The position numbers and the translations under genes are program-made. Under the pieces are notes generated by a model. That model saw nothing but the letters and a program-made list of their open reading frames with translations, ran no database searches and was not told where the DNA came from. Shown in pieces: positions 1 through 64,000 of a stretch of DNA of 64,000 nt (its first letter is position 1; every line of letters begins with the position of its first letter). The DNA is taken from assembly GCF_916618915.1 (NCBI RefSeq), contig NZ_CAKAKE010000001.1, positions 1,674,001-1,738,000 of the forward strand. The letters run 5' to 3'. The stretch is from Stenotrophomonas sp. Marseille-Q4652 (GTDB taxonomy: Bacteria; Pseudomonadota; Gammaproteobacteria; Xanthomonadales; Xanthomonadaceae).

Positions 1-106
1 GCGCGCCCCAGGACTCGAGCAGGCGCTTGGGCTCCTGCAGTTCGGACTGCTCGAAACCGTTGGTGGAAAGGATGGCGACCTTCTTGCCGTTCAATGCATG
101 GCCCAT
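1..106 (-). CDS. PfpI/DJ-1 family protein, N-terminal fragment (runs off the window)
   Basis: The reverse strand starts ATG at 106 and reads MGHALNGKKVAILSTNGFEQ, followed by SELQEPKRLLESWGA, up to the window edge. The pattern KVAILSTNGFEQSEL is the first beta strand and loop of PfpI/YhbO-type proteins of the class I glutamine amidotransferase fold, which act in protein and nucleotide deglycation or general stress resistance. The nucleophilic cysteine would lie outside the window, so activity cannot be judged. It lies downstream of the SET-domain gene on the same strand, with a 131-base gap containing a perfect hairpin. Confidence 0.75.
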   Translation of the reverse strand, partial: MGHALNGKKVAILSTNGFEQSELQEPKRLLESWGA

Positions 107-204
107 GTGGTTCTCCTTCAAGTGGGGAACCGACAGTCTGGCGGCGGCGGCATTGGCCGCCGGTGACCGCAACGTGTACGTCGCGTTTGTTGGGCAACGC
201 TGGC

Positions 205-225
205 TCCGGGCGCGGCGCGCCCGGA
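205..225 (-). terminator. Perfect GC hairpin between the SET gene and the PfpI gene
   Basis: TCCGGGCGC and GCGCCCGGA form a perfect 9-bp stem with a 3-base loop, just after the SET-domain stop codon at 238 on the reverse strand. No T-run follows, so an intrinsic terminator is possible but not proven. It could also be an mRNA-stabilising 3' stem. Confidence 0.4.
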
Positions 226-237
226 AAGCAACACAGG

Positions 238-747
238 TCAGCGCTTGGGCTGCAGCATCGTGCCGGTGCAGTTCTTCGCACCGCAGCGGCAGGCCCAGAT
301 CTTCTTCAGCCGCGGCGTGTGCCGCTCGGACAGGGTGATGCCGTAGTTGTAGGTCAGCTCCTCGCCCGGGCGGATGTCGCGCAGCGCCTCGATCACCACC
401 TTGTCCCGGGTGCGGTCATCGCCGTCATGCTCGACGATCAGCGCCTCGCAGTTCGGCGAGCAACTGTGGTTGATCCAGCGCGCGTCATTGCCGCCGTAGT
501 TGGCATCGATGACGTAATCATCGTTGAGGGTGAACAGGAAGGTGTGCCCGCTTTCCACATCGCCGCTGTCATCGGCGTCCACCTCGGCGTGGGTACGACG
601 CTTGCCCTTGTACTCGATGACCAGCTCGCCCTTCTTGATCGGGGCCACCGCGAATACGCCATTGCCATGGATGGGGGATTTGCGGGCTTGGATCTTCTTG
701 GGCATGTGCCTTTGCCATGACGGGTTGGAGGGGGGATTCTCGCTCAT
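238..747 (-). CDS. Small SET-domain protein-lysine methyltransferase
   Basis: A 169-residue protein that is almost entirely a SET domain. GNGVFA (28-33) is the S-adenosylmethionine-binding start, NHSCSPNC (93-100) the pseudoknot motif, and ELTYNY (130-135) holds the catalytic tyrosine region. A post-SET cysteine cluster C153, C155, C160 probably binds zinc with the NHSC cysteine. Such short bacterial SET proteins methylate lysines of proteins; the substrate here is unknown. The start is uncertain: ATG 747 gives 169 residues, while ATG 705 (MPKKIQARKSP) gives 155 and matches where most family members begin. It is divergent from the cytochrome gene. Confidence 0.85.
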   Translation of the reverse strand: MSENPPSNPSWQRHMPKKIQARKSPIHGNGVFAVAPIKKGELVIEYKGKRRTHAEVDADDSGDVESGHTFLFTLNDDYVIDANYGGNDARWINHSCSPNCEALIVEHDGDDRTRDKVVIEALRDIRPGEELTYNYGITLSERHTPRLKKIWACRCGAKNCTGTMLQPKR

Positions 748-876
748 GCCTGCGCCAACACCAATGCATGGCCTGCGATGAGGTATCCGACAGCCGCAGC
801 GCCGGGTGGCATCGCGCGTCCTGCATCGGTTGAGGTTGCCGTTTGCCATGGCATCCCTCCTGCCATCGACCGGTCC

Positions 877-1404
877 ATGATCCCATCCCGTCCTTCGTAT
901 GCCGTCGCCGCCCTGCTGCTGGCCGTCCTGCCGGGCTGCCACCGCGACCCCGCTCCGGCCCAGCAGGTGGCCGGCCCGGATCCGCTCATCGCCCGGGGCG
1001 AATACTTGGTGCGTACCTCCGGCTGCAACGACTGCCACACCTCCGGCTACCCCGAGCGCCAGGGCGAGGTACCGGTGGAGCAGTGGCTGACCGGTTCGCC
1101 GCTGGGTTACCACGGACCGTGGGGGACCACGTACGCGACCAACCTGCGGCTGCGCATGCAGGAACTGGACGAGCCCCAGTGGCTGCAGTACAGCGGCAAC
1201 CTGCGCACCCGGCCGCTGATGCCCGATTTCGCGGTGCGGGCGATGAGCGAGGACGACCGTCGCGCCATCTACCGTTTCGTGCGTTCGCTGGGAGCGGCCG
1301 GCGAGCCCGCCCCGCCAGCACTGGCCCCGGGCGTGACGCCCCCGGAGCCCTATCTGGCGCTGGTCGCCGGGTCGCCGCCCCCGCCCGGGCCGACCGGAAA
1401 CTGA
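877..1404 (+). CDS. Cytochrome c lipoprotein
   Basis: A 175-residue exported protein. The start at 877 is chosen because it begins a clean lipoprotein signal peptide ending in LPGC (Cys21); the frame stays open upstream but has no export signal there. One haem-binding motif CNDCH lies at residues 50-54, and a later RPLMPDF segment probably supplies the axial methionine. It should be a membrane-tethered periplasmic electron carrier. Related single-haem proteins often pair with dehydrogenases, but no such partner adjoins here, so its redox partner is unknown. Confidence 0.8.
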   Translation: MIPSRPSYAVAALLLAVLPGCHRDPAPAQQVAGPDPLIARGEYLVRTSGCNDCHTSGYPERQGEVPVEQWLTGSPLGYHGPWGTTYATNLRLRMQELDEPQWLQYSGNLRTRPLMPDFAVRAMSEDDRRAIYRFVRSLGAAGEPAPPALAPGVTPPEPYLALVAGSPPPPGPTGN

Positions 1405-1414
1405 ACAGGGAAAC

Positions 1415-1443
1415 TTGGACCGGGGACACCTAAAGCGTACAAT
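1415..1443 (+). promoter_or_regulatory. Sigma70-type promoter of sufR-suf operon
   Basis: TTGGAC (1415-1420) and TACAAT (1438-1443) are separated by exactly 17 bp and lie 31 bp before the sufR start. The inverted repeat GGACCG (1417-1422) / CGGTCC (1446-1451) brackets the -10 element and overlaps the -35, a plausible operator for the Rrf2 regulator encoded next. The repeat is seen; its use by SufR is inferred. Confidence 0.65.
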
Positions 1444-1474
1444 TTCGGTCCGCTTTGGAAATCCGTCCCCGGCC

Positions 1475-1924
1475 ATGCTCCGCGTCACCAAACTCACTGA
1501 CTACGCCACCGTCGTGCTGACCGTGCTCGCGTCGCGGCCGGGCGAGGTGCTGAGCGCGACCGACCTGGCCGAATCGGCCGGGCTGGAGCCCCCCACCGTC
1601 AGCAAGCTGCTCAAGCTGCTGGGCCAGGCCGGCCTGGTCAAGGCCCAGCGCGGCGTGCACGGCGGCTATCGACTTGCCCGCGATGCGGCCGATATCAGCC
1701 TGATAGAGATCGTCGAGGCGATGGAAGGCCCGCTGGCGATCACCGAATGCAGCCACCAGGAAAGCCAGTGCGGCATTGCCCAGCAATGCGGCATGCGCTC
1801 GAACTGGCGCCTGATCAACGACGTGGTGGCCGACGCGCTGCGCGGCTTCACCCTGGCGCAGATGCTGCACCCCATTCCCCCCTCCGGACGACGACGTTCC
1901 ATCGACGTCAGCGTCGTCTCCTGA
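1475..1924 (+). CDS. sufR: Rrf2-family SUF system regulator
   Basis: A 149-residue Rrf2-type transcription factor. An N-terminal winged helix (about 1-65, including PPTVSKLLKLLG and GVHGGYRLAR) is followed by a three-cysteine cluster C92, C99 and C105, placed as the Fe-S ligands of IscR-like sensors. It is the first gene before sufBCDS, as is usual for the proteobacterial SUF regulator of this family, so it probably senses Fe-S status and autoregulates the operon. Start ATG 1475 was chosen because MLRVTKLTDYA is the conserved N-terminus. sufB follows after 17 bp. Confidence 0.9.
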   Translation: MLRVTKLTDYATVVLTVLASRPGEVLSATDLAESAGLEPPTVSKLLKLLGQAGLVKAQRGVHGGYRLARDAADISLIEIVEAMEGPLAITECSHQESQCGIAQQCGMRSNWRLINDVVADALRGFTLAQMLHPIPPSGRRRSIDVSVVS

Positions 1925-1941
1925 AACCGTAGGCAGCCCCC

Positions 1942-3417
<1,476 letters not shown>

Positions 3418-3482
3418 CCGCCCTGCCCGTACGCACTGTTCAAAATTCAGGCGGCCAGCGTGCCGCCCAACGGAAAACCACC

Positions 3483-4246
<764 letters not shown>

Positions 4247-4247
<1 letters not shown>

Positions 4248-5509
4248 TGAGCGCACTGCTCGACTCCCTGGCCAGCGGCTTCAACGGCAGCGACGAGCGT
4301 CGCGCCGTGCTCGACGCGGCCCTGCGCGACGGCCTGCCCGGTCCGCGCACCGAAGCCTGGAAGTACACCTCGCTGCGCCAGCTCGAACGCCGCAGCTTCG
4401 CGCCCGCGCCGATGGCGCCGGCGGCCATCGAAGCCAGCCTGCTGGCCGGCATTCCGGCGCCGCGCCTGGTGTTCGTCAACGGCCGCGTCAGTGATGCCCA
4501 CAGCGACCTGTCCGGCCTGCCGGCCGGTGTGCAGGTCGAGCCCCTGTCGGCCGCGCTGGCCGCCGGCGAGCAGGCCGCGCGCTTCCTCGGCCGTCGCTAC
4601 GAGCGCGCCGACGAGATCTTCGCCCGGCTCAACGCTGCGCTGGCCGACGAGGGCGTGCTGGTGCGCATGGACGAGGCCGTGCAGGCCGACGCACCGCTGC
4701 ACCTGGTGTTCGTCAGTGCCGAGACCGGCAGCGACCTGGCCTGGCACCACCGCCACCTGGTGGAACTGCGCGCCGGCGCCAGCCTCGGCGTGGTCGAGCA
4801 CCGCCTGCATGCCGGCGATGCCGCCCACCTGGACAACACCGTGGTTCACGTCCACCTGGCCCAGGGCGCGGTGTTCAAGCACGCCCGCGTGCAGGCCGAG
4901 GGCCCGCGCCAGACCAGCCTGCTGCGCACCGATGCGGTGCTGGCCCGCGATGCGCAGTACCTGCGCGTGGACCTGGAGCTGGGCGCCGCCCTGAGCCGCC
5001 ACGAGCTCAACGTGCGGCTGGAAGGCGACAACGCCCGCCTGGCCGCCAATGGCGTGCTGCTCGGCAACGGCCGCCGCCATGTGGACACCCGCCTGGGCAT
5101 CGAGCACATCGCCCGCGACACCAGCGCCGACCTGCTGTGGCGCGGAGTGGCCGCCAACCGCAGCCGCGTGGTGTTCCATGGCGGCATCCACATCCGCGAA
5201 GGCGCCGATGGCACCGACGCCAACCTGTCCAACAAGAACCTGCTGCTGTCGGCCGATGCCGAGATCGATACCCAGCCGACGCTGGTGATCGATGCCGACG
5301 AGGTCAAGGCCGCGCACGGCGCCACCGTCGGCCAGCTCGACGCCAATGCGCTGTTCTACCTGCGCTCGCGCGGCCTGCCGCAGGCGCAGGCGCAGGCACT
5401 GCTGAGCGCGGCGTTCTGCCACGAGCCACTGGCTGCCGTGCCGGCGGCACTGCGCGAGCAACTGGCGCGCCAGCTTGACCGCGCCCTGTCCGAAGCAGGA
5501 GTCGCCTGA
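4247..5509 (+). CDS. sufD: Fe-S assembly protein SufD
   Basis: A 420-residue SufD, the SufB paralogue that completes the SufBC2D complex and is needed for iron acquisition. The N-terminal PGPRTEAWKYTSL block and the C-terminal LFYLRSRGLPQAQAQALL segment are typical. It is translationally coupled to sufC through a 1-base overlap and to sufS by a TGATG junction at 5509. High GC and strong codon bias make long spurious reverse-strand frames here. Confidence 0.95.
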
Positions 5510-6774
5510 TGAACCTGTCCACGCCGCGACCGCACGGCCCGCACGGCCCGCACGAGCTGGCCCCGGACTGGGCCCGGGTGCGCCTGGACTTCCCGCTGCT
5601 GATGCGCGAGGTCCACGGCAAGCCGCTGGTGTACTTCGACAATGCCAACACCGGCCAGAAGCCGATGGAGGTCATCGCAGCGCTGGACGAGTACTACCGC
5701 CGCTATAACGCCAATGTCAGCCGTGCGGTGCACGCGCTCGGCACCGAGTCCACCGAGGCCTACGAAGGCGCTCGGGCCAAGCTGGCGCGCTTCCTCAACG
5801 TACGGGGCAGCGAGCTGGTGCTGTGCAGTGGCACCACTTTCGCCATCAACCTGGTGGCGTATTCGTGGGCGCTGCCGCGGCTGAAGGCCGGTGACGTGAT
5901 CCTGGTGTCGCGCATGGAGCACCACGCCAACATCGTGCCGTGGCAGCTGGTGGCCCAGCGCACCGGTGCGACCATCCGCGTGGCCGGGATAACCCCGGAC
6001 GGCGCCCTGGACATGGACGCGCTGCGTGCGGCGATGACCCCGGAGGTCAAGCTGCTGGCCGTGGCCCACGTCTCCAACGTGCTGGGCACGGTCAATCCGG
6101 TGCGCGAGATCTGCCGCGAGGCGCGCAAGCGCGGCATCGTCACCGTGGTCGACGGCTCGCAGGCCGCGCCGCACCGCAAGATCGACATCCCCGCCATCGG
6201 CTGCGATTTCTACGCCATCACCGGCCACAAGATGTGCGGCCCGACCGGCACCGGTGCACTGTGGGCGCGCCGCGAGCACCTGGACGCGATGCCGCCGTTC
6301 CTCGGCGGCGGCGAGATGATCAAGGAAGTCAGCTTCGACGGCACCGTGTTCAACGACGCGCCGCACAAGTTCGAGGCGGGTACGCCGAACATCTCCGGCT
6401 TCATCGGCCTGGGCGTGGCGGTGGACTACCTGGAATCGCTGGGCATGGAGCACGTGGAAGCACGCGAGGCCGAGCTGCTGGCGCACTTCACCGAGGAGCT
6501 GCAGAAGGTCGACGGCCTGCGCATCTTCGGCACCACGCCGGACAAGGCTGCGGTGGTGTCCTTCCTGGTCGAAGGCGCGCATGCGCATGACCTGGCCACC
6601 CTGCTCGACCTGGAAGGCGTGGCCGTGCGCTCGGGCCAGCACTGCGCCCACCCGCTGCTGCAGTACTACGGCGTGGCCGCCACCTGCCGCGCCTCACTGG
6701 CCTTCTACAACACCCACGAGGAGATCGAGCAGTTCATCGTGGCGTTGAACAAGGTGCGCAAGCTGCTGGGGTGA
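5509..6774 (+). CDS. sufS: SufS-type cysteine desulfurase
   Basis: A 421-residue PLP enzyme that removes sulfur from cysteine and passes the persulfide to the scaffold. The PLP lysine is K241 in ITGHKMCGPTGTG, and the catalytic cysteine C379 lies in RSGQHCAHP. The N-terminal motif is YFDNANTGQKP rather than the commoner YLDNAATSQKP. The N-terminus has a short HGP repeat (residues 9-15) made by a 9-bp tandem DNA repeat. It is the last gene of the operon; no sufA or sufE lies here. A strong terminator follows. Confidence 0.96.
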   Translation: MNLSTPRPHGPHGPHELAPDWARVRLDFPLLMREVHGKPLVYFDNANTGQKPMEVIAALDEYYRRYNANVSRAVHALGTESTEAYEGARAKLARFLNVRGSELVLCSGTTFAINLVAYSWALPRLKAGDVILVSRMEHHANIVPWQLVAQRTGATIRVAGITPDGALDMDALRAAMTPEVKLLAVAHVSNVLGTVNPVREICREARKRGIVTVVDGSQAAPHRKIDIPAIGCDFYAITGHKMCGPTGTGALWARREHLDAMPPFLGGGEMIKEVSFDGTVFNDAPHKFEAGTPNISGFIGLGVAVDYLESLGMEHVEAREAELLAHFTEELQKVDGLRIFGTTPDKAAVVSFLVEGAHAHDLATLLDLEGVAVRSGQHCAHPLLQYYGVAATCRASLAFYNTHEEIEQFIVALNKVRKLLG

Positions 6775-6797
6775 TCCGCCCCGCATGACCAGCACCG

Positions 6798-6830
6798 GGA
6801 TGCCGCGGGAAACCGCGGCATCCGCGTTTT
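6798..6830 (+). terminator. Intrinsic terminator of the suf operon
   Basis: GGATGCCGCGG and CCGCGGCATCC form a perfect 11-bp stem around a GAAA tetraloop, followed by GCGTTTT. It lies 24 bp after the sufS stop and separates the suf genes from the GNAT/Rieske pair. Confidence 0.85.
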
Positions 6831-6891
6831 CCGGCCCCCGCAGGCAACGATGCCGCTGCTGTTCACCACCATCGCCAACTAGAATGGCGGC

Positions 6892-7431
6892 ATGAGCAAC
6901 CTGACCTTCCGCGCCGCCACGCCGGCCGACATTCCCGCCCTGGTCCAGCTGGTCACCTCGGCCTACCGCGGCGAGGCCAGCCGCGCCGGCTGGACTACCG
7001 AAGCCGACATCCTTGATGGCCAGCGCGTGGATGCCGAGGCGATCAATGCCGACCTGGCGCGCGAGCGCAGCACCATCCTGGTCGCCGAGGATGCGCAGGG
7101 CCGCCTGCTGGCCTGCTGCCACGTCGCCGACGAGGACGGGCACGGCTACTTCGGCATGTTCGCCGTGGCCCCGGGCCTGCAGGGCGGCGGCATCGGCAAG
7201 CAGTTGATGCAGGCGGCCGAAACACATGTGGTCCGCGAGTGGGGCCTGGCGACGATGCAGATGACGGTGATCGACTGCCGCGAGGAGCTGATGGCTTTCT
7301 ACGAGCGCCGCGGCTATGCGCGCACCGGGATCAAGAAGCCGTTTCCGTATGGCGACGAGCGCTTCGGCATCCCCAGGCGCGATGACCTGCGCTTCGAGGT
7401 CATGGAGAAGCCGCTGGGAGCGGGCGCATGA
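6892..7431 (+). CDS. GNAT family N-acetyltransferase
   Basis: A 179-residue GCN5-related acetyltransferase. The acetyl-CoA-binding motif is seen as VAPGLQGGGIGKQLMQAA near residues 90-107, followed by the CREELMAFYERRGY helix that ends the fold. The substrate is unknown. It overlaps the Rieske gene by 4 bases (ATGA), so the two are surely co-translated. It stands beyond the suf terminator and therefore probably has its own promoter. Confidence 0.85.
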   Translation: MSNLTFRAATPADIPALVQLVTSAYRGEASRAGWTTEADILDGQRVDAEAINADLARERSTILVAEDAQGRLLACCHVADEDGHGYFGMFAVAPGLQGGGIGKQLMQAAETHVVREWGLATMQMTVIDCREELMAFYERRGYARTGIKKPFPYGDERFGIPRRDDLRFEVMEKPLGAGA

Positions 7432-7760
7432 GCGGGACCTGGACCTTCGTCTGCGCCAGCGAGGAGCTGCTGCCCGGCGAAATGAAGACCGCCTGGGACG
7501 AGGTCACCGGCGCGCCGATCGTGGTGTTCAACATCGATGGCGAGCTGTACGCGCTGGAGGACCAGTGCACGCACGAGGAGTTCGAACTGTCTTCCGGGCC
7601 GTTCGACCCGGCGACCGGGACCGTGGAGTGCGTGCTGCACGGTGCACGCTTCGACGTGCGTGACGGGCGTGCCCTGTGCGCCCCGGCCTACACCCCCGTG
7701 CCGCGCTTCCCGGTCAAGCGCGAACACGGTGGCATCTGGGCCCGCGACGACCGGGAGTAA
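7428..7760 (+). CDS. Rieske-type [2Fe-2S] ferredoxin-like protein
   Basis: A 110-residue single-domain Rieske protein. The cluster ligands are C47-x-H49 (QCTHEEF) and C68-x-x-H71 (CVLHG), the exact Rieske pattern. No signal peptide or membrane anchor is seen, so it is a soluble cytoplasmic ferredoxin of the dioxygenase-ferredoxin or NirD kind. No oxygenase is adjacent; the placement just after sufS suggests a tie to Fe-S homeostasis. It overlaps the GNAT gene. Confidence 0.88.
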   Translation: MSGTWTFVCASEELLPGEMKTAWDEVTGAPIVVFNIDGELYALEDQCTHEEFELSSGPFDPATGTVECVLHGARFDVRDGRALCAPAYTPVPRFPVKREHGGIWARDDRE

Positions 7761-7802
7761 GCACGGCGAGCCTGCCTCCACCCCACCACCATCGCCCCTT
7801 GG

Positions 7803-7821
7803 ACCCCGCCCCGCGCGGGGT
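7803..7821 (+). terminator. Possible terminator hairpin after the Rieske gene
   Basis: ACCCCGC and GCGGGGT pair as a 7-bp stem with a 5-base loop, 42 bp after the Rieske stop. The tail TCGTGCTTG is a poor T-run, so termination strength is doubtful. Confidence 0.35.
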
Positions 7822-7888
7822 TCGTGCTTGCTGGCGTGGGATCACAGGGTGTGGCCTGGCCAAGCCTGAAAAATCCGGCGAACCGTAT

Positions 7889-7916
7889 TGCGAACGCGAA
7901 TGGTTCTCAATAAACT
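7889..7916 (+). promoter_or_regulatory. Fur box overlapping a promoter (Fiu operon)
   Basis: GCGAATGGTTCTCAATAAA (7896-7914) resembles the proteobacterial Fur box. It lies in and around the spacer of a sigma70-like promoter, TTGCGA (7889-7894), 16 bp, TAAACT (7911-7916). Iron-bound Fur would block RNA polymerase. The site precedes a small ORF and the Fiu-like receptor. Confidence 0.65.
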
Positions 7917-7957
7917 ACGCACACTGCATTCCGCAGCGCATCGGCCCCTCACCCCTC

Positions 7958-8386
7958 ATGACCGCCCAGCCTGTCCAGGCCGCGCAGTACCGACACTCCG
8001 GCCCACAGGGCTGGCGGGTCGCGCGCCTGGCGCTGTCCGTCATGCTGCTGGTGTGGGGACTGGGCCTGGCACAGGCTGCGCTGGCATCGAACGTCATGGG
8101 GCCCCCTGCCATGCCGGTCGCCCAGGCCGTGCCCGAACCATTGCCGATGCCGGTCCCGTCGCAGATGGCCGCCGTGTACGAATCCAGCGTGGCGTCTGCG
8201 CAACCTGCAAAGTCTTCCCGTGGGCCGCATCCCGCAAACAGCCACACGCTGCGCAGTGGTGAGGTGTTCGTATGCGCCGCCCGCACTGCGCGGCGCCAGC
8301 AGGCCGTGGCGCACGAGCAGCAGCATCCGTCTGCCCCGCACCTGCGGATGAATCCCGGCCACGCCCCTCCCCTGCGCCAGGCTTGA
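7958..8386 (+). CDS. Small membrane-anchored or secreted protein, function unknown
   Basis: A 142-residue frame starting 42 bp after the Fur-regulated promoter. It has a positively charged start, one hydrophobic helix at about residues 28-47 (LALSVMLLVWGLGLAQAALA, likely signal peptide or anchor), then a proline-, alanine- and histidine-rich tail without a recognisable domain. Similar short frames before TonB-dependent receptors are common in xanthomonads, but I do not recognise a family. It is probably iron-regulated with the receptor. Being compositionally simple, it could be a chance frame. Confidence 0.5.
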   Translation: MTAQPVQAAQYRHSGPQGWRVARLALSVMLLVWGLGLAQAALASNVMGPPAMPVAQAVPEPLPMPVPSQMAAVYESSVASAQPAKSSRGPHPANSHTLRSGEVFVCAARTARRQQAVAHEQQHPSAPHLRMNPGHAPPLRQA

Positions 8387-8392
8387 GCTTTA

Positions 8393-8413
8393 CGTACTGC
8401 GCCACGCAGTACG
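8393..8413. other. Perfect 9-bp inverted repeat between the small ORF and the receptor gene
   Basis: CGTACTGCG, three bases CCA, then CGCAGTACG. It lies 6 bp after the small ORF stop and 78 bp before the receptor start. There is no T-run. It could be an RNA stem that tunes receptor expression or a dimeric operator. Confidence 0.5.
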
Positions 8414-8490
8414 CGGTCTTCCAACGCCCTTTCTCCGCGGCTCCCGAGCCACGGCAGCCCCTGCTTTGACCCTTTTTGCCGGAACCCTTC

Positions 8491-10797
8491 ATGTCCCACA
8501 TCAAGACCCGCAAGTACGCCCCCCGCGTCCCCATGCTCGCCACCGCCACGCTGGCCGCCGGCTTCTCGCCGCTGGGCGCGCTCGCCGCCGAGGTCGACTC
8601 CGCCAGCGCCAGTGCCAGCGCCACCGCCATGGGCGATGCCACCGAGCTGGACAAGGTCGAGGTGCGGGGCAGCTGGTTTGCACCGTCCTCGCAGAAATTC
8701 ACCGCGACGCTGCTGGACACCCCCAAGTCGGTGTCGGTGGTGGGGGAGCAGACGATCCAGGAAATCGGCGCGACCACCCTGGTCGATGCGCTACGCATGG
8801 TCCCGGGCATCACCTTCGGCGCCGGCGAAGGCGGCAACTCCACCGGCGACCGCCCGTTCCTGCGTGGCTTCGACGGCCAGAGCAACATGTTCGTCGATGG
8901 CCTGCGCGACGTCGGCAGCCAGACCCGCGAAGTATTCGCGCTGGAACAGCTGGAAGTGGTCAAGGGCCCGAGCTCGGCCTACGGCGGTCGTGACTCCGGC
9001 GGTGGCAGCATCAACCTGGTCAGCAAGACGCCCAAGCTCAAGGACGAAACCAGGATCAGCATGGGCGTGGGCACCGACAGCTATGCCCGCGGTACCGTTG
9101 ACGCCAACCATGTGCTCGGCGACGGCATCGCCGCACGGGTGAACCTGCTCAAGCACGACAGCGATATCGCCGGCCGCGACGAGGTCAACAACAGCCGCTG
9201 GGGCATCGCCCCGTCGATCGCCTTCGGCCTCAATGGCCCGCTCCAGCTCATCGCCAGCCACTACCACCTGGAGACCGACGACCTGCCCGATGCCGGCGGC
9301 TTCCCGTATGCCGATCCGGTGGCGAAAACCACCACTGGCCGCCCGCTGGTGCCGGACCGCAACAACTTCTACGGGCTGGTCGACCGTGACTTCCAGCGCA
9401 CCCGGGCCGACATCTCCACGCTCGACGCCAGCTATGACCTGGGTGGCCACAAGCTGCGCAATGTCGCCCGCCTCGGCAACACCAGCAACGACTACCTGTG
9501 GACCCAGCCGGACGACAGCAAGAACAACCCCAACCTCTACGGCACCCTGTGGCGCCGTACCAACAGCCGCGCCATCGATACGAAGACCTTCGCCGACCAG
9601 CTGAGCCTGACCGGCGCCTTCCAGACCGGCGCGCTCCGCCACAGCTACAGCGCTGGCGTTGAGTACAGCGAGGAGAAGAGCAGCAAGGGCAGCTACGTGC
9701 TCGGCGGGGGCGGCACCAACAATCCGCTGACTGGCAACCAGGCCTGCGCGACCACCGGCGCGGCCACCGGCTACAACTGCACCGATTTCGCCAACCCGAA
9801 CCCGCACGACCCGTGGGCGGCCACCCATCCGGTGACCCGTAGCGACAAGGCGCTGGATATCGAGCAGACCACCGTCACCAAATCGGTCTATGCCTTCGAC
9901 ACCATTGAGCTGAGCGAGCGCTGGCTGCTCAACCTCGGCCTGCGCTGGGACGACTTCGATACCGAGCAGGTCACCCCGGTGGCCGGCGCCGCGCCGACGG
10001 TGATCGGCAATGCCGACACCTTCCTCAACTACCAGGCGGGTGTGGTGTTCAAGCCCACCGCCAATGGCAGCGTGTACCTGTCCTGGGGCACCTCCTCCAC
10101 GCCGCCCGGCATGGACAGCGGCGAAGGCAACGACGCCATCAGCGCGGCCAACGCCGAGCTCGAGCCGCAGCAGACCCGCAACCTGGAACTGGGCACGAAG
10201 TGGGACCTGCTGGCCGGCCGCATGAACCTGACCGCCGCCATCTTCCACACCGAGATGGACAACGCCCGCGTCACCATCGACAACGGCACCACCCGCAATG
10301 CCGGCCGGAAGGTGATCGAAGGCGTCGAGCTGGGTATCAACGGCCAGCTGACCCGCAACTGGAACGTCTCGGCCGGCTACACGTACATGCAGTCCGAGCT
10401 CAAGGACAACGGCTACGTCTGTTCGATCTCCAGCCGCACCGGCTGCCCGGCCCCGGGCGTGTGGGTGGTCTCGCCGAACAACGGCAACGAATTCCCCAAT
10501 ACCCCGAAGCATGCGGCCACGGTGTGGAGCACCTACCGCTTCCCGTTCGGCCTGGTCGTCGGCGGCGGCGCCAGCTACGTCGACAGGCAGTACGGCGATG
10601 CGGCCAACAGCAAGTGGATCCCGGCCTACACCCGCTGGGATGCGATGGCCAGCTACGCGGTGCAGGACAACATCAGCGTGCAGCTCAACGTGCAGAACCT
10701 GACCGATCGGGTCTACTTCACCAAGGCCTACTCCTCGCACTACGCGACCATCGCCCCGGGCCGCTCGGCCACGCTGTCGTTGAACGTGGCGTTCTGA
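8491..10797 (+). CDS. fiu: TonB-dependent catecholate siderophore receptor, Fiu type
   Basis: A 768-residue outer-membrane receptor. The start ATG 8491 begins a signal peptide that ends near residue 36 (GALAAE). The plug domain follows (LDKVEVRG through LVDALRMVPGITFGAGEGGN and VVKGPSSAYGGRDSGGGSINLVSKTPK), then the 22-strand barrel ending in the aromatic ATLSLNVAF. The GRDSGGGSINL form of the plug and the downstream PiuC gene point to the Fiu/PiuA class, which takes up ferric catecholates and monomeric dihydroxybenzoyl compounds. A Fur box lies upstream. Confidence 0.9.
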   Translation: MSHIKTRKYAPRVPMLATATLAAGFSPLGALAAEVDSASASASATAMGDATELDKVEVRGSWFAPSSQKFTATLLDTPKSVSVVGEQTIQEIGATTLVDALRMVPGITFGAGEGGNSTGDRPFLRGFDGQSNMFVDGLRDVGSQTREVFALEQLEVVKGPSSAYGGRDSGGGSINLVSKTPKLKDETRISMGVGTDSYARGTVDANHVLGDGIAARVNLLKHDSDIAGRDEVNNSRWGIAPSIAFGLNGPLQLIASHYHLETDDLPDAGGFPYADPVAKTTTGRPLVPDRNNFYGLVDRDFQRTRADISTLDASYDLGGHKLRNVARLGNTSNDYLWTQPDDSKNNPNLYGTLWRRTNSRAIDTKTFADQLSLTGAFQTGALRHSYSAGVEYSEEKSSKGSYVLGGGGTNNPLTGNQACATTGAATGYNCTDFANPNPHDPWAATHPVTRSDKALDIEQTTVTKSVYAFDTIELSERWLLNLGLRWDDFDTEQVTPVAGAAPTVIGNADTFLNYQAGVVFKPTANGSVYLSWGTSSTPPGMDSGEGNDAISAANAELEPQQTRNLELGTKWDLLAGRMNLTAAIFHTEMDNARVTIDNGTTRNAGRKVIEGVELGINGQLTRNWNVSAGYTYMQSELKDNGYVCSISSRTGCPAPGVWVVSPNNGNEFPNTPKHAATVWSTYRFPFGLVVGGGASYVDRQYGDAANSKWIPAYTRWDAMASYAVQDNISVQLNVQNLTDRVYFTKAYSSHYATIAPGRSATLSLNVAF

Positions 10798-10841
10798 GCC
10801 TTCGGCGGCGGAGACCCGATGGCTCCGCCGCATTCCCAGCC

Positions 10842-11561
10842 ATGCCCACTTCTGCCCGCTTCGATCCACAGGCACTGTCCCGGCAACTGCGCGACGACCC
10901 GCAGGCCGCGTTCGCCACCGCAAACGCCGCAGCGCAGGCCGGCGATGCCAACGCGCAGCTGCTGCTGGCGCAGCTGTACATGGAAGGCGCCGGCACCGGC
11001 CGCGATGAGCCTGCAGCGCTGCTCTGGTATGAGACCGCAGCCAACAACGGCCATCCGCTGGCAATGAACCAGCTCGGCCGCTGCCACGAACTTGGCCGCG
11101 GCTGCACCGTGGATTTCGCCTTGGCCGCGGTCTGGTACCGGCGCGCGGCCGAGGCCGGGCTGGACTGGGGCATGTACAACTTCGCCAACCTGCTGGCGAC
11201 CGGTCGCGGCGTCGCGCAGGACCTGCCCCGCGCGCTGGCCTTGTACACGCAGGCCGCGCACAGGGGCCACGCCAAGTCGATGAACCTGCTGGCACGGCAC
11301 CTGGAGGAAGGGCTGGAAACCCAAGCCGACCCCGATGGCGCCCTGGCCTGGTACCGGCGTTCGGCCGAAGCCGGCGACTTCCGCGGCCAGGCCAACTACG
11401 CTTCGATCCTGGTCCAGGGCGGACAGATGGACGAGGCCGTGCACTGGCTGCGCCTGGCACTGGAGCATGGCAGCCCGGCCTTTCTGGCGCAGATCGTGCC
11501 GCAGCTGGCCGCCTCTCCCCATCCCCGGATCCGCGCGCTGGTCGCGCAGGCCCAAGACTGA
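10842..11561 (+). CDS. Sel1-repeat protein
   Basis: A 239-residue protein made of about five Sel1-like (TPR-related) repeats, for example AALLWYETAANNGHPLAMNQLG, with spaced Ala/Gly positions typical of SLR proteins. No signal peptide is seen, so it is probably a cytoplasmic protein-protein scaffold. It sits between the Fiu-like receptor and the PiuC dioxygenase, a conserved trio in many proteobacteria, though the role of the Sel1 member is unknown. A stem CGGCGGAG/CTCCGCCG (10806-10830) precedes it and may reduce read-through from the receptor gene. Confidence 0.85.
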   Translation: MPTSARFDPQALSRQLRDDPQAAFATANAAAQAGDANAQLLLAQLYMEGAGTGRDEPAALLWYETAANNGHPLAMNQLGRCHELGRGCTVDFALAAVWYRRAAEAGLDWGMYNFANLLATGRGVAQDLPRALALYTQAAHRGHAKSMNLLARHLEEGLETQADPDGALAWYRRSAEAGDFRGQANYASILVQGGQMDEAVHWLRLALEHGSPAFLAQIVPQLAASPHPRIRALVAQAQD

Positions 11562-11570
11562 GGTCGTCCC

Positions 11571-12248
11571 ATGCTGCTGCACATCCCCAACGTGCTTTCC
11601 CCCGAACAGGTCGCAGAGTTCCGTCGCAGGCTCGAGAGCGCCAGCTGGACCGACGGGCGCGAGACCGTGGGCCACCTCGGTACCCACGCCAAGCGCAATG
11701 AACAACTGCCGGAGAGTTCGCCGCTGCGCCGCGAGCTGGGCGAGACGGTGCTGCTGGCGCTGGCCAGCAACCCGCTGTTCTTCAGCGCCGCGCTGCCGCT
11801 GAAGTACCTGCCGCCGCGCTTCAACCGCTACACCGGCGGCGGCACCTACGGTTTCCACGTCGATGGCGCGGTGATGAACCTCGCCCAGGGCGAACAGCTG
11901 CGCTCCGACCTGTCCTGCACGCTGTTCCTGTGCGGACCGGAGGAGTACGAAGGCGGCGAACTGGTCATTGCCGACACCTACGGCGAGCACGAGGTGAAGC
12001 TGCCTGCGGGGGACCTGATCCTCTACCCGTCCAGCAGCCTGCATCAGGTCCGGCCGGTGACGCGCGGCGCCCGCCTGGCCTCGTTTTTCTGGGTGCAGAG
12101 CATGGTCCGCGACGACGGCCAGCGCCGCATGCTGTGGGAACTGGACACCGCCATTGGCCGCCTGCGCCAGACCGGCGCCGACGACGGTGCGGTACTGCAG
12201 CTGACCGGCCTGTACCACAACCTGCTGCGGCAGTGGGCCGACACCTGA
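11571..12248 (+). CDS. piuC: Fe2+/2-oxoglutarate-dependent PKHD-type dioxygenase
   Basis: A 225-residue PiuC/YbiX-family hydroxylase. The iron ligands H96 and D98 lie in FHVDGAV and the distal H158 in [14 protein letters not shown], with R168 positioned for 2-oxoglutarate. The protein is cytosolic by sequence. The family is regularly Fur-controlled and adjacent to Fiu/PiuA receptors; its substrate is not settled. It follows the Sel1 gene by 9 bp, so the three genes are an operon, ended by a good terminator. Confidence 0.92.
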
Positions 12249-12272
12249 GCAAACCACCATTCCTCATGCCCC

Positions 12273-12302
12273 GGGGCCTCCTGCACTGCAGGGGCCTTTT
12301 TT
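12273..12302 (+). terminator. Intrinsic terminator after piuC
   Basis: An imperfect stem GGGGCCTCCTGCA paired with TGCAGGGGCC is followed by six T residues (12297-12302). It lies about 25 bp after the piuC stop. Confidence 0.85.
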
Positions 12303-12355
12303 ATTGGCGGCCGCCGCTGCCGCAAGGTAAAAACGGCCGCCTTGATGCAAATCAA

Positions 12356-12384
12356 TTGCTGTTGCGACTGATTCTCACTAAGAT
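12356..12384 (+). promoter_or_regulatory. Fur box inside the promoter of the CirA/FepA-like receptor
   Basis: TTGCTG (12356-12361), a 17-bp spacer and TAAGAT (12379-12384) form a sigma70-like promoter. TTGCGACTGATTCTCACTA (12362-12380), a Fur-box-like sequence, fills the spacer. The receptor start is at 12497. Confidence 0.65.
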
Positions 12385-12496
12385 GCGAGCCCTTGTCGGG
12401 AGATGAATGCGGTCACGACCGCCCGCTCCCGTATCGCTTGCCTGGATGGTCAGCCGTCGCCCACCTCCAGCTCCAACTGCTGGGACCCCAATCTCG

Positions 12497-14965
12497 ATGA
12501 CTGCTCGCTCCCCTAACTTTCCCGCCCATACCGCGCTGGGCCTGGCCCTGGCCTGCGTGCTGGCCGTACCGCTGCCGGCCCTGGCCGCGCCCGAAATCGA
12601 CACCCAGACCCTGGACAAGGTGGTGGTGACTGCCTCGGGCTTCGAACAGAAGCTCACCGATGCGCCGGCCTCGATCTCGGTCATCACCGCCGAGGAACTG
12701 GTCTCCCGCCCCTACATCACCCTGCTCGACGCCGTCCGCCAGCTCGAGGGCGTGGACATCGGCGAGACCCGTGACAAGACCGGCCAGGGGACGATCTCCA
12801 TGCGCGGCATGGGCAGCGACTACACCCTGATCCTGATCAACGGCCGCCGCCAGAACAACCACGGCGACATCTATCCGAACAGCTTCGGCGGCAACCAGTT
12901 CAACCACATCCCGCCGCTGGACGCGATCGAGCGCATCGAGGTCATCCGTGGCCCGATGTCCACGCTGTACGGCGCCGATGCAATGGGCGGCGTGATCAAC
13001 GTGATCACCAAGCGCGAACTGGACAGCTGGTCCGGCTCGCTGACGGCCGGCCGCACCTTCGAGACCAACAGCGACTACGGGGACGACAGCACCGTCGATG
13101 CCTTCGTCACCGGCCCGCTGGTGCCCGGCAGGCTCAACCTCAGCGCCCGCGCCAGCCGCTACCAGCGTGATGCCTCCAATCCCACCTACGGCGATGTCAT
13201 CGATCCGGCCGGGGAAACCCATAGCCGTGCACTGGGCTTTGGCGGCGGTGGCAAGACCGTGGACAACACCAACAGGTCCGCCGGCCTGACCCTGGCCTGG
13301 TACCTGTCCGACAGGCAGACGCTGACCGTCGACGTGGACACCTCGCGCCAGCAGTACGACAACGCGATCAGGATCAACGATGCGGGCGTGGAGGAATACC
13401 CCGTCGGCACCGTCGACAACTACGGCGCGATGCTGCGCGTGGGCAACAACGGCCGCATCGAGCCGCGCGCCGGTTATGCGCCGCAGCAGGAATTCAGCCG
13501 CGACAACTGGTCGATCAGCCACGAAGGCGTCTGGAGCTTCGGCAACTCGCTGGTGACCCTGTCGCGCGTGGAGACCGACAACAGCGGCCGTACCCTCCCC
13601 TACACCGTGACCGAGCGCCAAGGGCTGCAGCAGCTGTGGAATACGGCCTGCGCCAACCTTGGCGGCAGCATCAATGCCGGCTACTGCGCACCGTCGGCGG
13701 CAATGGGCTATCGCAACGCCAATGCCTGGAACAACCTGTCCGAGGCGCAGAAGCTGGCGGTGATGCAGGCCAACCTGTCGGCTGACCAGTTCACCGCATT
13801 GCAGGGTTACCTGCCGCGCCCGCAGCGCACCCTGGAAAGCAGCCAGTACACGCTGGATGCAAAGCTCGACATCCCGTTCCAGGCCGCCGGCGAGCACACC
13901 GCCGTGGTCGGCGCCCAGATCATCCGCGGCGAGCTGGTCGATGGTGTGTTCGGCATGGAAACCAGCCACCCGGGCGGCAAGCAGGAACACAACATGTTCT
14001 CCGTATTCGCCGAGGACACGTGGAAGATCAGCGCCCCGTTCGCGCTGACCGGCGGCCTTCGCTACGACAACCACCAGGTTTTCGGTGGCCACGTCAGCCC
14101 GCGCCTGTACGGCGTCTACACCCTCGGTGACCGCTGGACGCTGAAGGGTGGCGCCAGCACCGGCTTCAAGACCCCCAAGACCACCCAGCTGTACGACGGC
14201 GTGGTCGGCTTCGGCGGCCAGGGCACCAGCCCGCAGTTCGGCAATCCGGACCTGCAGCCGGAAACCAGCACCTCCTTCGAGCTGGCCGTGTACTGGCATC
14301 ACGCCGACGGTCACAGCTTCGATGCCACCGCGTTCCGCAACGTGTTCGATGACAAGATCAGCTCCCAGCCCTGCGGTGCCGGCCTGCTGGTCGAGTGCGC
14401 CGCGCCGGGCGACTACGCGCAGATCGGTTACGGCCCTTCAGCCACGCGCATGGTCAACATCGACAAGGTGGTGACCCAGGGCGTGGAGCTGGCCGGGCAC
14501 TGGCAGTTCACCCCGTCCTTCAGCCTGCGCGGCAACTACACGTACACCGATTCGGAGCAGCGCAGCGGCGCGGAAAAGGGCCTGCCGCTGGGCGACGTCG
14601 CCCGCCACATGGCCAACGCCACCGCCAGCTGGCAGCTCAGCGAGGCGGTCAACCTGTTCCTGACCAGCGAGACCCGTTCCAGGCGCTTCGAGGGCGTGTC
14701 GGCGATCAGCGGGCAGCCGCAGTACTACCGCGACTACACCGTGTTGCACCTGGGCGGCTCGTGGGCGATCAACCGGTTCGTCACCCTCAACGCGCGCATC
14801 AACAACCTGCTCGACCGCGACTTCACCACCTACTCGGCCGAGTTCAACGACCTCGATGGCGACGGCGTGTACGAGGACGACACCGACGAAGTGATCTACC
14901 GCGACCACTTCAACAACAAGGACAAGGCGCGCAGCCTCTGGATGAGCGTCAACGTGCGCTTCTGA
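12497..14965 (+). CDS. TonB-dependent receptor, CirA/FepA-like ferric siderophore receptor
   Basis: An 822-residue outer-membrane receptor. The start ATG 12497 gives a signal peptide ending near ALAAPEI (about residue 31). The plug holds KVVVTASGFEQ, LLDAVRQLEGVDIGE, SMRGMGSDYTLILINGRRQ and IRGPMSTLYGADAMGGVINVITK. The barrel ends in SLWMSVNVRF. Near residues 785-790 a late loop contains DLDGDG followed by acidic residues, a Ca2+-loop-like motif. The plug resembles colicin I and enterobactin receptors. Iron uptake is supported by the upstream Fur box. Confidence 0.88.
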   Translation: MTARSPNFPAHTALGLALACVLAVPLPALAAPEIDTQTLDKVVVTASGFEQKLTDAPASISVITAEELVSRPYITLLDAVRQLEGVDIGETRDKTGQGTISMRGMGSDYTLILINGRRQNNHGDIYPNSFGGNQFNHIPPLDAIERIEVIRGPMSTLYGADAMGGVINVITKRELDSWSGSLTAGRTFETNSDYGDDSTVDAFVTGPLVPGRLNLSARASRYQRDASNPTYGDVIDPAGETHSRALGFGGGGKTVDNTNRSAGLTLAWYLSDRQTLTVDVDTSRQQYDNAIRINDAGVEEYPVGTVDNYGAMLRVGNNGRIEPRAGYAPQQEFSRDNWSISHEGVWSFGNSLVTLSRVETDNSGRTLPYTVTERQGLQQLWNTACANLGGSINAGYCAPSAAMGYRNANAWNNLSEAQKLAVMQANLSADQFTALQGYLPRPQRTLESSQYTLDAKLDIPFQAAGEHTAVVGAQIIRGELVDGVFGMETSHPGGKQEHNMFSVFAEDTWKISAPFALTGGLRYDNHQVFGGHVSPRLYGVYTLGDRWTLKGGASTGFKTPKTTQLYDGVVGFGGQGTSPQFGNPDLQPETSTSFELAVYWHHADGHSFDATAFRNVFDDKISSQPCGAGLLVECAAPGDYAQIGYGPSATRMVNIDKVVTQGVELAGHWQFTPSFSLRGNYTYTDSEQRSGAEKGLPLGDVARHMANATASWQLSEAVNLFLTSETRSRRFEGVSAISGQPQYYRDYTVLHLGGSWAINRFVTLNARINNLLDRDFTTYSAEFNDLDGDGVYEDDTDEVIYRDHFNNKDKARSLWMSVNVRF

Positions 14966-14985
14966 TCCAACCGTGCATGAACCGG

Positions 14986-15009
14986 GGGCCCGCCGGCTGT
15001 CGCGGGCCC
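14986..15009 (+). terminator. Possible terminator hairpin after the CirA/FepA-like receptor
   Basis: GGGCCCGC and GCGGGCCC form a perfect 8-bp stem with an 8-base loop, 20 bp after the stop codon. No T-run follows. Confidence 0.4.
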
Positions 15010-15076
15010 TGGCGCGGCCTGCGGCGGTGCGGCCGGGCGCAGTGTAGAGTGCCGCCACCTTTCCGCCGTGCCGACG

Positions 15077-16159
15077 ATGAGCCGACCCGTCTTCCACTCC
15101 ATCCAGGTGCTGCGCGGCCTGGCCGCCCTGCTGGTGGTGCTGTTCCACCTGCGCATCGTCGAGGGCAAGTACGGTCAGGGGCCACTGCTGCTGGGTACAC
15201 CTGTGGGCTATGCCTACAACGGCGTGGACCTGTTTTTCGTTCTCTCGGGCTTCGTGATGACCACCATCGCCGCCGGGAGCTACGGCTCCCCGCGCGAAGC
15301 CGGGCGCTTCCTGCTGCGCCGTGGCTGGCGGATCCTGCCGCTGTACTGGCTCTACACCACCGTGGTGCTGGTGCTGACGCTGGTGGCACCGGGCATGGCC
15401 AACACTTCCTCTCACGAGCAGAGCGTCCTTGCCTCATACCTGCTGTGGCCGCAGGCCGAGCTGCCGCTGTTGACCGTGGGGTGGACGCTGACCCACGAGG
15501 CGTTCTTCTACCTGCTGATGGCCGTGGCCATCGCCTTCGCGCGTGCACGCCACCTGCCATGGCTGCTGGGCGGATGGGCCGTGGCCACCGTGCTCGCGCA
15601 TGCCTGGCCCCCGGCCAGCAGCACGCCCTGGGCGGCGGTGCTATCCAGCCCGCTGTCACTGGAATTCATCGCCGGCGCGTTCGTTGGCCTGTACTGGCGG
15701 CAACTTCCCGCGTGGCTGGCGCTGCCCGTCATGGCGCTGGGCCTGGCCATCTTCCTCGGCGCGATGGTGTGGTTCGCCGGTCCGCCGGCACAGGACGTAC
15801 CGGTGCTGCAGCGGGCGCTATGGTTCGGCCTGACCTCGAGCCTGCTCGTACTCGGTGCGGTGCGCTGGGAGCAGCAGGCCCGGCCACGGTTTCCACGGGT
15901 GCTCACGCTCATTGGCGACAGCTCGTTCTCGCTGTACCTGGGCCATGTGTTCGTGATCTCCGCCGCCGGTCGCCTGTGGCAGTACAGCGGCTGGAACAGT
16001 GCTCCGTGGCAGCACGCTGCCTTCGTGCTGGTTGCGGTCGTTGCCAGCGTGGTCGTGGGCTGGGTTTCGTGGCGGTTGCTGGAACTGCCATTGCAGCGCA
16101 TGGCCCGGCGTCGGGAGGCGGGCGAGGTAGCCGCGACTCCGACCGCCCGCGCCGGCTGA
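15077..16159 (+). CDS. Acyltransferase 3 family integral membrane protein
   Basis: A 360-residue protein of the OafA/YrhL acyltransferase 3 family, with about ten hydrophobic helices. The N-terminus [17 protein letters not shown] and the following [13 protein letters not shown] motif are diagnostic; the histidine of LFH and the [13 protein letters not shown] segment are the conserved functional parts. These enzymes O-acylate extracytoplasmic glycans such as LPS, peptidoglycan or exopolysaccharide; the target is unknown. Start ATG 15077 was preferred to an upstream GTG. It sits between iron genes without obvious functional link. Confidence 0.88.
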
Positions 16160-16194
16160 CCGCCAGCGCGCGGGTCGATACACAGCGACACAAA

Positions 16195-16223
16195 TTGCGA
16201 ATCATTCTCATTGGTGGTGTAAT
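16195..16223 (+). promoter_or_regulatory. Fur box on the promoter of the PepSY-ApbE redox cluster
   Basis: TTGCGAATCATTCTCATTG (16195-16213) is the best Fur-box match in the window. TTGCGA (16195-16200), 17 bp and TGTAAT (16218-16223) make a possible sigma70 promoter on top of it. The first gene begins at 16257. Confidence 0.75.
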
Positions 16224-16256
16224 CAGCGGCCCGCATACAGCTTCAAGCGAGTCCTC

Positions 16257-16904
16257 TTGGCACCCGCCCGTCCTCCTGCCGCCGCTGCCGTCCAGCAACA
16301 ACCCAGCCGGGGCTTCTGGCTGCGGACCCTGCACCAGTGGCACTGGATCAGTTCGGCGGTCTGCCTGGTCGGCATGCTGCTGTTCGCCATCACCGGCATC
16401 ACCCTCAACCACGCCTCGCGCATCGAGGCCAGCCCGCAGGTGGATACCCGCCAGCTGGAGATGCCTGGCGAGCTGCTTGAGGCCCTGGGCGGGCGCGAGG
16501 ACGGCAACGCGCCGCTGCCGCGCGAGACCGTGCGCTGGCTGGACCGCGAGCTCGAGGTCTCGATCGGCCGCCGCCCCGCCGAGTGGTCGGCCGACGAGAT
16601 CTACCTGTCGATGCCCGGCCCCGGCGCCGATGCCTGGCTGAGCATCGACCGCGGGACCGGCGCGGTGGAATACGAAAGCACCCGTCGCGGCTGGGTGTCC
16701 TACTTCAACGACCTGCACAAGGGACGCAACGCAGGACCGGCCTGGGGCTGGTTCCTGGACATCTTCGCCGTGGCCTGCCTGGTGTTCTGCATCACCGGCC
16801 TGTTCCTGCTGCACCTGCATGCGCGGCAGCGCCGCATGACCTGGCCGCTGGTCGGCCTGGGCCTGGTGGTGCCGCTGCTGATCGCCCTGCTCCTCATCCA
16901 CTGA
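16257..16904 (+). CDS. PepSY-associated membrane protein, putative electron-transfer subunit
   Basis: A 215-residue protein read from TTG 16257, the only acceptable start because no in-frame ATG or GTG lies between the Fur box and the first helix. After [14 protein letters not shown] comes a membrane helix (about 31-53, ending in TGITLNH), a periplasmic PepSY-like domain (about 60-155) and two further helices (about 163-182 and 194-213). The helix-border histidines (LHQWHW, LNH, FNDLHKG, LLHLH) could ligate haem as in PepSY_TM ferric reductases. It heads a Fur-box cluster. Confidence 0.82.
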
Positions 16905-16926
16905 ACCGCCTTCCCGGAGTCGCACG

Positions 16927-17448
16927 ATGCGCGTCACCCTCACCATCGCCCTCAGCGGCCTGCTGGCCGCCTCCCCGGCCTACGCGGCCACGCTCGACGT
17001 CAATGTCGAGATCCCCAAGCTCAGCGTGGCCGAGTACCACCGCCCGTACGTGGCGATCTGGATCGAAGGCGGCGATGGCAAGTCGGCCGCCGACCTGGCC
17101 GTGTGGTACCAGCAGACCGCCAACGCCGAGGGCCACGGCACCAAGTGGCTGCCCGACCTGCGCCAGTGGTGGCGCAAGAGCGGCCGCAACCTGCAGGTGC
17201 CGGTGGACGGCGTGACCGGCCCGACCCGCCCGGCCGGCAAGCACGCGCTGTCGTTCAGCGACAGGCAGCAGCCGCAACTGAAGAAGCTGCCCGCCGGCGA
17301 CTACACCCTGGTGGTGGAAGCCGTGCGCGAAGTCGGCGGCCGCGAGCTGCTCAAGATTCCTTTCAGCTGGCCGGCCAAGGCCGCCCAGAACGGCCGCGCG
17401 CAGGGTTCGACCGAACTCGGCGCGGTGTCCCTGGCCATCAAGCCCTGA
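16927..17448 (+). CDS. DUF2271 exported protein with an ApbE flavinylation-like motif
   Basis: A 173-residue exported protein with a signal peptide (about 1-20, SPAYA). The rest matches the DUF2271 type: YHRPYVAIWIEGGDGKSAADLAVWY and WLPDLRQWWRKSGR. Residues 94-100 read DGVTGPT, close to the D-G-x-T/S-G-A-T motif to which ApbE joins FMN, making T100 a candidate acceptor. An ApbE gene lies two genes downstream. It is probably a periplasmic flavin carrier. GGAG precedes the start. Flavinylation itself is inferred. Confidence 0.85.
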   Translation: MRVTLTIALSGLLAASPAYAATLDVNVEIPKLSVAEYHRPYVAIWIEGGDGKSAADLAVWYQQTANAEGHGTKWLPDLRQWWRKSGRNLQVPVDGVTGPTRPAGKHALSFSDRQQPQLKKLPAGDYTLVVEAVREVGGRELLKIPFSWPAKAAQNGRAQGSTELGAVSLAIKP

Positions 17449-17478
17449 TCCCCCTTGCCTGACCCTGGAGCATTCCCG

Positions 17479-18282
17479 ATGAAGCGTTCGCTTGTCCTGG
17501 CCGCCGCACTGGCCGCCGCCCTCCCGTTCGCCGCCAATGCGCACAAGGCCTGGCTGCTGCCGTCGCAGACCGTGATCGCCGGTAGCAATCCGTGGATCAC
17601 CGTCGATGGCGCCATCTCCAACGACCTGTTCTATTTCAATCACGTGCCGGCACGCCTGGAATCGGTGGTGATCACCGCCCCGGACGGCAGTAGCGTGCAG
17701 CCGCAGAACGGCGCCACCGGCAAGCTGCGCAGCGTGTTCGACATCGAACTCAAGCAGCAGGGCACCTACCGCATCGCCACCGTCAATGACGGCCTGTCGG
17801 CGACCTACGAGCTCAACGGCGAGCGCAAGCGCTGGCGCGGCACCGCCGCCACCCTCGGCGAGCTTCCGAAGGATGCGAAGAACCTGCAGGTGTCGCAGGC
17901 CGTCGGCCGCGTGGAGACCTTCGTCACCAACGGCAAGCCCAACGACACCGCGCTCAAGCCGACCAACCGCGGCATCGAGCTGGTCGCCGACGGCCACCCG
18001 AACGACCTGTTCGCCGGCGAGGAATCCACCTTCCGCGTGCTGGTGGACGGCAAGCCGGCCGCGGGCCTGGAGTTCGAGATCGTGCGCGGCGCCACCCGCT
18101 ATCGCAACGCGCAGGACGAGATCAAGGTTACCAGCGACGCCAACGGGCAGATCCGCGTGACCTGGCCGGAAGCCGGCATGTACTGGCTGGAAACCGGCAC
18201 CGAGGACGACAAGACCTCGGTGCCGCAGGCCAGGCAGCGTCGCCTCAGCTACGTGGCCACGCTGGAAGTGCTGCCGCAGTAA
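17479..18282 (+). CDS. DUF4198 exported protein
   Basis: A 267-residue periplasmic protein with a signal peptide to about residue 23 (FAANA) directly followed by [12 protein letters not shown], the N-terminal histidine-containing start typical of DUF4198. An N-terminal histidine after cleavage could bind metal. The C-terminal half ([36 protein letters not shown]) looks like an immunoglobulin-like fold. DUF4198 proteins occur near nickel, cobalt or iron transport genes; here the context is Fur-controlled. Its stop overlaps the apbE start (TAATG). Confidence 0.85.
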
Positions 18283-19298
18283 TGCGACCGGCCGGGAGTG
18301 CAAAACGCTCCCGGCCCGCCTCTCCCATGCCCGATCCCACGCTCGATATCGCCAGCCTCGGTGGCCACACCATGGGCACCCAGTGGAGCGCCCGGCTGGT
18401 GCTGCCGCGGCACCGTGACCTGCATCCGCTGCACGCCGGCATCCAGGCGCAGCTGGACGGAGTGGTCGCGCAGATGAGCACCTGGGAACCGGGTTCGGAC
18501 ATCAGCCGCTTCAACCGCGCCGCCGCCGGCAGCTGGCACGTGCTCCCGGAAGGTTTCTTCCAGGTACTGGAAACGGCGGTGGATGTCGCCCGCCGCAGTG
18601 ACGGCGCGTTCGATCCCAGCATCGGCCCGCTGGTCGCGCTGTGGGGATTCGGCGCGCATGCGCGACAGCCGCGACTGCCCTCGCCCGAGGCGCTGGCCGC
18701 CGTGGCCGCACGCTGTGGCTGGCAGCGCCTGCAACTTCGTGCGGAGAGCCGCCAGGCCCTGCAGCCCGGTGGACTGGAGCTGGACCTGTCGGCGATCGCC
18801 AAGGGTTTCGGCGTCGACCAGGCCAGCCGCTGGCTGCGCGCAGCCGGCATCACCGCCGCGCTGGTCGAGGTCGGCGGCGAACTGCATGGCTACGGCAGCA
18901 AACCCGATGGCCAGCCGTGGCGGGTGCTGGTGGAACCCGGCCCGGACGAGGACGCGCTGGATGCACCGCCGCGCGTGCTCGCCCTGGACGGCCTTGCCGT
19001 GGCCACCTCCGGTGACCGCTGGCACCACCACGACATCGACGGCCAGCGCTACAGCCACACCCTGGATCCGCGCAGCGCCCGCCCGGTGCCACATGCCACC
19101 GCCGCGGTCACCGTCATCGCGCCCACCGCGATGGAGGCCGATGCCTGGGCCACGGTGCTGACGGTGATGGGCGCCGCCGAAGGGCTGGCCTTCGCCACCA
19201 CCCACGACCTGGCCGCTCGCTTCGTCAGCCGCAGCGCCGAGGGCATTGTCGAGACACTCAGCCCGGCCTTCGTCCGTCACCTGGACGCCAGCGCATGA
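18282..19298 (+). CDS. apbE: FAD:protein FMN transferase
   Basis: A 338-residue ApbE-type flavin transferase, which joins FMN by a phosphoester bond to Thr/Ser of extracytoplasmic redox proteins. Visible motifs are GGHTMGTQWSARL, ELDLSAIAKGFGVDQA, the ALVEVGGELHGYG loop, and YSHTLDPRSARPV with the Mg2+ site. No clear signal peptide is visible at either start (ATG 18282 or 18327), which is unusual if it works in the periplasm. It is coupled to DUF4198 (TAATG) and to the reductase (ATGA). The likely substrate is the DUF2271 protein. Confidence 0.92.
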   Translation: MRPAGSAKRSRPASPMPDPTLDIASLGGHTMGTQWSARLVLPRHRDLHPLHAGIQAQLDGVVAQMSTWEPGSDISRFNRAAAGSWHVLPEGFFQVLETAVDVARRSDGAFDPSIGPLVALWGFGAHARQPRLPSPEALAAVAARCGWQRLQLRAESRQALQPGGLELDLSAIAKGFGVDQASRWLRAAGITAALVEVGGELHGYGSKPDGQPWRVLVEPGPDEDALDAPPRVLALDGLAVATSGDRWHHHDIDGQRYSHTLDPRSARPVPHATAAVTVIAPTAMEADAWATVLTVMGAAEGLAFATTHDLAARFVSRSAEGIVETLSPAFVRHLDASA

Positions 19299-20899
19299 GC
19301 CGGCTCACGCCTTCCCGCGCCACGCTGGGCAACCTCGCGGTCATCGCGCTGCTGCTGGTCGCCGCCGCGCTGCTGTTGCGCCTGCACCTGGGCGAGGACT
19401 GGTGGCCGGCGCCGCCACTGGCCCGCCACTGGCAATGGGCCGCCGCCACGCTGGCCGCCTACACGGCCGGCTGCGCGGCACTGTGGTGGCGCAACCGGCC
19501 CCGCGCCGACCAGCTGCCCGATGATGGCCCGGCGCCGGTACTGGTCGCCTGGGCCAGCCAGACCGGCTTTGCCTGCGACCTGGCACAGCGCACCGCCGAT
19601 GCGCTGCGCGCCAGCGGCCTGCCGGTGCGTGTTCGCGCAATCGACAGGCTCGACGCCGCCACCCTTGCCGCCAGCCAGCAGGCGCTGTTCATCGCCAGCA
19701 CCACCGGCGAGGGCGACGCGCCGGATCACGCTGCCGCCTTCGTGCAGGGGCTGATGGCCAGTGCCCTGTCGCTGTCGCACCTGCAGTACGGCGTGCTGGC
19801 GCTGGGCGACCGCAGCTACCAGCACTACTGCGCCTTCGGCCACCGGCTCGACGACTGGCTGCGCCAGCGCGGCGCACACCGGTTGTTCGACACGCTGGAA
19901 GTGGACAACGCCGACCCAGCCACGCTGCGCCACTGGAAGGAGCTGCTTGGCCAGCTCGGCGGTGATGCCAGCGCGATCCCCGACTGGACCGCGCCGCAGT
20001 ACCAGCGCTGGCGTCTGCAGCAGCGACGGCTGCTCAATCCCGGCAGCGTCGGGGCCGGCGTCCACCTCCTGTCGCTGGTCCCGGCCGATGGCGCGCTGCC
20101 GGCGTGGGAAGCCGGCGACATCGCCGAGATCGGCCCGCGCAATGCGCCGCAGCGCGTCGAGCAGTGGCTGGCCGCGCACGCGCTCGATGGCGACACCGTG
20201 GTCGCCGGGCAGCCGCTGCGCGAATGGCTGTCGCGCTCGCATCTCCCGGGCGGGGCCAGCGCCGATCCGGCCGCACTGGTCGCGGCACTGGAGCCGCTGC
20301 CGCACCGTGCCTACTCCATCGCCTCGGTACCGGCCGATGGCGACCTGCAGCTGCTGCTGCGCCTGCAGCGCCAGCCCGACGGCACGCCCGGCCTCGGCAG
20401 CGGCTGGCTGTGCGAACACGCCGTCATCGGCAGCAGCATCGACCTGCGCCTGCGCGGCAATCCCGCCTTCCATCCGCCAGCCCCGACGCAGCCGCTGGCC
20501 CTGGTCGGCAACGGCACCGGCATCGCCGGCCTGCGCGCGCAGTTGCGGGCCCGCATCGAGGCCGGGGCACGCCGCAACTGGCTGGTGTTTGGCGAACGCA
20601 ACGCCGCGCACGACTTCCATTTCGGCGACGAGCTGCGCCAGTGGCACGCCGACGGCTGGATCGAGCGGCTGGACGTGGTGTTCAGCCGCGATGGCGAAGA
20701 ACGCCGCTACGTGCAGCACGCGCTGGCCGCGGCCAGCGACACGCTGCGGCAATGGGTGGACGACGGCGCCACGGTGATGGTGTGCGGCAGCCTGCAGGGC
20801 ATGGCGCCGGGTGTGGATGCGGTGATCGAACAAACCCTGGGCATGGCCGGCAAGGAACAGCTGATCCTGCAGGGCCGCTACCGCCGCGACGTCTACTGA
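19295..20899 (+). CDS. Membrane-anchored flavodoxin/FNR reductase, sulfite-reductase-alpha-like
   Basis: A 534-residue two-flavin reductase. Two hydrophobic helices (about 12-28 and 45-62) anchor it. A flavodoxin domain follows (about 80-220: VAWASQTGFACDLA, IASTTGEGDAP, VLALGDRSYQHYCAFG), then a ferredoxin-NADP reductase part with RAYSIAS for FAD, GNGTGIAGLRA for NADPH and CGSLQGMAPGV near the end. It should carry NADPH electrons through FAD and FMN to the membrane, here presumably into the PepSY/DUF2271 proteins for periplasmic iron reduction. It overlaps apbE by 4 bases and ends the cluster. Confidence 0.9.
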   Translation: MSRLTPSRATLGNLAVIALLLVAAALLLRLHLGEDWWPAPPLARHWQWAAATLAAYTAGCAALWWRNRPRADQLPDDGPAPVLVAWASQTGFACDLAQRTADALRASGLPVRVRAIDRLDAATLAASQQALFIASTTGEGDAPDHAAAFVQGLMASALSLSHLQYGVLALGDRSYQHYCAFGHRLDDWLRQRGAHRLFDTLEVDNADPATLRHWKELLGQLGGDASAIPDWTAPQYQRWRLQQRRLLNPGSVGAGVHLLSLVPADGALPAWEAGDIAEIGPRNAPQRVEQWLAAHALDGDTVVAGQPLREWLSRSHLPGGASADPAALVAALEPLPHRAYSIASVPADGDLQLLLRLQRQPDGTPGLGSGWLCEHAVIGSSIDLRLRGNPAFHPPAPTQPLALVGNGTGIAGLRAQLRARIEAGARRNWLVFGERNAAHDFHFGDELRQWHADGWIERLDVVFSRDGEERRYVQHALAAASDTLRQWVDDGATVMVCGSLQGMAPGVDAVIEQTLGMAGKEQLILQGRYRRDVY

Positions 20900-20906
20900 T
20901 CGTGCT

Positions 20907-21365
20907 TCAGCCCAGCGGCAGGTGCCAGAAGCAGCTCCACGGATCCGCGACGTAATCGCCGAAAGGCCCGCAGGGCTGGAAGCCATGCCGCGCATACAGG
21001 CGATGTGCGGGCACGAACGCCGGCGCGGTGCCGGTTTCCAGCCACAGCGCGTGATAGCCGCGGGCCCTGGCCGTCTGGATGATGTGCACCAGCAGCGCCG
21101 AGCCAACGCCGCGGCGCTGCTGGCCGCCGGCGGTGCGCATCGACTTGATCTCGCCGTTCCCTGCGTCGAGCTGCTTCAACGCTCCGCAGCCCAGCAGCTG
21201 CCCGTCTTCCCAGGCACTCCAGAAACTGATCGAGGGCTGCCGCAGTGCTTCCAGGTCGAGCGCATGGATGCTGCAGGCCGGCGAATGCCGGCGCATGTCG
21301 TCGACGTGATCGCGCAGCAGTGCGGCAATTTCCCGCCCACGCAGGTCGTCGAGCCGGATCTCCAT
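20907..21365 (-). CDS. GNAT family N-acetyltransferase
   Basis: A 152-residue acetyltransferase. The motif GGQQRRGVGSALLVHIIQTA, near residues 79-98, is the acetyl-CoA pyrophosphate loop, followed by GYHALWLETGT and RLYARHGFQPCGPFGDY. The pattern is close to YsnE/PsiE-type GNATs. Its start overlaps the HutD stop by 1-3 bases, so the two genes form a unit. It is convergent with the reductase gene, only 7 bp away, with no clear terminator between them. Confidence 0.85.
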   Translation of the reverse strand: MEIRLDDLRGREIAALLRDHVDDMRRHSPACSIHALDLEALRQPSISFWSAWEDGQLLGCGALKQLDAGNGEIKSMRTAGGQQRRGVGSALLVHIIQTARARGYHALWLETGTAPAFVPAHRLYARHGFQPCGPFGDYVADPWSCFWHLPLG

Positions 21366-21964
21366 CAGCCCTCCCCGCGCGGGCTCACCCGCACCGCCAG
21401 CAGCTCGCCGCCTCCACGCAGCGCGTAGCGACGCCGCGGGCCGGCGCCGAGCCAGGCACTGTCACCGACCTGCAGCGGCGGCAGCCCGGGTTCGCCGTCG
21501 AACTCGGCCTGGCCGGACAGCAGGTGGATCGCCCATGCCGTCTGCGGTTCGCTGAAGAAGAACATCGAGCCGACCAGCGGCCGGTGCAGCAGCTCGGCAT
21601 CAAGCACGCCGCGGCGCCACATCAGGTTGAAGTCGTGGGTGGTGCCGTCGATCAGTTCACCGCGCACTACGTCCTCGCCGGCGAAACGCAGGCGGTCATG
21701 CGGCGGATTGAGGGTGTGGCAGCGACCGTCCCCGAAGCGCAGGCGCAGGCCCTCGCCACGCAGCAGCACCAGCTCGCGCTCGATGCCGGGGAAGGCCGAG
21801 AAATCGGCGTCCTGCTCGATCTCGGCAATCGACAGCCGCAGCGCCCAGTCGCCCTGTCCGGGAATGCGCAGGATCTCGCGGGTCCAGCCGAGGCCGTTGC
21901 GCCAGCGCTCGCGGCGGTAGTCGTAGGCGGGAATCACCCGCGCGGGCAGGGTCAGGGCATCCAT
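21365..21964 (-). CDS. HutD/Ves family cupin protein
   Basis: A 199-residue HutD-like cupin. Diagnostic parts are WRNGLGWTREIL near residue 22, SIAEIEQDADFSAFPGIER, and DFNLMWRRG. HutD proteins sit with histidine utilisation genes and may sense a pathway intermediate; E. coli Ves is the cold-induced relative. No hut genes are here, so the role is open. ATG 21964 is chosen because the N-terminus MDALTLPARVIPAYDYRRERWRNG fits the family; a longer open frame upstream has no family signal. Confidence 0.85.
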   Translation of the reverse strand: MDALTLPARVIPAYDYRRERWRNGLGWTREILRIPGQGDWALRLSIAEIEQDADFSAFPGIERELVLLRGEGLRLRFGDGRCHTLNPPHDRLRFAGEDVVRGELIDGTTHDFNLMWRRGVLDAELLHRPLVGSMFFFSEPQTAWAIHLLSGQAEFDGEPGLPPLQVGDSAWLGAGPRRRYALRGGGELLAVRVSPRGEG

Positions 21965-22059
21965 TGCGCCATTCTGCCCGAGCCATGGTGGTTTCTGCCG
22001 CTCCAGAAAACTAGGGACGACGGGATCGCTCCCGCCGCCCCCCCTCCCGGATGCGGAAC

Positions 22060-23895
22060 TCAGCGCGGCATGGCCAGGCTGTCGGCGGTAAGCGGCTTGC
22101 CCGGGCCGCGCGGCACGGTATTGATCGTGCCATCGGCCGGCAGCGCGGCGCCGCTGTCCAGGTGCGCCTGCACCCGGTCCAGCGCGGCATACACGTACGG
22201 CAGCAGCGGCACGTAGCGCGCGGCGTAGTCCGGCAGGCCCAGGAAACCATCGAAGTGCTGGGCGTTGCGCACCTTCCAGTAGCGCACGTCGCGACCGGCC
22301 GACTGCGCGGCGGCCACATAGGGCGCACTGCTGAACGCCGGCGGGATCAGGCCGTCGTCCAGACCGTGCACCACCATCACCGGCAGACCCTTGCGCGGCA
22401 GGCCGGCGCGGGTCTGTTCGATGCCGGCACGCACGCGCCTGGCGTCCTCGCCCTGCCCGTCCCAAAGCGCGCGCAGGCACTGCAGGCCGGCCAGGGTGAC
22501 GTCGGGCATGGCGAACTTGCTGTCGATGATGCCGACGCCGGCACCGGGCGGAATGCCGCTGCCATCGGCGATCCACGCCGCACGCTCGGCCGCGGTGGAG
22601 GCACGCGCACTGAGGTCAGGGTTCAGGGCGGCGAACGAGTAACCGCACGGGTGTTCATCGACGCCGTAACGACCATAGGCCGACGCGTAGGTGACCGCCA
22701 CCGCGCGCCACAGGTCGAAGGCCACCGACAGCGCGCCGGCGCGCAGCGCCTCGTCGGTCCAGCCGCGGCTGCGCATCAGCTCATGCGCCGAGCGCGCCTG
22801 CTCGGCAGTAGTGGCACCGCTGACCTGGCCGCCAGCCGCCAGCGAGGCACAGCGCACCGCGGCGCCGGCCTGCACGGCGGCAGGCAGCGGCGGCTGTGGC
22901 AGCTTGTCCACGTCCAGCAGCGCGCACGGCATCAGCAACGCCGCTTCGGTGGTGTAGTCGTACAGCGCGCGGGCGCCGTGACCATTGGCCAGCACGTTGG
23001 GCTCGCCGGCGACCACGGCGTCGAGCCAGTCGCCTTCCAGTTCGGCCGCACGCAGCACCGCGCCGCCGCCGTTGGAAATGCCCACCGCAATGATGCGGGT
23101 GTTGTCGAAGGTGAACGGCGCGGCCTGCGGGTACGCTTGGTCCAGCGCATGCAGGGCGAACTGCGCCGCCTGTTTCACGTGGCGACCCCAGTCCGCTTCC
23201 GGGTTTTCCTGCGAATGCGCATGCTTGAATGCCACGCCGGACGCACCGGTCGGCGCCTCCGGCACGAAGGCCAGGTCATCCGCCGCATCCACGGCGGCCA
23301 CGCTGCCGTCGGCGCGCACGCCCTGCTGCGCGTCCAGGTCGAAGTAATCGCTGCCGGCGCCCTTGTCGGTGTAGACCACGGCGCAGCCCCTGGGCAGGCC
23401 CCAGGCCGCCGCGACCGACACCGCACCGTAGATGCCGCGCGAACCGGACGACGGCGCGACCAGCACGCAGCGCTTGCCGGTGTCGAACGCATCGGGCACC
23501 TGCGCCAGCACGCGGTGCGGCTGGCGTGCGCCCGGCAGCCTGGCGTAGGCGGAGAACTCGCGACCCGGCACCGCGCCCAGGCTGCCGAACAGCTCGCCGT
23601 AACCGCCGCCCGGGGCGAGGTCGGCGATGCCGCGCCAGCTGCTCCACAGCGCGCGGCGACGCAGTTCCTCCACGGTCGGTGCATTGGCATCGGCAAAGGC
23701 CGGCGGCCCCATGCTGCGCAGGCCGGCCAGGCCGAGCCCGCCGGTCAGCAGGTCATCGCCATCGCGATGCACGCTGCTGCGCTCGTTGCTGAACATGGAA
23801 GCCCCGGCAGGACCGCTGGCAGGGCGGCTGGCGCACGAGGCCAGCGAGAGTCCGACAATCAGGCCGCAAGCGGCGCGCAGGATGGGCTTGTTCAT
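22060..23895 (-). CDS. D-(-)-3-hydroxybutyrate oligomer hydrolase, lipoprotein
   Basis: A 611-residue protein of the 3HB-oligomer hydrolase family, which cuts short 3-hydroxybutyrate chains released from PHB. It has a lipoprotein signal with lipobox LASC (Cys21), so it should sit in the periplasm or on the outer membrane. The nucleophile is S274 in GISNGG (272-277); the C-terminal VVHGLDDGLIPP and VRNAQHFDGF segments give the likely Asp and His of the triad. It is divergent from the 3HB dehydrogenase gene 111 bp away, which supports the substrate. Confidence 0.88.
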   Translation of the reverse strand: MNKPILRAACGLIVGLSLASCASRPASGPAGASMFSNERSSVHRDGDDLLTGGLGLAGLRSMGPPAFADANAPTVEELRRRALWSSWRGIADLAPGGGYGELFGSLGAVPGREFSAYARLPGARQPHRVLAQVPDAFDTGKRCVLVAPSSGSRGIYGAVSVAAAWGLPRGCAVVYTDKGAGSDYFDLDAQQGVRADGSVAAVDAADDLAFVPEAPTGASGVAFKHAHSQENPEADWGRHVKQAAQFALHALDQAYPQAAPFTFDNTRIIAVGISNGGGAVLRAAELEGDWLDAVVAGEPNVLANGHGARALYDYTTEAALLMPCALLDVDKLPQPPLPAAVQAGAAVRCASLAAGGQVSGATTAEQARSAHELMRSRGWTDEALRAGALSVAFDLWRAVAVTYASAYGRYGVDEHPCGYSFAALNPDLSARASTAAERAAWIADGSGIPPGAGVGIIDSKFAMPDVTLAGLQCLRALWDGQGEDARRVRAGIEQTRAGLPRKGLPVMVVHGLDDGLIPPAFSSAPYVAAAQSAGRDVRYWKVRNAQHFDGFLGLPDYAARYVPLLPYVYAALDRVQAHLDSGAALPADGTINTVPRGPGKPLTADSLAMPR

Positions 23896-24006
23896 GCCAC
23901 GACACTAGCAAAGCGACCAGCGGCGTTCATCGTACTTTGGTACCACGCGCGCGGCCGCTCCCCCCTGCTACCTTGCCGCCCATCCCCCTGTTTCATGGAG
24001 TTTTCG

Positions 24007-24807
24007 ATGGACCGCTTCCTGCAAGGCCGCACCGCGCTGGTGACCGGCAGCACCTCGGGCATCGGCCTGGCCATCGCGCAGACGCTGGCCGCGGCCGGTG
24101 CAAGCGTGGCCATCAACGGCCTCGGCAGCGACGACCAGATCGCCCAGGCGCTGGACAGCGTGCGCCAGGCCGGCGGCGGCGAAGCCCGCCACTTCAATGC
24201 CGACCTGCGCGATGCCGAACAGATCAGCGCGATGCTGGCCGACGTGCAGGCGTGGTCACCGGTGGACGTGCTGGTCAACAACGCCGGCATCCAGCATGCC
24301 GCGCCGCTGGCCGAGCAGCCGGTGCAGAAGTGGAACGACATCATCGCCATCAACCTCAGCGCCGCCTTCCACACCATGCAGCACCTGCTGCCGGGGATGG
24401 CCGGGCGTGGCTACGGCCGCGTGGTCAACATCGCCTCGGTGCACGGCCTGGTCGCCTCGAAGAACAAGGCGCCGTACGTGGCCAGCAAGTTCGGCATCGT
24501 CGGCCTGAGCAAGGTGGCGGCGCTGGAATATGCCGCGGCCGGCAGCCGCGCCAGCGGTGGCGTCACCGTCAACTGCGTATGCCCGGGCTGGGTGGAGACG
24601 CCGCTGATCGAGCCGCAGATCCAGGCCCACCGCAACGGCGGCTCGCGCGACGACGGCGTGCGCGCACTGCTGGAAGAGAAGCAGCCGAGCCTGCGCATGT
24701 CCCTGCCCTCGGACATCGCGGCGATGGTCGCTTGGCTTTGCCGCGACGAAGCGCACAATGTCACCGGCGCCAGCTTCCCGATGGATGGCGGTTGGACGTC
24801 CCAGTAA
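24007..24807 (+). CDS. bdhA: D-3-hydroxybutyrate dehydrogenase
   Basis: A 266-residue short-chain dehydrogenase. TGSTSGIG (13-20) binds NAD, NNAG follows at 91-94, and S144, Y157 and K161 (YVASK) are catalytic. HFNADL, IQHAAPL and the ending GASFPMDGGWTSQ are characteristic of 3HB dehydrogenase, which makes acetoacetate from D-3-hydroxybutyrate. ATG 24007 is favoured by GGAG six bases upstream; ATG 23995 is in frame too. The family is usually about 260 residues. The response regulator follows after 17 bp, probably co-transcribed. Confidence 0.92.
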   Translation: MDRFLQGRTALVTGSTSGIGLAIAQTLAAAGASVAINGLGSDDQIAQALDSVRQAGGGEARHFNADLRDAEQISAMLADVQAWSPVDVLVNNAGIQHAAPLAEQPVQKWNDIIAINLSAAFHTMQHLLPGMAGRGYGRVVNIASVHGLVASKNKAPYVASKFGIVGLSKVAALEYAAAGSRASGGVTVNCVCPGWVETPLIEPQIQAHRNGGSRDDGVRALLEEKQPSLRMSLPSDIAAMVAWLCRDEAHNVTGASFPMDGGWTSQ

Positions 24808-24824
24808 CCACTTCCGGATTGCCC

Positions 24825-25490
24825 ATGCCCACCCTGCTGATCGCCGATGACCACCCGCTGTTCCGTGCCGCCCTGCGGCAGGCCGCCAGCGAGGCGGTGG
24901 CGGCGATGGCGGTGCGCGAGGCCGAATCGCTGGACGGGGTACTGGCCGCACTCGATGCCGAGCCGGACATCGACCTCATCCTGCTGGACCTGCACATGCC
25001 GGGCAACCACGGCCTGGCCGGGCTGGCAGCGATCCGCGCGCAGCATCCGGGCGTGGCGGTGATCGTGGTCTCGGCCAACGACGACCCGCGCGTGGTGCGC
25101 CGCGCGCTGGACCACGGCGCGGCCGGCTACCTGCCCAAGAGCGCCGGCCTGGACGACCTGCGCGAGGCGATCCGCAGCGTGATGGCCTGCGAGCAATGGC
25201 TGCCGCCGTCGCTGCGCGCGGCGGTGTCGCGCGCGCAGTCCTCCAGCCACGACAGTGAACTGGCCGCGCGCCTGGCCAGCCTGTCGCCACAGCAGTTCCG
25301 GGTGCTGGTGCTGGTGGCCCAGGGCCTGCTCAACAAGCAGATCGCCGACCGCCTGGACGTGCAGGAACGCACGGTCAAGGCGCACCTGTCGGCGATCTTC
25401 GAACGACTGGGCGTGCGCAACCGTACCCAGGCCAGCGTGGTGCTGCGCGAGCTGGAACTGAGCGACCCGGCGCGGCAGATCGAGGTCTGA
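24825..25490 (+). CDS. crbR: LuxR/NarL-type response regulator, CrbR-like
   Basis: A 221-residue response regulator. A receiver domain (about 1-120) carries DD8-9, phosphoacceptor D55 in ILLDLHMPG and K at about 105 (YLPKSAG). A LuxR-type helix-turn-helix lies at about 148-205 (GLLNKQIADRLDVQERTVKAHL is its core). The convergent gene is an SSS-domain sensor kinase of the CrbS type; the CrbS/CrbR pair is known to activate acetyl-CoA synthetase and acetate use. The name rests on this context. It follows bdhA by 17 bp. Confidence 0.85.
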   Translation: MPTLLIADDHPLFRAALRQAASEAVAAMAVREAESLDGVLAALDAEPDIDLILLDLHMPGNHGLAGLAAIRAQHPGVAVIVVSANDDPRVVRRALDHGAAGYLPKSAGLDDLREAIRSVMACEQWLPPSLRAAVSRAQSSSHDSELAARLASLSPQQFRVLVLVAQGLLNKQIADRLDVQERTVKAHLSAIFERLGVRNRTQASVVLRELELSDPARQIEV

Positions 25491-25529
25491 TCCGGCGGCA
25501 CAACCCCGGGCCCATCCGGCTGAGTGAAC

Positions 25530-25553
25530 CACGGCCCGCGATTGCGGGCCGTG
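25530..25553. terminator. Bidirectional terminator between crbR and crbS
   Basis: CACGGCCCGC, GATT, GCGGGCCGTG is a perfect 10-bp stem with a 4-base loop, centred in the 68-bp gap between two convergent stop codons. T-runs on both sides are short. Confidence 0.65.
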
Positions 25554-25558
25554 CCGGT

Positions 25559-28500
25559 TTACGGCTCCCCGTCGCTGCGCCCGGCGGCAGCCGCCGCCAC
25601 GGCACTGGAGGCCAGCATCCGGTCCAGGATCGATTTCAGTGCCAGCGGCCGCACCGGCTTGTGCAGCAGGGTCAGGCCCTGCTCGAGCACCTCGCGACGC
25701 GTGGCCAGGCTGTCGGCGGCACTGAGGATCAGCGTCGGCCGCGGCCCGAAGCGCTCGCCCAGCCGGAACTGCAGTGCGGTTCCGGTATCGCCGTCGTCGA
25801 GGTTGTAGTCCAGCAGCCACAGCGCCGCCGGTCGCGCCTCCATCGCCGCAAACGCCTGCGCGTCGCCGTTGGCCTCGGCCACCTCGCAGCCCCAGCCGCG
25901 CAGCAGCGTGGCCAGTGCCTGCAGCGAGGCCGGATCGTTGTCGACCACCAGCACCGGCACGCCCCGCAGGCCGCCGCCCCGCGCGACCGGTGCCGCCACG
26001 GCCACCGGACGCTGCACCTGGGGCAGCGACAGCGCGAACACCGTGCCGCGTCCCTGCTGGCTGCGCAGCTGCAACGGCGCTTGCAGCAGCCGCGAGATAC
26101 GGTCGGCGATCGCCAGACCCAGGCCGAGCCCCTGCCCACCGGCGCCATCGCCACGGCGGAACTCGTCGAAGATCGCCATGCGCTCGGACTCGGCAATGCC
26201 CGGGCCGGTGTCGTGCACCTCGATGCGCAGGCGCCCGCCTTCGCGGCGCACGCCCAGCAGCACGCCGCCGCGCTCCGTGTAGCGCACCGCATTGGCCAGG
26301 AAGTTCTGCAGCACGCGGCGCAGCAGTTGCGGGTCGCTGTGCACCCATGCGGTGGTGGCGACGTGGTGGAACGCCAGTCCACGGGCATTGGCCAGCGCGC
26401 GGAATTCGGAAGCCAGTGGATCAAGCACCTCGGCCAGCGGGAAATCACGCGGCTGCGGTACCAGGCCGCCAGCTTCCAGCCGCGACATGTCGAAAAGGCC
26501 GGTCAGCAGGTCGGTGGTCGAATCCAGTGCGCCGCGGATCTGCTCCACGGCCTGCCGCTGCGGCGGCGACTCCAGCTGCTGGGCCAGGGTGTCGGTGAAC
26601 AGGTGCGCGGCGTGCAGCGGCTGCAGCAGGTCGTGGCCGACCGCGGCCAGGAAGCGGCTCTTGGCATCGTTGGCCCGCTCGGCCTCGCGCTTGGCCGATT
26701 CCAGCAGCGCGGTGCGCTCGCCCACGCGCTGCTCCAGGGTCTCGTTGGCCAGTTTCAGTTCGCGCTCGTTACGGCGGAATTCGGTGACGTCGGTGAAGGT
26801 CGCCACGAAGCCGCCACCGGGCATCGGGTTGCCGCGGATCTCGACGATGCGCCCGTCGGGGAACACACGCTCGGTCAGGTGCGGCGTGCCCGCGCGCATG
26901 AAGGCAAGACGCCGGTCAACCGCACGCTCGTCGTCGCCACGGCCGGGCATCACCTGCAGTGCCCAGCGGGTCAGGTCGACGACCGGCCGCCCGACCTGCA
27001 GCAGTTCCTCGGGGAAACCGAACAACCGCGCGTACGGCCGGTTCCACGCGACCAGCCGCTGTTCGCGGTCGATCACGCTGATGCCCTGGCTCATGTTCTG
27101 CAGGGCGGCCTCGAGCACCTGCTGGTTGAAGCGCAGGTCCTGCGACGCCTCGCTGACGATCGCCGCGACCGTGGCCAGTTCGCCGCTTTCGCGGCGCGCG
27201 GCATCGAGCAGCAGGCGCGCGGAAGCCGCGCCCAGCACGGCGGACAGCTCGCGCTCGACACTGGCCTCGATCGCCGCCGGCACCGGGCCATGGCGCGGTG
27301 CTCCGGCCAGCAGCTGCTCCACGCGCTTGTGCGACAGGAAGCGGCGACCGGCATCGCGCAGCACGTCGGCCTCGAGGTTGCGGCTGGTGCGGTCGGGCGT
27401 GTCGCGCCGCCACGACATCACCAGCAGCGTCGCCACGGTGCCGACGAACAGGCTGGCGCCGACCGCACGTCCCAGCGGCGTCCATCCGGTCAGCCCGAAC
27501 AGGCCTTCCGGCGCCAGCCATGCCCAGCCCAGCGGACCCTGCGACAACCACGCCGGCGCACGCCCCGCATCGGCCAGCAGTGACGGCACCAGCAGCACCC
27601 AGGCCCAGGTGATGAAGCCGGCGACGATCCCCACGATGGCCGCGCGAGGCGGCGTCTGCGGACGCCAGATTGCAAAGCCCAACACTGGCAGCAGCGTGGC
27701 CAGCGCCGAGAACGACACCGCACCGACGTCGGCCAGCACATTGCTGCCACCGATCAGCCGGCTGTAGGCCCAGGCCAGCAGCATGATCACGCAGATGCCG
27801 GCGCGCCGTAGCCACAGCACCTCGTGGCGCCGGTCACCGCTGCCGACCTTCGACCACGCACCGCGCAGCAGGCCCGGCGCGAACCAGTGGTTGCCGATCA
27901 TCAGGCTCAGGGTCAGCGTGCTGACCACGACCATGCCGGTAGCGGCACTGAGTCCGCCAAGGAAGGCGATCAGCGCCACTCCGCCCTGCCCCTGCGAGAA
28001 CGGCAGGGCCAGCGTGTACATGTCCGTCGGTACGCTGTCGCCCAGCCACGCGCTGCCGGCGCGTGCCAGCGGCAGGATCGGCAAGGCGATCAGCAGCAGG
28101 TACAGCGGGAACAGCCAGCGCGCAGTGCGCACGTCGCGCGGATCGCGGCATTCGACCACGGCCACGTGGAACTGGTGTGGCAGCAGGAACATCGCCATCG
28201 CGCCCAGGATCACCAGCGGGATCACGCCGCCGCCCGGCGCCACCGGTGGCGGGGGAGCGGTCACTTCGGGCAGCGCCTCCAGCCCGAACCAGACGAAGCC
28301 ACCCAGCACCAGCATCGCCAGCAGCTTGAACAGCGATTCCACCGCCATCGCCAGCACCAGGCCGCGGTTGTGCTCGGCCACGTTGGCGCGGCGCGCGCCG
28401 AACAGCATCGCGAACAGCGCCATCGCCAGCGCCACGTACAGCGCACTGTCGCGCCACGGCATGCCGGAATGGCCACGCCCGGTGACGCCATCGGTGACCA

Positions 28501-28927
28501 TGTCAAAGCTCATCGTCACTGCCTTGAGCTGCAGCGCGATGTAGGGAATCAGGCCCAGCGCGGCCACCAGGGTCACGGTGGCCGCCAGCCACGCATCGCG
28601 GCCCAAGCGGGCGGCGATCAGGTCGGCCAGCGAGGTGGCATTGGTTTCGCGCGCCAGCCGAAGCAAGCGCAGCATCAGTCCGAAGGCCAGCGCGTAGAAC
28701 AGCACTGCACCGACGAAGGTGGGCGGCAGTGGCCAGCCATGGCGTGCGGCCTGGGTGACCGTGCCGTAGAACGTCCACGAGGTGCAGTGCACCGCCAGCG
28801 ACAGCGCGTAGACGTAGTGCCAATGGCGGGTGAAGGCGGTCGGCCGCCGCTCGCCGTACAAGGCCGCACCAAACATCAGCGCCAGCCAGGCCATGCCGGC
28901 CAGCACCACGGTGATCAAACTCAGCAT
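25559..28927 (-). CDS. crbS: Sodium/solute symporter-domain hybrid histidine kinase, CrbS-like
   Basis: A 1122-residue sensor. Residues 1 to about 505 form a multi-helix SLC5/sodium:solute symporter module. A linker of STAC type, a PAS domain (about 605-715, ISVIDREQRLVAWNRPYA), a HisKA domain with phospho-His near 765 in VGHDLLQPLHAAH, an HATPase domain (LANAVRYTERGG, GQGLGLGLAI) and a C-terminal receiver (VLVVDNDPAS, LLDYNLDDG) follow. This architecture is that of CrbS, which senses acetate or flux through its transporter part. ATG 28927 starts the first membrane helix. Confidence 0.9.
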   Translation of the reverse strand: MLSLITVVLAGMAWLALMFGAALYGERRPTAFTRHWHYVYALSLAVHCTSWTFYGTVTQAARHGWPLPPTFVGAVLFYALAFGLMLRLLRLARETNATSLADLIAARLGRDAWLAATVTLVAALGLIPYIALQLKAVTMSFDMVTDGVTGRGHSGMPWRDSALYVALAMALFAMLFGARRANVAEHNRGLVLAMAVESLFKLLAMLVLGGFVWFGLEALPEVTAPPPPVAPGGGVIPLVILGAMAMFLLPHQFHVAVVECRDPRDVRTARWLFPLYLLLIALPILPLARAGSAWLGDSVPTDMYTLALPFSQGQGGVALIAFLGGLSAATGMVVVSTLTLSLMIGNHWFAPGLLRGAWSKVGSGDRRHEVLWLRRAGICVIMLLAWAYSRLIGGSNVLADVGAVSFSALATLLPVLGFAIWRPQTPPRAAIVGIVAGFITWAWVLLVPSLLADAGRAPAWLSQGPLGWAWLAPEGLFGLTGWTPLGRAVGASLFVGTVATLLVMSWRRDTPDRTSRNLEADVLRDAGRRFLSHKRVEQLLAGAPRHGPVPAAIEASVERELSAVLGAASARLLLDAARRESGELATVAAIVSEASQDLRFNQQVLEAALQNMSQGISVIDREQRLVAWNRPYARLFGFPEELLQVGRPVVDLTRWALQVMPGRGDDERAVDRRLAFMRAGTPHLTERVFPDGRIVEIRGNPMPGGGFVATFTDVTEFRRNERELKLANETLEQRVGERTALLESAKREAERANDAKSRFLAAVGHDLLQPLHAAHLFTDTLAQQLESPPQRQAVEQIRGALDSTTDLLTGLFDMSRLEAGGLVPQPRDFPLAEVLDPLASEFRALANARGLAFHHVATTAWVHSDPQLLRRVLQNFLANAVRYTERGGVLLGVRREGGRLRIEVHDTGPGIAESERMAIFDEFRRGDGAGGQGLGLGLAIADRISRLLQAPLQLRSQQGRGTVFALSLPQVQRPVAVAAPVARGGGLRGVPVLVVDNDPASLQALATLLRGWGCEVAEANGDAQAFAAMEARPAALWLLDYNLDDGDTGTALQFRLGERFGPRPTLILSAADSLATRREVLEQGLTLLHKPVRPLALKSILDRMLASSAVAAAAAGRSDGEP

Positions 28928-29070
28928 CTGTGTCGCGTCCCCCGGACTTCCCGCCGCCACCCTGCGCGGACTCAGGATACGGGAACGGCGGCATGCCAGG
29001 CATGCCGCCGTTGTTCATTGCTTCCGTGCAGCCGGCACCCTTCAGGCCGGCTGCAATCCAGTGGCCCGGA

Positions 29071-31314
29071 TCAGAAGTTGTAGCGCAGCGACACGTACCA
29101 GTTGCGCGGCAGGCCGTAGTACGCGGTCTGGATGTTGCCGACGCTGGCGAACTCCTGGCCTTCGACCTTGTAGCTCTCATCGGTCAGGTTGCGTACGCCC
29201 GCACGCACCTGCCATGCCAGCTGCGGCGAATCCCACACCCCGTACAGGCCGACCAGGGTGTAGGCGTCCTGGCTCAGCACGTCGCGGTTGTCCACGCTCA
29301 ACCAGGTGTCGCCGCGGTAGGAGACGTCGCCGCCGAGGGTCAGGCTGCCGTTGTCGCCCAGCTGGAACACGTGCTGGAGGGCCACGCGTGCGCTCCAGTC
29401 CGGCGAGAACGGCACGTGGTCATGGTTCACGTTGGGATCGAAGCCCGGGTAGGTCGGATCCAGGCGGAAGTCATCGAAACGGTCGTACTTGGCATCCAGC
29501 CAGGACACCTGGCCGCTCAGGGTGGTGGCCGCGCCGAGCATCGCCGAGCCTTCCAGCTCCAGGCCCTTGATGTTCATCTCCGCGGCGTTGAGGACCGGGA
29601 AGGTGCCCACGTCCTGCGACACGCGCGCCTGGAAGTCGCTGTACTTGCTGTAGAAGGCGGTGGCGCTGCCGCGCAAGCGGCGGTCGCTGGAGCTGCCCTT
29701 GACGCCCACTTCGTAGGTCCAGACGTATTCCGGATCGAACCTGGCGTTCTGGGTGTCATAGACGGTATTGGCGCGGCCGTTGAAGCCACCGCTCTTGAAG
29801 CCGCGGTTGGCCGACACGTAGCCCATCAGGTTGTCGCTGAATTCCTTCTGCAGGCTGATCGACGGCGTCACCGCGGTCCAGTCGGCCTTGGCGGCAAAAG
29901 CGACGGTCTCGTTGATCACGTTGTACGGCGCGCCCCAGAAGGTGCTGGTGCTGCGGTCGTACTCCTTGCTGTCCTTGGTCCAGCGCACGCCGGCGGCCAG
30001 CGTCCAGGTCGGGATGAACTCCCAGTTGACGTGGGCGAAGGCGGCCTTGGAGGTGGTGCTCAGGTCGTCCTCGATGGTGCGAAGGAACGGCAGCGGCGCA
30101 CCGAGCAGCTGGAACAGGTCATCGGCATAGGCCTCCTGGTAGGAGGGCACGTTTTCCTTCATGTAGTACGCGCCGAAGGTGGCGTGCAGGTTGCTGCCAT
30201 TGTCGTAGTGCAGCTGGAATTCCTGGCTCTTCTGGTCCTGGTCCAGCGCCACCAGCACGTCGCCCAGCTCGTACTCGGACGCATCGATGTCGATGTAGGA
30301 CTCGGTCTTGAGCTTGCGGTAGGAGGTGATGGACTTGAGCTGCAGTTGCTCGTTGAGGTCCCACTCCATCGCCAGCGATGCACCGTCGTGCTTGAGCTTC
30401 TGGCCCTGGTCGGGGTCGAAGGAGGTGCGCGCGGTGTGGTTCCAGTCGCCGGTCTGGCCCGGCAGCAGCACCACCACGCCGGCCGGGGCCAGGCTGGTGG
30501 CGCGCAGGTCGGCCATCGGACGGCCCATGGTCAGCGCGGCGTCCTGCTTGGTGTGGTCGACACTGATGGTCGCGCGGAAGTCTTCGGTCGGGCTCAGCGC
30601 CAGCTTGAAGCGCAGGGCTTCGGTGTCGTCGTCGTTGAAGCGACGGCCGGTCTCCGGATCCTTGACGTAACCGTCGTTGGTGATCTTGGCGCCGGCAATG
30701 CTGGCGGCCACGGAGTCGCTCAGCTTGCCCGAGACATAGAAGCGCCCTTCGGCGCGGCCGTAGTCACCGGCGGTCAGCTCGACCGCGCCACCCTCGTTGT
30801 CGAAGGGGTTCTTGGTGGTCAGCTTGATCGCGCCACCGGTGGAGTTCTTGCCGTACAGCGTGCCCTGCGGGCCACGCAGCACTTCCAGCTGCTGGATGTC
30901 GAACAGCGAGAACAGGGCACCGTTGATGCGCGAGTAGTAGACGTCGTCAACGTACATGCCCACGCCCGGGTCGAAGGTCTGCAGCGCGTCCGGCTGGCCG
31001 ATGCCACGGATGGCGACGTTGACCGAGTTGGCCGAGCCGCGGCCCTGGGCGATGTTCATGTTCGGAACGGCGCCCTGCAGGCCCTCGACGGTGGTCGCCT
31101 GCAGGTCCTTGAGCTGTTCCTCGCCGAAGGCGGACACCGCCACCGGCACGTCCATGATCGATTCGCTGCGGCGGCGCGCGGTAACGGTCACTTCGTCCAG
31201 CGTGGTGGCCTGGCTGCCGGCCTGCGTACTGGCGGCCGGTGCATCCTGGGCCATGGCAATGGCCGGTGCCAGCAGCACGCCACCGATGGCCATGCAAAGA
31301 GTCTTGCGCTTCAT
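29071..31314 (-). CDS. TonB-dependent receptor near 3HB genes
   Basis: A 747-residue outer-membrane receptor with a signal peptide of about 22 residues (IAMAQ). The plug begins LDEVTVTARRRSESIMDVPVAVSAF and contains IRGIGQP, YVDDVYYSR and LRGPQGTLYGKNSTGGAIKL; the barrel ends in NWYVSLRYNF. This plug type belongs to the broad IroN/FyuA-like or sphingomonad-style receptors that import varied organic substrates. No Fur box is visible upstream, arguing against iron. A strong GGAGGGGAGA ribosome site precedes ATG 31314. It is divergent from the GntP permease; a role in 3HB oligomer import is inferred. Confidence 0.87.
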   Translation of the reverse strand: MKRKTLCMAIGGVLLAPAIAMAQDAPAASTQAGSQATTLDEVTVTARRRSESIMDVPVAVSAFGEEQLKDLQATTVEGLQGAVPNMNIAQGRGSANSVNVAIRGIGQPDALQTFDPGVGMYVDDVYYSRINGALFSLFDIQQLEVLRGPQGTLYGKNSTGGAIKLTTKNPFDNEGGAVELTAGDYGRAEGRFYVSGKLSDSVAASIAGAKITNDGYVKDPETGRRFNDDDTEALRFKLALSPTEDFRATISVDHTKQDAALTMGRPMADLRATSLAPAGVVVLLPGQTGDWNHTARTSFDPDQGQKLKHDGASLAMEWDLNEQLQLKSITSYRKLKTESYIDIDASEYELGDVLVALDQDQKSQEFQLHYDNGSNLHATFGAYYMKENVPSYQEAYADDLFQLLGAPLPFLRTIEDDLSTTSKAAFAHVNWEFIPTWTLAAGVRWTKDSKEYDRSTSTFWGAPYNVINETVAFAAKADWTAVTPSISLQKEFSDNLMGYVSANRGFKSGGFNGRANTVYDTQNARFDPEYVWTYEVGVKGSSSDRRLRGSATAFYSKYSDFQARVSQDVGTFPVLNAAEMNIKGLELEGSAMLGAATTLSGQVSWLDAKYDRFDDFRLDPTYPGFDPNVNHDHVPFSPDWSARVALQHVFQLGDNGSLTLGGDVSYRGDTWLSVDNRDVLSQDAYTLVGLYGVWDSPQLAWQVRAGVRNLTDESYKVEGQEFASVGNIQTAYYGLPRNWYVSLRYNF

Positions 31315-31402
31315 ATCGGTCTCCCCTCCTCCCGGGTATGACATGGCGACACACGGATGCCGCCGATGCTGCGCAAGTTAGCCGCCGGCCTTGGCGCGGC
31401 GT

Positions 31403-31420
31403 ACTGTCCATTCGTACAGT
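31403..31420. promoter_or_regulatory. Candidate operator between the receptor and the permease genes
   Basis: ACTGT, eight bases, ACAGT forms an inverted repeat in the 164-bp divergent region. The surrounding bases give the near direct repeat GTACTGT/GTACAGT. It could bind a dimeric regulator acting on both genes. No function is shown. Confidence 0.35.
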
Positions 31421-31478
31421 GGGCCGATCGCCCCCCCGCTCCGGATACTCCCGGCCACTGTTTTGCCGGGAGGCGGGG

Positions 31479-32882
31479 ATGTCGTTTCTGATCGTGTTGA
31501 CCGCGTTGGTCTTCCTCATGTTCGTGGCCTATCGCGGCTACAGCGTGATCCTGTTCGCCCCGATCGCCGCACTGGGCGCGGTGCTGCTCACCGACCCGGC
31601 ACTGGTCCAGCCGATGTTCACCGGCCTTTTCATGGACAAGATGGTCGGCTTCCTCAAGCTGTACTTCCCGGTGTTCCTGCTCGGCGCGGTGTTCGGCAAG
31701 CTGATCGAGGTCTCGGGGTTCTCAAAGGCCATCGTCAGCGCAACCATCAGGCTGGTCGGCGCCCAGCGCGCCATGCTGTCCATCGTGCTGGTCTGCGGCC
31801 TGTTGACCTACGGCGGCGTGTCGCTGTTCGTGGTGGTGTTCGCGGTCTACCCGTTCGCCGCCGAGCTGTTCCGCCAGTCCAACATCCCCAAGCGGCTGAT
31901 CCCCGGCACCATCGCCCTGGGCGCCTTCACCTTCACCATGGACGCGCTGCCGGGCACGCCGCAGATCCAGAACATCATCCCGACCAGTTTCTTCGGCACC
32001 ACCAGCTGGGCAGCGCCGACCCTGGGCGTGATCGGCACCCTGATCATCCTTGCCTTGGGCCTGAGCTACCTGGAGTGGCGCCGCCGCGCCGCGCTGGCTG
32101 CCGGCGAGGGCTATGCCGGCAGCGAAGCGCTGCTCAACGAACCGGCACCGTTTGCCGGCGAGAAGCTGGCCCATCCGCTGGTTGCCCTGCTGCCACTGCT
32201 GCTGGTGGGCGTGTCCAACTACCTGTTCACCGGCTGGATCCCGGACTGGTACGGCGACGCCACCTCGTTCGTGCCGGCGGTGATCGGCAACCCGGCGCCG
32301 GTCGTGCAGGAAACCGCCAAGCTCGGCGCGATCTGGGCGGTGCAGGCCGCGCTGCTGGTCGGCATCCTGTCAGTGATCGCGCTGGCCTGGCAGCCGGTGG
32401 TCACCGCCTTCTCCGAAGGGACGAAAAGTGCCATCGGTGGCGCAATGCTGGCCTCGATGAACACCGCTTCCGAATACGGATTCGGCGCGGTCATCGCCGC
32501 CCTGCCGGGCTTCCTCGTCGTGGCCAACGCGCTGGGCTCGATTCCCAACCCGCTGGTCAACGAGGCCATCTCGGTCACCGCGATGGCCGGCATCACCGGC
32601 TCGGCCTCGGGCGGCATGTCCATCGCGCTGGCGGCCATGGCCGACAGCTTCATCGCCAACGCCCAGGCCGCCGGCATCCCGATGGAGGTGCTCCACCGCG
32701 TGGCCTCGATGGCCTCCGGCGGCATGGACACCCTGCCCCACAACGGCGCGGTGATCACCGTGCTGGCGGTCACCGGCCTGACCCACCGCCAGTCCTACAA
32801 GGACATCTTCGCCATCACCGTCATCAAGACCCTGGCGGTGTTCGCGATCATCGGCGTGTACTACGCCACCGGCTGGGTCTGA
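31479..32882 (+). CDS. GntP-family permease, probable hydroxybutyrate transporter
   Basis: A 467-residue inner-membrane protein with about 12 helices, homologous in pattern to the GntP/gluconate:H+ symporter family (YGGVSLFVVVFAVYPFA, SMASGGMDTLPHNGAVIT near the C-terminus). The GGMDTLPHNG stretch is characteristic of the branch often called D-beta-hydroxybutyrate permease. With 3HB dehydrogenase and oligomer hydrolase nearby it probably brings 3-hydroxybutyrate into the cell. GGGAGGCGGGG upstream is its ribosome site. Longer in-frame extensions upstream are not supported. Confidence 0.88.
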   Translation: MSFLIVLTALVFLMFVAYRGYSVILFAPIAALGAVLLTDPALVQPMFTGLFMDKMVGFLKLYFPVFLLGAVFGKLIEVSGFSKAIVSATIRLVGAQRAMLSIVLVCGLLTYGGVSLFVVVFAVYPFAAELFRQSNIPKRLIPGTIALGAFTFTMDALPGTPQIQNIIPTSFFGTTSWAAPTLGVIGTLIILALGLSYLEWRRRAALAAGEGYAGSEALLNEPAPFAGEKLAHPLVALLPLLLVGVSNYLFTGWIPDWYGDATSFVPAVIGNPAPVVQETAKLGAIWAVQAALLVGILSVIALAWQPVVTAFSEGTKSAIGGAMLASMNTASEYGFGAVIAALPGFLVVANALGSIPNPLVNEAISVTAMAGITGSASGGMSIALAAMADSFIANAQAAGIPMEVLHRVASMASGGMDTLPHNGAVITVLAVTGLTHRQSYKDIFAITVIKTLAVFAIIGVYYATGWV

Positions 32883-32910
32883 GGCCCGGCCATCGCCACA
32901 GCGGCGCCGG

Positions 32911-32933
32911 CCGTTGTGTGGGGGCCCACACGG
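32911..32933 (+). terminator. Possible terminator hairpin after the GntP permease
   Basis: GTGTGGG, GG, CCCACAC gives a perfect 7-bp stem, extended by CCG/CGG with a small bulge, 28 bp after the stop. No T-run follows. Confidence 0.35.
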
Positions 32934-33232
32934 TGAGGTTCGTGTTGCCAACCATGCCCATTGCCTGGCCCTTGGCCACGCCGATCACGCGAACCGGGTC
33001 GGCTCCTGCAGGGTGCCGTCGAAGTTGGGCGCCACTCGGTGCCGCCGGGGCCGGTCCGCCCAGCGGCACCTCGGCGTCCGGGGTCAGCCTGGGCCCGGTG
33101 TAGTGGCCGATCAGAAGTCGGCACGCCGGCAGTGCTATCACCCGCGGAACCAAAGGCTCCAAGCACCAGCTCGCGCCCCCTGGCCCATGGGCTTCGGTCC
33201 GACCGGAAGCAAGCACTTCCGGGACCCGGAGA

Positions 33233-33426
33233 CTCCGGGGCACTCAGGCACTCGGGGACTCGGGGACTCCGGGCACTCGGGCACTCGGGCACTCCGGGGC
33301 ACTCGGGCACTCCGGGGCACTCCGGGGCACTCCGGGGCACTCGGGCACTCGGGCACTCGGGCACTCGGGCACTCCGGGGCACTTGGGGCACTTGGGGCAC
33401 TTGGGGCACTTGGGGGACTCCGGGGG
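33233..33426. repeat. Tandem array of 8-, 9- and 10-bp variant units
   Basis: About 20 head-to-tail units derived from GCACTCGG (8 bp), GCACTCCGGG (10 bp) and, at the right end, four copies of GCACTTGGG (9 bp). Unit lengths mix without keeping a reading frame. Related GGGATTC/GGGACTC-type short repeats are scattered in xanthomonad intergenic DNA, to my knowledge. It is likely unstable by slippage and may vary between strains. Confidence 0.85.
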
Positions 33427-33660
33427 GACCTGGAGGCTCGGGGGTCAGGAGGAAAGAGGGATCGGCAGTCTGGCCCGGGTGGAGGCCACCGCCAGCGTCC
33501 GAGCGGCGCGATCCACCACCTGCCCGTGGTGGCCGCGAGCGGCGGCCGTGCCGGAGCCGGCCTGCTCGGTAGCGGTGCCGCTGGAGGCGCACACCGCCTG
33601 GCCGAACTGTTCCAACAGTCCACTGGCCGGGGTGTCCGCACCCCGCGTTTATCGAGGCCC

Positions 33661-33707
33661 AAAAAGAAATCGCCCGGGCTGCACGTCACTGTGCAACACC
33701 GGGCGAT
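33661..33707 (-). terminator. Reverse-strand intrinsic terminator downstream of the ComEA-like gene
   Basis: ATCGCCCGG (33669-33677) pairs with CCGGGCGAT (33699-33707), and an inner stem TGCAC/GTGCA lies within the loop. On the reverse strand the stem is followed by TTTCTTTTT. It would stop transcription from the ComEA-like gene, about 105 bp after its stop. Confidence 0.8.
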
Positions 33708-33739
33708 CGTCACATCCCTGTCAGCATCCTTGCTTGTAG

Positions 33740-33783
33740 CTGGCGTCCTGCCCCCAAATGGATCCGACCCTGGCGTCCTGCCC
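33740..33783. repeat. 14-bp direct repeat
   Basis: CTGGCGTCCTGCCC occurs at 33740-33753 and 33770-33783, start-to-start distance 30 bp, between the terminator and the ComEA-like gene end. It may be a deletion or insertion footprint; no element lies between the copies. Confidence 0.7.
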
Positions 33784-33811
33784 AGACCGTATACCGTTGC
33801 ATCCTTACCAG

Positions 33812-34150
33812 TCAGCGCCTTTCCACCGGTTTGGGCTTGGAGGCTGCCGTCGTGGCGGCCTTCCCTGCAGGCGCCTTCCCCGCGCCCACTTCGATCAGGT
33901 CCCGATTCCGTTCGACCGTCTTCAAACCGATTCCCTTCACCAGCGCCAGCTCCTCGGCGCTCTTGAAAGGTCCGTTCGCGTCCCGGAAATCGACGATCGC
34001 CTGGGCCTTTGCCGCCCCCACGTTCACCAGTACCCGGTCCAGCTCCGCCGCGTCAGCGGTATTGATGTTCACCTTTTCCGCCGCCAGGGCGGACCCGGCC
34101 AGCAGCAGGCTCAATACCAGTGACTTCAACGTCACGGTGAAAAACTTCAT
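33812..34150 (-). CDS. ComEA-like helix-hairpin-helix protein
   Basis: A 112-residue exported protein: signal peptide to about residue 23 (AGSALAAE), then a paired helix-hairpin-helix domain starting VNINTADAAELDRVLVNVG and continuing through ELALVKGIGLKTVERNRDL, and a basic Ala/Lys tail. This is the DNA-binding domain of ComEA, which in naturally transformable bacteria pulls DNA into the periplasm. The N-terminus differs from Gram-positive ComEA in lacking a long linker, as usual for Gram-negative forms. AAGGAG lies before ATG 34150. Confidence 0.88.
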   Translation of the reverse strand: MKFFTVTLKSLVLSLLLAGSALAAEKVNINTADAAELDRVLVNVGAAKAQAIVDFRDANGPFKSAEELALVKGIGLKTVERNRDLIEVGAGKAPAGKAATTAASKPKPVERR

Positions 34151-34348
34151 GGCAACACTCCTTGTGGCTTGGGAAGAGTCTCCGTCGACATCCTCGTCGA
34201 CCGGGCCAGTGTCCCGCGCCACATGCAGGGATCGTATCGTCCACGCGCCATCCACACAGCAGGTGAATCGCCCGACCCCTTGTAGGAAAATTCGTACACA
34301 AGCCGGGGCGTACAATGGGCCCCTTACACCTGCTACCGGAGTTACCAG

Positions 34349-35842
34349 ATGGACAGCGCCAAGATCGGCCAATTCGTCAGCGACAAATGGGACAACGACA
34401 TCGTCCCGCAACTGGTCGATTACATCCGCATCCCCAACAAGTCGCCGATGTTTGACGCGAACTGGGTCCAGAACGGCTACATGGCCCAGGCCGTGACCCT
34501 GATGGAGACCTGGGCGCGCAACCAGAAGGTGGCCGGGTTGCAGGTGGAAGTGGTGCAGCTGGAAGGCCGCACCCCGCTGATCTTCCTGGAAATCCCGGCC
34601 TCGGGCCCGGACACCGGCGAGGACACCGTGCTGCTGTACGGCCATCTGGACAAGCAGCCGGAAATGACCGGCTGGGACCCGGACCTGGGGCCGTGGAAGC
34701 CGGTGCTGCGTGGCGACAAGCTGTACGGCCGCGGCGGCGCCGATGACGGCTACGCGATCTTCGGTTCGCTGGCGGCCATCCTCGCCCTGCAGGAGCAGGG
34801 CCTGTCGCACGCCCGCTGCGTGATCCTGATCGAGGCCTGCGAGGAATCCGGCTCCTACGACCTGCCGGCCTATGTCGACCACCTGGCCGACCGCATCGGC
34901 CAGCCGTCGCTGGTAGTGTGCCTGGATTCGGGTTGCGCCAACTACGACCAGCTGTGGTGCACCACCTCGCTGCGCGGCCTGGCCGGCGGCAACTTCACCG
35001 TCAAGGTGCTGGAGGAGGGCGTGCACTCCGGTGACGCCTCCGGCGTGGTGCCGTCGTCGTTCCGTCTGCTGCGCCAGCTGCTGTCGCGCATCGAGGACGA
35101 GAACACCGGCCGCATCCTGCTCGACGGCCTGCACGTGGAGATCCCGGAAGAGCGCCTGGAACAGGCCAAGCGCGCGGCCGAAGTGGTGGATACCGCCATC
35201 TTCGACAAGTTCCCGCTGGTCGAAGGCCTCAAGCCGATGAGCGAGGAGCTGACCGAGCTGGTGCTCAACCGCACCTGGCGACCGGCGCTGTCGGTGACCG
35301 GTATCGGCGGCATGCCGCCGCTGGAGTCGGCCGGCAACGTGCTGCGCCCGGAAACCGCGGTGAAGCTGTCGCTGCGCCTGCCCCCGACCGCGAACGGCAA
35401 ACAGTGCGGCGAGCTGCTCAAGGAAGCGCTGCTGCGTGATCCGCCCAACGGCGCGCACGTCAGCCTGGAGCTGGAAAAGGCCTCCACCGGCTGGAACGCG
35501 CCGGCGATGGCACCGTGGCTGGAGAAAGCGATCGACGACGCCTCGCAGGCGTTCTTCGGCAAGCCGGCCATGTACATGGGCGAAGGTGGCTCGATCCCGT
35601 TCATGGGCATGCTCGGCGAGAAGTTCCCGGGCGCGCAGTTCATGATCACTGGCGTGCTGGGTCCGCATTCCAACGCGCACGGCCCGAACGAGTTCCTGCA
35701 CATCCCGATGGGCAAGAAGGTCACTGCCTGCGTGGCCAAGGTGCTCAGCGACCACCACGCCGCCAGCCTGCGTGGCGAGACCAGCGGTTCGAAGGTGCAT
35801 GCCGACAGCGGCACCCGCCACGGCGGCCACGGCTGCTGCTGA
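34349..35842 (+). CDS. M20 family metallodipeptidase
   Basis: A 497-residue M20 peptidase. The zinc site is visible: LLYGHLDKQPEM (H98, D100), GRGGADDGYA, IEACEESGSYD and, near the C-terminus, GPHSNAHGPNEFLHIPM. A dimerisation lid domain lies in the middle. M20 members of this length act as carnosinase-like or broad dipeptidases in the cytosol; no signal peptide is present. The C-terminal GGHGCC tail could bind metal. Strong terminator after the gene. Confidence 0.9.
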   Translation: MDSAKIGQFVSDKWDNDIVPQLVDYIRIPNKSPMFDANWVQNGYMAQAVTLMETWARNQKVAGLQVEVVQLEGRTPLIFLEIPASGPDTGEDTVLLYGHLDKQPEMTGWDPDLGPWKPVLRGDKLYGRGGADDGYAIFGSLAAILALQEQGLSHARCVILIEACEESGSYDLPAYVDHLADRIGQPSLVVCLDSGCANYDQLWCTTSLRGLAGGNFTVKVLEEGVHSGDASGVVPSSFRLLRQLLSRIEDENTGRILLDGLHVEIPEERLEQAKRAAEVVDTAIFDKFPLVEGLKPMSEELTELVLNRTWRPALSVTGIGGMPPLESAGNVLRPETAVKLSLRLPPTANGKQCGELLKEALLRDPPNGAHVSLELEKASTGWNAPAMAPWLEKAIDDASQAFFGKPAMYMGEGGSIPFMGMLGEKFPGAQFMITGVLGPHSNAHGPNEFLHIPMGKKVTACVAKVLSDHHAASLRGETSGSKVHADSGTRHGGHGCC

Positions 35843-35867
35843 GCCACGCCCTGATGGCTTGATGACG

Positions 35868-35905
35868 GACGCAGCCTGGCCTTGCTAGGCTGCGTCTTTC
35901 CTTTT
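35868..35905 (+). terminator. Intrinsic terminator after the M20 dipeptidase gene
   Basis: GACGCAGCCT and AGGCTGCGTC form a perfect 10-bp stem with a 9-base loop followed by TTTCCTTTTG. It ends 14 bp before the glsB-like start. Confidence 0.85.
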
Positions 35906-35918
35906 GTGGCGTACCGGC

Positions 35919-36194
35919 ATGAGCGGATTGTTCGGCAGCGAGAGCTGGCTCTACATCATCCTGATCGGCTTCTTCGTCGGCCTGTTCGGGCGGTTCTTCA
36001 TGCCCGGCAACAACCGCATGGGCTGCCTGCTGACCATCGTGCTGGGCATTGCCGGCGCCGTGTTCGCCGGCTGGTTCGGGCGTGAGATGGGCTGGTATGC
36101 CGCAGGGCAACCGGCCGGCTTCCTCGGCTCGATCCTAGGCGCGGTTGCCATCCTTGCCCTGTTGCGGCTGGTCAGCGGCGGCAAACGTCGCTGA
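35919..36194 (+). CDS. GlsB/YeaQ/YmgE family small membrane protein
   Basis: A 91-residue protein with three hydrophobic helices rich in glycine (IILIGFFVGLFGRFFMPG, LLTIVLGIAGAVFAGWFG, GSILGAVAILALL), the transglycosylase-associated protein pattern. Family members are stress-induced inner-membrane proteins without known activity. Start ATG 35919 gives MSGLFGSESW; an in-frame TTG/GTG lies upstream. It is just before amgK, with a 49-bp gap. Confidence 0.85.
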   Translation: MSGLFGSESWLYIILIGFFVGLFGRFFMPGNNRMGCLLTIVLGIAGAVFAGWFGREMGWYAAGQPAGFLGSILGAVAILALLRLVSGGKRR

Positions 36195-36243
36195 GCCCGC
36201 GCCTACCCTGATGGCGCCGCCGGCGCCTTACCGGCTTTTCCCA

Positions 36244-37254
36244 ATGAACGACCCTGCTTCCGACCCGTTGCGCGCCAAACAGCGCCTGCACTGGGCCCGT
36301 GCCGCGCTCGGCGACGCTGCTGCCACGCTGCAACGCGCCTCCACCGATGCCGGCTTCCGCAGCTACTGGCGCGCCAGCAGCGCGCGCGGCAGCCACATCG
36401 TGATGGACTCGCCGCCATCATTGGAGGACGTGCGCCCGTGGCTGCGCATGCACGACCTGCTCGAACCCACTGGCGTGCGAGTCCCGCAGGTGCTGGCCCG
36501 CGAGCCCGAACAGGGCTTCCTGCTGCTGGAAGACCTCGGTATTCCCACCCTCGCCCGCCAGATCAACGAGGACAACGCCGATGACTGGTTCGAGGCGGCC
36601 TTTGACCAGCTGCTGCGGCTGCAGGCCATTGACGTGCCTGAAGGCTTCGGCGTCTTCGGCGAAGCGCTGCTGCAGCGTGATGCCGGGTTGTTCGAGGAGT
36701 GGTTCCTGCAGCGCCACCTTGGCCTGCAGCTGGACTGCGGCGAAGTGGAACGACTGCAGCTGGTGCAGCGTCGCCTGATGGACAACGCGCTGGCGCAAGG
36801 ACAGGTACTGACGCACCGCGACTTCATGCCGCGCAACCTGATGCCGGTCGGCGACGCGCTGGCGGTGCTGGATTTCCAGGACCTGGTGCGCGGACCGATT
36901 GCCTACGACCCGGCCAGCCTGTTCAAGGACGCGTTCCTGAGCTGGCCACTGGAACGGGTCGACGGCTGGCTGGCGCGCTACCACGCCCGTGCCCGCACCG
37001 CCGGGCTGCCGGTGCCGGCATGGCCGCAGTTCCTGCGCGATGCCGACTGGATGGGCGTCCAGCGCCACCTGAAGATCCTCGGCATCTTCGTGCGCCTGCG
37101 CGACCGCGACGGCAAGCCGCACTACTTCGCCGACGCGCCGCGCTTCATCCGCTACCTGGAAGAAGTGCTTCCGCGCTACACGGAGCTCGCGCCGCTGCAT
37201 GACCTGCTCCAACGCCGGATCAAGCCGGCCATGGCCGAAAAGGATCCCGCATGA
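36244..37254 (+). CDS. amgK: N-acetylmuramate/N-acetylglucosamine anomeric kinase AmgK
   Basis: A 336-residue aminoglycoside-phosphotransferase-fold sugar kinase. The catalytic loop THRDFMPRNLM and the metal site AVLDFQDLVRGPIAYDPASL mark AmgK. It phosphorylates MurNAc and GlcNAc at C1 in the peptidoglycan recycling route that bypasses MurA and confers some fosfomycin resistance. ATG 36244 is chosen (MNDPASDPLRAKQRL); an upstream in-frame start lacks family sequence. It overlaps murU by 4 bases (ATGA), the standard pair. Confidence 0.95.
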   Translation: MNDPASDPLRAKQRLHWARAALGDAAATLQRASTDAGFRSYWRASSARGSHIVMDSPPSLEDVRPWLRMHDLLEPTGVRVPQVLAREPEQGFLLLEDLGIPTLARQINEDNADDWFEAAFDQLLRLQAIDVPEGFGVFGEALLQRDAGLFEEWFLQRHLGLQLDCGEVERLQLVQRRLMDNALAQGQVLTHRDFMPRNLMPVGDALAVLDFQDLVRGPIAYDPASLFKDAFLSWPLERVDGWLARYHARARTAGLPVPAWPQFLRDADWMGVQRHLKILGIFVRLRDRDGKPHYFADAPRFIRYLEEVLPRYTELAPLHDLLQRRIKPAMAEKDPA

Positions 37255-37970
37255 AGGCGCTGGTCTTTGCCGCCGGACTCGGTGAGCGCATGCGTCCGCT
37301 GACCGAGCACACGCCCAAGCCGCTCCTGCCGGCCGGCGGCAAGCCGCTGATCGCTTGGCACCTGGAAAAGCTGGCGGCGATCGGCGTGCGCGAGGTCGTG
37401 GTCAACACCTCGTGGCTGGCCGATCGTTTCCCGCAGGTGCTGGGTGATGGCAGCCAGTGGGGCCTGCGCGTGCACTATTCCTACGAAGGCCACACGCCGC
37501 TGGAAACTGGCGGCGGCATGCTGCATGCGCTCGCCCTGCTGGATGAAGCGGACACGGATATGCCTTTCATCGCGGTCAATGGTGATATCTGGTGCGATGC
37601 CGATTTCGCTGAGCTGCCCGACCAGCCGGCTGGCGAAGCTCACCTGGTGCTGGTCGACAATCCCGCGCACAACCCCGGCGGCGACTTCGTACTCGACCAC
37701 GGCCGCGTGCTCAGTGACGGTGATGCGGCGCGGCTGACCTTCGCCGGGCTGGGGGTATATCGACCCTCGCTGCTGCGCGACTGGCGCCAGGTCATCGGCA
37801 ATGCCGACGGCGTGGAGGCCAATCCGCCACGCTTCAAGCTGGCCCCGCTGCTGCGCGCGGCGATGATGGAAGGACGCGTCAGTGGCGAACACCATCGTGG
37901 CCGCTGGACCGACGTGGGAACCCCGCAGCGCCTGCAGGCGCTGGATGCGGAACTGCGCGGCGGCCAGTAA
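37251..37970 (+). CDS. murU: N-acetylmuramate alpha-1-phosphate uridylyltransferase MurU
   Basis: A 239-residue nucleotidyltransferase. The N-terminal signature LVFAAGLGERMRPLTEHTPKPLLPAGGKP is unmistakable, and VNGDIWCDADF carries the metal-binding Asp. MurU makes UDP-MurNAc from MurNAc-1-phosphate and UTP, the step after AmgK. It is translationally coupled to amgK. It converges with hda, whose stop is 43 bp away, and no clear terminator was seen. Confidence 0.95.
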   Translation: MKALVFAAGLGERMRPLTEHTPKPLLPAGGKPLIAWHLEKLAAIGVREVVVNTSWLADRFPQVLGDGSQWGLRVHYSYEGHTPLETGGGMLHALALLDEADTDMPFIAVNGDIWCDADFAELPDQPAGEAHLVLVDNPAHNPGGDFVLDHGRVLSDGDAARLTFAGLGVYRPSLLRDWRQVIGNADGVEANPPRFKLAPLLRAAMMEGRVSGEHHRGRWTDVGTPQRLQALDAELRGGQ

Positions 37971-38012
37971 GTTACGGCAATGCCGGTGGCGAACGCCTGC
38001 CGGCGAATCTGC

Positions 38013-38720
38013 TCAGGCGGCGGGCTTGCCGCCCTCGACCACCCGGCGCAGGAACGGCACGGTGACGCGGCGCTGGGCCGCCAGCGATTCGCGGTCCAGC
38101 CGATCCAGCAGGCCCAGCAGGCCGCCCAGGTCACGGCCGGTGCGGGTCAGCATCCAGCCGATGGCCGCCTCTTCCAGCACCAGGCCACGGCGCTGCGCCC
38201 GTTCGCGCAGCACCGCGGCGCGGCCGGCATCGTCGAGCACATCGAGCATCACCCGACCGCACTGGGACAGGCGCGATCGCAGATCCGGCAGCACCAGGCC
38301 CAGCGCGTCGGGCGTGTGCCGCGCGGTGTAGATCAACGTCACCCCTGCGGCACGGGCACGATTGTGGAAATCGAACAGGGCAACTTCGTCCTCGCGCTGG
38401 CCGGCAATGGCCTCCAGCCCATCCAGCGCCACCACGTCCCTGCCCTCGAGCGCCTCCAGCGCATCCCGCAGGCGACCGGCGGCGGCCACCAGCGGCAGGT
38501 AGGCGGCCGAGCGCCCGGCGCCCTCGGCGGCAGCGCACACCGCCAGCGCGAGATGGGTCTTGCCGGTTCCGGCCGGGCCGGTCACGTAGACCCAGTCCGA
38601 CGCAGCGCCACGGGCAATGGCGTCCAACTGTGCCAGTACCCCATCGGGGGCACCGACGAAACTTCCAAGGCGCTGGTCCGGCGGATACCGCAGGGCCAGC
38701 GGCAACTGCGGCACGCTCAC
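38013..38720 (-). CDS. hda: DnaA regulatory inactivator Hda
   Basis: A 235-residue DnaA-paralogous AAA+ protein. The N-terminal QLPLAL (5-10) is the beta-clamp-binding motif. Walker A is GPAGTGKTHLAL (about 48-59), Walker B VVALDGLEAIAG and the arginine sensor RSRLSQ follow. The Hda-clamp complex stimulates ATP hydrolysis by DnaA after replication starts. The start is GTG 38720, overlapping the stop of the AI-2E permease gene by 4 bases, a frequent linkage in gammaproteobacteria. Confidence 0.93.
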   Translation of the reverse strand: MSVPQLPLALRYPPDQRLGSFVGAPDGVLAQLDAIARGAASDWVYVTGPAGTGKTHLALAVCAAAEGAGRSAAYLPLVAAAGRLRDALEALEGRDVVALDGLEAIAGQREDEVALFDFHNRARAAGVTLIYTARHTPDALGLVLPDLRSRLSQCGRVMLDVLDDAGRAAVLRERAQRRGLVLEEAAIGWMLTRTGRDLGGLLGLLDRLDRESLAAQRRVTVPFLRRVVEGGKPAA

Positions 38721-39886
38721 TTCGGTTCAACATCCTTCGGCGGGACGACGATGTCGCCCGGCCTGTCGATATAGGGGTCCAGCACGATCGCCGGCGCAGG
38801 GCCGGCATACAGCTCGCTCTCGCGGTAGCGCTCATGCGCATAGCGCAGCAGCACGTTGATCACCGCCGCCGCCGGCAGGGCCAGCAGCATGCCGAGGAAG
38901 CCGAACAGCTGGCCGCCGGCCATCACCGCGAAGATCACCGCCACCGGGTGCAGTCCGATCTTGTCGCCGACGATGCGAGGGGTCAGCACGTAGCTTTCCA
39001 GCAGCTGGCCGATGGTGAACACCACGGTCATGCCGACCAGCAGCTTCAGGTCGAAGCCCTGCGCCTGCACCAGCGCGGCCAGCACCGCCATCACCACGCC
39101 GGTGGTCGCACCGAGGTAAGGAATGAAGCTGATCAGGCCGGCCACCAGGCCGATCAGCAGCCCCAGGTTCAGGCCGATGAGGCTCAGGCCGACGGCGTAG
39201 ATCACGCCCAGCGCCACCATCACCACGATCTGGCCGCGGATGAAGGCACCGAGCACCTCGTCCGATTCGCGCGCCAGGCGCGACACCGTGGCCACGTGGT
39301 TGCGCGGGATCAGCGAGACCGCCCGCTCCACCAGGATGTCCCAGTCGCGCAGAAAGTAGAAGGTGAGGATCGGCAGCAGCACGATGTTGATCACCCAGGC
39401 CACCATCGCAAAGCCCGAGCGCGAGACGTAGCCGAAGAAGGTCTTGGCCATGCCGCCGGCCTGCTGCCAGTGGCTGCGCGTCCACTCCACCAGGCGCTCG
39501 GGATCCAGCCAGCCCATCAACTCCATCCCGGTCTTCTGCTCCAGCCATGGCACCGCGGTACCGACCACCCATTCCTGGGTCTGCGGCACGGCGGCAACCA
39601 GCGTGCCCACCTGGCGCTCGACCAGCGGCACCAGGATCAGCAGGGCCAGCGCCAGCAGCAGCACCATCAGCACGAACACCAGCACGACGGCGGTATTGCG
39701 TGAACGCCCGGCCGCTTCCAGCCGATCCACCAGCGGATCACCCAGCCAGGCCAGCATCAGGGCGAGCACGAACGGGGTCAGGATCGGCGCCAGCGCCCAC
39801 ACCACCCACAGCGCAAGCAATGTCACCCCGCCCCATTGCAGGCGGCGCAGGAACTTGGAAATCTCAACGTCGGCCGAAGCGATCAT
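38717..39886 (-). CDS. AI-2E family transporter
   Basis: A 389-residue integral membrane protein of the AI-2E/PerM/UPF0118 family with about eight helices. Conserved parts are LAWLGDPLVDRLE, AMIVWxIN-like helices, GATTGVVMAVLAALV and GDKIGLHPVAVIFAVMAGGQLFGF. The real substrate is often unknown; family members export autoinducer-2 or act as Na+(Li+)/H+ antiporters. Its stop overlaps the hda start, and its start overlaps the DUF2066 stop; the three are one transcription unit. Confidence 0.9.
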   Translation of the reverse strand: MIASADVEISKFLRRLQWGGVTLLALWVVWALAPILTPFVLALMLAWLGDPLVDRLEAAGRSRNTAVVLVFVLMVLLLALALLILVPLVERQVGTLVAAVPQTQEWVVGTAVPWLEQKTGMELMGWLDPERLVEWTRSHWQQAGGMAKTFFGYVSRSGFAMVAWVINIVLLPILTFYFLRDWDILVERAVSLIPRNHVATVSRLARESDEVLGAFIRGQIVVMVALGVIYAVGLSLIGLNLGLLIGLVAGLISFIPYLGATTGVVMAVLAALVQAQGFDLKLLVGMTVVFTIGQLLESYVLTPRIVGDKIGLHPVAVIFAVMAGGQLFGFLGMLLALPAAAVINVLLRYAHERYRESELYAGPAPAIVLDPYIDRPGDIVVPPKDVEPK

Positions 39887-41001
39887 CGGATGCGGTACTC
39901 GGCGCGACTGCCCGACGGCACCGGAACCGGCTCGCCATCCAGCGTGGACGGCGCAGAGGCCGGCACCAGCACGCCGTTGTCGCCGAGCATGCGGTTGAAG
40001 CCCGGCAGGCCGGTCGCCAGCTCGAGGTCCAGCTCCAGCATGTCGCCGCTCGCCTTCACTGGAACGATGGTCTTGACCACCGGCAACGCCTGCAGCGCCG
40101 CGGACAGGCGCAGGTAATCATCGGCGCTGCGGATACCGCTCACCGCCACCCGATACACCCCATGGGCGCCCAGCGCCTCGGCCTTGGCGTAGCGCTTGAC
40201 CAGCGCGTCGGCCGCGCCGTCGGCACCCCCGGCCATCGCCCGCCGCGCATCGCCCTCGCGCGTGCTCCAGCGCGCCAGCTCGCGGCCGCCGTCGACGAAG
40301 ATCCAGTCGGCCACCCAGCCGCTGCCACCCTGGGCCCGGTAGAGCTTGCCGATCAGCTGCATCGGTGGTGCGTAGCGCGAGGAGGCGCGCGCTACCGTCG
40401 CCACGTCCTGGCGCCAGATCGCGCCGACCAGCGCCTGTTCGGCGGCGCCGCCGCCGGGCAGGCCGAGGCGGTAACCACGCTCGATGGCACGGTCCAGCAG
40501 CGGCCGGGCGGCATTGGTCTGCTGCACGCTTACCAGGCGCGGGCCACTGCCGTCATCGATGGCCAGCCACACCACCGGCTTGGGCCGCGGCTGCGGCCAC
40601 ACCGGCAGGCCCAGCGCACCGACCAGTGCATCGACGTCGCTGGCGCGGAAACGCGCCACCAGCATGGTGCGGAAGCTCGGCGCGCCGGTGGACGAGGTGC
40701 CCTGGTCCTGGCGGTAGTCGTAGCTTTCGACGTAATCGCGCGCGTTGCGCAACATCTGCGCCACGCCCGGGCGGGTCATCGCGCTGCGGTCGCCGGAAAT
40801 CTTGCCCAGCACCGCGCCCAGCGCGCGTGCCAGCGCGCCATTGCGGTCAGCCTCACTCTGGCTGTTGACCGGCACTTCGGCCTCGTACACGCCGCTGGCA
40901 CTGGCAACATCGCCCTCGGTGCGCAGGCCGGACTGGGCGGAGGCAAGGCCCGCGGGGACGCAGAGCGCCAGGATCAGGAGTAGGGCCAGGCTGCGACGCA
41001 T
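39883..41001 (-). CDS. DUF2066 exported protein
   Basis: A 372-residue protein with a signal peptide (MRRSLALLLILALCVPAGL, cleavage near SAQS at about residue 22). DUF2066 signs include ALARALGAVLGKISGDRSAM, DYVESYDYRQ, MLVARFRASDVDALVGALGLPVWPQPRP. Role unknown; the family lies upstream of hda and beside purM in many gammaproteobacteria. ATG 41013 (MESSM) is an alternative start. The 110-bp gap to purM must hold both divergent promoters. Confidence 0.85.
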   Translation of the reverse strand: MRRSLALLLILALCVPAGLASAQSGLRTEGDVASASGVYEAEVPVNSQSEADRNGALARALGAVLGKISGDRSAMTRPGVAQMLRNARDYVESYDYRQDQGTSSTGAPSFRTMLVARFRASDVDALVGALGLPVWPQPRPKPVVWLAIDDGSGPRLVSVQQTNAARPLLDRAIERGYRLGLPGGGAAEQALVGAIWRQDVATVARASSRYAPPMQLIGKLYRAQGGSGWVADWIFVDGGRELARWSTREGDARRAMAGGADGAADALVKRYAKAEALGAHGVYRVAVSGIRSADDYLRLSAALQALPVVKTIVPVKASGDMLELDLELATGLPGFNRMLGDNGVLVPASAPSTLDGEPVPVPSGSRAEYRIR

Positions 41002-41111
41002 TGAAGATTCCATTGCTCGACGGTTCCGGGGTGAATTGTTGCCCGAATGCGGCCTAAGCGCCAACGTGGGCTGGTAAAATCGCCAGTTCACTCCGCCAGT
41101 GCAGCCCGCCC

Positions 41112-42170
41112 GTGACCAGCACCCCGACCTCCAGCAACACTCCCCTGACCTATCGTGATGCCGGTGTCGACATCGACGCGGGCAATGAACTGGTCGAGCG
41201 CATCAAGCCGCTGGTCAAGCGCAGCTTCCGTCCGGAAGTGATGGGCGGACTGGGCGGTTTCGGCGCCCTGTTCGACCTGTCGGGCAAGTACCGCGAGCCG
41301 GTGCTGGTGTCCGGTACCGACGGCGTCGGCACCAAGCTCAAGCTGGCCCAGCAGCTGGGTCGCCACGACACCATCGGCATCGACCTGGTGGCCATGTGCG
41401 TCAACGACGTGCTGGTGCAGGGCGCCGAGCCGCTGTTCTTCCTGGACTACTTCGCCACCGGCAAGCTCGACGTGGACACCGCCGCGGCCGTGGTCGGCGG
41501 CATCGCCAACGGCTGCACCGAAGCCGGCTGCGCGCTGATCGGCGGCGAGACCGCCGAGATGCCGGACATGTACGCCCCGGGCGAGTACGACCTGGCCGGC
41601 TTCACCGTGGCCGCAGTTGAAAAGAGCGAACTCAAGGACGGCTCGACCGTGGCCGCAGGCGACGTGTTGATCGGTATCGCTTCCTCCGGCCCGCATTCCA
41701 ACGGCTACTCGCTGATCCGCAGGATCTACGAGCGCGCCGGTTCGCCGGCTGACCTGGAGCTGGAAGGCGGCGTCAAGCTGGTCGATGCGCTGATGGCGCC
41801 GACCCGCCTGTACGTCAAGCCGATCCTGTCGCTGCTCAAGCAGCACGGCGCGGCGATCCACGGCATGGCCCACATCACCGGTGGCGGCCTGACCGAGAAC
41901 ATCATCCGCGTGGTGCCCGAGGGCCTGGGCCTGGACATCCGCGCCGGCAGCTGGCCGCTGCCGCCGGTGTTCCAGTGGCTGCAGGCCGAAGGTGCGGTAG
42001 CCGACAGCGAGATGTGGCGCACCTTCAACTGCGGCGTGGGCTTCGTGCTGATCGTGCCGGCCGCCGAAGTGGCTGCGGTCAATGCCTCGCTCGACGCGCT
42101 GGAGCTGGCCCACTGGCAAATCGGCGAGGTCGTCCCCGCCCAGGGCAACGAGCGCGTGCGCATCGGCTGA
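41112..42170 (+). CDS. purM: Phosphoribosylformylglycinamidine cyclo-ligase
   Basis: A 352-residue PurM (AIR synthetase), which closes the imidazole ring in purine synthesis. Hallmarks include [61 protein letters not shown] and [16 protein letters not shown]. The start is GTG 41112; no ATG fits the family N-terminus. It precedes yjdF by 12 bp and purN, forming a purine operon with an intervening membrane protein gene. Confidence 0.97.
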
Positions 42171-42182
42171 GGGCCCGCGCCC

Positions 42183-42791
42183 ATGTCCGCCGCCAAGAAG
42201 GCTGCGTTCTGCGCGGTACTGGCCGTGTTCGTGGCCAGCTGGATCCTGCCGCCCTGGCCGCTGGAACAGGCCCTGCACAGTTCACTGACCGTGGTCGGAC
42301 TGGCAGCGCTGTGGTGGGTGGACCGGCGCTGGCCACTGGGCAACGGCGCCCATGCCGCGATCTGCGTGTTCATCGCCCTGCACTGCCTTGGCGCGCGCTG
42401 GCTGTATTCCAACGTGCCCTACGACGCATGGATGCAGGCCTCGTTCGGCTGGTCGCCGGGCGCGGCGTTGGGCTGGCAGCGCAACCACTTCGACCGTCTG
42501 GTCCACCTGCTCTATGGCGCCTGCTTCACCCCGGCGCTGGCGCAGTGGGCCCGCCAACTGTGGCCCGCGCTGCGTGCCGGTCACGCCTTTACCCTGGCGG
42601 TGATGGCGATCATGTGTTCCAGCCTGGTCTACGAGTGGATGGAATGGGGCATTGCCCTGGCCCTGTCACCCGAAGCCGCCGAATCCTACAACGGCCAGCA
42701 GGGCGACGCCTGGGACGCCCATGCGGACATGGCCCTGGCCACGCTGGGCAGCCTGCTGGCGTGGCCCTTTGCCCGGAAACAAGCCCGATGA
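42183..42791 (+). CDS. DUF2238/YjdF family membrane protein
   Basis: A 202-residue inner-membrane protein with about five helices. The motifs HFDRLVHLLYGACFTP, SLVYEWMEWG and YNGQQGDAWDAHADMALATLGS are those of the DUF2238/YjdF type. The conserved His, Glu and Asp residues facing the membrane surface suggest metal binding, but the function is unknown. It is wedged between purM and purN (4-base overlap with purN), an arrangement I recognise as unusual outside xanthomonads. Confidence 0.85.
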   Translation: MSAAKKAAFCAVLAVFVASWILPPWPLEQALHSSLTVVGLAALWWVDRRWPLGNGAHAAICVFIALHCLGARWLYSNVPYDAWMQASFGWSPGAALGWQRNHFDRLVHLLYGACFTPALAQWARQLWPALRAGHAFTLAVMAIMCSSLVYEWMEWGIALALSPEAAESYNGQQGDAWDAHADMALATLGSLLAWPFARKQAR

Positions 42792-43471
42792 CCCGACCTT
42801 CCCGCATCGCCGTGCTGGCCTCCGGCCGCGGCAGCAACCTGCAGTGCCTGCTGGACGCGATCAGCGCCGGGCAACTGGACGCCGGGATCGTCGGCGTGTT
42901 CTCCGACAGGCCCGCTGCCGCCGCGCTGGAAAAGGTGCCCGGGGAACTGCGCTGGGCGCGCTCTCCCAGGGACTACGCCGACCGCGACGCATTCGACCTG
43001 GCGCTGGGCGATGCCGTGGCTGCAAGCCAGCCGGACTGGATCGTCTGCGCCGGCTACATGCGCATCCTCGGCGGCGGCTTCGTCAGCCGGTTCCAGGGCC
43101 AGCTGATCAACATCCATCCCTCGCTGCTGCCGCGCTACAAGGGCCTGCACACCCACGCCCGCGCCCTGGAAGCCGGCGAGTTCGAGCATGGTGCCAGCGT
43201 GCATTTCGTCGTGCCCGAGCTCGATGCCGGCAACGTGATCGCCCAGGCCCGGGTACCGGTGCTGGCCGGCGACACCCCGGAAACCCTGGCTGCGCGCGTG
43301 CTAGAAGTCGAGCATCCCTTGCTGCTGGCCACCACGCGACTGCTCGTCGCCGGGCGCGTAGCTGAATGCGGAGCTCAGGTTCACTTCGATGGTCAGCCGC
43401 TGTTGGGCCCCCTGCTCCTAGATTCGGCCGGGCAGCTCGTGCGCGCAGAAGCCGTTTCCACACCGCGCTGA
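42788..43471 (+). CDS. purN: Phosphoribosylglycinamide formyltransferase
   Basis: A 227-residue PurN, folate-dependent GAR transformylase. ASGRGSNLQCLLDAI (about 11-25) binds the phosphate; the catalytic Asn, His and Asp occur in LINIHPSLLPRYKGLHTHARAL and VPELDAGNVIAQ. ATG 42788 is within a TGATG overlap with yjdF. The frame is open far upstream as a shadow. C-terminal 25 residues exceed the E. coli protein slightly. Confidence 0.96.
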   Translation: MTRPSRIAVLASGRGSNLQCLLDAISAGQLDAGIVGVFSDRPAAAALEKVPGELRWARSPRDYADRDAFDLALGDAVAASQPDWIVCAGYMRILGGGFVSRFQGQLINIHPSLLPRYKGLHTHARALEAGEFEHGASVHFVVPELDAGNVIAQARVPVLAGDTPETLAARVLEVEHPLLLATTRLLVAGRVAECGAQVHFDGQPLLGPLLLDSAGQLVRAEAVSTPR

Positions 43472-43517
43472 TCCGCGCACTGGCATGCTCCCCTCCCTTT
43501 CCTCAGTCCCCCACCGC

Positions 43518-44294
43518 ATGCCGCTGACCGCTTCACTCAAGCTCCTGCCCCTGGCTGCCCTCACCCTGATGGTGGGGCTGGGCCATGCCCAGGAAACGCC
43601 CGCCCCCGTTGTGCCGGCACCCGAATCCACCGAGTGGACCCCGCCGCCGCTGGAACCGTTCGTTGCCACCTACCAGGCCTTCTACAAAGGCAAGGAAGCC
43701 GGTGATGCGACCATGCGCGTCGCCCATGGCGGGGGCCCGCAGTGGCGGGTGGACATGGCCGTGCACGGCCGCAAGGGGTTTGCCGGCGTGCTCGGACTGA
43801 ACCTCGAACAGAGCACGGTGTTCAACAACGACGGCGGGAGTTACGTGCCGCTGAGCCAGAGCACGGTGCGCAAGGGCCTGTTCATTGGCAAGAAGGTCAC
43901 CGGCACCTACAACTGGTCCTCCGGCACCGCGCAATGGACCGGCGACCTGAAGAAGGAACGCCGCCAGCCCATCACCCTGCAGCCGGGCGACCAGAGTGCC
44001 CTGCTGCTCAACCTGGCACTGGTGCGCGATGCCCGCCCCGGCAAGGCGCTCAGCTATCGCTACGTCGACGTTGGCCGGGTGCGCCAGTACGAGTACCGCG
44101 CCGCCGACGCCACCGAGATCGTGCAGGTCGGCGATCTCAGCTACGACGCCCTGCGCGTCTACCGCACCAATGGCGGCAACGACGAAACCATCCTGTGGAT
44201 CGCCAACGGCGTTCCGACGCCAGTTCGCATCCTGCAACGCGAAGACGGCCAGGACAGCATCGACCTGCGCCTGATCGAATACCAAGGAGCCTGA
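43518..44294 (+). CDS. DUF3108 exported protein, first copy
   Basis: A 258-residue protein with a signal peptide (ends about GLGHAQ, residue 25), a proline-rich spacer and a DUF3108 beta-rich domain starting [19 protein letters not shown]. It is clearly paralogous to the next gene: both share an LxQSTV/L motif, a YNW-/YDW- plus [16 protein letters not shown] segment and the [20 protein letters not shown] block. The family is periplasmic and of unknown function and often sits next to purN. ATG 43485 is a possible longer start. Confidence 0.85.
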
Positions 44295-44296
44295 CC

Positions 44297-44983
44297 ATGA
44301 AGACCCTGACCCGATTCCTGCCGCGTGCCGCGCTGGCCACCGCCGTCGTCCTGGCCGCGCTGCCGGCCATGGCGCTGGAGCCGTTCAAGGCCGACTACCA
44401 GGCCAGCTACATGGGAATGAAGGCCGACGGCGTGATGACGCTGGCCGCCGAAGCCGGCAACAAGTGGCGCTACAGCCTCAGGGTCAAGAACCAGCTGGCC
44501 GACCTGAGCCAGAGCACGCTGTTCGAGGAGGCCAATGGCCGCCTGCGTCCGCTCAGCAGCAAGGACAGTTCGGTGCTGCTGGTGAAAAAGCGCAACGTCG
44601 AGGCCAACTACGACTGGAACGCCAGGCAGGCCACCTGGAGCGGCGACATCAAGCCCGAGCGCAGCGGCCCGGTGGCGCTGAAGGCCGGCGACATGGACGC
44701 GCTGCTGATCAATCTGGCCATCGCCCGCGACCTGGCGGCCGGCAAGCCGTTGAACTACCGCATGGTCGACGAGGGCCGGGTCAAGCCGATGTCCTACCGA
44801 GTGGTCGGCAAGGAGAACATCACCGTCAACGGCCGCTCGCAGGAGGCAACCAAGGTTTCGCGCACCGACGGCAACAAGGAACTGATCGCCTGGATCGTCC
44901 CGGACCTGCCGGTGCCGGCGCGCCTGCTGCAGCGTGAGGACGGCAAGGACGCGCTGGACCTGACGGTGAAGTCGGTCCACTGA
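44297..44983 (+). CDS. DUF3108 exported protein, second copy
   Basis: A 228-residue exported protein with a signal peptide (ends PAMALEP, about residue 26) and a single DUF3108 domain without the proline-rich spacer of copy one. AAGGAG precedes ATG 44297, only 2 bp after the upstream stop, so the two are co-translated. The parallel motifs ([49 protein letters not shown]) show a tandem duplication with later divergence. The gene ends at a symmetric terminator. Confidence 0.85.
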
Positions 44984-45003
44984 CCAACCCTGCGGCAACA
45001 GAT

Positions 45004-45031
45004 AAAAACGCCCGCTTTCGCGGGCGTTTTT
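45004..45031. terminator. Symmetric intrinsic terminator, both directions
   Basis: AAAAACGCCCGC, TTTC, GCGGGCGTTTTT: a perfect stem with A-run and T-run, usable on either strand. It lies between the convergent DUF3108 copy two and the EF-hand gene. Confidence 0.9.
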
Positions 45032-45036
45032 CTTGC

Positions 45037-46866
<1,830 letters not shown>

Positions 46867-46918
46867 CGGGCTTTCCTAATAAAATGAACGCCCATTCTAC
46901 TCTCCGACCGGCATCCAC

Positions 46919-47920
46919 ATGGCCGTTCCACCCCGTTCCAGCGGTGCCCCCGATGACGCCAGCTTGATTGCCAGCGGCCAGCGGGTCATCGAGATCGAGC
47001 GCGACGCCCTGGCCACCGTCGGTGGCCGCATCGGCGAGGAATTCGCCCGCGCCTGCCGGATGATCCTCGGGTCCCGCGGCCGCGTGGTCGCCACCGGCAT
47101 GGGCAAGTCGGGTCATATCGCCCGCAAGATCGCCGCCACCCTGGCCTCGACCGGCACCCCGGCGTTCTTCGTCCATCCCGGCGAAGCCGGCCATGGCGAC
47201 CTGGGCATGATCACCGAAGCCGACGTGGTCCTGGCCCTGTCCTACTCCGGGGAATCGGACGAAGTGCTGATGCTGCTGCCGGTGCTCAAGCGCCAGGGCA
47301 ACCACGTGATTGCGATGACCGGCCGGCCGCAGTCCAGCCTGGCCCGCGCCGCCGACGTCCACCTGGATGTCAGCGTGGCCCACGAGGCCTGCCCGCTGGC
47401 CCTGGCCCCGACCTCGAGCACCACCGCCTCGCTGGCGATCGGCGATGCGCTGGCCGTCGCCCTGCTGGACGCGCGCGGCTTCACCGCCGATGACTTCGCC
47501 CGTTCGCACCCGGCCGGCAGCCTGGGCCGCCGCCTGCTGCTGCACATCACCGACGTCATGCACAGCGGCGACGAGCTGCCTCGCGTGTACGACGATGCCA
47601 GCCTCAGCGAGGCGCTGGTGGAAATGAGCCGCAAGCGACTGGGCATGACCGCCGTGGTCGATCGCGAAGGCCGTCTGGTCGGCCTGTTCACCGACGGCGA
47701 CCTGCGCCGCGCACTGGACAGTGAGCTGGACGTGCGCAGCGCGCGCATAGCCGATGTCATGACCCGGCAACCGCGCACCATCGGCGCCGACCAGCTTGCG
47801 GTAGAGGCGGCGCGGCTGATGGAGACCCACAAGATCAACGGCCTGATCGTCGTCGATGGCGACCAGCGCGCGGTGGGCGCCCTGAACATTCATGACCTGT
47901 TGCGGGCAAAAGTGGTTTAA
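46919..47920 (+). CDS. kdsD: Arabinose-5-phosphate isomerase KdsD
   Basis: A 333-residue SIS-CBS protein. The SIS domain has VVATGMGKSGHIARKIAATLASTG, HPGEAGHGDLGM and the sugar-phosphate loop YSGESDE; two CBS domains follow from about residue 200 (VMHSGDELPRV and MTRQPRTIG). It interconverts ribulose-5-phosphate and arabinose-5-phosphate for Kdo. The order kdsD-kdsC-lptC-lptA-lptB-rpoN matches E. coli. The 52-bp gap to ibaG must hold both promoters; a TAAAAT (46880-46885) could serve as the -10. Confidence 0.96.
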   Translation: MAVPPRSSGAPDDASLIASGQRVIEIERDALATVGGRIGEEFARACRMILGSRGRVVATGMGKSGHIARKIAATLASTGTPAFFVHPGEAGHGDLGMITEADVVLALSYSGESDEVLMLLPVLKRQGNHVIAMTGRPQSSLARAADVHLDVSVAHEACPLALAPTSSTTASLAIGDALAVALLDARGFTADDFARSHPAGSLGRRLLLHITDVMHSGDELPRVYDDASLSEALVEMSRKRLGMTAVVDREGRLVGLFTDGDLRRALDSELDVRSARIADVMTRQPRTIGADQLAVEAARLMETHKINGLIVVDGDQRAVGALNIHDLLRAKVV

Positions 47921-47953
47921 CCACCCCCATTCACTATCCGGATCTCCCTCCCG

Positions 47954-48502
47954 ATGCCCTACGACCCGCTGGCCGCCTTTCCGCCGGAACTGCTTGCCGC
48001 CGCCCGGAACATCCGCATGGCCTGTTTCGACGTCGACGGCACGCTCACCGATGGCCGTCTCTACTACGACCACGACGGCAACGAGAGCAAGGCGTACTTC
48101 GTGCATGACGGTCTGGGCCTGAAACTGCTGCAGCAGCACGGCATCCACCCGGTGCTGATCACCGCGCGCAACAGCCTGTCGGCGATGCGCCGCGGCAACG
48201 ACCTGGGCATCGACACCCAGATCGCGGTCGGCGACAAGCTGGCCAGCGTGCGCAAGCTGTGCGAGCTGCGCGACATCGGCATGGAGCAGGTGGCCTTCAT
48301 GGGTGATGACCTGCCCGATCTCGCCCCGATTTCGGCGGCCGGGCTGGCCGTCGCGCCGGCCAACGCGCATCCGTGGATCGCCGAGCGCGTGCACTGGATC
48401 ACCCGCGCCGAAGGTGGACGCGGCGCCGCCCGCGAGCTGTGCGACGTGCTGCTCGCCGCGCAGGGCCGGATCGACGCGGTGCTGGCGAGGTATTCGGCGT
48501 GA
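47954..48502 (+). CDS. kdsC: Kdo-8-phosphate phosphatase KdsC
   Basis: A 182-residue haloacid-dehalogenase C0 phosphatase. The nucleophile and acid lie in CFDVDGTLTDGRLYY (near residue 22), with MGDDLPDL near residue 116 as motif IV. It hydrolyses Kdo-8-P to Kdo, completing the lipid A sugar. It follows kdsD by 33 bp. Its stop overlaps the lptC GTG start (GTGA). Confidence 0.95.
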   Translation: MPYDPLAAFPPELLAAARNIRMACFDVDGTLTDGRLYYDHDGNESKAYFVHDGLGLKLLQQHGIHPVLITARNSLSAMRRGNDLGIDTQIAVGDKLASVRKLCELRDIGMEQVAFMGDDLPDLAPISAAGLAVAPANAHPWIAERVHWITRAEGGRGAARELCDVLLAAQGRIDAVLARYSA

Positions 48503-49065
48503 GCTGGCGCGGCATCCTCGGTGGTGTCCTGCTGCTGGCGGCGCTGGTCAGCGGCTGGTCCGCCTGGCGCCACCGCGCCGGCATCACCACCCCGCCCGAT
48601 GACACCAGCAGTTCGGACTACATCCTCGGCGATTTCGAGATCGTGGCGCTGGACAAGGACGGCAAGGAGGCCACGACGCTGCGCGCGCCTTCGATGCAGC
48701 GCAACCGCGCCGACGAGACGATGACCATCCAGACGCCGCTGTTCCTGCTGCCCGACGACAACGGCCGGCACTGGCAACTGCGCGCCGATACCGCATGGGT
48801 CAGCGCAAAGGGCGAGGAAATGCGCCTGCGCGGCAACGTCAACGGCGACAGCCCGCAGGATGGCACCACGCCACCGACCACCTTCCGCACCACCAGCCTG
48901 GATGTGTTCCCGGAGCGCAACGTGGCCCGGACCGATGACAAGGTCACCATGACCCGCCCGGGTATCATCCACAGTGGCGTCGGTTTCGAAGCCGACCTCA
49001 AATCCAGCCAGTACAAATTCCTTTCCCAGGCCAAGACCCGCTATGAACCCAAAGCTGCCCGCTAG
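48499..49065 (+). CDS. lptC: LPS export protein LptC
   Basis: A 188-residue bitopic inner-membrane protein: one N-terminal helix (WRGILGGVLLLAALVSGWSAW) and a periplasmic beta-jellyroll with SSSDYILGDFEIVALDKDGKEA and the FRTTSLDVFPERNVARTDDKV block. It passes LPS from LptBFG to LptA. The start GTG 48499 overlaps the kdsC stop; a longer frame upstream is not supported. Its end overlaps the start of lptA (ATG 49043). Confidence 0.93.
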   Translation: MSWRGILGGVLLLAALVSGWSAWRHRAGITTPPDDTSSSDYILGDFEIVALDKDGKEATTLRAPSMQRNRADETMTIQTPLFLLPDDNGRHWQLRADTAWVSAKGEEMRLRGNVNGDSPQDGTTPPTTFRTTSLDVFPERNVARTDDKVTMTRPGIIHSGVGFEADLKSSQYKFLSQAKTRYEPKAAR

Positions 49066-49572
49066 GCTCGCTCCGCTCGCCCTGCTCGCCGCCCTGCTCG
49101 CAGCCGGGCCCGTGCTGGCCAAGAAGTCCGACCGCAACCAGCCGATGACCATCGATGCCGGCGCCCAGTCCGGCTCGTTCGACGGGGCCGGCAAGACCGT
49201 GCTGTCCCAGGGCGTGGAAATCAACCAGGGCACGATGGAGCTGCGCTCCAACGAGGCCGAGCTCTACATGTCCGACGGTGAAATCGTCCGTGCCATCTTC
49301 ATCGGCAAGCAGGCCAAGCTGAAGCAGCAGATGGACGACGGCACCTGGATGAATGCCACAGCCAACCGCATCGAGTACGACATCAGGAACGACACCCTCA
49401 CCCTGATTGGCGACTACAAGGTAGAGAGCGAGCGCGGCAGCAATGCCGGCCAGCGCATGGTCTACAACATCGCCACCGGCAACATGCAGTCCGGCGGCGA
49501 CGGCACCCGCGTGCGCACCGTGATCCAGCCCAAGAACAAGACCGCCGCGCCGGCCGCCAAGGAGAGCAAGTA

Positions 49573-49573
<1 letters not shown>
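49043..49573 (+). CDS. lptA: LPS transport periplasmic protein LptA
   Basis: A 176-residue periplasmic bridge protein with a signal peptide (AAGPVLAKK, about residue 27). The OstA/LptA jellyroll is seen in [41 protein letters not shown] and the [20 protein letters not shown] block. It ends in a Lys/Ala tail. The start at 49043 (MNPKLPARL) lies inside the lptC end by 23 bases. Its stop overlaps the lptB start (TAATG). Confidence 0.93.
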
Positions 49574-50292
<719 letters not shown>

Positions 50293-50334
50293 TTCCGCGG
50301 CAGGCCGTCCCGCTCCCTGTTGACCGGTACAGGC

Positions 50335-51756
50335 ATGAAAGCACGGCTGCAGACATCGTTGGGACAGCAACTGGTGATGACGCCGCAGCTGCGTCAGGCC
50401 ATCAAGTTGCTGCAGATGTCCAGCGCCGAGCTGGAAGTGGAAATTGCCGAAGCGGTGGAAACCAATCCGCTGCTGGAATGGGCCGAGAACGACGCCTCGC
50501 TGCCGGCCTCCGGACAGGAAGACAAGGCCGACGGCAACAGCGGGGACCACGACGACTCCGCGCCCACCGATGACTGGATGCCCGACACCGACTGGACCTC
50601 GGGCAACGGTGGCGGCGGCTCCTTCGATGACGAGGAACCGGGCAGCGCCACCGACCGCATGGTCGAGCCGGAGACCCTGGCCGACCACCTGCTGTGGCAA
50701 TTGCACCTGTCGCACCTGTCGCTGCGCGACCGCCGTATCGGTGCCGCGCTCATCAACGCGATGGACGAGGACGGCTACCTGCGCGAACCCCTGCCCGCCA
50801 TCGCAGAGGCGCTGCGCCCGGACGTGGTCGCCAGCGAAGAGGAAATCCTCACCGTGCTGCACCAGATCCAGCGTTTCGACCCGGTCGGGGTCGGTGCACG
50901 GACCCTGGGCGAATGCCTGGCGCTGCAACTGGACGTACTGCCGCCGCAGACCCCGGGACTGGAGCTGGCCCGCCTGATCGCGGCCGGCCCGCTGGAAAAG
51001 CTGCCGCGCAGCGGCGTGGCCGGCGTGGCGCAGGAACTGCGCCAGCCGGTCGACCAGGTCGAGGAAGCCGTGCAGCTGCTGCGCACCCTTGATCCGCGGC
51101 CCGGCAAGCAGCTGGGCGAGCCGGCCTCGGACACCTACGTCGTCCCCGACTGCGTGGTCTGGCGCCACCGCGGCGTATGGCGCGCGGCCCTGGCTGGCCA
51201 TGCCGCACCCAAGGTGGTGATCCACCGCGGCTATGAGCAGATGATCCGCAACTGCGGCGAGGCCGACGCCAGTTACCTGCGCACCCAGCTGCAGGAAGCC
51301 CGCTGGTTGCTCAGGGGCCTGGAGGCACGCGGCGAAACCCTGCTGAAGGTGGTCCGCTGCCTGCTGCTGCAGCAGTCCGGATTCCTCGAATTCGGTGAAC
51401 AGGCGCTGCGCCCGCTGACCCTGCGCGAGGTTGCCAGCGAACTGGGCCTGCACGAATCCACCATTTCCCGTGCCATCGCCCGCAAGTACGTGCGCACCCC
51501 GCGCGGCACCCTGCCGTTGCGCGCGTTCTTCGCCTCGGGCATCGATACCGACGGCGGTGGCGAGGCTTCCAGCACCGCGATCCAGGCCATGATCCGCCGC
51601 CTGATCGAGGCCGAAAACCCACGCAAGCCGCTTTCTGACGCCAAGCTGGCTGACCTGCTCAAGGCCTCCGGCATACCGGTGGCGCGGCGCACCGTGGCGA
51701 AGTATCGTGAAGCCATGAACATTTCCGCCTCCCACGAGAGAGTACGCATAGCCTGA
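50335..51756 (+). CDS. rpoN: RNA polymerase sigma-54 factor
   Basis: A 473-residue sigma-54. The N-terminal region I (LGQQLVMTPQLRQAIKLLQ) binds enhancer-activator; a DE-rich linker (about 50-110) with TDDWMPDTDW follows; and the C-terminal RpoN box is ARRTVAKYRE. ATG 50335 is selected over a TTG 15 bp upstream. The factor directs nitrogen, flagellar, pilus and stress genes. hpf follows after 52 bp with its own Shine-Dalgarno sequence. Confidence 0.97.
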   Translation: MKARLQTSLGQQLVMTPQLRQAIKLLQMSSAELEVEIAEAVETNPLLEWAENDASLPASGQEDKADGNSGDHDDSAPTDDWMPDTDWTSGNGGGGSFDDEEPGSATDRMVEPETLADHLLWQLHLSHLSLRDRRIGAALINAMDEDGYLREPLPAIAEALRPDVVASEEEILTVLHQIQRFDPVGVGARTLGECLALQLDVLPPQTPGLELARLIAAGPLEKLPRSGVAGVAQELRQPVDQVEEAVQLLRTLDPRPGKQLGEPASDTYVVPDCVVWRHRGVWRAALAGHAAPKVVIHRGYEQMIRNCGEADASYLRTQLQEARWLLRGLEARGETLLKVVRCLLLQQSGFLEFGEQALRPLTLREVASELGLHESTISRAIARKYVRTPRGTLPLRAFFASGIDTDGGGEASSTAIQAMIRRLIEAENPRKPLSDAKLADLLKASGIPVARRTVAKYREAMNISASHERVRIA

Positions 51757-51808
51757 CCAGCTCCAGGCGGCGGATGGTTCATGCAACCCCGACCAAAGGA
51801 GGTACCCG

Positions 51809-52126
51809 ATGCGCATCGAAACGTACGGCCAGCAGATCGAAGTCACGCCCGCCCTCAAGGAATACGTCGAGAGCAAGCTGCAGCGACTGGAACGGCACTT
51901 CGACCAGCACTGCGAAGTGCGCACCCAGCTGTCAGTGCGCAAGCCGGACCACCACGTCGTTGCCACGGTCAACCTTCCCGGCCGAACCCTGCACGCCGAC
52001 GCCAGCGGGCAGACGATGTACGCGGCGATCGACCTGCTCGCCGACAAGCTCGACCGCCTTGTCATCAAGCACAAGGAAAAGAGCCTGCCCCACGCGCCGC
52101 ACGCATTGCGCGACAATGGGGAATGA
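51809..52126 (+). CDS. hpf: Ribosome hibernation-promoting factor
   Basis: A 105-residue HPF (short form, RaiA/YfiA fold). It has MRIETYGQQIEVTPALKEYVESKLQRLERHF and the AIDLLADKLDRLVIKHKEK C-terminus. It binds ribosomes in stationary phase to form inactive dimers. A perfect AAAGGAGG lies before ATG 51809. It is the usual gene between rpoN and ptsN. Confidence 0.95.
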   Translation: MRIETYGQQIEVTPALKEYVESKLQRLERHFDQHCEVRTQLSVRKPDHHVVATVNLPGRTLHADASGQTMYAAIDLLADKLDRLVIKHKEKSLPHAPHALRDNGE

Positions 52127-52144
52127 CCCCCAGTCCCATCACCA

Positions 52145-52597
52145 ATGCCCTTGACTGACCTTCTGGTGGCCGTGCGCACGCAGGTGCTCACGGCCACCAA
52201 TCGTGACGACACCCTGCAGGCCGCGTCCCGTTTGCTGGCCTGCGACCAGGCCGGTGCCGAGGAAATCCATCGCAGCCTCTGCCAGCGCGAGGACCTGGGC
52301 AGCACCGCCATCGGCCACGGCGTGGCCATCCCGCACGGCCGTGCCCCCGCCCTGGACAAGCCCCGTGGCGCGCTGCTGCGACTGGAGCAGCCGGTGGATT
52401 TCGGCGGCAGCGAACCGGTGGACCTGGTGTTCGCCATCGCCGTACCGGCGCACTACACCCACCAGCACCTGATGCTGCTGTCCGAACTGGCCGAACTGTT
52501 TTCCGATCCGCAGACACGCGACGCACTGCGTCACGCGCCCGATGGCCCTGCCCTGACCCGCCTTCTCGACCTTTCCTCCCGGACCAGCGCTGCATGA
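52145..52597 (+). CDS. ptsN: Nitrogen-related PTS EIIA component PtsN
   Basis: A 150-residue EIIA-Ntr. Its phosphoacceptor is H64 in [18 protein letters not shown]-Ntr regulates potassium uptake, nitrogen and envelope stress rather than transporting sugar. A 4-base overlap with hprK (ATGA) shows coupling. The N-terminal [20 protein letters not shown] is typical. Confidence 0.95.
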
Positions 52598-53544
52598 ATA
52601 CCAGCATCACCGCCCGCGAACTGTTCGACCAGCAGAAGGACAAGCTCGCCCTGCGCTGGGTCGCCGGCCAGGGCGGTGCGCAGCGCGAGCTGGAGGCCGG
52701 CAATACCGTGTCGCGGCGCCCGTCGCTTGCCGGGTACCTCAATGCGATCTACCCCAACAAGGTGCAGATCCTCGGTTCAGAGGAGCTGAGCTGGCTGGAC
52801 TCGCTGGACTCGCGCCAGCGCTGGGAGACGATCGAGAAGATCATGCAGTCCCATCCGCTGGCGCTGGTCATCACCAAGAACCAGCCCTGCCCGGAAGACC
52901 TGCGCGCGGCTGCCGATGAGTCGGCCACGCCGCTGTGGATCTCGCCCAAGCGCGGCCACGAACTGCTCAACCACATCTCCTACCACCTGGCGCGCACGCT
53001 GGCGCCGCGGGTCACCCTGCATGGGGTGTTCATGGAGATCTATTCGATCGGCGTACTGATCACCGGCGAGGCGGGCTCGGGCAAGAGCGAGCTGGCGCTG
53101 GAGCTGCTCAGCCGCGGCCACCGCCTGGTGGCTGATGACGCCCCGGAGTTCACCCAGGTCGCCCCGGACGTGCTCGACGGCACCTGTCCCGAGCTGCTGC
53201 AGGACCTGCTGGAAGTGCGCGGGCTGGGCGTGCTCAACGTCCGCCAGATGTTCGGCGACACCGCAGTCAAGAAGAACAAGTACCTGCGCCTGATCGTGCA
53301 CCTGACCAAGCCGATGACCGAGCCGACCCCGCATGGCTATGAACGGCTGACCGGTGACTCGGGCAAGCGCCACGTGCTCGACCTGGACGTGCCGCTGATC
53401 ACCCTGCCGGTGATGCCCGGGCGCAACCTCGCCGTGCTGACCGAGGCGGCCACCCGTTTGCATATCCTGCGTACCAAAGGCATCGACCCGGCCGCGATGT
53501 TCATCGCGCGGCACAGCAACCTGCTCGAACAGCGCTCGCCATGA
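52594..53544 (+). CDS. hprK: HPr kinase/phosphorylase
   Basis: A 316-residue HprK. Walker [16 protein letters not shown] lies at 158-172, catalytic H144 in TLHGVF, D181 in LVADD and the later signature [19 protein letters not shown]. It phosphorylates and dephosphorylates HPr on Ser46. In proteobacteria it links carbon or nitrogen state to virulence rather than to CcpA. It overlaps ptsN and rapZ by 4 bases each. Confidence 0.97.
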
Positions 53545-54419
53545 ACCACGCCACCTCCCCTGTCCTGGTCATCATCAGCGGCCTGTCCGGCTCGGGAAAG
53601 TCGGTGGCGCTCAAGACGTTCGAGGACCTGGACTACTACTGCTCGGACAACCTGCCGGTGGATCTGCTGCCGGACTTCGTGCGCAGCGTGATGACCCGCG
53701 CCGACACCGATCCGCCACGCCAGCTCGCGGTGGGTGTGGACGTGCGTGGCCGCAGCGACCTGGGCCAGCTTTCGCGCTGGCGCGAGACCGCCCACAAGCA
53801 TGGCATCGAGGTCCAGGTCCTGTTCTTCGAGGCGGAGGAGGAGGCGCTGCTCAAACGCTACGCCGACACCCGCAGGCGGCATCCGCTCAGCCACCTGGGG
53901 CTGTCGCTGCCCGAGGCGATCGAACGCGAACGCGAACTCACCGCGCCACTGCGCAGCCAGGCCGACCACGTCATCGACACCACCGGCCTGAACGTGCACC
54001 AGTTGCGCCGTCGGATCGTCACCGAGTTCGCGCTCAGCCACGGCAATACCCTGTCGCTGCTGTTCGAATCGTTCGCTTACAAGCATGGCGTGCCGGCCGA
54101 GGCCGACTTCGTGTTCGATGCACGGGTGCTGCCCAATCCGCACTGGGATCCGGCGCTGCGCCCTCTGTCCGGTCGCGACATACCGGTGCGCGACTACCTC
54201 GATGCGCAGACCGAAGTGGTGCTGTACGTGCGCCAGCTCACCGACTTCCTCGATACCTGGCTGCCGCGCCTGCGCAATGACACCCGTGCGTACGTGACGG
54301 TGGCCTTCGGCTGTACCGGTGGCAAGCACCGCTCGGTGTACCTGGCCGAGCGCATGGCAAGGCACGCCCGCGAACAGGGCTGGCCGGAAGTGGCCACGTT
54401 CCATCGCCAGCTCGACTGA
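53541..54419 (+). CDS. rapZ: RNase adapter protein RapZ
   Basis: A 292-residue protein. Walker A GLSGSGKS (14-21), the [13 protein letters not shown] [12 protein letters not shown] and the C-terminal [25 protein letters not shown]-binding block. In enteric bacteria RapZ delivers the GlmZ sRNA to RNase E to tune glucosamine-6-phosphate synthase; GlmZ is not known in xanthomonads, so the RNA target here is uncertain. It lies inside the PTS gene string. Confidence 0.95.
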
Positions 54420-54484
54420 GCACTGCGCGACGCGTATTCATCGACACTGTTCGCAGGCCCGCCGCGACCTGTTAACGTTCGTTG

Positions 54485-54877
54485 ATGACCTGTGGCATTC
54501 TCCTCGTTACCCATCCCGGAATCGGGTCCTCGCTGCTGGCAGTGGCGACCCGGCTCCTGCGGCAATTGCCGCTGAAGACAGAAGCTTTCGAAGTACCGTT
54601 CGATGCGGACCTGGACGTCCTGCTACCCCAGGCCTCGGCGGCGTTGCGCCGGGTCGATGGCGGCAATGGCGTGCTGGTGCTGACCGACCTGTACGGCGCC
54701 AGCCCCAGCAACCTGGCCAGTGCCCTGGCCCGCCTGGGCACGCCGGTGCGGCGGGTTTCCGCCTTGAGCCTGCCGATGCTGCTGCGAGTGATGAACTATC
54801 CGGAACAGGGACTGGACCAACTGCCGGCGACCGCGGCCGCCGGCACCCGCAATGGAGCGATCATCGACGATGCTTGA
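54485..54877 (+). CDS. Mannose-type PTS EIIA protein
   Basis: A 130-residue EIIA-Man-like domain. H10 in LVTHPGIGSSLL is the phosphoacceptor; VLVLTDLYGASPSNLASALA follows the family. No EIIB, EIIC or EIID gene is nearby, so it likely has a regulatory rather than a transport role. ATG 54485 is chosen; TTG 54482 is just before. It overlaps ptsH by 8 bases. Confidence 0.9.
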   Translation: MTCGILLVTHPGIGSSLLAVATRLLRQLPLKTEAFEVPFDADLDVLLPQASAALRRVDGGNGVLVLTDLYGASPSNLASALARLGTPVRRVSALSLPMLLRVMNYPEQGLDQLPATAAAGTRNGAIIDDA

Positions 54878-55139
54878 ACGTGAACTCACTGTTTCCAACC
54901 GCCTCGGGCTGCATGCCCGGGCCACCGCGAAGCTGGTGCAGCTGCTGTCCGGTTTCCGCTGCAACGCCACGCTGGTAGCCAAGGGCCGTGAGGTCAATGC
55001 CAAGAGCATCATGGGCGTGATGCTGCTGGCTGCCGCCCAGGGCACCCCCGTCACCGTCCGCCTGGATGGCGAGGACGAAGCTGCCGCCATGGAAGCAGTG
55101 GCCGACCTGTTCGAGCGACGCTTCGACGAGGACAGCTGA
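54870..55139 (+). CDS. ptsH: Phosphocarrier protein HPr
   Basis: An 89-residue HPr. H15 in RLGLHARATAK receives phosphate from enzyme I; S46 in AKSIMGVMLLAA is the site for HprK, so both signals are preserved. The start is ATG 54870, overlapping the EIIA stop. Enzyme I begins 58 bp later. Confidence 0.97.
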   Translation: MLERELTVSNRLGLHARATAKLVQLLSGFRCNATLVAKGREVNAKSIMGVMLLAAAQGTPVTVRLDGEDEAAAMEAVADLFERRFDEDS

Positions 55140-55197
55140 TGCGGCGCGTGCGGCCATCGCGGCTCCATCCCGGCGCCCTGCCGGCAGGGGAACACTG

Positions 55198-56919
55198 ATG
55201 TCCGCGCGCCTGTCAGGCCACGGCGCTGCCCGGGGCACCGCGATGGGGCGGGCGCGGGTCCGCGTCACCCATGCGCTGGAAGTCGCCGAACAGCGCATCC
55301 CGGCTTCCCGGGTCAACGAAGAACTGGACCGCCTGCACAAGGCCGTCGATGCCGCCCGGGCGGAGATGCGTGACCTGCGGCACCGCCTGCGCGGAGCGCT
55401 TCCGGCCGAGGTCGGCGAATTCCTCGACCTGCATGCGCTGCTGCTGGACGACCCGGAACTGCTGCTCGCGCTGGACGAGCTGGTCCGCAGCGGTCGCTAC
55501 AGCGCCAGCTATGCCCTTCGCCTGCAGCGCGACCGGCTGGCCGCGGTGTTCCAGGGCATGGAAGACCCCTACCTGAAGGCGCGCCTGGATGACCTGGACC
55601 ATGTCATCAGCCGGCTCCACGCTTTCCTGCAGCAGCGCCCGCCCGAGGTGAAGGGCCTGGCCGGCGAGATCCTGGTCTGCGAAAACATCGCCCCGTCCGA
55701 GCTGGCGCAACTGCAGGCCCACGGCGTGGTCGGCATCGTCACCACCGCCGGCAGCACGCTTTCGCACAGCGCCATCCTGGCGCGCAGCCTCCACCTGCCG
55801 CTGGTCGTCGGCGTGACCAACGCGCTGCAGAGGATCAACAACGGCGACGTGCTGATCGTCGATGGCGGCAGCGGCCAGGTCATCGTGGATCCCGCAGCCG
55901 AGGACCTGCGCAACTACCGCCAGCGGCTGCGCGAACTGGCCCGCGAGCAGCGCGACCTGGGCCGGCTGCGCAGCAAGCCGACCCGCACCCGCGACGGCGT
56001 GGACATCACCCTGCTGGCCAATGCCGAATCGCACGAGGATGTGTCCCAGGCCCACGCGATGGGCGCCCACGGGCTGGGCCTGTACCGCACCGAGTTCCTG
56101 TTCCTGCAGCGCAACGAGCTGCCCAGCGAGGAGGAACAGTTCCAGATCTACCGCGACACCGCGCTGGGCATGAGTGGACGCCCGGTCACCATCCGCACCC
56201 TGGACCTGGGCGCGGACAAGGCCGACCACACCGGCCTGACCCTGGGCAGCGAGGAAAACCCCGCGCTCGGCCTGCGCGGCGTGCGCCTGTCGCTGGCCCA
56301 CCCCAGGGTCGCCGATGCGCAGCTGCGCGCGATCCTGCGCGCGTCGGGCTATGGTCCGGTGCGGGTACTGGTGCCGATGGTCACCATGCGCGAGGAACTG
56401 GTGGCGGTGCGCCGGCGCATGGCCAGACTGGCGGCAGCGCTGCGCGCCGAGGGCCACGAGATTGCCGAGCGCGTACCGCTGGGCGCGATGATCGAGGTGC
56501 CTGCCGCGGCGATCGCGCTGGAGGACTTCATCGACGTGGTGGACTTCCTGTCCATCGGCACCAACGACCTGGTCCAGTATCTGCTGGCTGCCGACCGCAA
56601 CAACGACGCGGTGGCCGAACTGTATTCGCCGCTGCATCCGGCGGTGCTGCGCTTGCTGTCGCAGGTCATCGCCACCGCGCAGGCGCACGACAAGCCGGTG
56701 GCGGTATGCGGCGAGATCGCCGGCGACCCGCAGCTCACGCGGTTGCTGCTGGCACTGGGCCTCACCGAGTTCAGCCTGCATCCGGCCACCCTGCTCGAGG
56801 TCCGACGCACCATCCGCGATTCCGACCTGGGGCAACTGGCCAGTCGCCGCCGCAAGCTGTTGCAGGCCCGCGACCGCCGCGGCATTGAACGCTGGATCGC
56901 GGGACTGCAGGCCCCCTGA
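55198..56919 (+). CDS. ptsI: PTS enzyme I (phosphoenolpyruvate-protein phosphotransferase)
   Basis: A 573-residue enzyme I. H190 in TTAGSTLSHSAILARS is the phosphohistidine, GLYRTEFLFLQ near residue 295 binds PEP, and VCGEIAGDP near 502 carries the catalytic cysteine. It gives phosphate from PEP to HPr. No N-terminal GAF domain is present, so it is a normal EI, not PtsP. ATG 55198 is the clear start. The downstream terminator at 56991 ends the unit. Confidence 0.96.
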   Translation: MSARLSGHGAARGTAMGRARVRVTHALEVAEQRIPASRVNEELDRLHKAVDAARAEMRDLRHRLRGALPAEVGEFLDLHALLLDDPELLLALDELVRSGRYSASYALRLQRDRLAAVFQGMEDPYLKARLDDLDHVISRLHAFLQQRPPEVKGLAGEILVCENIAPSELAQLQAHGVVGIVTTAGSTLSHSAILARSLHLPLVVGVTNALQRINNGDVLIVDGGSGQVIVDPAAEDLRNYRQRLRELAREQRDLGRLRSKPTRTRDGVDITLLANAESHEDVSQAHAMGAHGLGLYRTEFLFLQRNELPSEEEQFQIYRDTALGMSGRPVTIRTLDLGADKADHTGLTLGSEENPALGLRGVRLSLAHPRVADAQLRAILRASGYGPVRVLVPMVTMREELVAVRRRMARLAAALRAEGHEIAERVPLGAMIEVPAAAIALEDFIDVVDFLSIGTNDLVQYLLAADRNNDAVAELYSPLHPAVLRLLSQVIATAQAHDKPVAVCGEIAGDPQLTRLLLALGLTEFSLHPATLLEVRRTIRDSDLGQLASRRRKLLQARDRRGIERWIAGLQAP

Positions 56920-56990
56920 CCGCGCTGCCTGCTGCAACCGGTGCATCGGACCGGCATGCGCGCAATAATGACGCGCTGAGCACCACCAGT

Positions 56991-57024
56991 GCCGCATCCT
57001 TGCCGGATAGCGGCCTTTTATTTT
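56991..57024 (+). terminator. Intrinsic terminator in front of mgtE
   Basis: GCCGCATCC (56991-56999) pairs with GGAT-A-GCGGC (57005-57014) with one bulge, then CTTTTATTTT. It ends 16 bp before mgtE, and GGGGAG follows. It may end the PTS operon, or act as an attenuator in the mgtE leader. Confidence 0.8.
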
Positions 57025-57040
57025 CTCCGGGGAGCTGTGC

Positions 57041-58402
57041 ATGGCAGAGGCCATCCGCCACGACAAGACCGCACGCCAGCTACGCCTGCTGTCCGATGCG
57101 CTCGACAGTGGTCGGCTCGGTCCTGTCCGTCGCCTGGTCAACACCCTGGCTCCGGCGGAAATCGGCAACCTGCTCGAATCGCTGCCGCCGGGCAAGCGCG
57201 AGGTGGTGTGGGGACTGGTCGATCCGGAGGACGATGGCGAGGTGCTGGTCCACGTCGGCGACGAGGTCCGTGAAAGCCTGCTGGCCGACATGGATCCGGA
57301 CGAGATCATCGCCGCGGTCGAGGACCTGGACATCGACGACCTCGCCGACCTGGTCGAGGACCTGCCGGACACCGTCATCGACGAAGTCCTCAAGTCGATG
57401 GACCGCGAAAACCGCGAGCGCCTGGAGCAGGTGCTGTCCTATCCGGAGGACACCGCCGGCCGCCTGATGAACCCGGACGTGGTCACCGTGCGTGCCGACG
57501 TCAACGTCGACGTGGTGCTGCGCTACCTGCGCCTGCGCGGCGAGCTGCCCGACCACACCGACCACCTGTTCGTGGTCAGCCGTCGCCACCAGTACCTGGG
57601 CCGGGTCTCGCTGGCCGCGCTGGTCACCCACGAGGACTACACCCCGATCAACCGCTTGATCGATGACGAGCAGCCGGCCATCGACGTGGGCGAGAGCGCC
57701 GAGGAAGTGGCGCGCCGCTTCTCCGACCATGACTGGGTGTCGGCGCCGGTGGTGGATGACAACAACATCCTGCTCGGCCGCATCACCATCGATGACGTGG
57801 TGGACATCATCCGGGCACAGGCCGAACACCAGGCCCTGGGCGCGGCCGGCCTGGACGAAGAGGAAGACCTGTTCTCGCCAATCAAGCGCGCCGTGCGCGG
57901 CCGCGTGGTGTGGCTGGGCATCAACCTGGCCACCGCCTTCCTGGCCGCCAGCGTGATCAGCCAGTTCGATGCCACGCTGGAGAAGATCGTGGCGCTGGCC
58001 GTGCTGATGCCCATCGTCGCCGGCATCGGCGGCAACGCCGCGGTGCAGGTGCTGACGCTGATGGTGCGCGGCCTTGCGCTGGGCCAGGTGGGCGCCAGCA
58101 ACTCGCGCATCCTGCTGTGGAAGGAAATCCGGGTTGCGTTGATCAACGGCGTGCTGATCGGCGGCATCGTCGGCCTGATCGCCCTGGTCTGGTTCCGAAG
58201 TCCGCTGCTGTCGCTGGTGATCGCGCTGGCACTGGTGATCAACTTCTGCTCGGCCGCGCTGGCCGGCGTGCTCCTGCCATTGTTCCTGAAGCGGATGAAT
58301 GTCGACCCGGCAGTGGCCGGCACCGTGGTGGTCACCGCGGTGACCGACGTGATGGGCTTCTTCAGCTTCCTCGGCCTGGCCACGGTCATCCTGCTGCACT
58401 GA
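57041..58402 (+). CDS. mgtE: Magnesium transporter MgtE
   Basis: A 453-residue Mg2+ channel-like transporter. The N domain (about 1-125) carries acidic helices, two CBS domains span about 130-255 (VVSRRHQYLGRVSLAAL, TIDDVVDIIRAQAEH), and five helices begin near 285; PIVAGIGGNAAVQVLTLMVRG is the family pore signature. CBS and N domains close the pore at high Mg2+. It has GGGGAG before ATG. No M-box-like structure was identified by eye, but a terminator lies directly upstream. Confidence 0.96.
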   Translation: MAEAIRHDKTARQLRLLSDALDSGRLGPVRRLVNTLAPAEIGNLLESLPPGKREVVWGLVDPEDDGEVLVHVGDEVRESLLADMDPDEIIAAVEDLDIDDLADLVEDLPDTVIDEVLKSMDRENRERLEQVLSYPEDTAGRLMNPDVVTVRADVNVDVVLRYLRLRGELPDHTDHLFVVSRRHQYLGRVSLAALVTHEDYTPINRLIDDEQPAIDVGESAEEVARRFSDHDWVSAPVVDDNNILLGRITIDDVVDIIRAQAEHQALGAAGLDEEEDLFSPIKRAVRGRVVWLGINLATAFLAASVISQFDATLEKIVALAVLMPIVAGIGGNAAVQVLTLMVRGLALGQVGASNSRILLWKEIRVALINGVLIGGIVGLIALVWFRSPLLSLVIALALVINFCSAALAGVLLPLFLKRMNVDPAVAGTVVVTAVTDVMGFFSFLGLATVILLH

Positions 58403-58433
58403 GCCGGCCTGCCCTCCCTTCCCGGAAACTAGG

Positions 58434-58700
58434 ATGACCACCACGATCAACGACTACTACCAGCCCGGCTGGCGCGAGCAGCTCCACACCTGCCCGGCCT
58501 GCGACTGGCAGGGCAACTCGCGTGCGATGGAAATGGAACTGCACGACGAGCAGACCGAATACGCCTGCCCGGGATGCGAGATGCCACTGCTGATCGTGCT
58601 GCACCCCGGGATCGAACAGATCCGCGCCGCGGCCGAAGCTGGGAACGCCGAAGCGCGGGAGCAGCTGGACCTGATCGCCGCCTACCACCAGCGCGACTGA
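58434..58700 (+). CDS. Zinc-ribbon small protein
   Basis: An 88-residue protein with two CxxC pairs, CPACDW (residues 20-25) and CPGCEM (45-50), which form a typical zinc ribbon. The rest is helical and acidic, with no domain I recognise. No transmembrane helix. It follows mgtE by 31 bp on the same strand and might be co-expressed. Role unknown. Confidence 0.75.
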   Translation: MTTTINDYYQPGWREQLHTCPACDWQGNSRAMEMELHDEQTEYACPGCEMPLLIVLHPGIEQIRAAAEAGNAEAREQLDLIAAYHQRD

Positions 58701-58784
58701 CGCCGCGATCCAGGAGTCCGCGCAGAAGGCCTATCGGCCGCGGCGATGAAGCAAAAGCCGCCGCCTGCGCGACGGCGACCCACG

Positions 58785-59732
58785 TCAGGCCAGCAGCGTC
58801 TCCAGCACCGCCATGCGCACGGCCACGCCATTGGCGACCTGGCGCAGGATCCACGACTGGCTGCAGTCAGCCACCTCATCGGTGATCTCCACGCCGCGGT
58901 TGATCGGGCCGGGGTGCATCACTGCGGCGTCGGCCGCGGCACGCGACAGGCGCTCGCGGGTCAGGCCGAACTGGGCGTGGTACTGCTCCAGCGACGGCAC
59001 CAGACCCTCCTCCATGCGCTCACGCTGCAGGCGCAGCATCATCAGCGCGTCCGCGCCCTCGAGCATGGCATCGAAATCCTGGCCGACCACGCAGCCCTTG
59101 AGCGTCTCGTCATCGGGCAGCAGCGACTGCGGACCGCAGACGCGGATCTCGCCCACGCCCAGGGTACGCAGGGCGTGCAGGTCGGTACGCGCCACGCGCG
59201 AGTGCTTGACGTCGCCGACGATCAGCACCTTGAGCCTGGAGAAATCATTGCCCTTGGCCTGGCGCAGGGTGAGCATGTCCAGCAGGCCCTGGGTGGGATG
59301 GGCGCTGCGGCCATCACCAGCGTTGACCAGCGCAGTGCCCTCGCCCGCGGCGGCGGCCAGCTCGGCCACCGCGCCATCATCGGGATGGCGCACGACGAAG
59401 CCACGCACGCCCATCGCTTCCAGGTTGCGCATGGTGTCGGTGGCGGTCTCGCCCTTGCGGGTGGAGGACGTGGACGCATCGAAACTCAGCACGTCCGCGC
59501 CCAGGCGCTGCGCGGCCAGCTGGAACGAGCTGCGGGTGCGGGTGGACGGCTCGAAGAACAGCGTGCACACGGCGGTACCCGCCAGCACGTTGCGCTTGCC
59601 GACGCGGCCCACCGCGGCGTCGCGGATCTGGCCGGCACGATCGAGCAGTTGCAGCAGGGTCTGGCGCGGCAGCCCTTCCAGGGTCAGCAGGTGGCGAAGG
59701 CGGCCGTCGGAATCGGTTTGCGAAACGGTCAT
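58785..59732 (-). CDS. pyrB: Aspartate carbamoyltransferase catalytic subunit
   Basis: A 315-residue PyrB. FFEPSTRTRSSFQ (phosphate loop), SSTRKGETATDT (80s loop), SAHPTQGLLD and MHPGPINRGVEI are diagnostic. It begins pyrimidine synthesis. pyrI is not adjacent; in this group PyrB usually associates with a PyrC-like pseudo-dihydroorotase or acts alone. It lies 17 bp after ruvX on the same strand, the yqgE-ruvX-pyrB operon. Confidence 0.97.
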   Translation of the reverse strand: MTVSQTDSDGRLRHLLTLEGLPRQTLLQLLDRAGQIRDAAVGRVGKRNVLAGTAVCTLFFEPSTRTRSSFQLAAQRLGADVLSFDASTSSTRKGETATDTMRNLEAMGVRGFVVRHPDDGAVAELAAAAGEGTALVNAGDGRSAHPTQGLLDMLTLRQAKGNDFSRLKVLIVGDVKHSRVARTDLHALRTLGVGEIRVCGPQSLLPDDETLKGCVVGQDFDAMLEGADALMMLRLQRERMEEGLVPSLEQYHAQFGLTRERLSRAAADAAVMHPGPINRGVEITDEVADCSQSWILRQVANGVAVRMAVLETLLA

Positions 59733-59749
59733 GGCGGGTCCGGCAAGGG

Positions 59750-60214
59750 TCAGGAAACGGGGGTGGCGTCGTCCGGTGCCGACAGCCAGCGCTCGATGAT
59801 CACCGCGGCGGCCACGGCATCGAGGTTGGCGGCGTCGCGGCGGCGCTTGCGGCCTTCGGCGCGCTCGGTGGCGAAGATGCGGGCGGCCTCGACGGAGCTG
59901 GAGCGCTCGTCCACCAGCACCACCGGCAGCTGGTAGCGCTGCCTGAGCTGGCGGGCAAAGGCGTGCGCGCGCTTGCGGTTGGGCTGGTCGTCGCCTTCAA
60001 GGGTGAGCGGATCGCCCACCACCATACCGCCCGGACGCCATTCGCGGTGCAGCTTGTCCAGCGCGTTCCAGTCCGGGCCGGTGGCAGTGACATCGACCAC
60101 GGCCACGGCGCGGGCGTTCATGCCGAACGCGCTGCCGATGGCTACGCCGATGCGCCGGGAGCCCACGTCGAAACCGAGCACCGTCGCATCACGGCGCAGC
60201 GTTGCATCAGGCAT
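59750..60214 (-). CDS. ruvX: Holliday junction resolvase-like protein RuvX/YqgF
   Basis: A 154-residue RNase H-fold protein. [16 protein letters not shown] near residue 12 and [16 protein letters not shown] hold the acidic active-site residues. The homologous YqgF has been linked with 16S rRNA 5' maturation and with recombination. It overlaps yqgE by 8 bases. Confidence 0.93.
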
Positions 60215-60773
60215 GGCCGCTGTAGTCCGTCAGCCGGAACAGGTCCACGCCGATGCGTGCGGCAGCACTCTGCCAGCGTTCTTCCAGCGGGGTCTGGAAC
60301 AGCAGCGCCGGGTCGGACGGCACCGTCAGCCAGCTGTTGTCGGCCAGCTCCTGTTCCAGCTGGCCGGCGGTCCAGCCGGCGCAGCCCAGTGCGACCATCG
60401 AATTGCGTGGGCCGTTGCCATGCGCCATCGCCTCGAGGATGTCGCGCGAGGTCGTCAGGTACAGGCCCTCGCCCACCACCAGGCTCGAATCCCAGGGCCG
60501 CGGGTCGTCATGGATCACGAACCCACGCTCAGGATGCACCGGGCCGCCATTGAGCACGGGGCGGCCACGCAGCACGGCATCGTCGGTATGGATGTCCATC
60601 TGCGACAGCACTTCGCCCAGGGTGTAATCAGAGGGCTGGTTGACCAGCACGCCCATGGCACCGCTTTCATCGTGCTGGCAGATCAGCGCCACGCTGCGCG
60701 CGAAATTCGGATCGGCCAGCGATGGCAGGGCGACCAGAAGCTGGTTGGCAAGTGGTGTGCTGAGCGCGGACAT
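60207..60773 (-). CDS. yqgE: YqgE/AlgH family protein
   Basis: A 188-residue YqgE (AlgH) protein. [55 protein letters not shown] and [14 protein letters not shown] are family marks. The function is not well defined; AlgH affects alginate regulation in Pseudomonas. It is first in the yqgE-ruvX-pyrB unit and divergent from tag, with an 86-bp gap. Confidence 0.92.
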
Positions 60774-60859
60774 GTGGGCATTCTATCGTCTGTACGGTGA
60801 GGAACGTGCCATATGCGCAGCGGATGCCGTACCCATCCTCCTTCCGCAGGTCTCCCACC

Positions 60860-61399
60860 ATGAGCAGCTACTGCGACATCGCCCCGGGTCATCCCTTGCA
60901 TGGCCCCTACCACGACCACGAATACGGCGTGCCGCAGCGTGACGAGGCCGGGCTGTTCGAGCGCCTGGTGCTGGAGATCAACCAGGCCGGGCTGAGCTGG
61001 AAGACCATCCTGCGCAAGCGTGCCGGTTTCCAGCGCGCCTATCACGGCTTCGACGTGGACCGCGTGGCGGCGTATGGCGACGATGACGTGGCGCGGCTGC
61101 TGGCCGATGCCGGGATCATCCGCAACCGGCTCAAGGTGCTGGCGGCCATCCAGAATGCGCGGGTCATCCAGCAGTTGCGCGACACCCACGGCGGCTTCGC
61201 GCAATGGCTCGATGCCCACCACCCTCGCAACCGGGCCGCCTGGGTGAAGCTGTTCAAGCAGACCTTCCGCTTCACCGGCGGCGAGATCACCGGTGAGTTC
61301 CTGATGAGCCTGGGCTACCTGCCGGGCGCGCATCGTTCCGACTGCCCAGCCTACCGACGCATCGCCACGATGGCGCCGCCGTGGATGCAGGCTGGCTGA
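60860..61399 (+). CDS. tag: DNA-3-methyladenine glycosylase I
   Basis: A 179-residue Tag. YHDHEYGVPQRDEAGLFERLVLEINQAGLSW covers the core, with E44 near the base-binding pocket. The zinc snap is formed by C6, H21 and C-terminal H/C residues (AHRSDC). It excises alkylated adenine. ATG 60860 gives the usual length; an upstream GTG start lacks support. The gene stands alone, followed by the DUF72 gene after 49 bp. Confidence 0.92.
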   Translation: MSSYCDIAPGHPLHGPYHDHEYGVPQRDEAGLFERLVLEINQAGLSWKTILRKRAGFQRAYHGFDVDRVAAYGDDDVARLLADAGIIRNRLKVLAAIQNARVIQQLRDTHGGFAQWLDAHHPRNRAAWVKLFKQTFRFTGGEITGEFLMSLGYLPGAHRSDCPAYRRIATMAPPWMQAG

Positions 61400-61448
61400 G
61401 CGGCAGGATTCACCCCGTCGTGTCGGCCCCCGGCGCGATCATGCCGGC

Positions 61449-62009
61449 ATGGCCATCCACATCGGCATTTCCGGCTGGCGCTATGCGCCATGGCGCGGCG
61501 TGTTCTATCCCTCCGGACTGCCGCAGCGGCGGGAGCTGGAGTACGCCGCGCACAGCTTTGCCAGCATCGAGATCAACGGCTCGTTCTACTCGCTGCAGTC
61601 CCCGCGCAGCTGGTCGACGTGGGCCGCGCAGGTACCGCCACGCTTCGTGTTCGCAGTAAAGGGGCCACGCTACGTCACCCACATCCTGCGCCTGCGCGCG
61701 GTGGAGACCGCGCTGGCCAACTTCTTCGCCCCGGGCGTGCTGCTGCTCGGCCAGCACCTGGGCCCGTTCCTGTGGCAACTGCCGCCCAACCTGCGTTATT
61801 CCGCAGAGGAACTCGAGGCCTTCCTCACCCTGCTGCCACGCGATACCGATGCCGCCCTGGCCCTCGCACGCCGCCACGAGCCCGGGCGCATGGCCGGACG
61901 CTGCGCCCTGCCATCCCAGCCCAACCGGCCATTGCGGCATGCCCTGGAGGCGCCCTTCGACGCATTGCGTCTTTACGGGTTGCTCGCCGACCGCCGGGCC
62001 GGGGCCTGA
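61449..62009 (+). CDS. DUF72 protein, shortened at the C-terminus
   Basis: A 186-residue DUF72 protein with the typical start IHIGISGWRYAPWRGVFYPSGLP, EINGSFYSLQSPRSW and RFVFAVKGPRYVTH. Family members have about 240-300 residues and continue with a beta strand VFADSAG and DFVYxRLHG motif; here the reading ends at ALEAPFDALRLYGLLADRRAGA, right after the RHALE stretch, and the opposite gene begins 12 bp later. It therefore looks truncated and may be nonfunctional. DUF72 function is not established. Confidence 0.8.
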   Translation: MAIHIGISGWRYAPWRGVFYPSGLPQRRELEYAAHSFASIEINGSFYSLQSPRSWSTWAAQVPPRFVFAVKGPRYVTHILRLRAVETALANFFAPGVLLLGQHLGPFLWQLPPNLRYSAEELEAFLTLLPRDTDAALALARRHEPGRMAGRCALPSQPNRPLRHALEAPFDALRLYGLLADRRAGA

Positions 62010-62021
62010 GCCCGCACCGGC

Positions 62022-62792
62022 TTAGACACCCATGTAGCGGCCGGGACGGTGGTTGAACATCAGCACCAGGCTCAGCACCATCGCCCCCAGTGCCGAATAC
62101 AGCACCTGCATCGGCGACATCACCGACAGCGCCACCAGCATCAGCGCCGTGTCGAACGCCATCTGCACCTTGCCCGCACTCCAGCCGCGACTGCGCTGCA
62201 GGTGCACGGCCAGGATGCCGATGCCGCCCAGGCTGGCTCGGTGGCGGATGAAGAACAGGATGCCCAGCCCCGACAGCGCGCCGCCGACCAGGGCGGCGAA
62301 CAACTGGCTCATGCGCGCAAACTCCATCCAGCGCGGCAGCAGGTCAGTCAGCAGGCCACAGGCCGTGACCGCGGCGAAGGTCTTGAGGGTGAACTCCCAG
62401 CCCATCCGCCGCACCGCCAGCCAGTAGAACGGCAGGTTCACCAGCACGAACACCAGACCGAAATTCCAGCCCAGCGCGTAGTGCGTGAGGAAGGCGACGC
62501 CGGCCATGCCGCCGATCATCAGCCCGCCCTGGGCGAAGACTGCCAAGCCAAGCGAGGCGACCAGCGTAGCCAGCACCATGCCCTGCACGTCGTCAGCGAC
62601 GCTGTGGCGCAGGGCCTTGGCGTCGGCCGGGGTACCGGCGCTGTCCGGCGGCGGGGTCAGCGGGCCGGCCGTGACCAGATGGCCGTCATCCTCGCGCTGC
62701 CCGTCCACCGGGTCATTGGCGGCCGCCAGGGCGGCAGGATCGGCGGGAGAGGAAGAAGCGATATCGATTGCCGGGGAAGCGGGCTGCGGCAT
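62022..62792 (-). CDS. YitT-type membrane protein
   Basis: A 256-residue membrane protein of the YitT/DUF161 kind with about six helices after a disordered, proline-rich N-terminus. GGLMIGGMAGVAFLTHYALGWNFG and LVNLPFYWLAVRRMG are typical of the family. The function is unproven; some members affect cell-wall or transport. ATG 62792 is preferred; a GTG at 62831 would give 269 residues but no ribosome site is seen for either. Confidence 0.85.
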   Translation of the reverse strand: MPQPASPAIDIASSSPADPAALAAANDPVDGQREDDGHLVTAGPLTPPPDSAGTPADAKALRHSVADDVQGMVLATLVASLGLAVFAQGGLMIGGMAGVAFLTHYALGWNFGLVFVLVNLPFYWLAVRRMGWEFTLKTFAAVTACGLLTDLLPRWMEFARMSQLFAALVGGALSGLGILFFIRHRASLGGIGILAVHLQRSRGWSAGKVQMAFDTALMLVALSVMSPMQVLYSALGAMVLSLVLMFNHRPGRYMGV

Positions 62793-62949
62793 GTCGGTCC
62801 GTGCACGGCGGGGGGGCGCCGTATTAGACACAAATGCGCGTGATTATGCTGCAACCGCACAAAGCAATGCCCGGCACTGGGCCGGGCATCGGAGAGGAGC
62901 AAGGCCAGCGGCTCGCCGGGGCACCCGGCCCGCCGGAATCGGCCGGAAC

Positions 62950-64000
62950 TCAGCGGACTTCGGCGATCTCCACGCCATCCAGGCCCTGGGCCAGGGTCTT
63001 GGCATCGCCGCCCTGGGAGAGCTTGATACGCAGGCGCACCTCGTTCTGGGAGTCGGCGTAACGCAGCGCGTCCTCGTAACTGATCTCGCCGGCCTGGTAC
63101 AACTCGAACAGGCTCTGGTCGAAGGTCTTCATGCCCAGCTGGACCGATTCCTTCATCACTTCCTTGAGCTTGTGGATCTCGCCGTCGCGGATGTAGTCCT
63201 GCACCAGCGGCGTGCCCAGCAGGATCTCCATCGCCACCTTGCGACCCTTGCCGTCCGGGGTCGGCACCAGCTGCTGGGCGACCACGCCCTTGAGGTTCAG
63301 CGACAGGTCCATCAGCAGCTGGCTGCGGCGGTCTTCCGGGAAGAAGTTGATGATGCGGTCCATCGCCTGGTTGGCGTTGTTGGCGTGCAGCGTGCACAGC
63401 ACCAGGTGGCCGGTTTCGGCAAAGGCGATCGCGTGGTCCATGCCTTCGCGGGTACGCACCTCGCCGATCATGATCACGTCCGGCGCCTGGCGCAGGGTGT
63501 TCTTCAGGGCCGCATCCCAGCTGTCGGTGTCGATGCCGACCTCGCGCTGGGTGATGATGCAGCCCTCGTGCTTGTGCACGAATTCAATCGGGTCCTCGAT
63601 GGTGATGATGTGCCCGGTCGAGTTCTGGTTGCGGTAGCCGATCATCGCCGCCAGCGAGGTCGACTTACCGGTACCGGTGGCACCGACGAAGATGATGATG
63701 CCGCGCTTGGTCATCGCCAGCGTCTTGATGATCGGCGGCAGGTTCAGCTCTTCCACCGTCGGGATCTTGGTCTCGATCCGGCGCAGCACCATGCCCACCT
63801 GGTTGCGCTGGTAGAAGCAGGAGACACGGAAACGGCCCACGCCGGCCACGCCAATGGCAAAGTTGCACTCGTGGGTCTTCTCGAACTCCTCGCGCTGCGA
63901 GGGGGTCATCACGTTGAGCACCATGTCGCGGCTCTGCTGCGGCGTCAGCGGCGTCTGCGTGATCGGGGTGATCTTGCCGTGCACCTTCATTGAAGGCGGC
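62950..64000 (-). CDS. pilU: Type IV pilus retraction ATPase PilU, 5' end outside the window
   Basis: A partial gene. The internal ATG 63990 reads MKVHGKITPITQTPLT, but codons before it (PPS) continue the PilU frame beyond the window, and PilU proteins are about 30 residues longer at the N-terminus. Walker A GATGTGKST, the ASP box IIITIEDPIEF-like region, DVIMIGEVRTREGM (Walker B) and LVLCTLHANNANQAMDRIINFF identify a PilT/PilU ATPase. Features such as the C-terminal extension (GDAKTLAQGLDG) suit PilU. It powers pilus retraction with PilT. Confidence 0.93.
   Translation of the reverse strand, partial: PPSMKVHGKITPITQTPLTPQQSRDMVLNVMTPSQREEFEKTHECNFAIGVAGVGRFRVSCFYQRNQVGMVLRRIETKIPTVEELNLPPIIKTLAMTKRGIIIFVGATGTGKSTSLAAMIGYRNQNSTGHIITIEDPIEFVHKHEGCIITQREVGIDTDSWDAALKNTLRQAPDVIMIGEVRTREGMDHAIAFAETGHLVLCTLHANNANQAMDRIINFFPEDRRSQLLMDLSLNLKGVVAQQLVPTPDGKGRKVAMEILLGTPLVQDYIRDGEIHKLKEVMKESVQLGMKTFDQSLFELYQAGEISYEDALRYADSQNEVRLRIKLSQGGDAKTLAQGLDGVEIAEVR

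Follow-up and report, generated by a model that had tools for sequence, protein, structure and literature searches.

The window, a stretch of 64,000 nucleotides from Stenotrophomonas sp. Marseille-Q4652, contained a run of five ORFs on the plus strand (16257-20899) encoding PepSY_TM_like_2, DUF2271, DUF4198, ApbE, and membrane-anchored flavodoxin/FNR proteins, with a Fur-like box located 5' of all of them. The ORFs, their Pfam domains, order, and overlaps agreed with a preliminary description of the locus. The first gene (16257..16904) had a predicted TTG start and encoded a PepSY_TM_like_2 membrane protein of 215 aa (PF16357, E = 2e-85). It was followed by the genes for a DUF2271 protein of 173 aa, the predicted ApbE substrate (16927..17448; PF10029, E = 3e-50), a DUF4198 protein with a leader peptide (17479..18282; PF10670, E = 2e-54), an ApbE FAD:protein FMN transferase that lacked a signal peptide (18282..19298; PF02424, E = 2e-80), and a membrane-anchored, CysJ-like flavodoxin/FNR reductase (19295..20899; PF00258 (Flavodoxin_1), 2e-27; PF00175 (NAD_binding_1), 2e-8). 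According to the ORF reading, the DUF4198 and ApbE genes overlapped by 1 base and the ApbE and FNR genes by 4 bases. The full five-gene order was present in 96 of 156 stretches (159 minus three duplicates, since L035, L041, and L048 duplicated L169, L100, and L118).

Upstream of the operon, the same strand encoded a CirA/IrgA-like TonB-dependent receptor (12407..14965) that had at least 25 NCBIfam matches, with none of the matches listed reaching its cut-off. Another Fur-like site (12364-12379) was located ahead of this gene. In many relatives, a receptor of the same family immediately preceded the operon, and one was found at most 3.5 kb upstream of it in 33 of 125 cases (window included). 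A Fiu-like TonB-dependent receptor and a PiuC-type dioxygenase were also present near the operon.

Predicted properties of the encoded proteins

The TM scan detected three TM-like segments in the PepSY protein (31-49, 169-187, and 196-214). Among 126 operons, His29 and His154 were invariant in the aligned rows, and His52 and His215 were conserved in at least 95%. These four residues are located near the membrane faces, as would be expected for heme ligands, and the protein was therefore likely to be a b-type heme electron carrier. It resembled FoxB and VciB, the PepSY-type ferri-siderophore or ferric reductases, in being a PepSY membrane protein with a presumed iron role, and FoxB also has conserved His for heme. 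However, FoxB has been described as combining a four-helix TM bundle with two PepSY domains, unlike the window protein with its three TM-like segments.

Comparison of the PepSY and DUF2271 sequences with solved structures produced no significant match. The DUF2271 model was a beta-sandwich with a mean pLDDT of 75.9, in which the block around T100 had low confidence (mean pLDDT of 56). A Foldseek search with this model returned only weak C2/Ig-like sandwiches and no match at E <= 0.001. In the DUF4198 protein, His22 and His173 were conserved (122 rows), and it was possible that this protein served as a metal or siderophore partner. The flavodoxin/FNR protein had a clear TM segment (14-32) and a second, weaker one seen by eye only; its domains were predicted to be cytosolic, and its best NCBIfam match was cysJ, below the cut-off.

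Predicted iron control of the operon

The Fur-like box TGCGAATCATTCTCA (16196..16210, plus strand) preceded the start codon of the PepSY gene by 46 nt and fitted 11 of the 14 fixed positions of the 7-1-7 consensus TGATAATnATTATCA. This score was reached by none of 100 shuffles of the upstream region of the box. On the other hand, the same site agreed with the E. coli Fur 19-mer at 13 of 19 positions only, and scanning of the whole window with this 19-mer (at most three mismatches) produced no match. Thus, the "strong Fur-box match" reported previously was correct for the form of the box found in relatives but not for the E. coli form. A Fur pattern match with zero mismatches was not independent, since the pattern was written after the site had been seen.

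In 64 of 126 operons (window included), a box with at least nine of the 14 positions preceded the PepSY core by 85-127 nt, in comparison to a mean of 4.8 and a maximum of 11 in 200 shuffled sets. This distance range was picked after the box positions were seen. When the operons were considered singly and with no position rule, 56 of the 126 had p <= 0.05, and 33 had the lowest possible p of 0.01. According to its annotation, Caulobacter crescentus carries these five genes in an identical order (CC_3059-3063 or CCNA_03155-03159), and it has been reported that Fur binds their promoter in EMSA and that they are induced by iron limitation (PMC3751524). The first gene of this locus was called a transporter in 2013 and a PepSY-family gene in 2025. 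The conserved box together with these data supported the proposed Fur control, and the operon of the window was a predicted member of the Fur regulon on the basis of its promoter box. An iron role was supported by transposon fitness data, in which mutants of the Caulobacter locus were less fit with EDTA (PMC12004947). The text of a paper on Stenotrophomonas Fur (PMC9769818) did not mention the terms of the operon.

Putative flavinylation motif of the DUF2271 protein

The motif DGVTGPT was read at the previously described residues 94-100 of the DUF2271 protein (17206..17226, plus strand), with T100 as the predicted acceptor. Of the ApbE acceptor motif D-x-x-[S/T]-G-A-[S/T], it had the Asp, Thr, Gly, and acceptor Thr, but Pro replaced the Ala of the consensus. 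Similarly, TGPT departed from the [S/T]GA[S/T] motif described for PepSY-like flavinylation systems (Meheust et al., eLife 2021). In another protein, changing the motif Ala to Val left about half of the flavinylation, according to a review.

The motif and the ApbE leader were compared in 107 operons with apbE (window included). The acceptor Thr was kept in 106 of them and the first-residue Asp in 105, while Pro before the acceptor was found in 63. Flavinylation of T100 was thus supported as a prediction, and flavinylation of a DUF2271 protein has been shown in another species (PMC8238504). In the 92 operons where ApbE had no recognizable signal, a similar motif was found in 89 of the 92 DUF2271 proteins, 1 of 83 FNR, and none of the PepSY (92), DUF4198 (90), or ApbE (92) proteins. 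Two operons (L167 and L168) with identical ApbE and DUF2271 were both kept, and copies from one species may remain elsewhere in the set; without one of the two, the counts were 106 operons, 91 signal-less, 105 with Thr, and 62 with Pro.

ApbE without a recognizable export signal

The preliminary description missed that ApbE had no recognizable export signal while its putative substrate had a Sec-type one. Export signals were judged by the Kyte-Doolittle maximum over 12 residues, by ATG/GTG/TTG starts, and by eye. The DUF2271 leader was directly readable as a Sec-type signal ending in AYA. In contrast to periplasmic (lipoprotein) ApbEs, the window ApbE had neither a signal peptide nor a lipobox, and its leader hydrophobicity was 0.04. 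The protein aligned with the solved ApbE 5mgy (E = 5e-64), and by eye its Ser243, His259, and Asp287 occupied the positions expected from this alignment and from the triad given in a review. The PF02424 fold and the Ser-His-Asp triad pointed to a functional flavin transferase.

A signal-less ApbE was the rule in the PepSY-DUF2271 operons. The leader hydrophobicity was bimodal, with values of at most 1.92 in 92 of the 107 operons and at least 2.51 in the other 15, where ApbE appeared exported. ApbE was also signal-less in 16/16 fusion-type clusters and appeared so in 8/8 related loci from Brevundimonas, one Caulobacterales, and one unclassified genome (L043-L050), where the motif was SSAT in seven of the eight and gapped in one. 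The genome of the window encoded one ApbE, and no second, exported ApbE was found there. Among the signal-less operons of the family, 45 of 54 were in genomes that had no other ApbE and 52 of 54 in genomes without FMN_bind.

Operons without apbE provided a control in trans. The set consisted of 18 genomes, representing 16 of 19 such PepSY operons and two DUF2271-DUF4198 loci; L112 was left out, as were L038 and L083, which were cut by contig ends (the genome of L083, G092, was also absent among the ApbE matches). The best-scoring ApbE encoded elsewhere had a hydrophobic leader in 18/18 of these genomes (1.97-3.42), and the lipobox pattern caught 14 of the 18. This control was not clean, since two of these proteins scored 1.97 and 2.00, neither exceeding the cut-off of 2.0 applied elsewhere, and 6 of the 28 ApbE matches in these genomes (from five genomes) showed no leader.

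Pro in the motif was found in 63 of the 92 signal-less operons and 0/15 operons with an exported ApbE. However, a quick tree showed six changes for Pro, and the ApbE tree only two for the signal trait, so correlations of the signal trait rested on few events. Since only one or two independent pairs were available, we dropped the link between the Pro motif and the signal-less ApbE as a statistical result.

The DUF2271 leaders gave mixed support for flavinylation in the cytosol. In the PGLS analysis, which took in 102 of the 107 operons, they were less hydrophobic in signal-less operons (p = 2.3e-4; p = 0.012 at lambda 1), and the DUF4198 leaders used as a control showed no such effect (p = 0.59). 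Without tree correction this control was not flat and went in the opposite direction (p = 0.03 and 0.02). Moreover, where an operon was served in trans by an exported ApbE, the DUF2271 leaders were not more hydrophobic than those from signal-less operons when 12 (p = 0.5) or 15 (p = 0.45) residues were scanned, but the two groups did differ at lengths of 8 and 10. The paired difference was also gone at length 15 (p = 0.75). Leader hydrophobicity was therefore rejected as a proof of the route, since only the PGLS comparison was supportive and the others were contradictory or neutral.

It was unlikely that ApbE reached the periplasm by an unrecognized route, such as non-classical export or piggy-backing, and flavinylated DUF2271 there according to the standard scheme. 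The periplasm is the site of action of most characterized ApbEs, and an ApbE knockout strain was not rescued by cytosolically expressed ApbE (both according to a review). Furthermore, 15 operons of the same type had an ApbE signal, and nine ApbE-DUF2271 fusions had leader-like N-termini (1.72-2.73), which made periplasmic flavinylation plausible within the operon family. However, the window ApbE had no TM segment, its open frame (502 aa) contained no ATG/GTG/TTG start upstream of 18282, and 38 of the 92 signal-less genes encoded at most 15 residues before the ApbE core. In addition, the window DUF2271 leader had no twin-Arg motif able to carry a folded partner. Tat export of the flavinylated DUF2271 was rejected as well, because twin-Arg was absent from the leaders of the window and most of its relatives. 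A few DUF2271 leaders contained "RR" but lacked the other elements of the Tat consensus.

It was similarly doubtful that the cytosolic ApbE served another, cytosolic protein and that GPT was a decayed site on a DUF2271 protein without covalent flavin. The departure of GPT from the described Ala would fit this explanation, and the Klebsiella pneumoniae ApbE, likewise signal-less and cytosolic, flavinylates its partner, a soluble fumarate reductase (review). In contrast, the presumed substrate in the window had an export signal. The near-invariant Asp and acceptor Thr and the steady presence of GPT across dozens of PepSY-DUF2271 operons argued against decay. Moreover, the other operon products rarely or never contained the motif, and no FMN_bind (0) or NqrB/RnfD (0) protein was found in the window genome, although undetected cytosolic substrates of ApbE may exist.

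Proposed mechanism

The sequence showed the genes and their order, the Fur-like box, the motif, the DUF2271 signal, the absence of a recognizable one on ApbE, and no second ApbE found. We considered it somewhat probable that the cluster belonged to the PepSY-like flavinylation type and was an iron-starvation operon, in which a cytosolic ApbE loads FMN on DUF2271 before Sec export. Under iron starvation, release of Fur would allow expression of the operon. ApbE, supplied with abundant cytosolic FAD, would attach FMN to T100 of the DUF2271 precursor. The flavinylated, unfolded precursor would then be threaded through Sec, and the FMN would travel through SecYEG on the chain, so flavinylation would precede export. 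The membrane-anchored NAD(P)H flavodoxin/FNR protein would pass electrons to the heme-bearing PepSY protein and from there to the covalent FMN of the periplasmic DUF2271. This protein would reduce Fe(III) or ferri-siderophore brought by the neighboring TonB-dependent receptors, and the metal or its complex would probably be bound by DUF4198.

The electron route from NADPH through FNR, heme, and FMN to Fe(III) had been suggested in the preliminary description. Its first steps were supported by a PepSY-flavodoxin-FNR fusion that, in a different lineage, is encoded next to DUF2271 and ApbE (domains of one were checked); the FNR frames in fusion-type clusters were 736-918 aa in 17/17 cases. We infer the remaining steps, including Fe(III) as the acceptor. 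The iron-reductase reading itself is not new, since a similar route was put forward in 2021 for PepSY-like flavinylation systems with PepSY_TM/PF16357, ApbE, DUF2271, and DUF4198 (Meheust et al., eLife 2021). Such systems were recognized by PF03929 or PF16357 at most five genes from ApbE, FMN-bind, DUF3570, or DUF2271, and the window cluster has this arrangement. In contrast to the route proposed here, the available text of that paper describes flavinylation as extracytosolic and does not discuss signal-less ApbE in such clusters. A PepSY_TM protein from a different subfamily has been proposed to act as a copper reductase (PMC13038864). Still less likely than the explanations above was that electrons end on another metal or acceptor such as Cu(II), with only indirect iron regulation, given the Fur box, the surrounding siderophore receptors, and the EDTA and iron phenotypes of the Caulobacter counterpart.

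More broadly, we saw an even chance that the GPT motif was a variant that arose only with a cytosolic ApbE, that the DUF2271 signal was tuned to slower post-translational export, and that most PepSY-DUF2271 operons load the flavin and then export the protein.

The cluster was of a known type, and its maturation route was the part worth testing. Most ApbEs encoded in operons of this kind (92/107) would escape a survey restricted to ApbEs with signal peptides. According to a 2025 review, how FAD reaches ApbE is obscure, and flavinylation in the cytosol would avoid the need for periplasmic FAD. Thus, if the proposed route is true, a large group of these operons would face no problem of FAD supply, and they would provide a natural substrate on which Sec transports a redox cofactor in covalent linkage.

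Layout and iron-related surroundings of the operon

The five genes of the operon, all on the forward strand, encoded PepSY_TM_like_2 (16257-16904), DUF2271 (16927-17448), DUF4198 (17479-18282), ApbE (18282-19298) and flavodoxin/FNR (19295-20899) proteins. These genes with their order and overlaps, as well as the DUF2271 motif DGVTGPT (residues 94-100, predicted FMN acceptor T100), had been claimed in a preliminary description and were all confirmed on re-reading. A Fur-like box, TGCGAATCATTCTCA (16196-16210), was located 46 nt upstream of the PepSY gene, which starts with TTG. When the region upstream of this gene was shuffled 100 times, no shuffled sequence equalled the score of the box.

A CirA/IrgA-like TonB-dependent receptor gene (12407-14965) was found upstream of the operon, with an Acyltransferase_3 gene (15068-16159) in between. 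A receptor of the same family was present within 3.5 kb upstream in 33 of 125 operons. A protein similar to the acyltransferase occurred only in L033 among the scanned genome stretches, so this gene looked like a local insertion. A Fiu-like siderophore receptor (8476-10797; below the Fiu cut-off and above that for TonB-dependent siderophore receptors) was followed 0.8 kb later by a PiuC/YbiX-type Fe(II) dioxygenase (11571-12248), resembling the co-conserved receptor/dioxygenase pair of Caulobacter chelation resistance in the available text of PMC12004947. Fur-like sites were located at 12364-12379, immediately upstream of the receptor at 12407, and at 7896-7911, each with two mismatches to a pattern that was written after the operon site had been seen and gave 5 matches vs 2.1 expected. 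The iron-sulfur assembly genes sufD and sufS (4247-6774), upstream of the operon, also lay near these iron-uptake genes.

According to the available text of PMC8238504, PepSY-like clusters with ApbE, DUF2271 and DUF4198 were already described and proposed to reduce iron, and one DUF2271 was flavinylated experimentally, which was lost with a Thr-to-Ala change. Likewise, iron limitation strongly induced a Caulobacter cluster with the same gene order, to which Fur also bound (PMC3751524, in part), and mutants in that locus had reduced fitness with EDTA (PMC12004947, in part). Thus, the preliminary scheme of a Fur-controlled flavinylated iron reductase was mostly a rediscovery, now in a Stenotrophomonas-like genome.

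Related operons and the flavinylation motif

Searches with PF10029, the DUF2271 family, gave matches in 76 of 149 genomes of the host's taxonomic family and in 70 of 398 genomes of the phylum (65 above cut-off). Profiles seeded with the window proteins were then run against the window and 158 fetched stretches, including 18 named loci. With three duplicates removed, 126 operons started with PepSY-DUF2271; 107 contained apbE and 96 had the complete five-gene order. A box scoring at least 9 of 14 was present in 64 of the 126 (window included) vs 4.8 expected from shuffles, in a narrow place picked after the box positions had been seen; scored operon by operon with no rule of place, p was at most 0.05 in 56.

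In a second arrangement, DUF2271 accompanied a single long FNR frame (736-918 aa), which was a PepSY-flavodoxin-FNR fusion in the single case checked, and ApbE was also present in 16 of 17. Nine stretches (L113, L133, L134, L136, L137, L153, L207, L212, L213) encoded an ApbE-DUF2271 fusion. The fusions had leader-like N-termini and a motif that was degraded in most (e.g., QGIARPT), with DAMSGPT retained in L137.

Across the 107 apbE-containing operons, the last of the seven aligned motif positions was Thr in 106 (a gap in one), the first was Asp in 105, and the residue ahead of the acceptor was either Pro (63 operons) or Ala (43). DGxTGPT was therefore a stable form in this branch of the family rather than an isolated decayed site. 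The published consensus had Ala before the acceptor, and no test of Pro was found in the available text of the same sources (PMC8238504, PMC12052999).

ApbE without a leader and DUF2271 with an export signal

The window ApbE frame had no ATG, GTG or TTG upstream of 18282, and the residues ahead of its core contained no hydrophobic stretch and no leader, while DUF2271 carried an ordinary Sec-type leader, the last residues of which were AYA. No second ApbE was found in the genome at the search threshold, nor any FMN_bind protein or NqrB/RnfD at theirs. The ApbE leader score was bimodal over the 107 operons: 92 scored no higher than 1.92, and the other 15 scored 2.51 or more. In the taxonomic family, 45 of 54 signal-less operons came from genomes without an additional ApbE. 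A similar motif was present in DUF2271 of 89 of 92 signal-less operons and nearly missing from the partner proteins (0/92, 0/90, 0/92 and 1/83). As a positive control, the best ApbE elsewhere in genomes with apbE-less operons had a hydrophobic leader in 18 of 18 checked (Kyte-Doolittle maximum over 12 residues, 1.97-3.42); these genomes had 28 ApbE matches in total, six of which, spread over five genomes, had no leader.

The main-text passages searched contained no statement of signal-less ApbE in DUF2271 operons or of flavinylation preceding Sec export. Since the eLife supplement has per-gene signal predictions, the raw fact of signal-less ApbE may be there.

The simplest reading was that flavinylation takes place in the cytosol, with its abundant FAD, ahead of Sec export; the support for this was suggestive, not decisive. 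In the available text of the respective sources, a seven-residue tag sufficed as an ApbE substrate (review, PMC12052999), SecYEG was reported to open up to 2.4 nm when its substrates carried rigid organic tails (PMC6028853), and co-translational export was associated with higher leader hydrophobicity (PMC9594773). Operons with exported ApbE in trans did not fit this reading well: their DUF2271 leaders equalled those of signal-less operons at windows 12 (p 0.5) and 15 (p 0.45), and the two groups were separated only at windows 8 and 10 and in paired differences at 8 to 12. DUF2271 leaders were less hydrophobic with signal-less ApbE (medians 1.93-1.97 vs 2.28), and the difference persisted in 102 operons once phylogeny was corrected for (p 2.3e-4, or p 0.012 with lambda 1), with only two changes of the ApbE signal trait on the tree. 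The comparison leaders of DUF4198 had no effect after correction (p 0.59) and went in the opposite direction uncorrected (p 0.03 and 0.02). The lower hydrophobicity of DUF2271 leaders was in line with slower, post-translational export, which would give ApbE time to act on the precursor in the cytosol.
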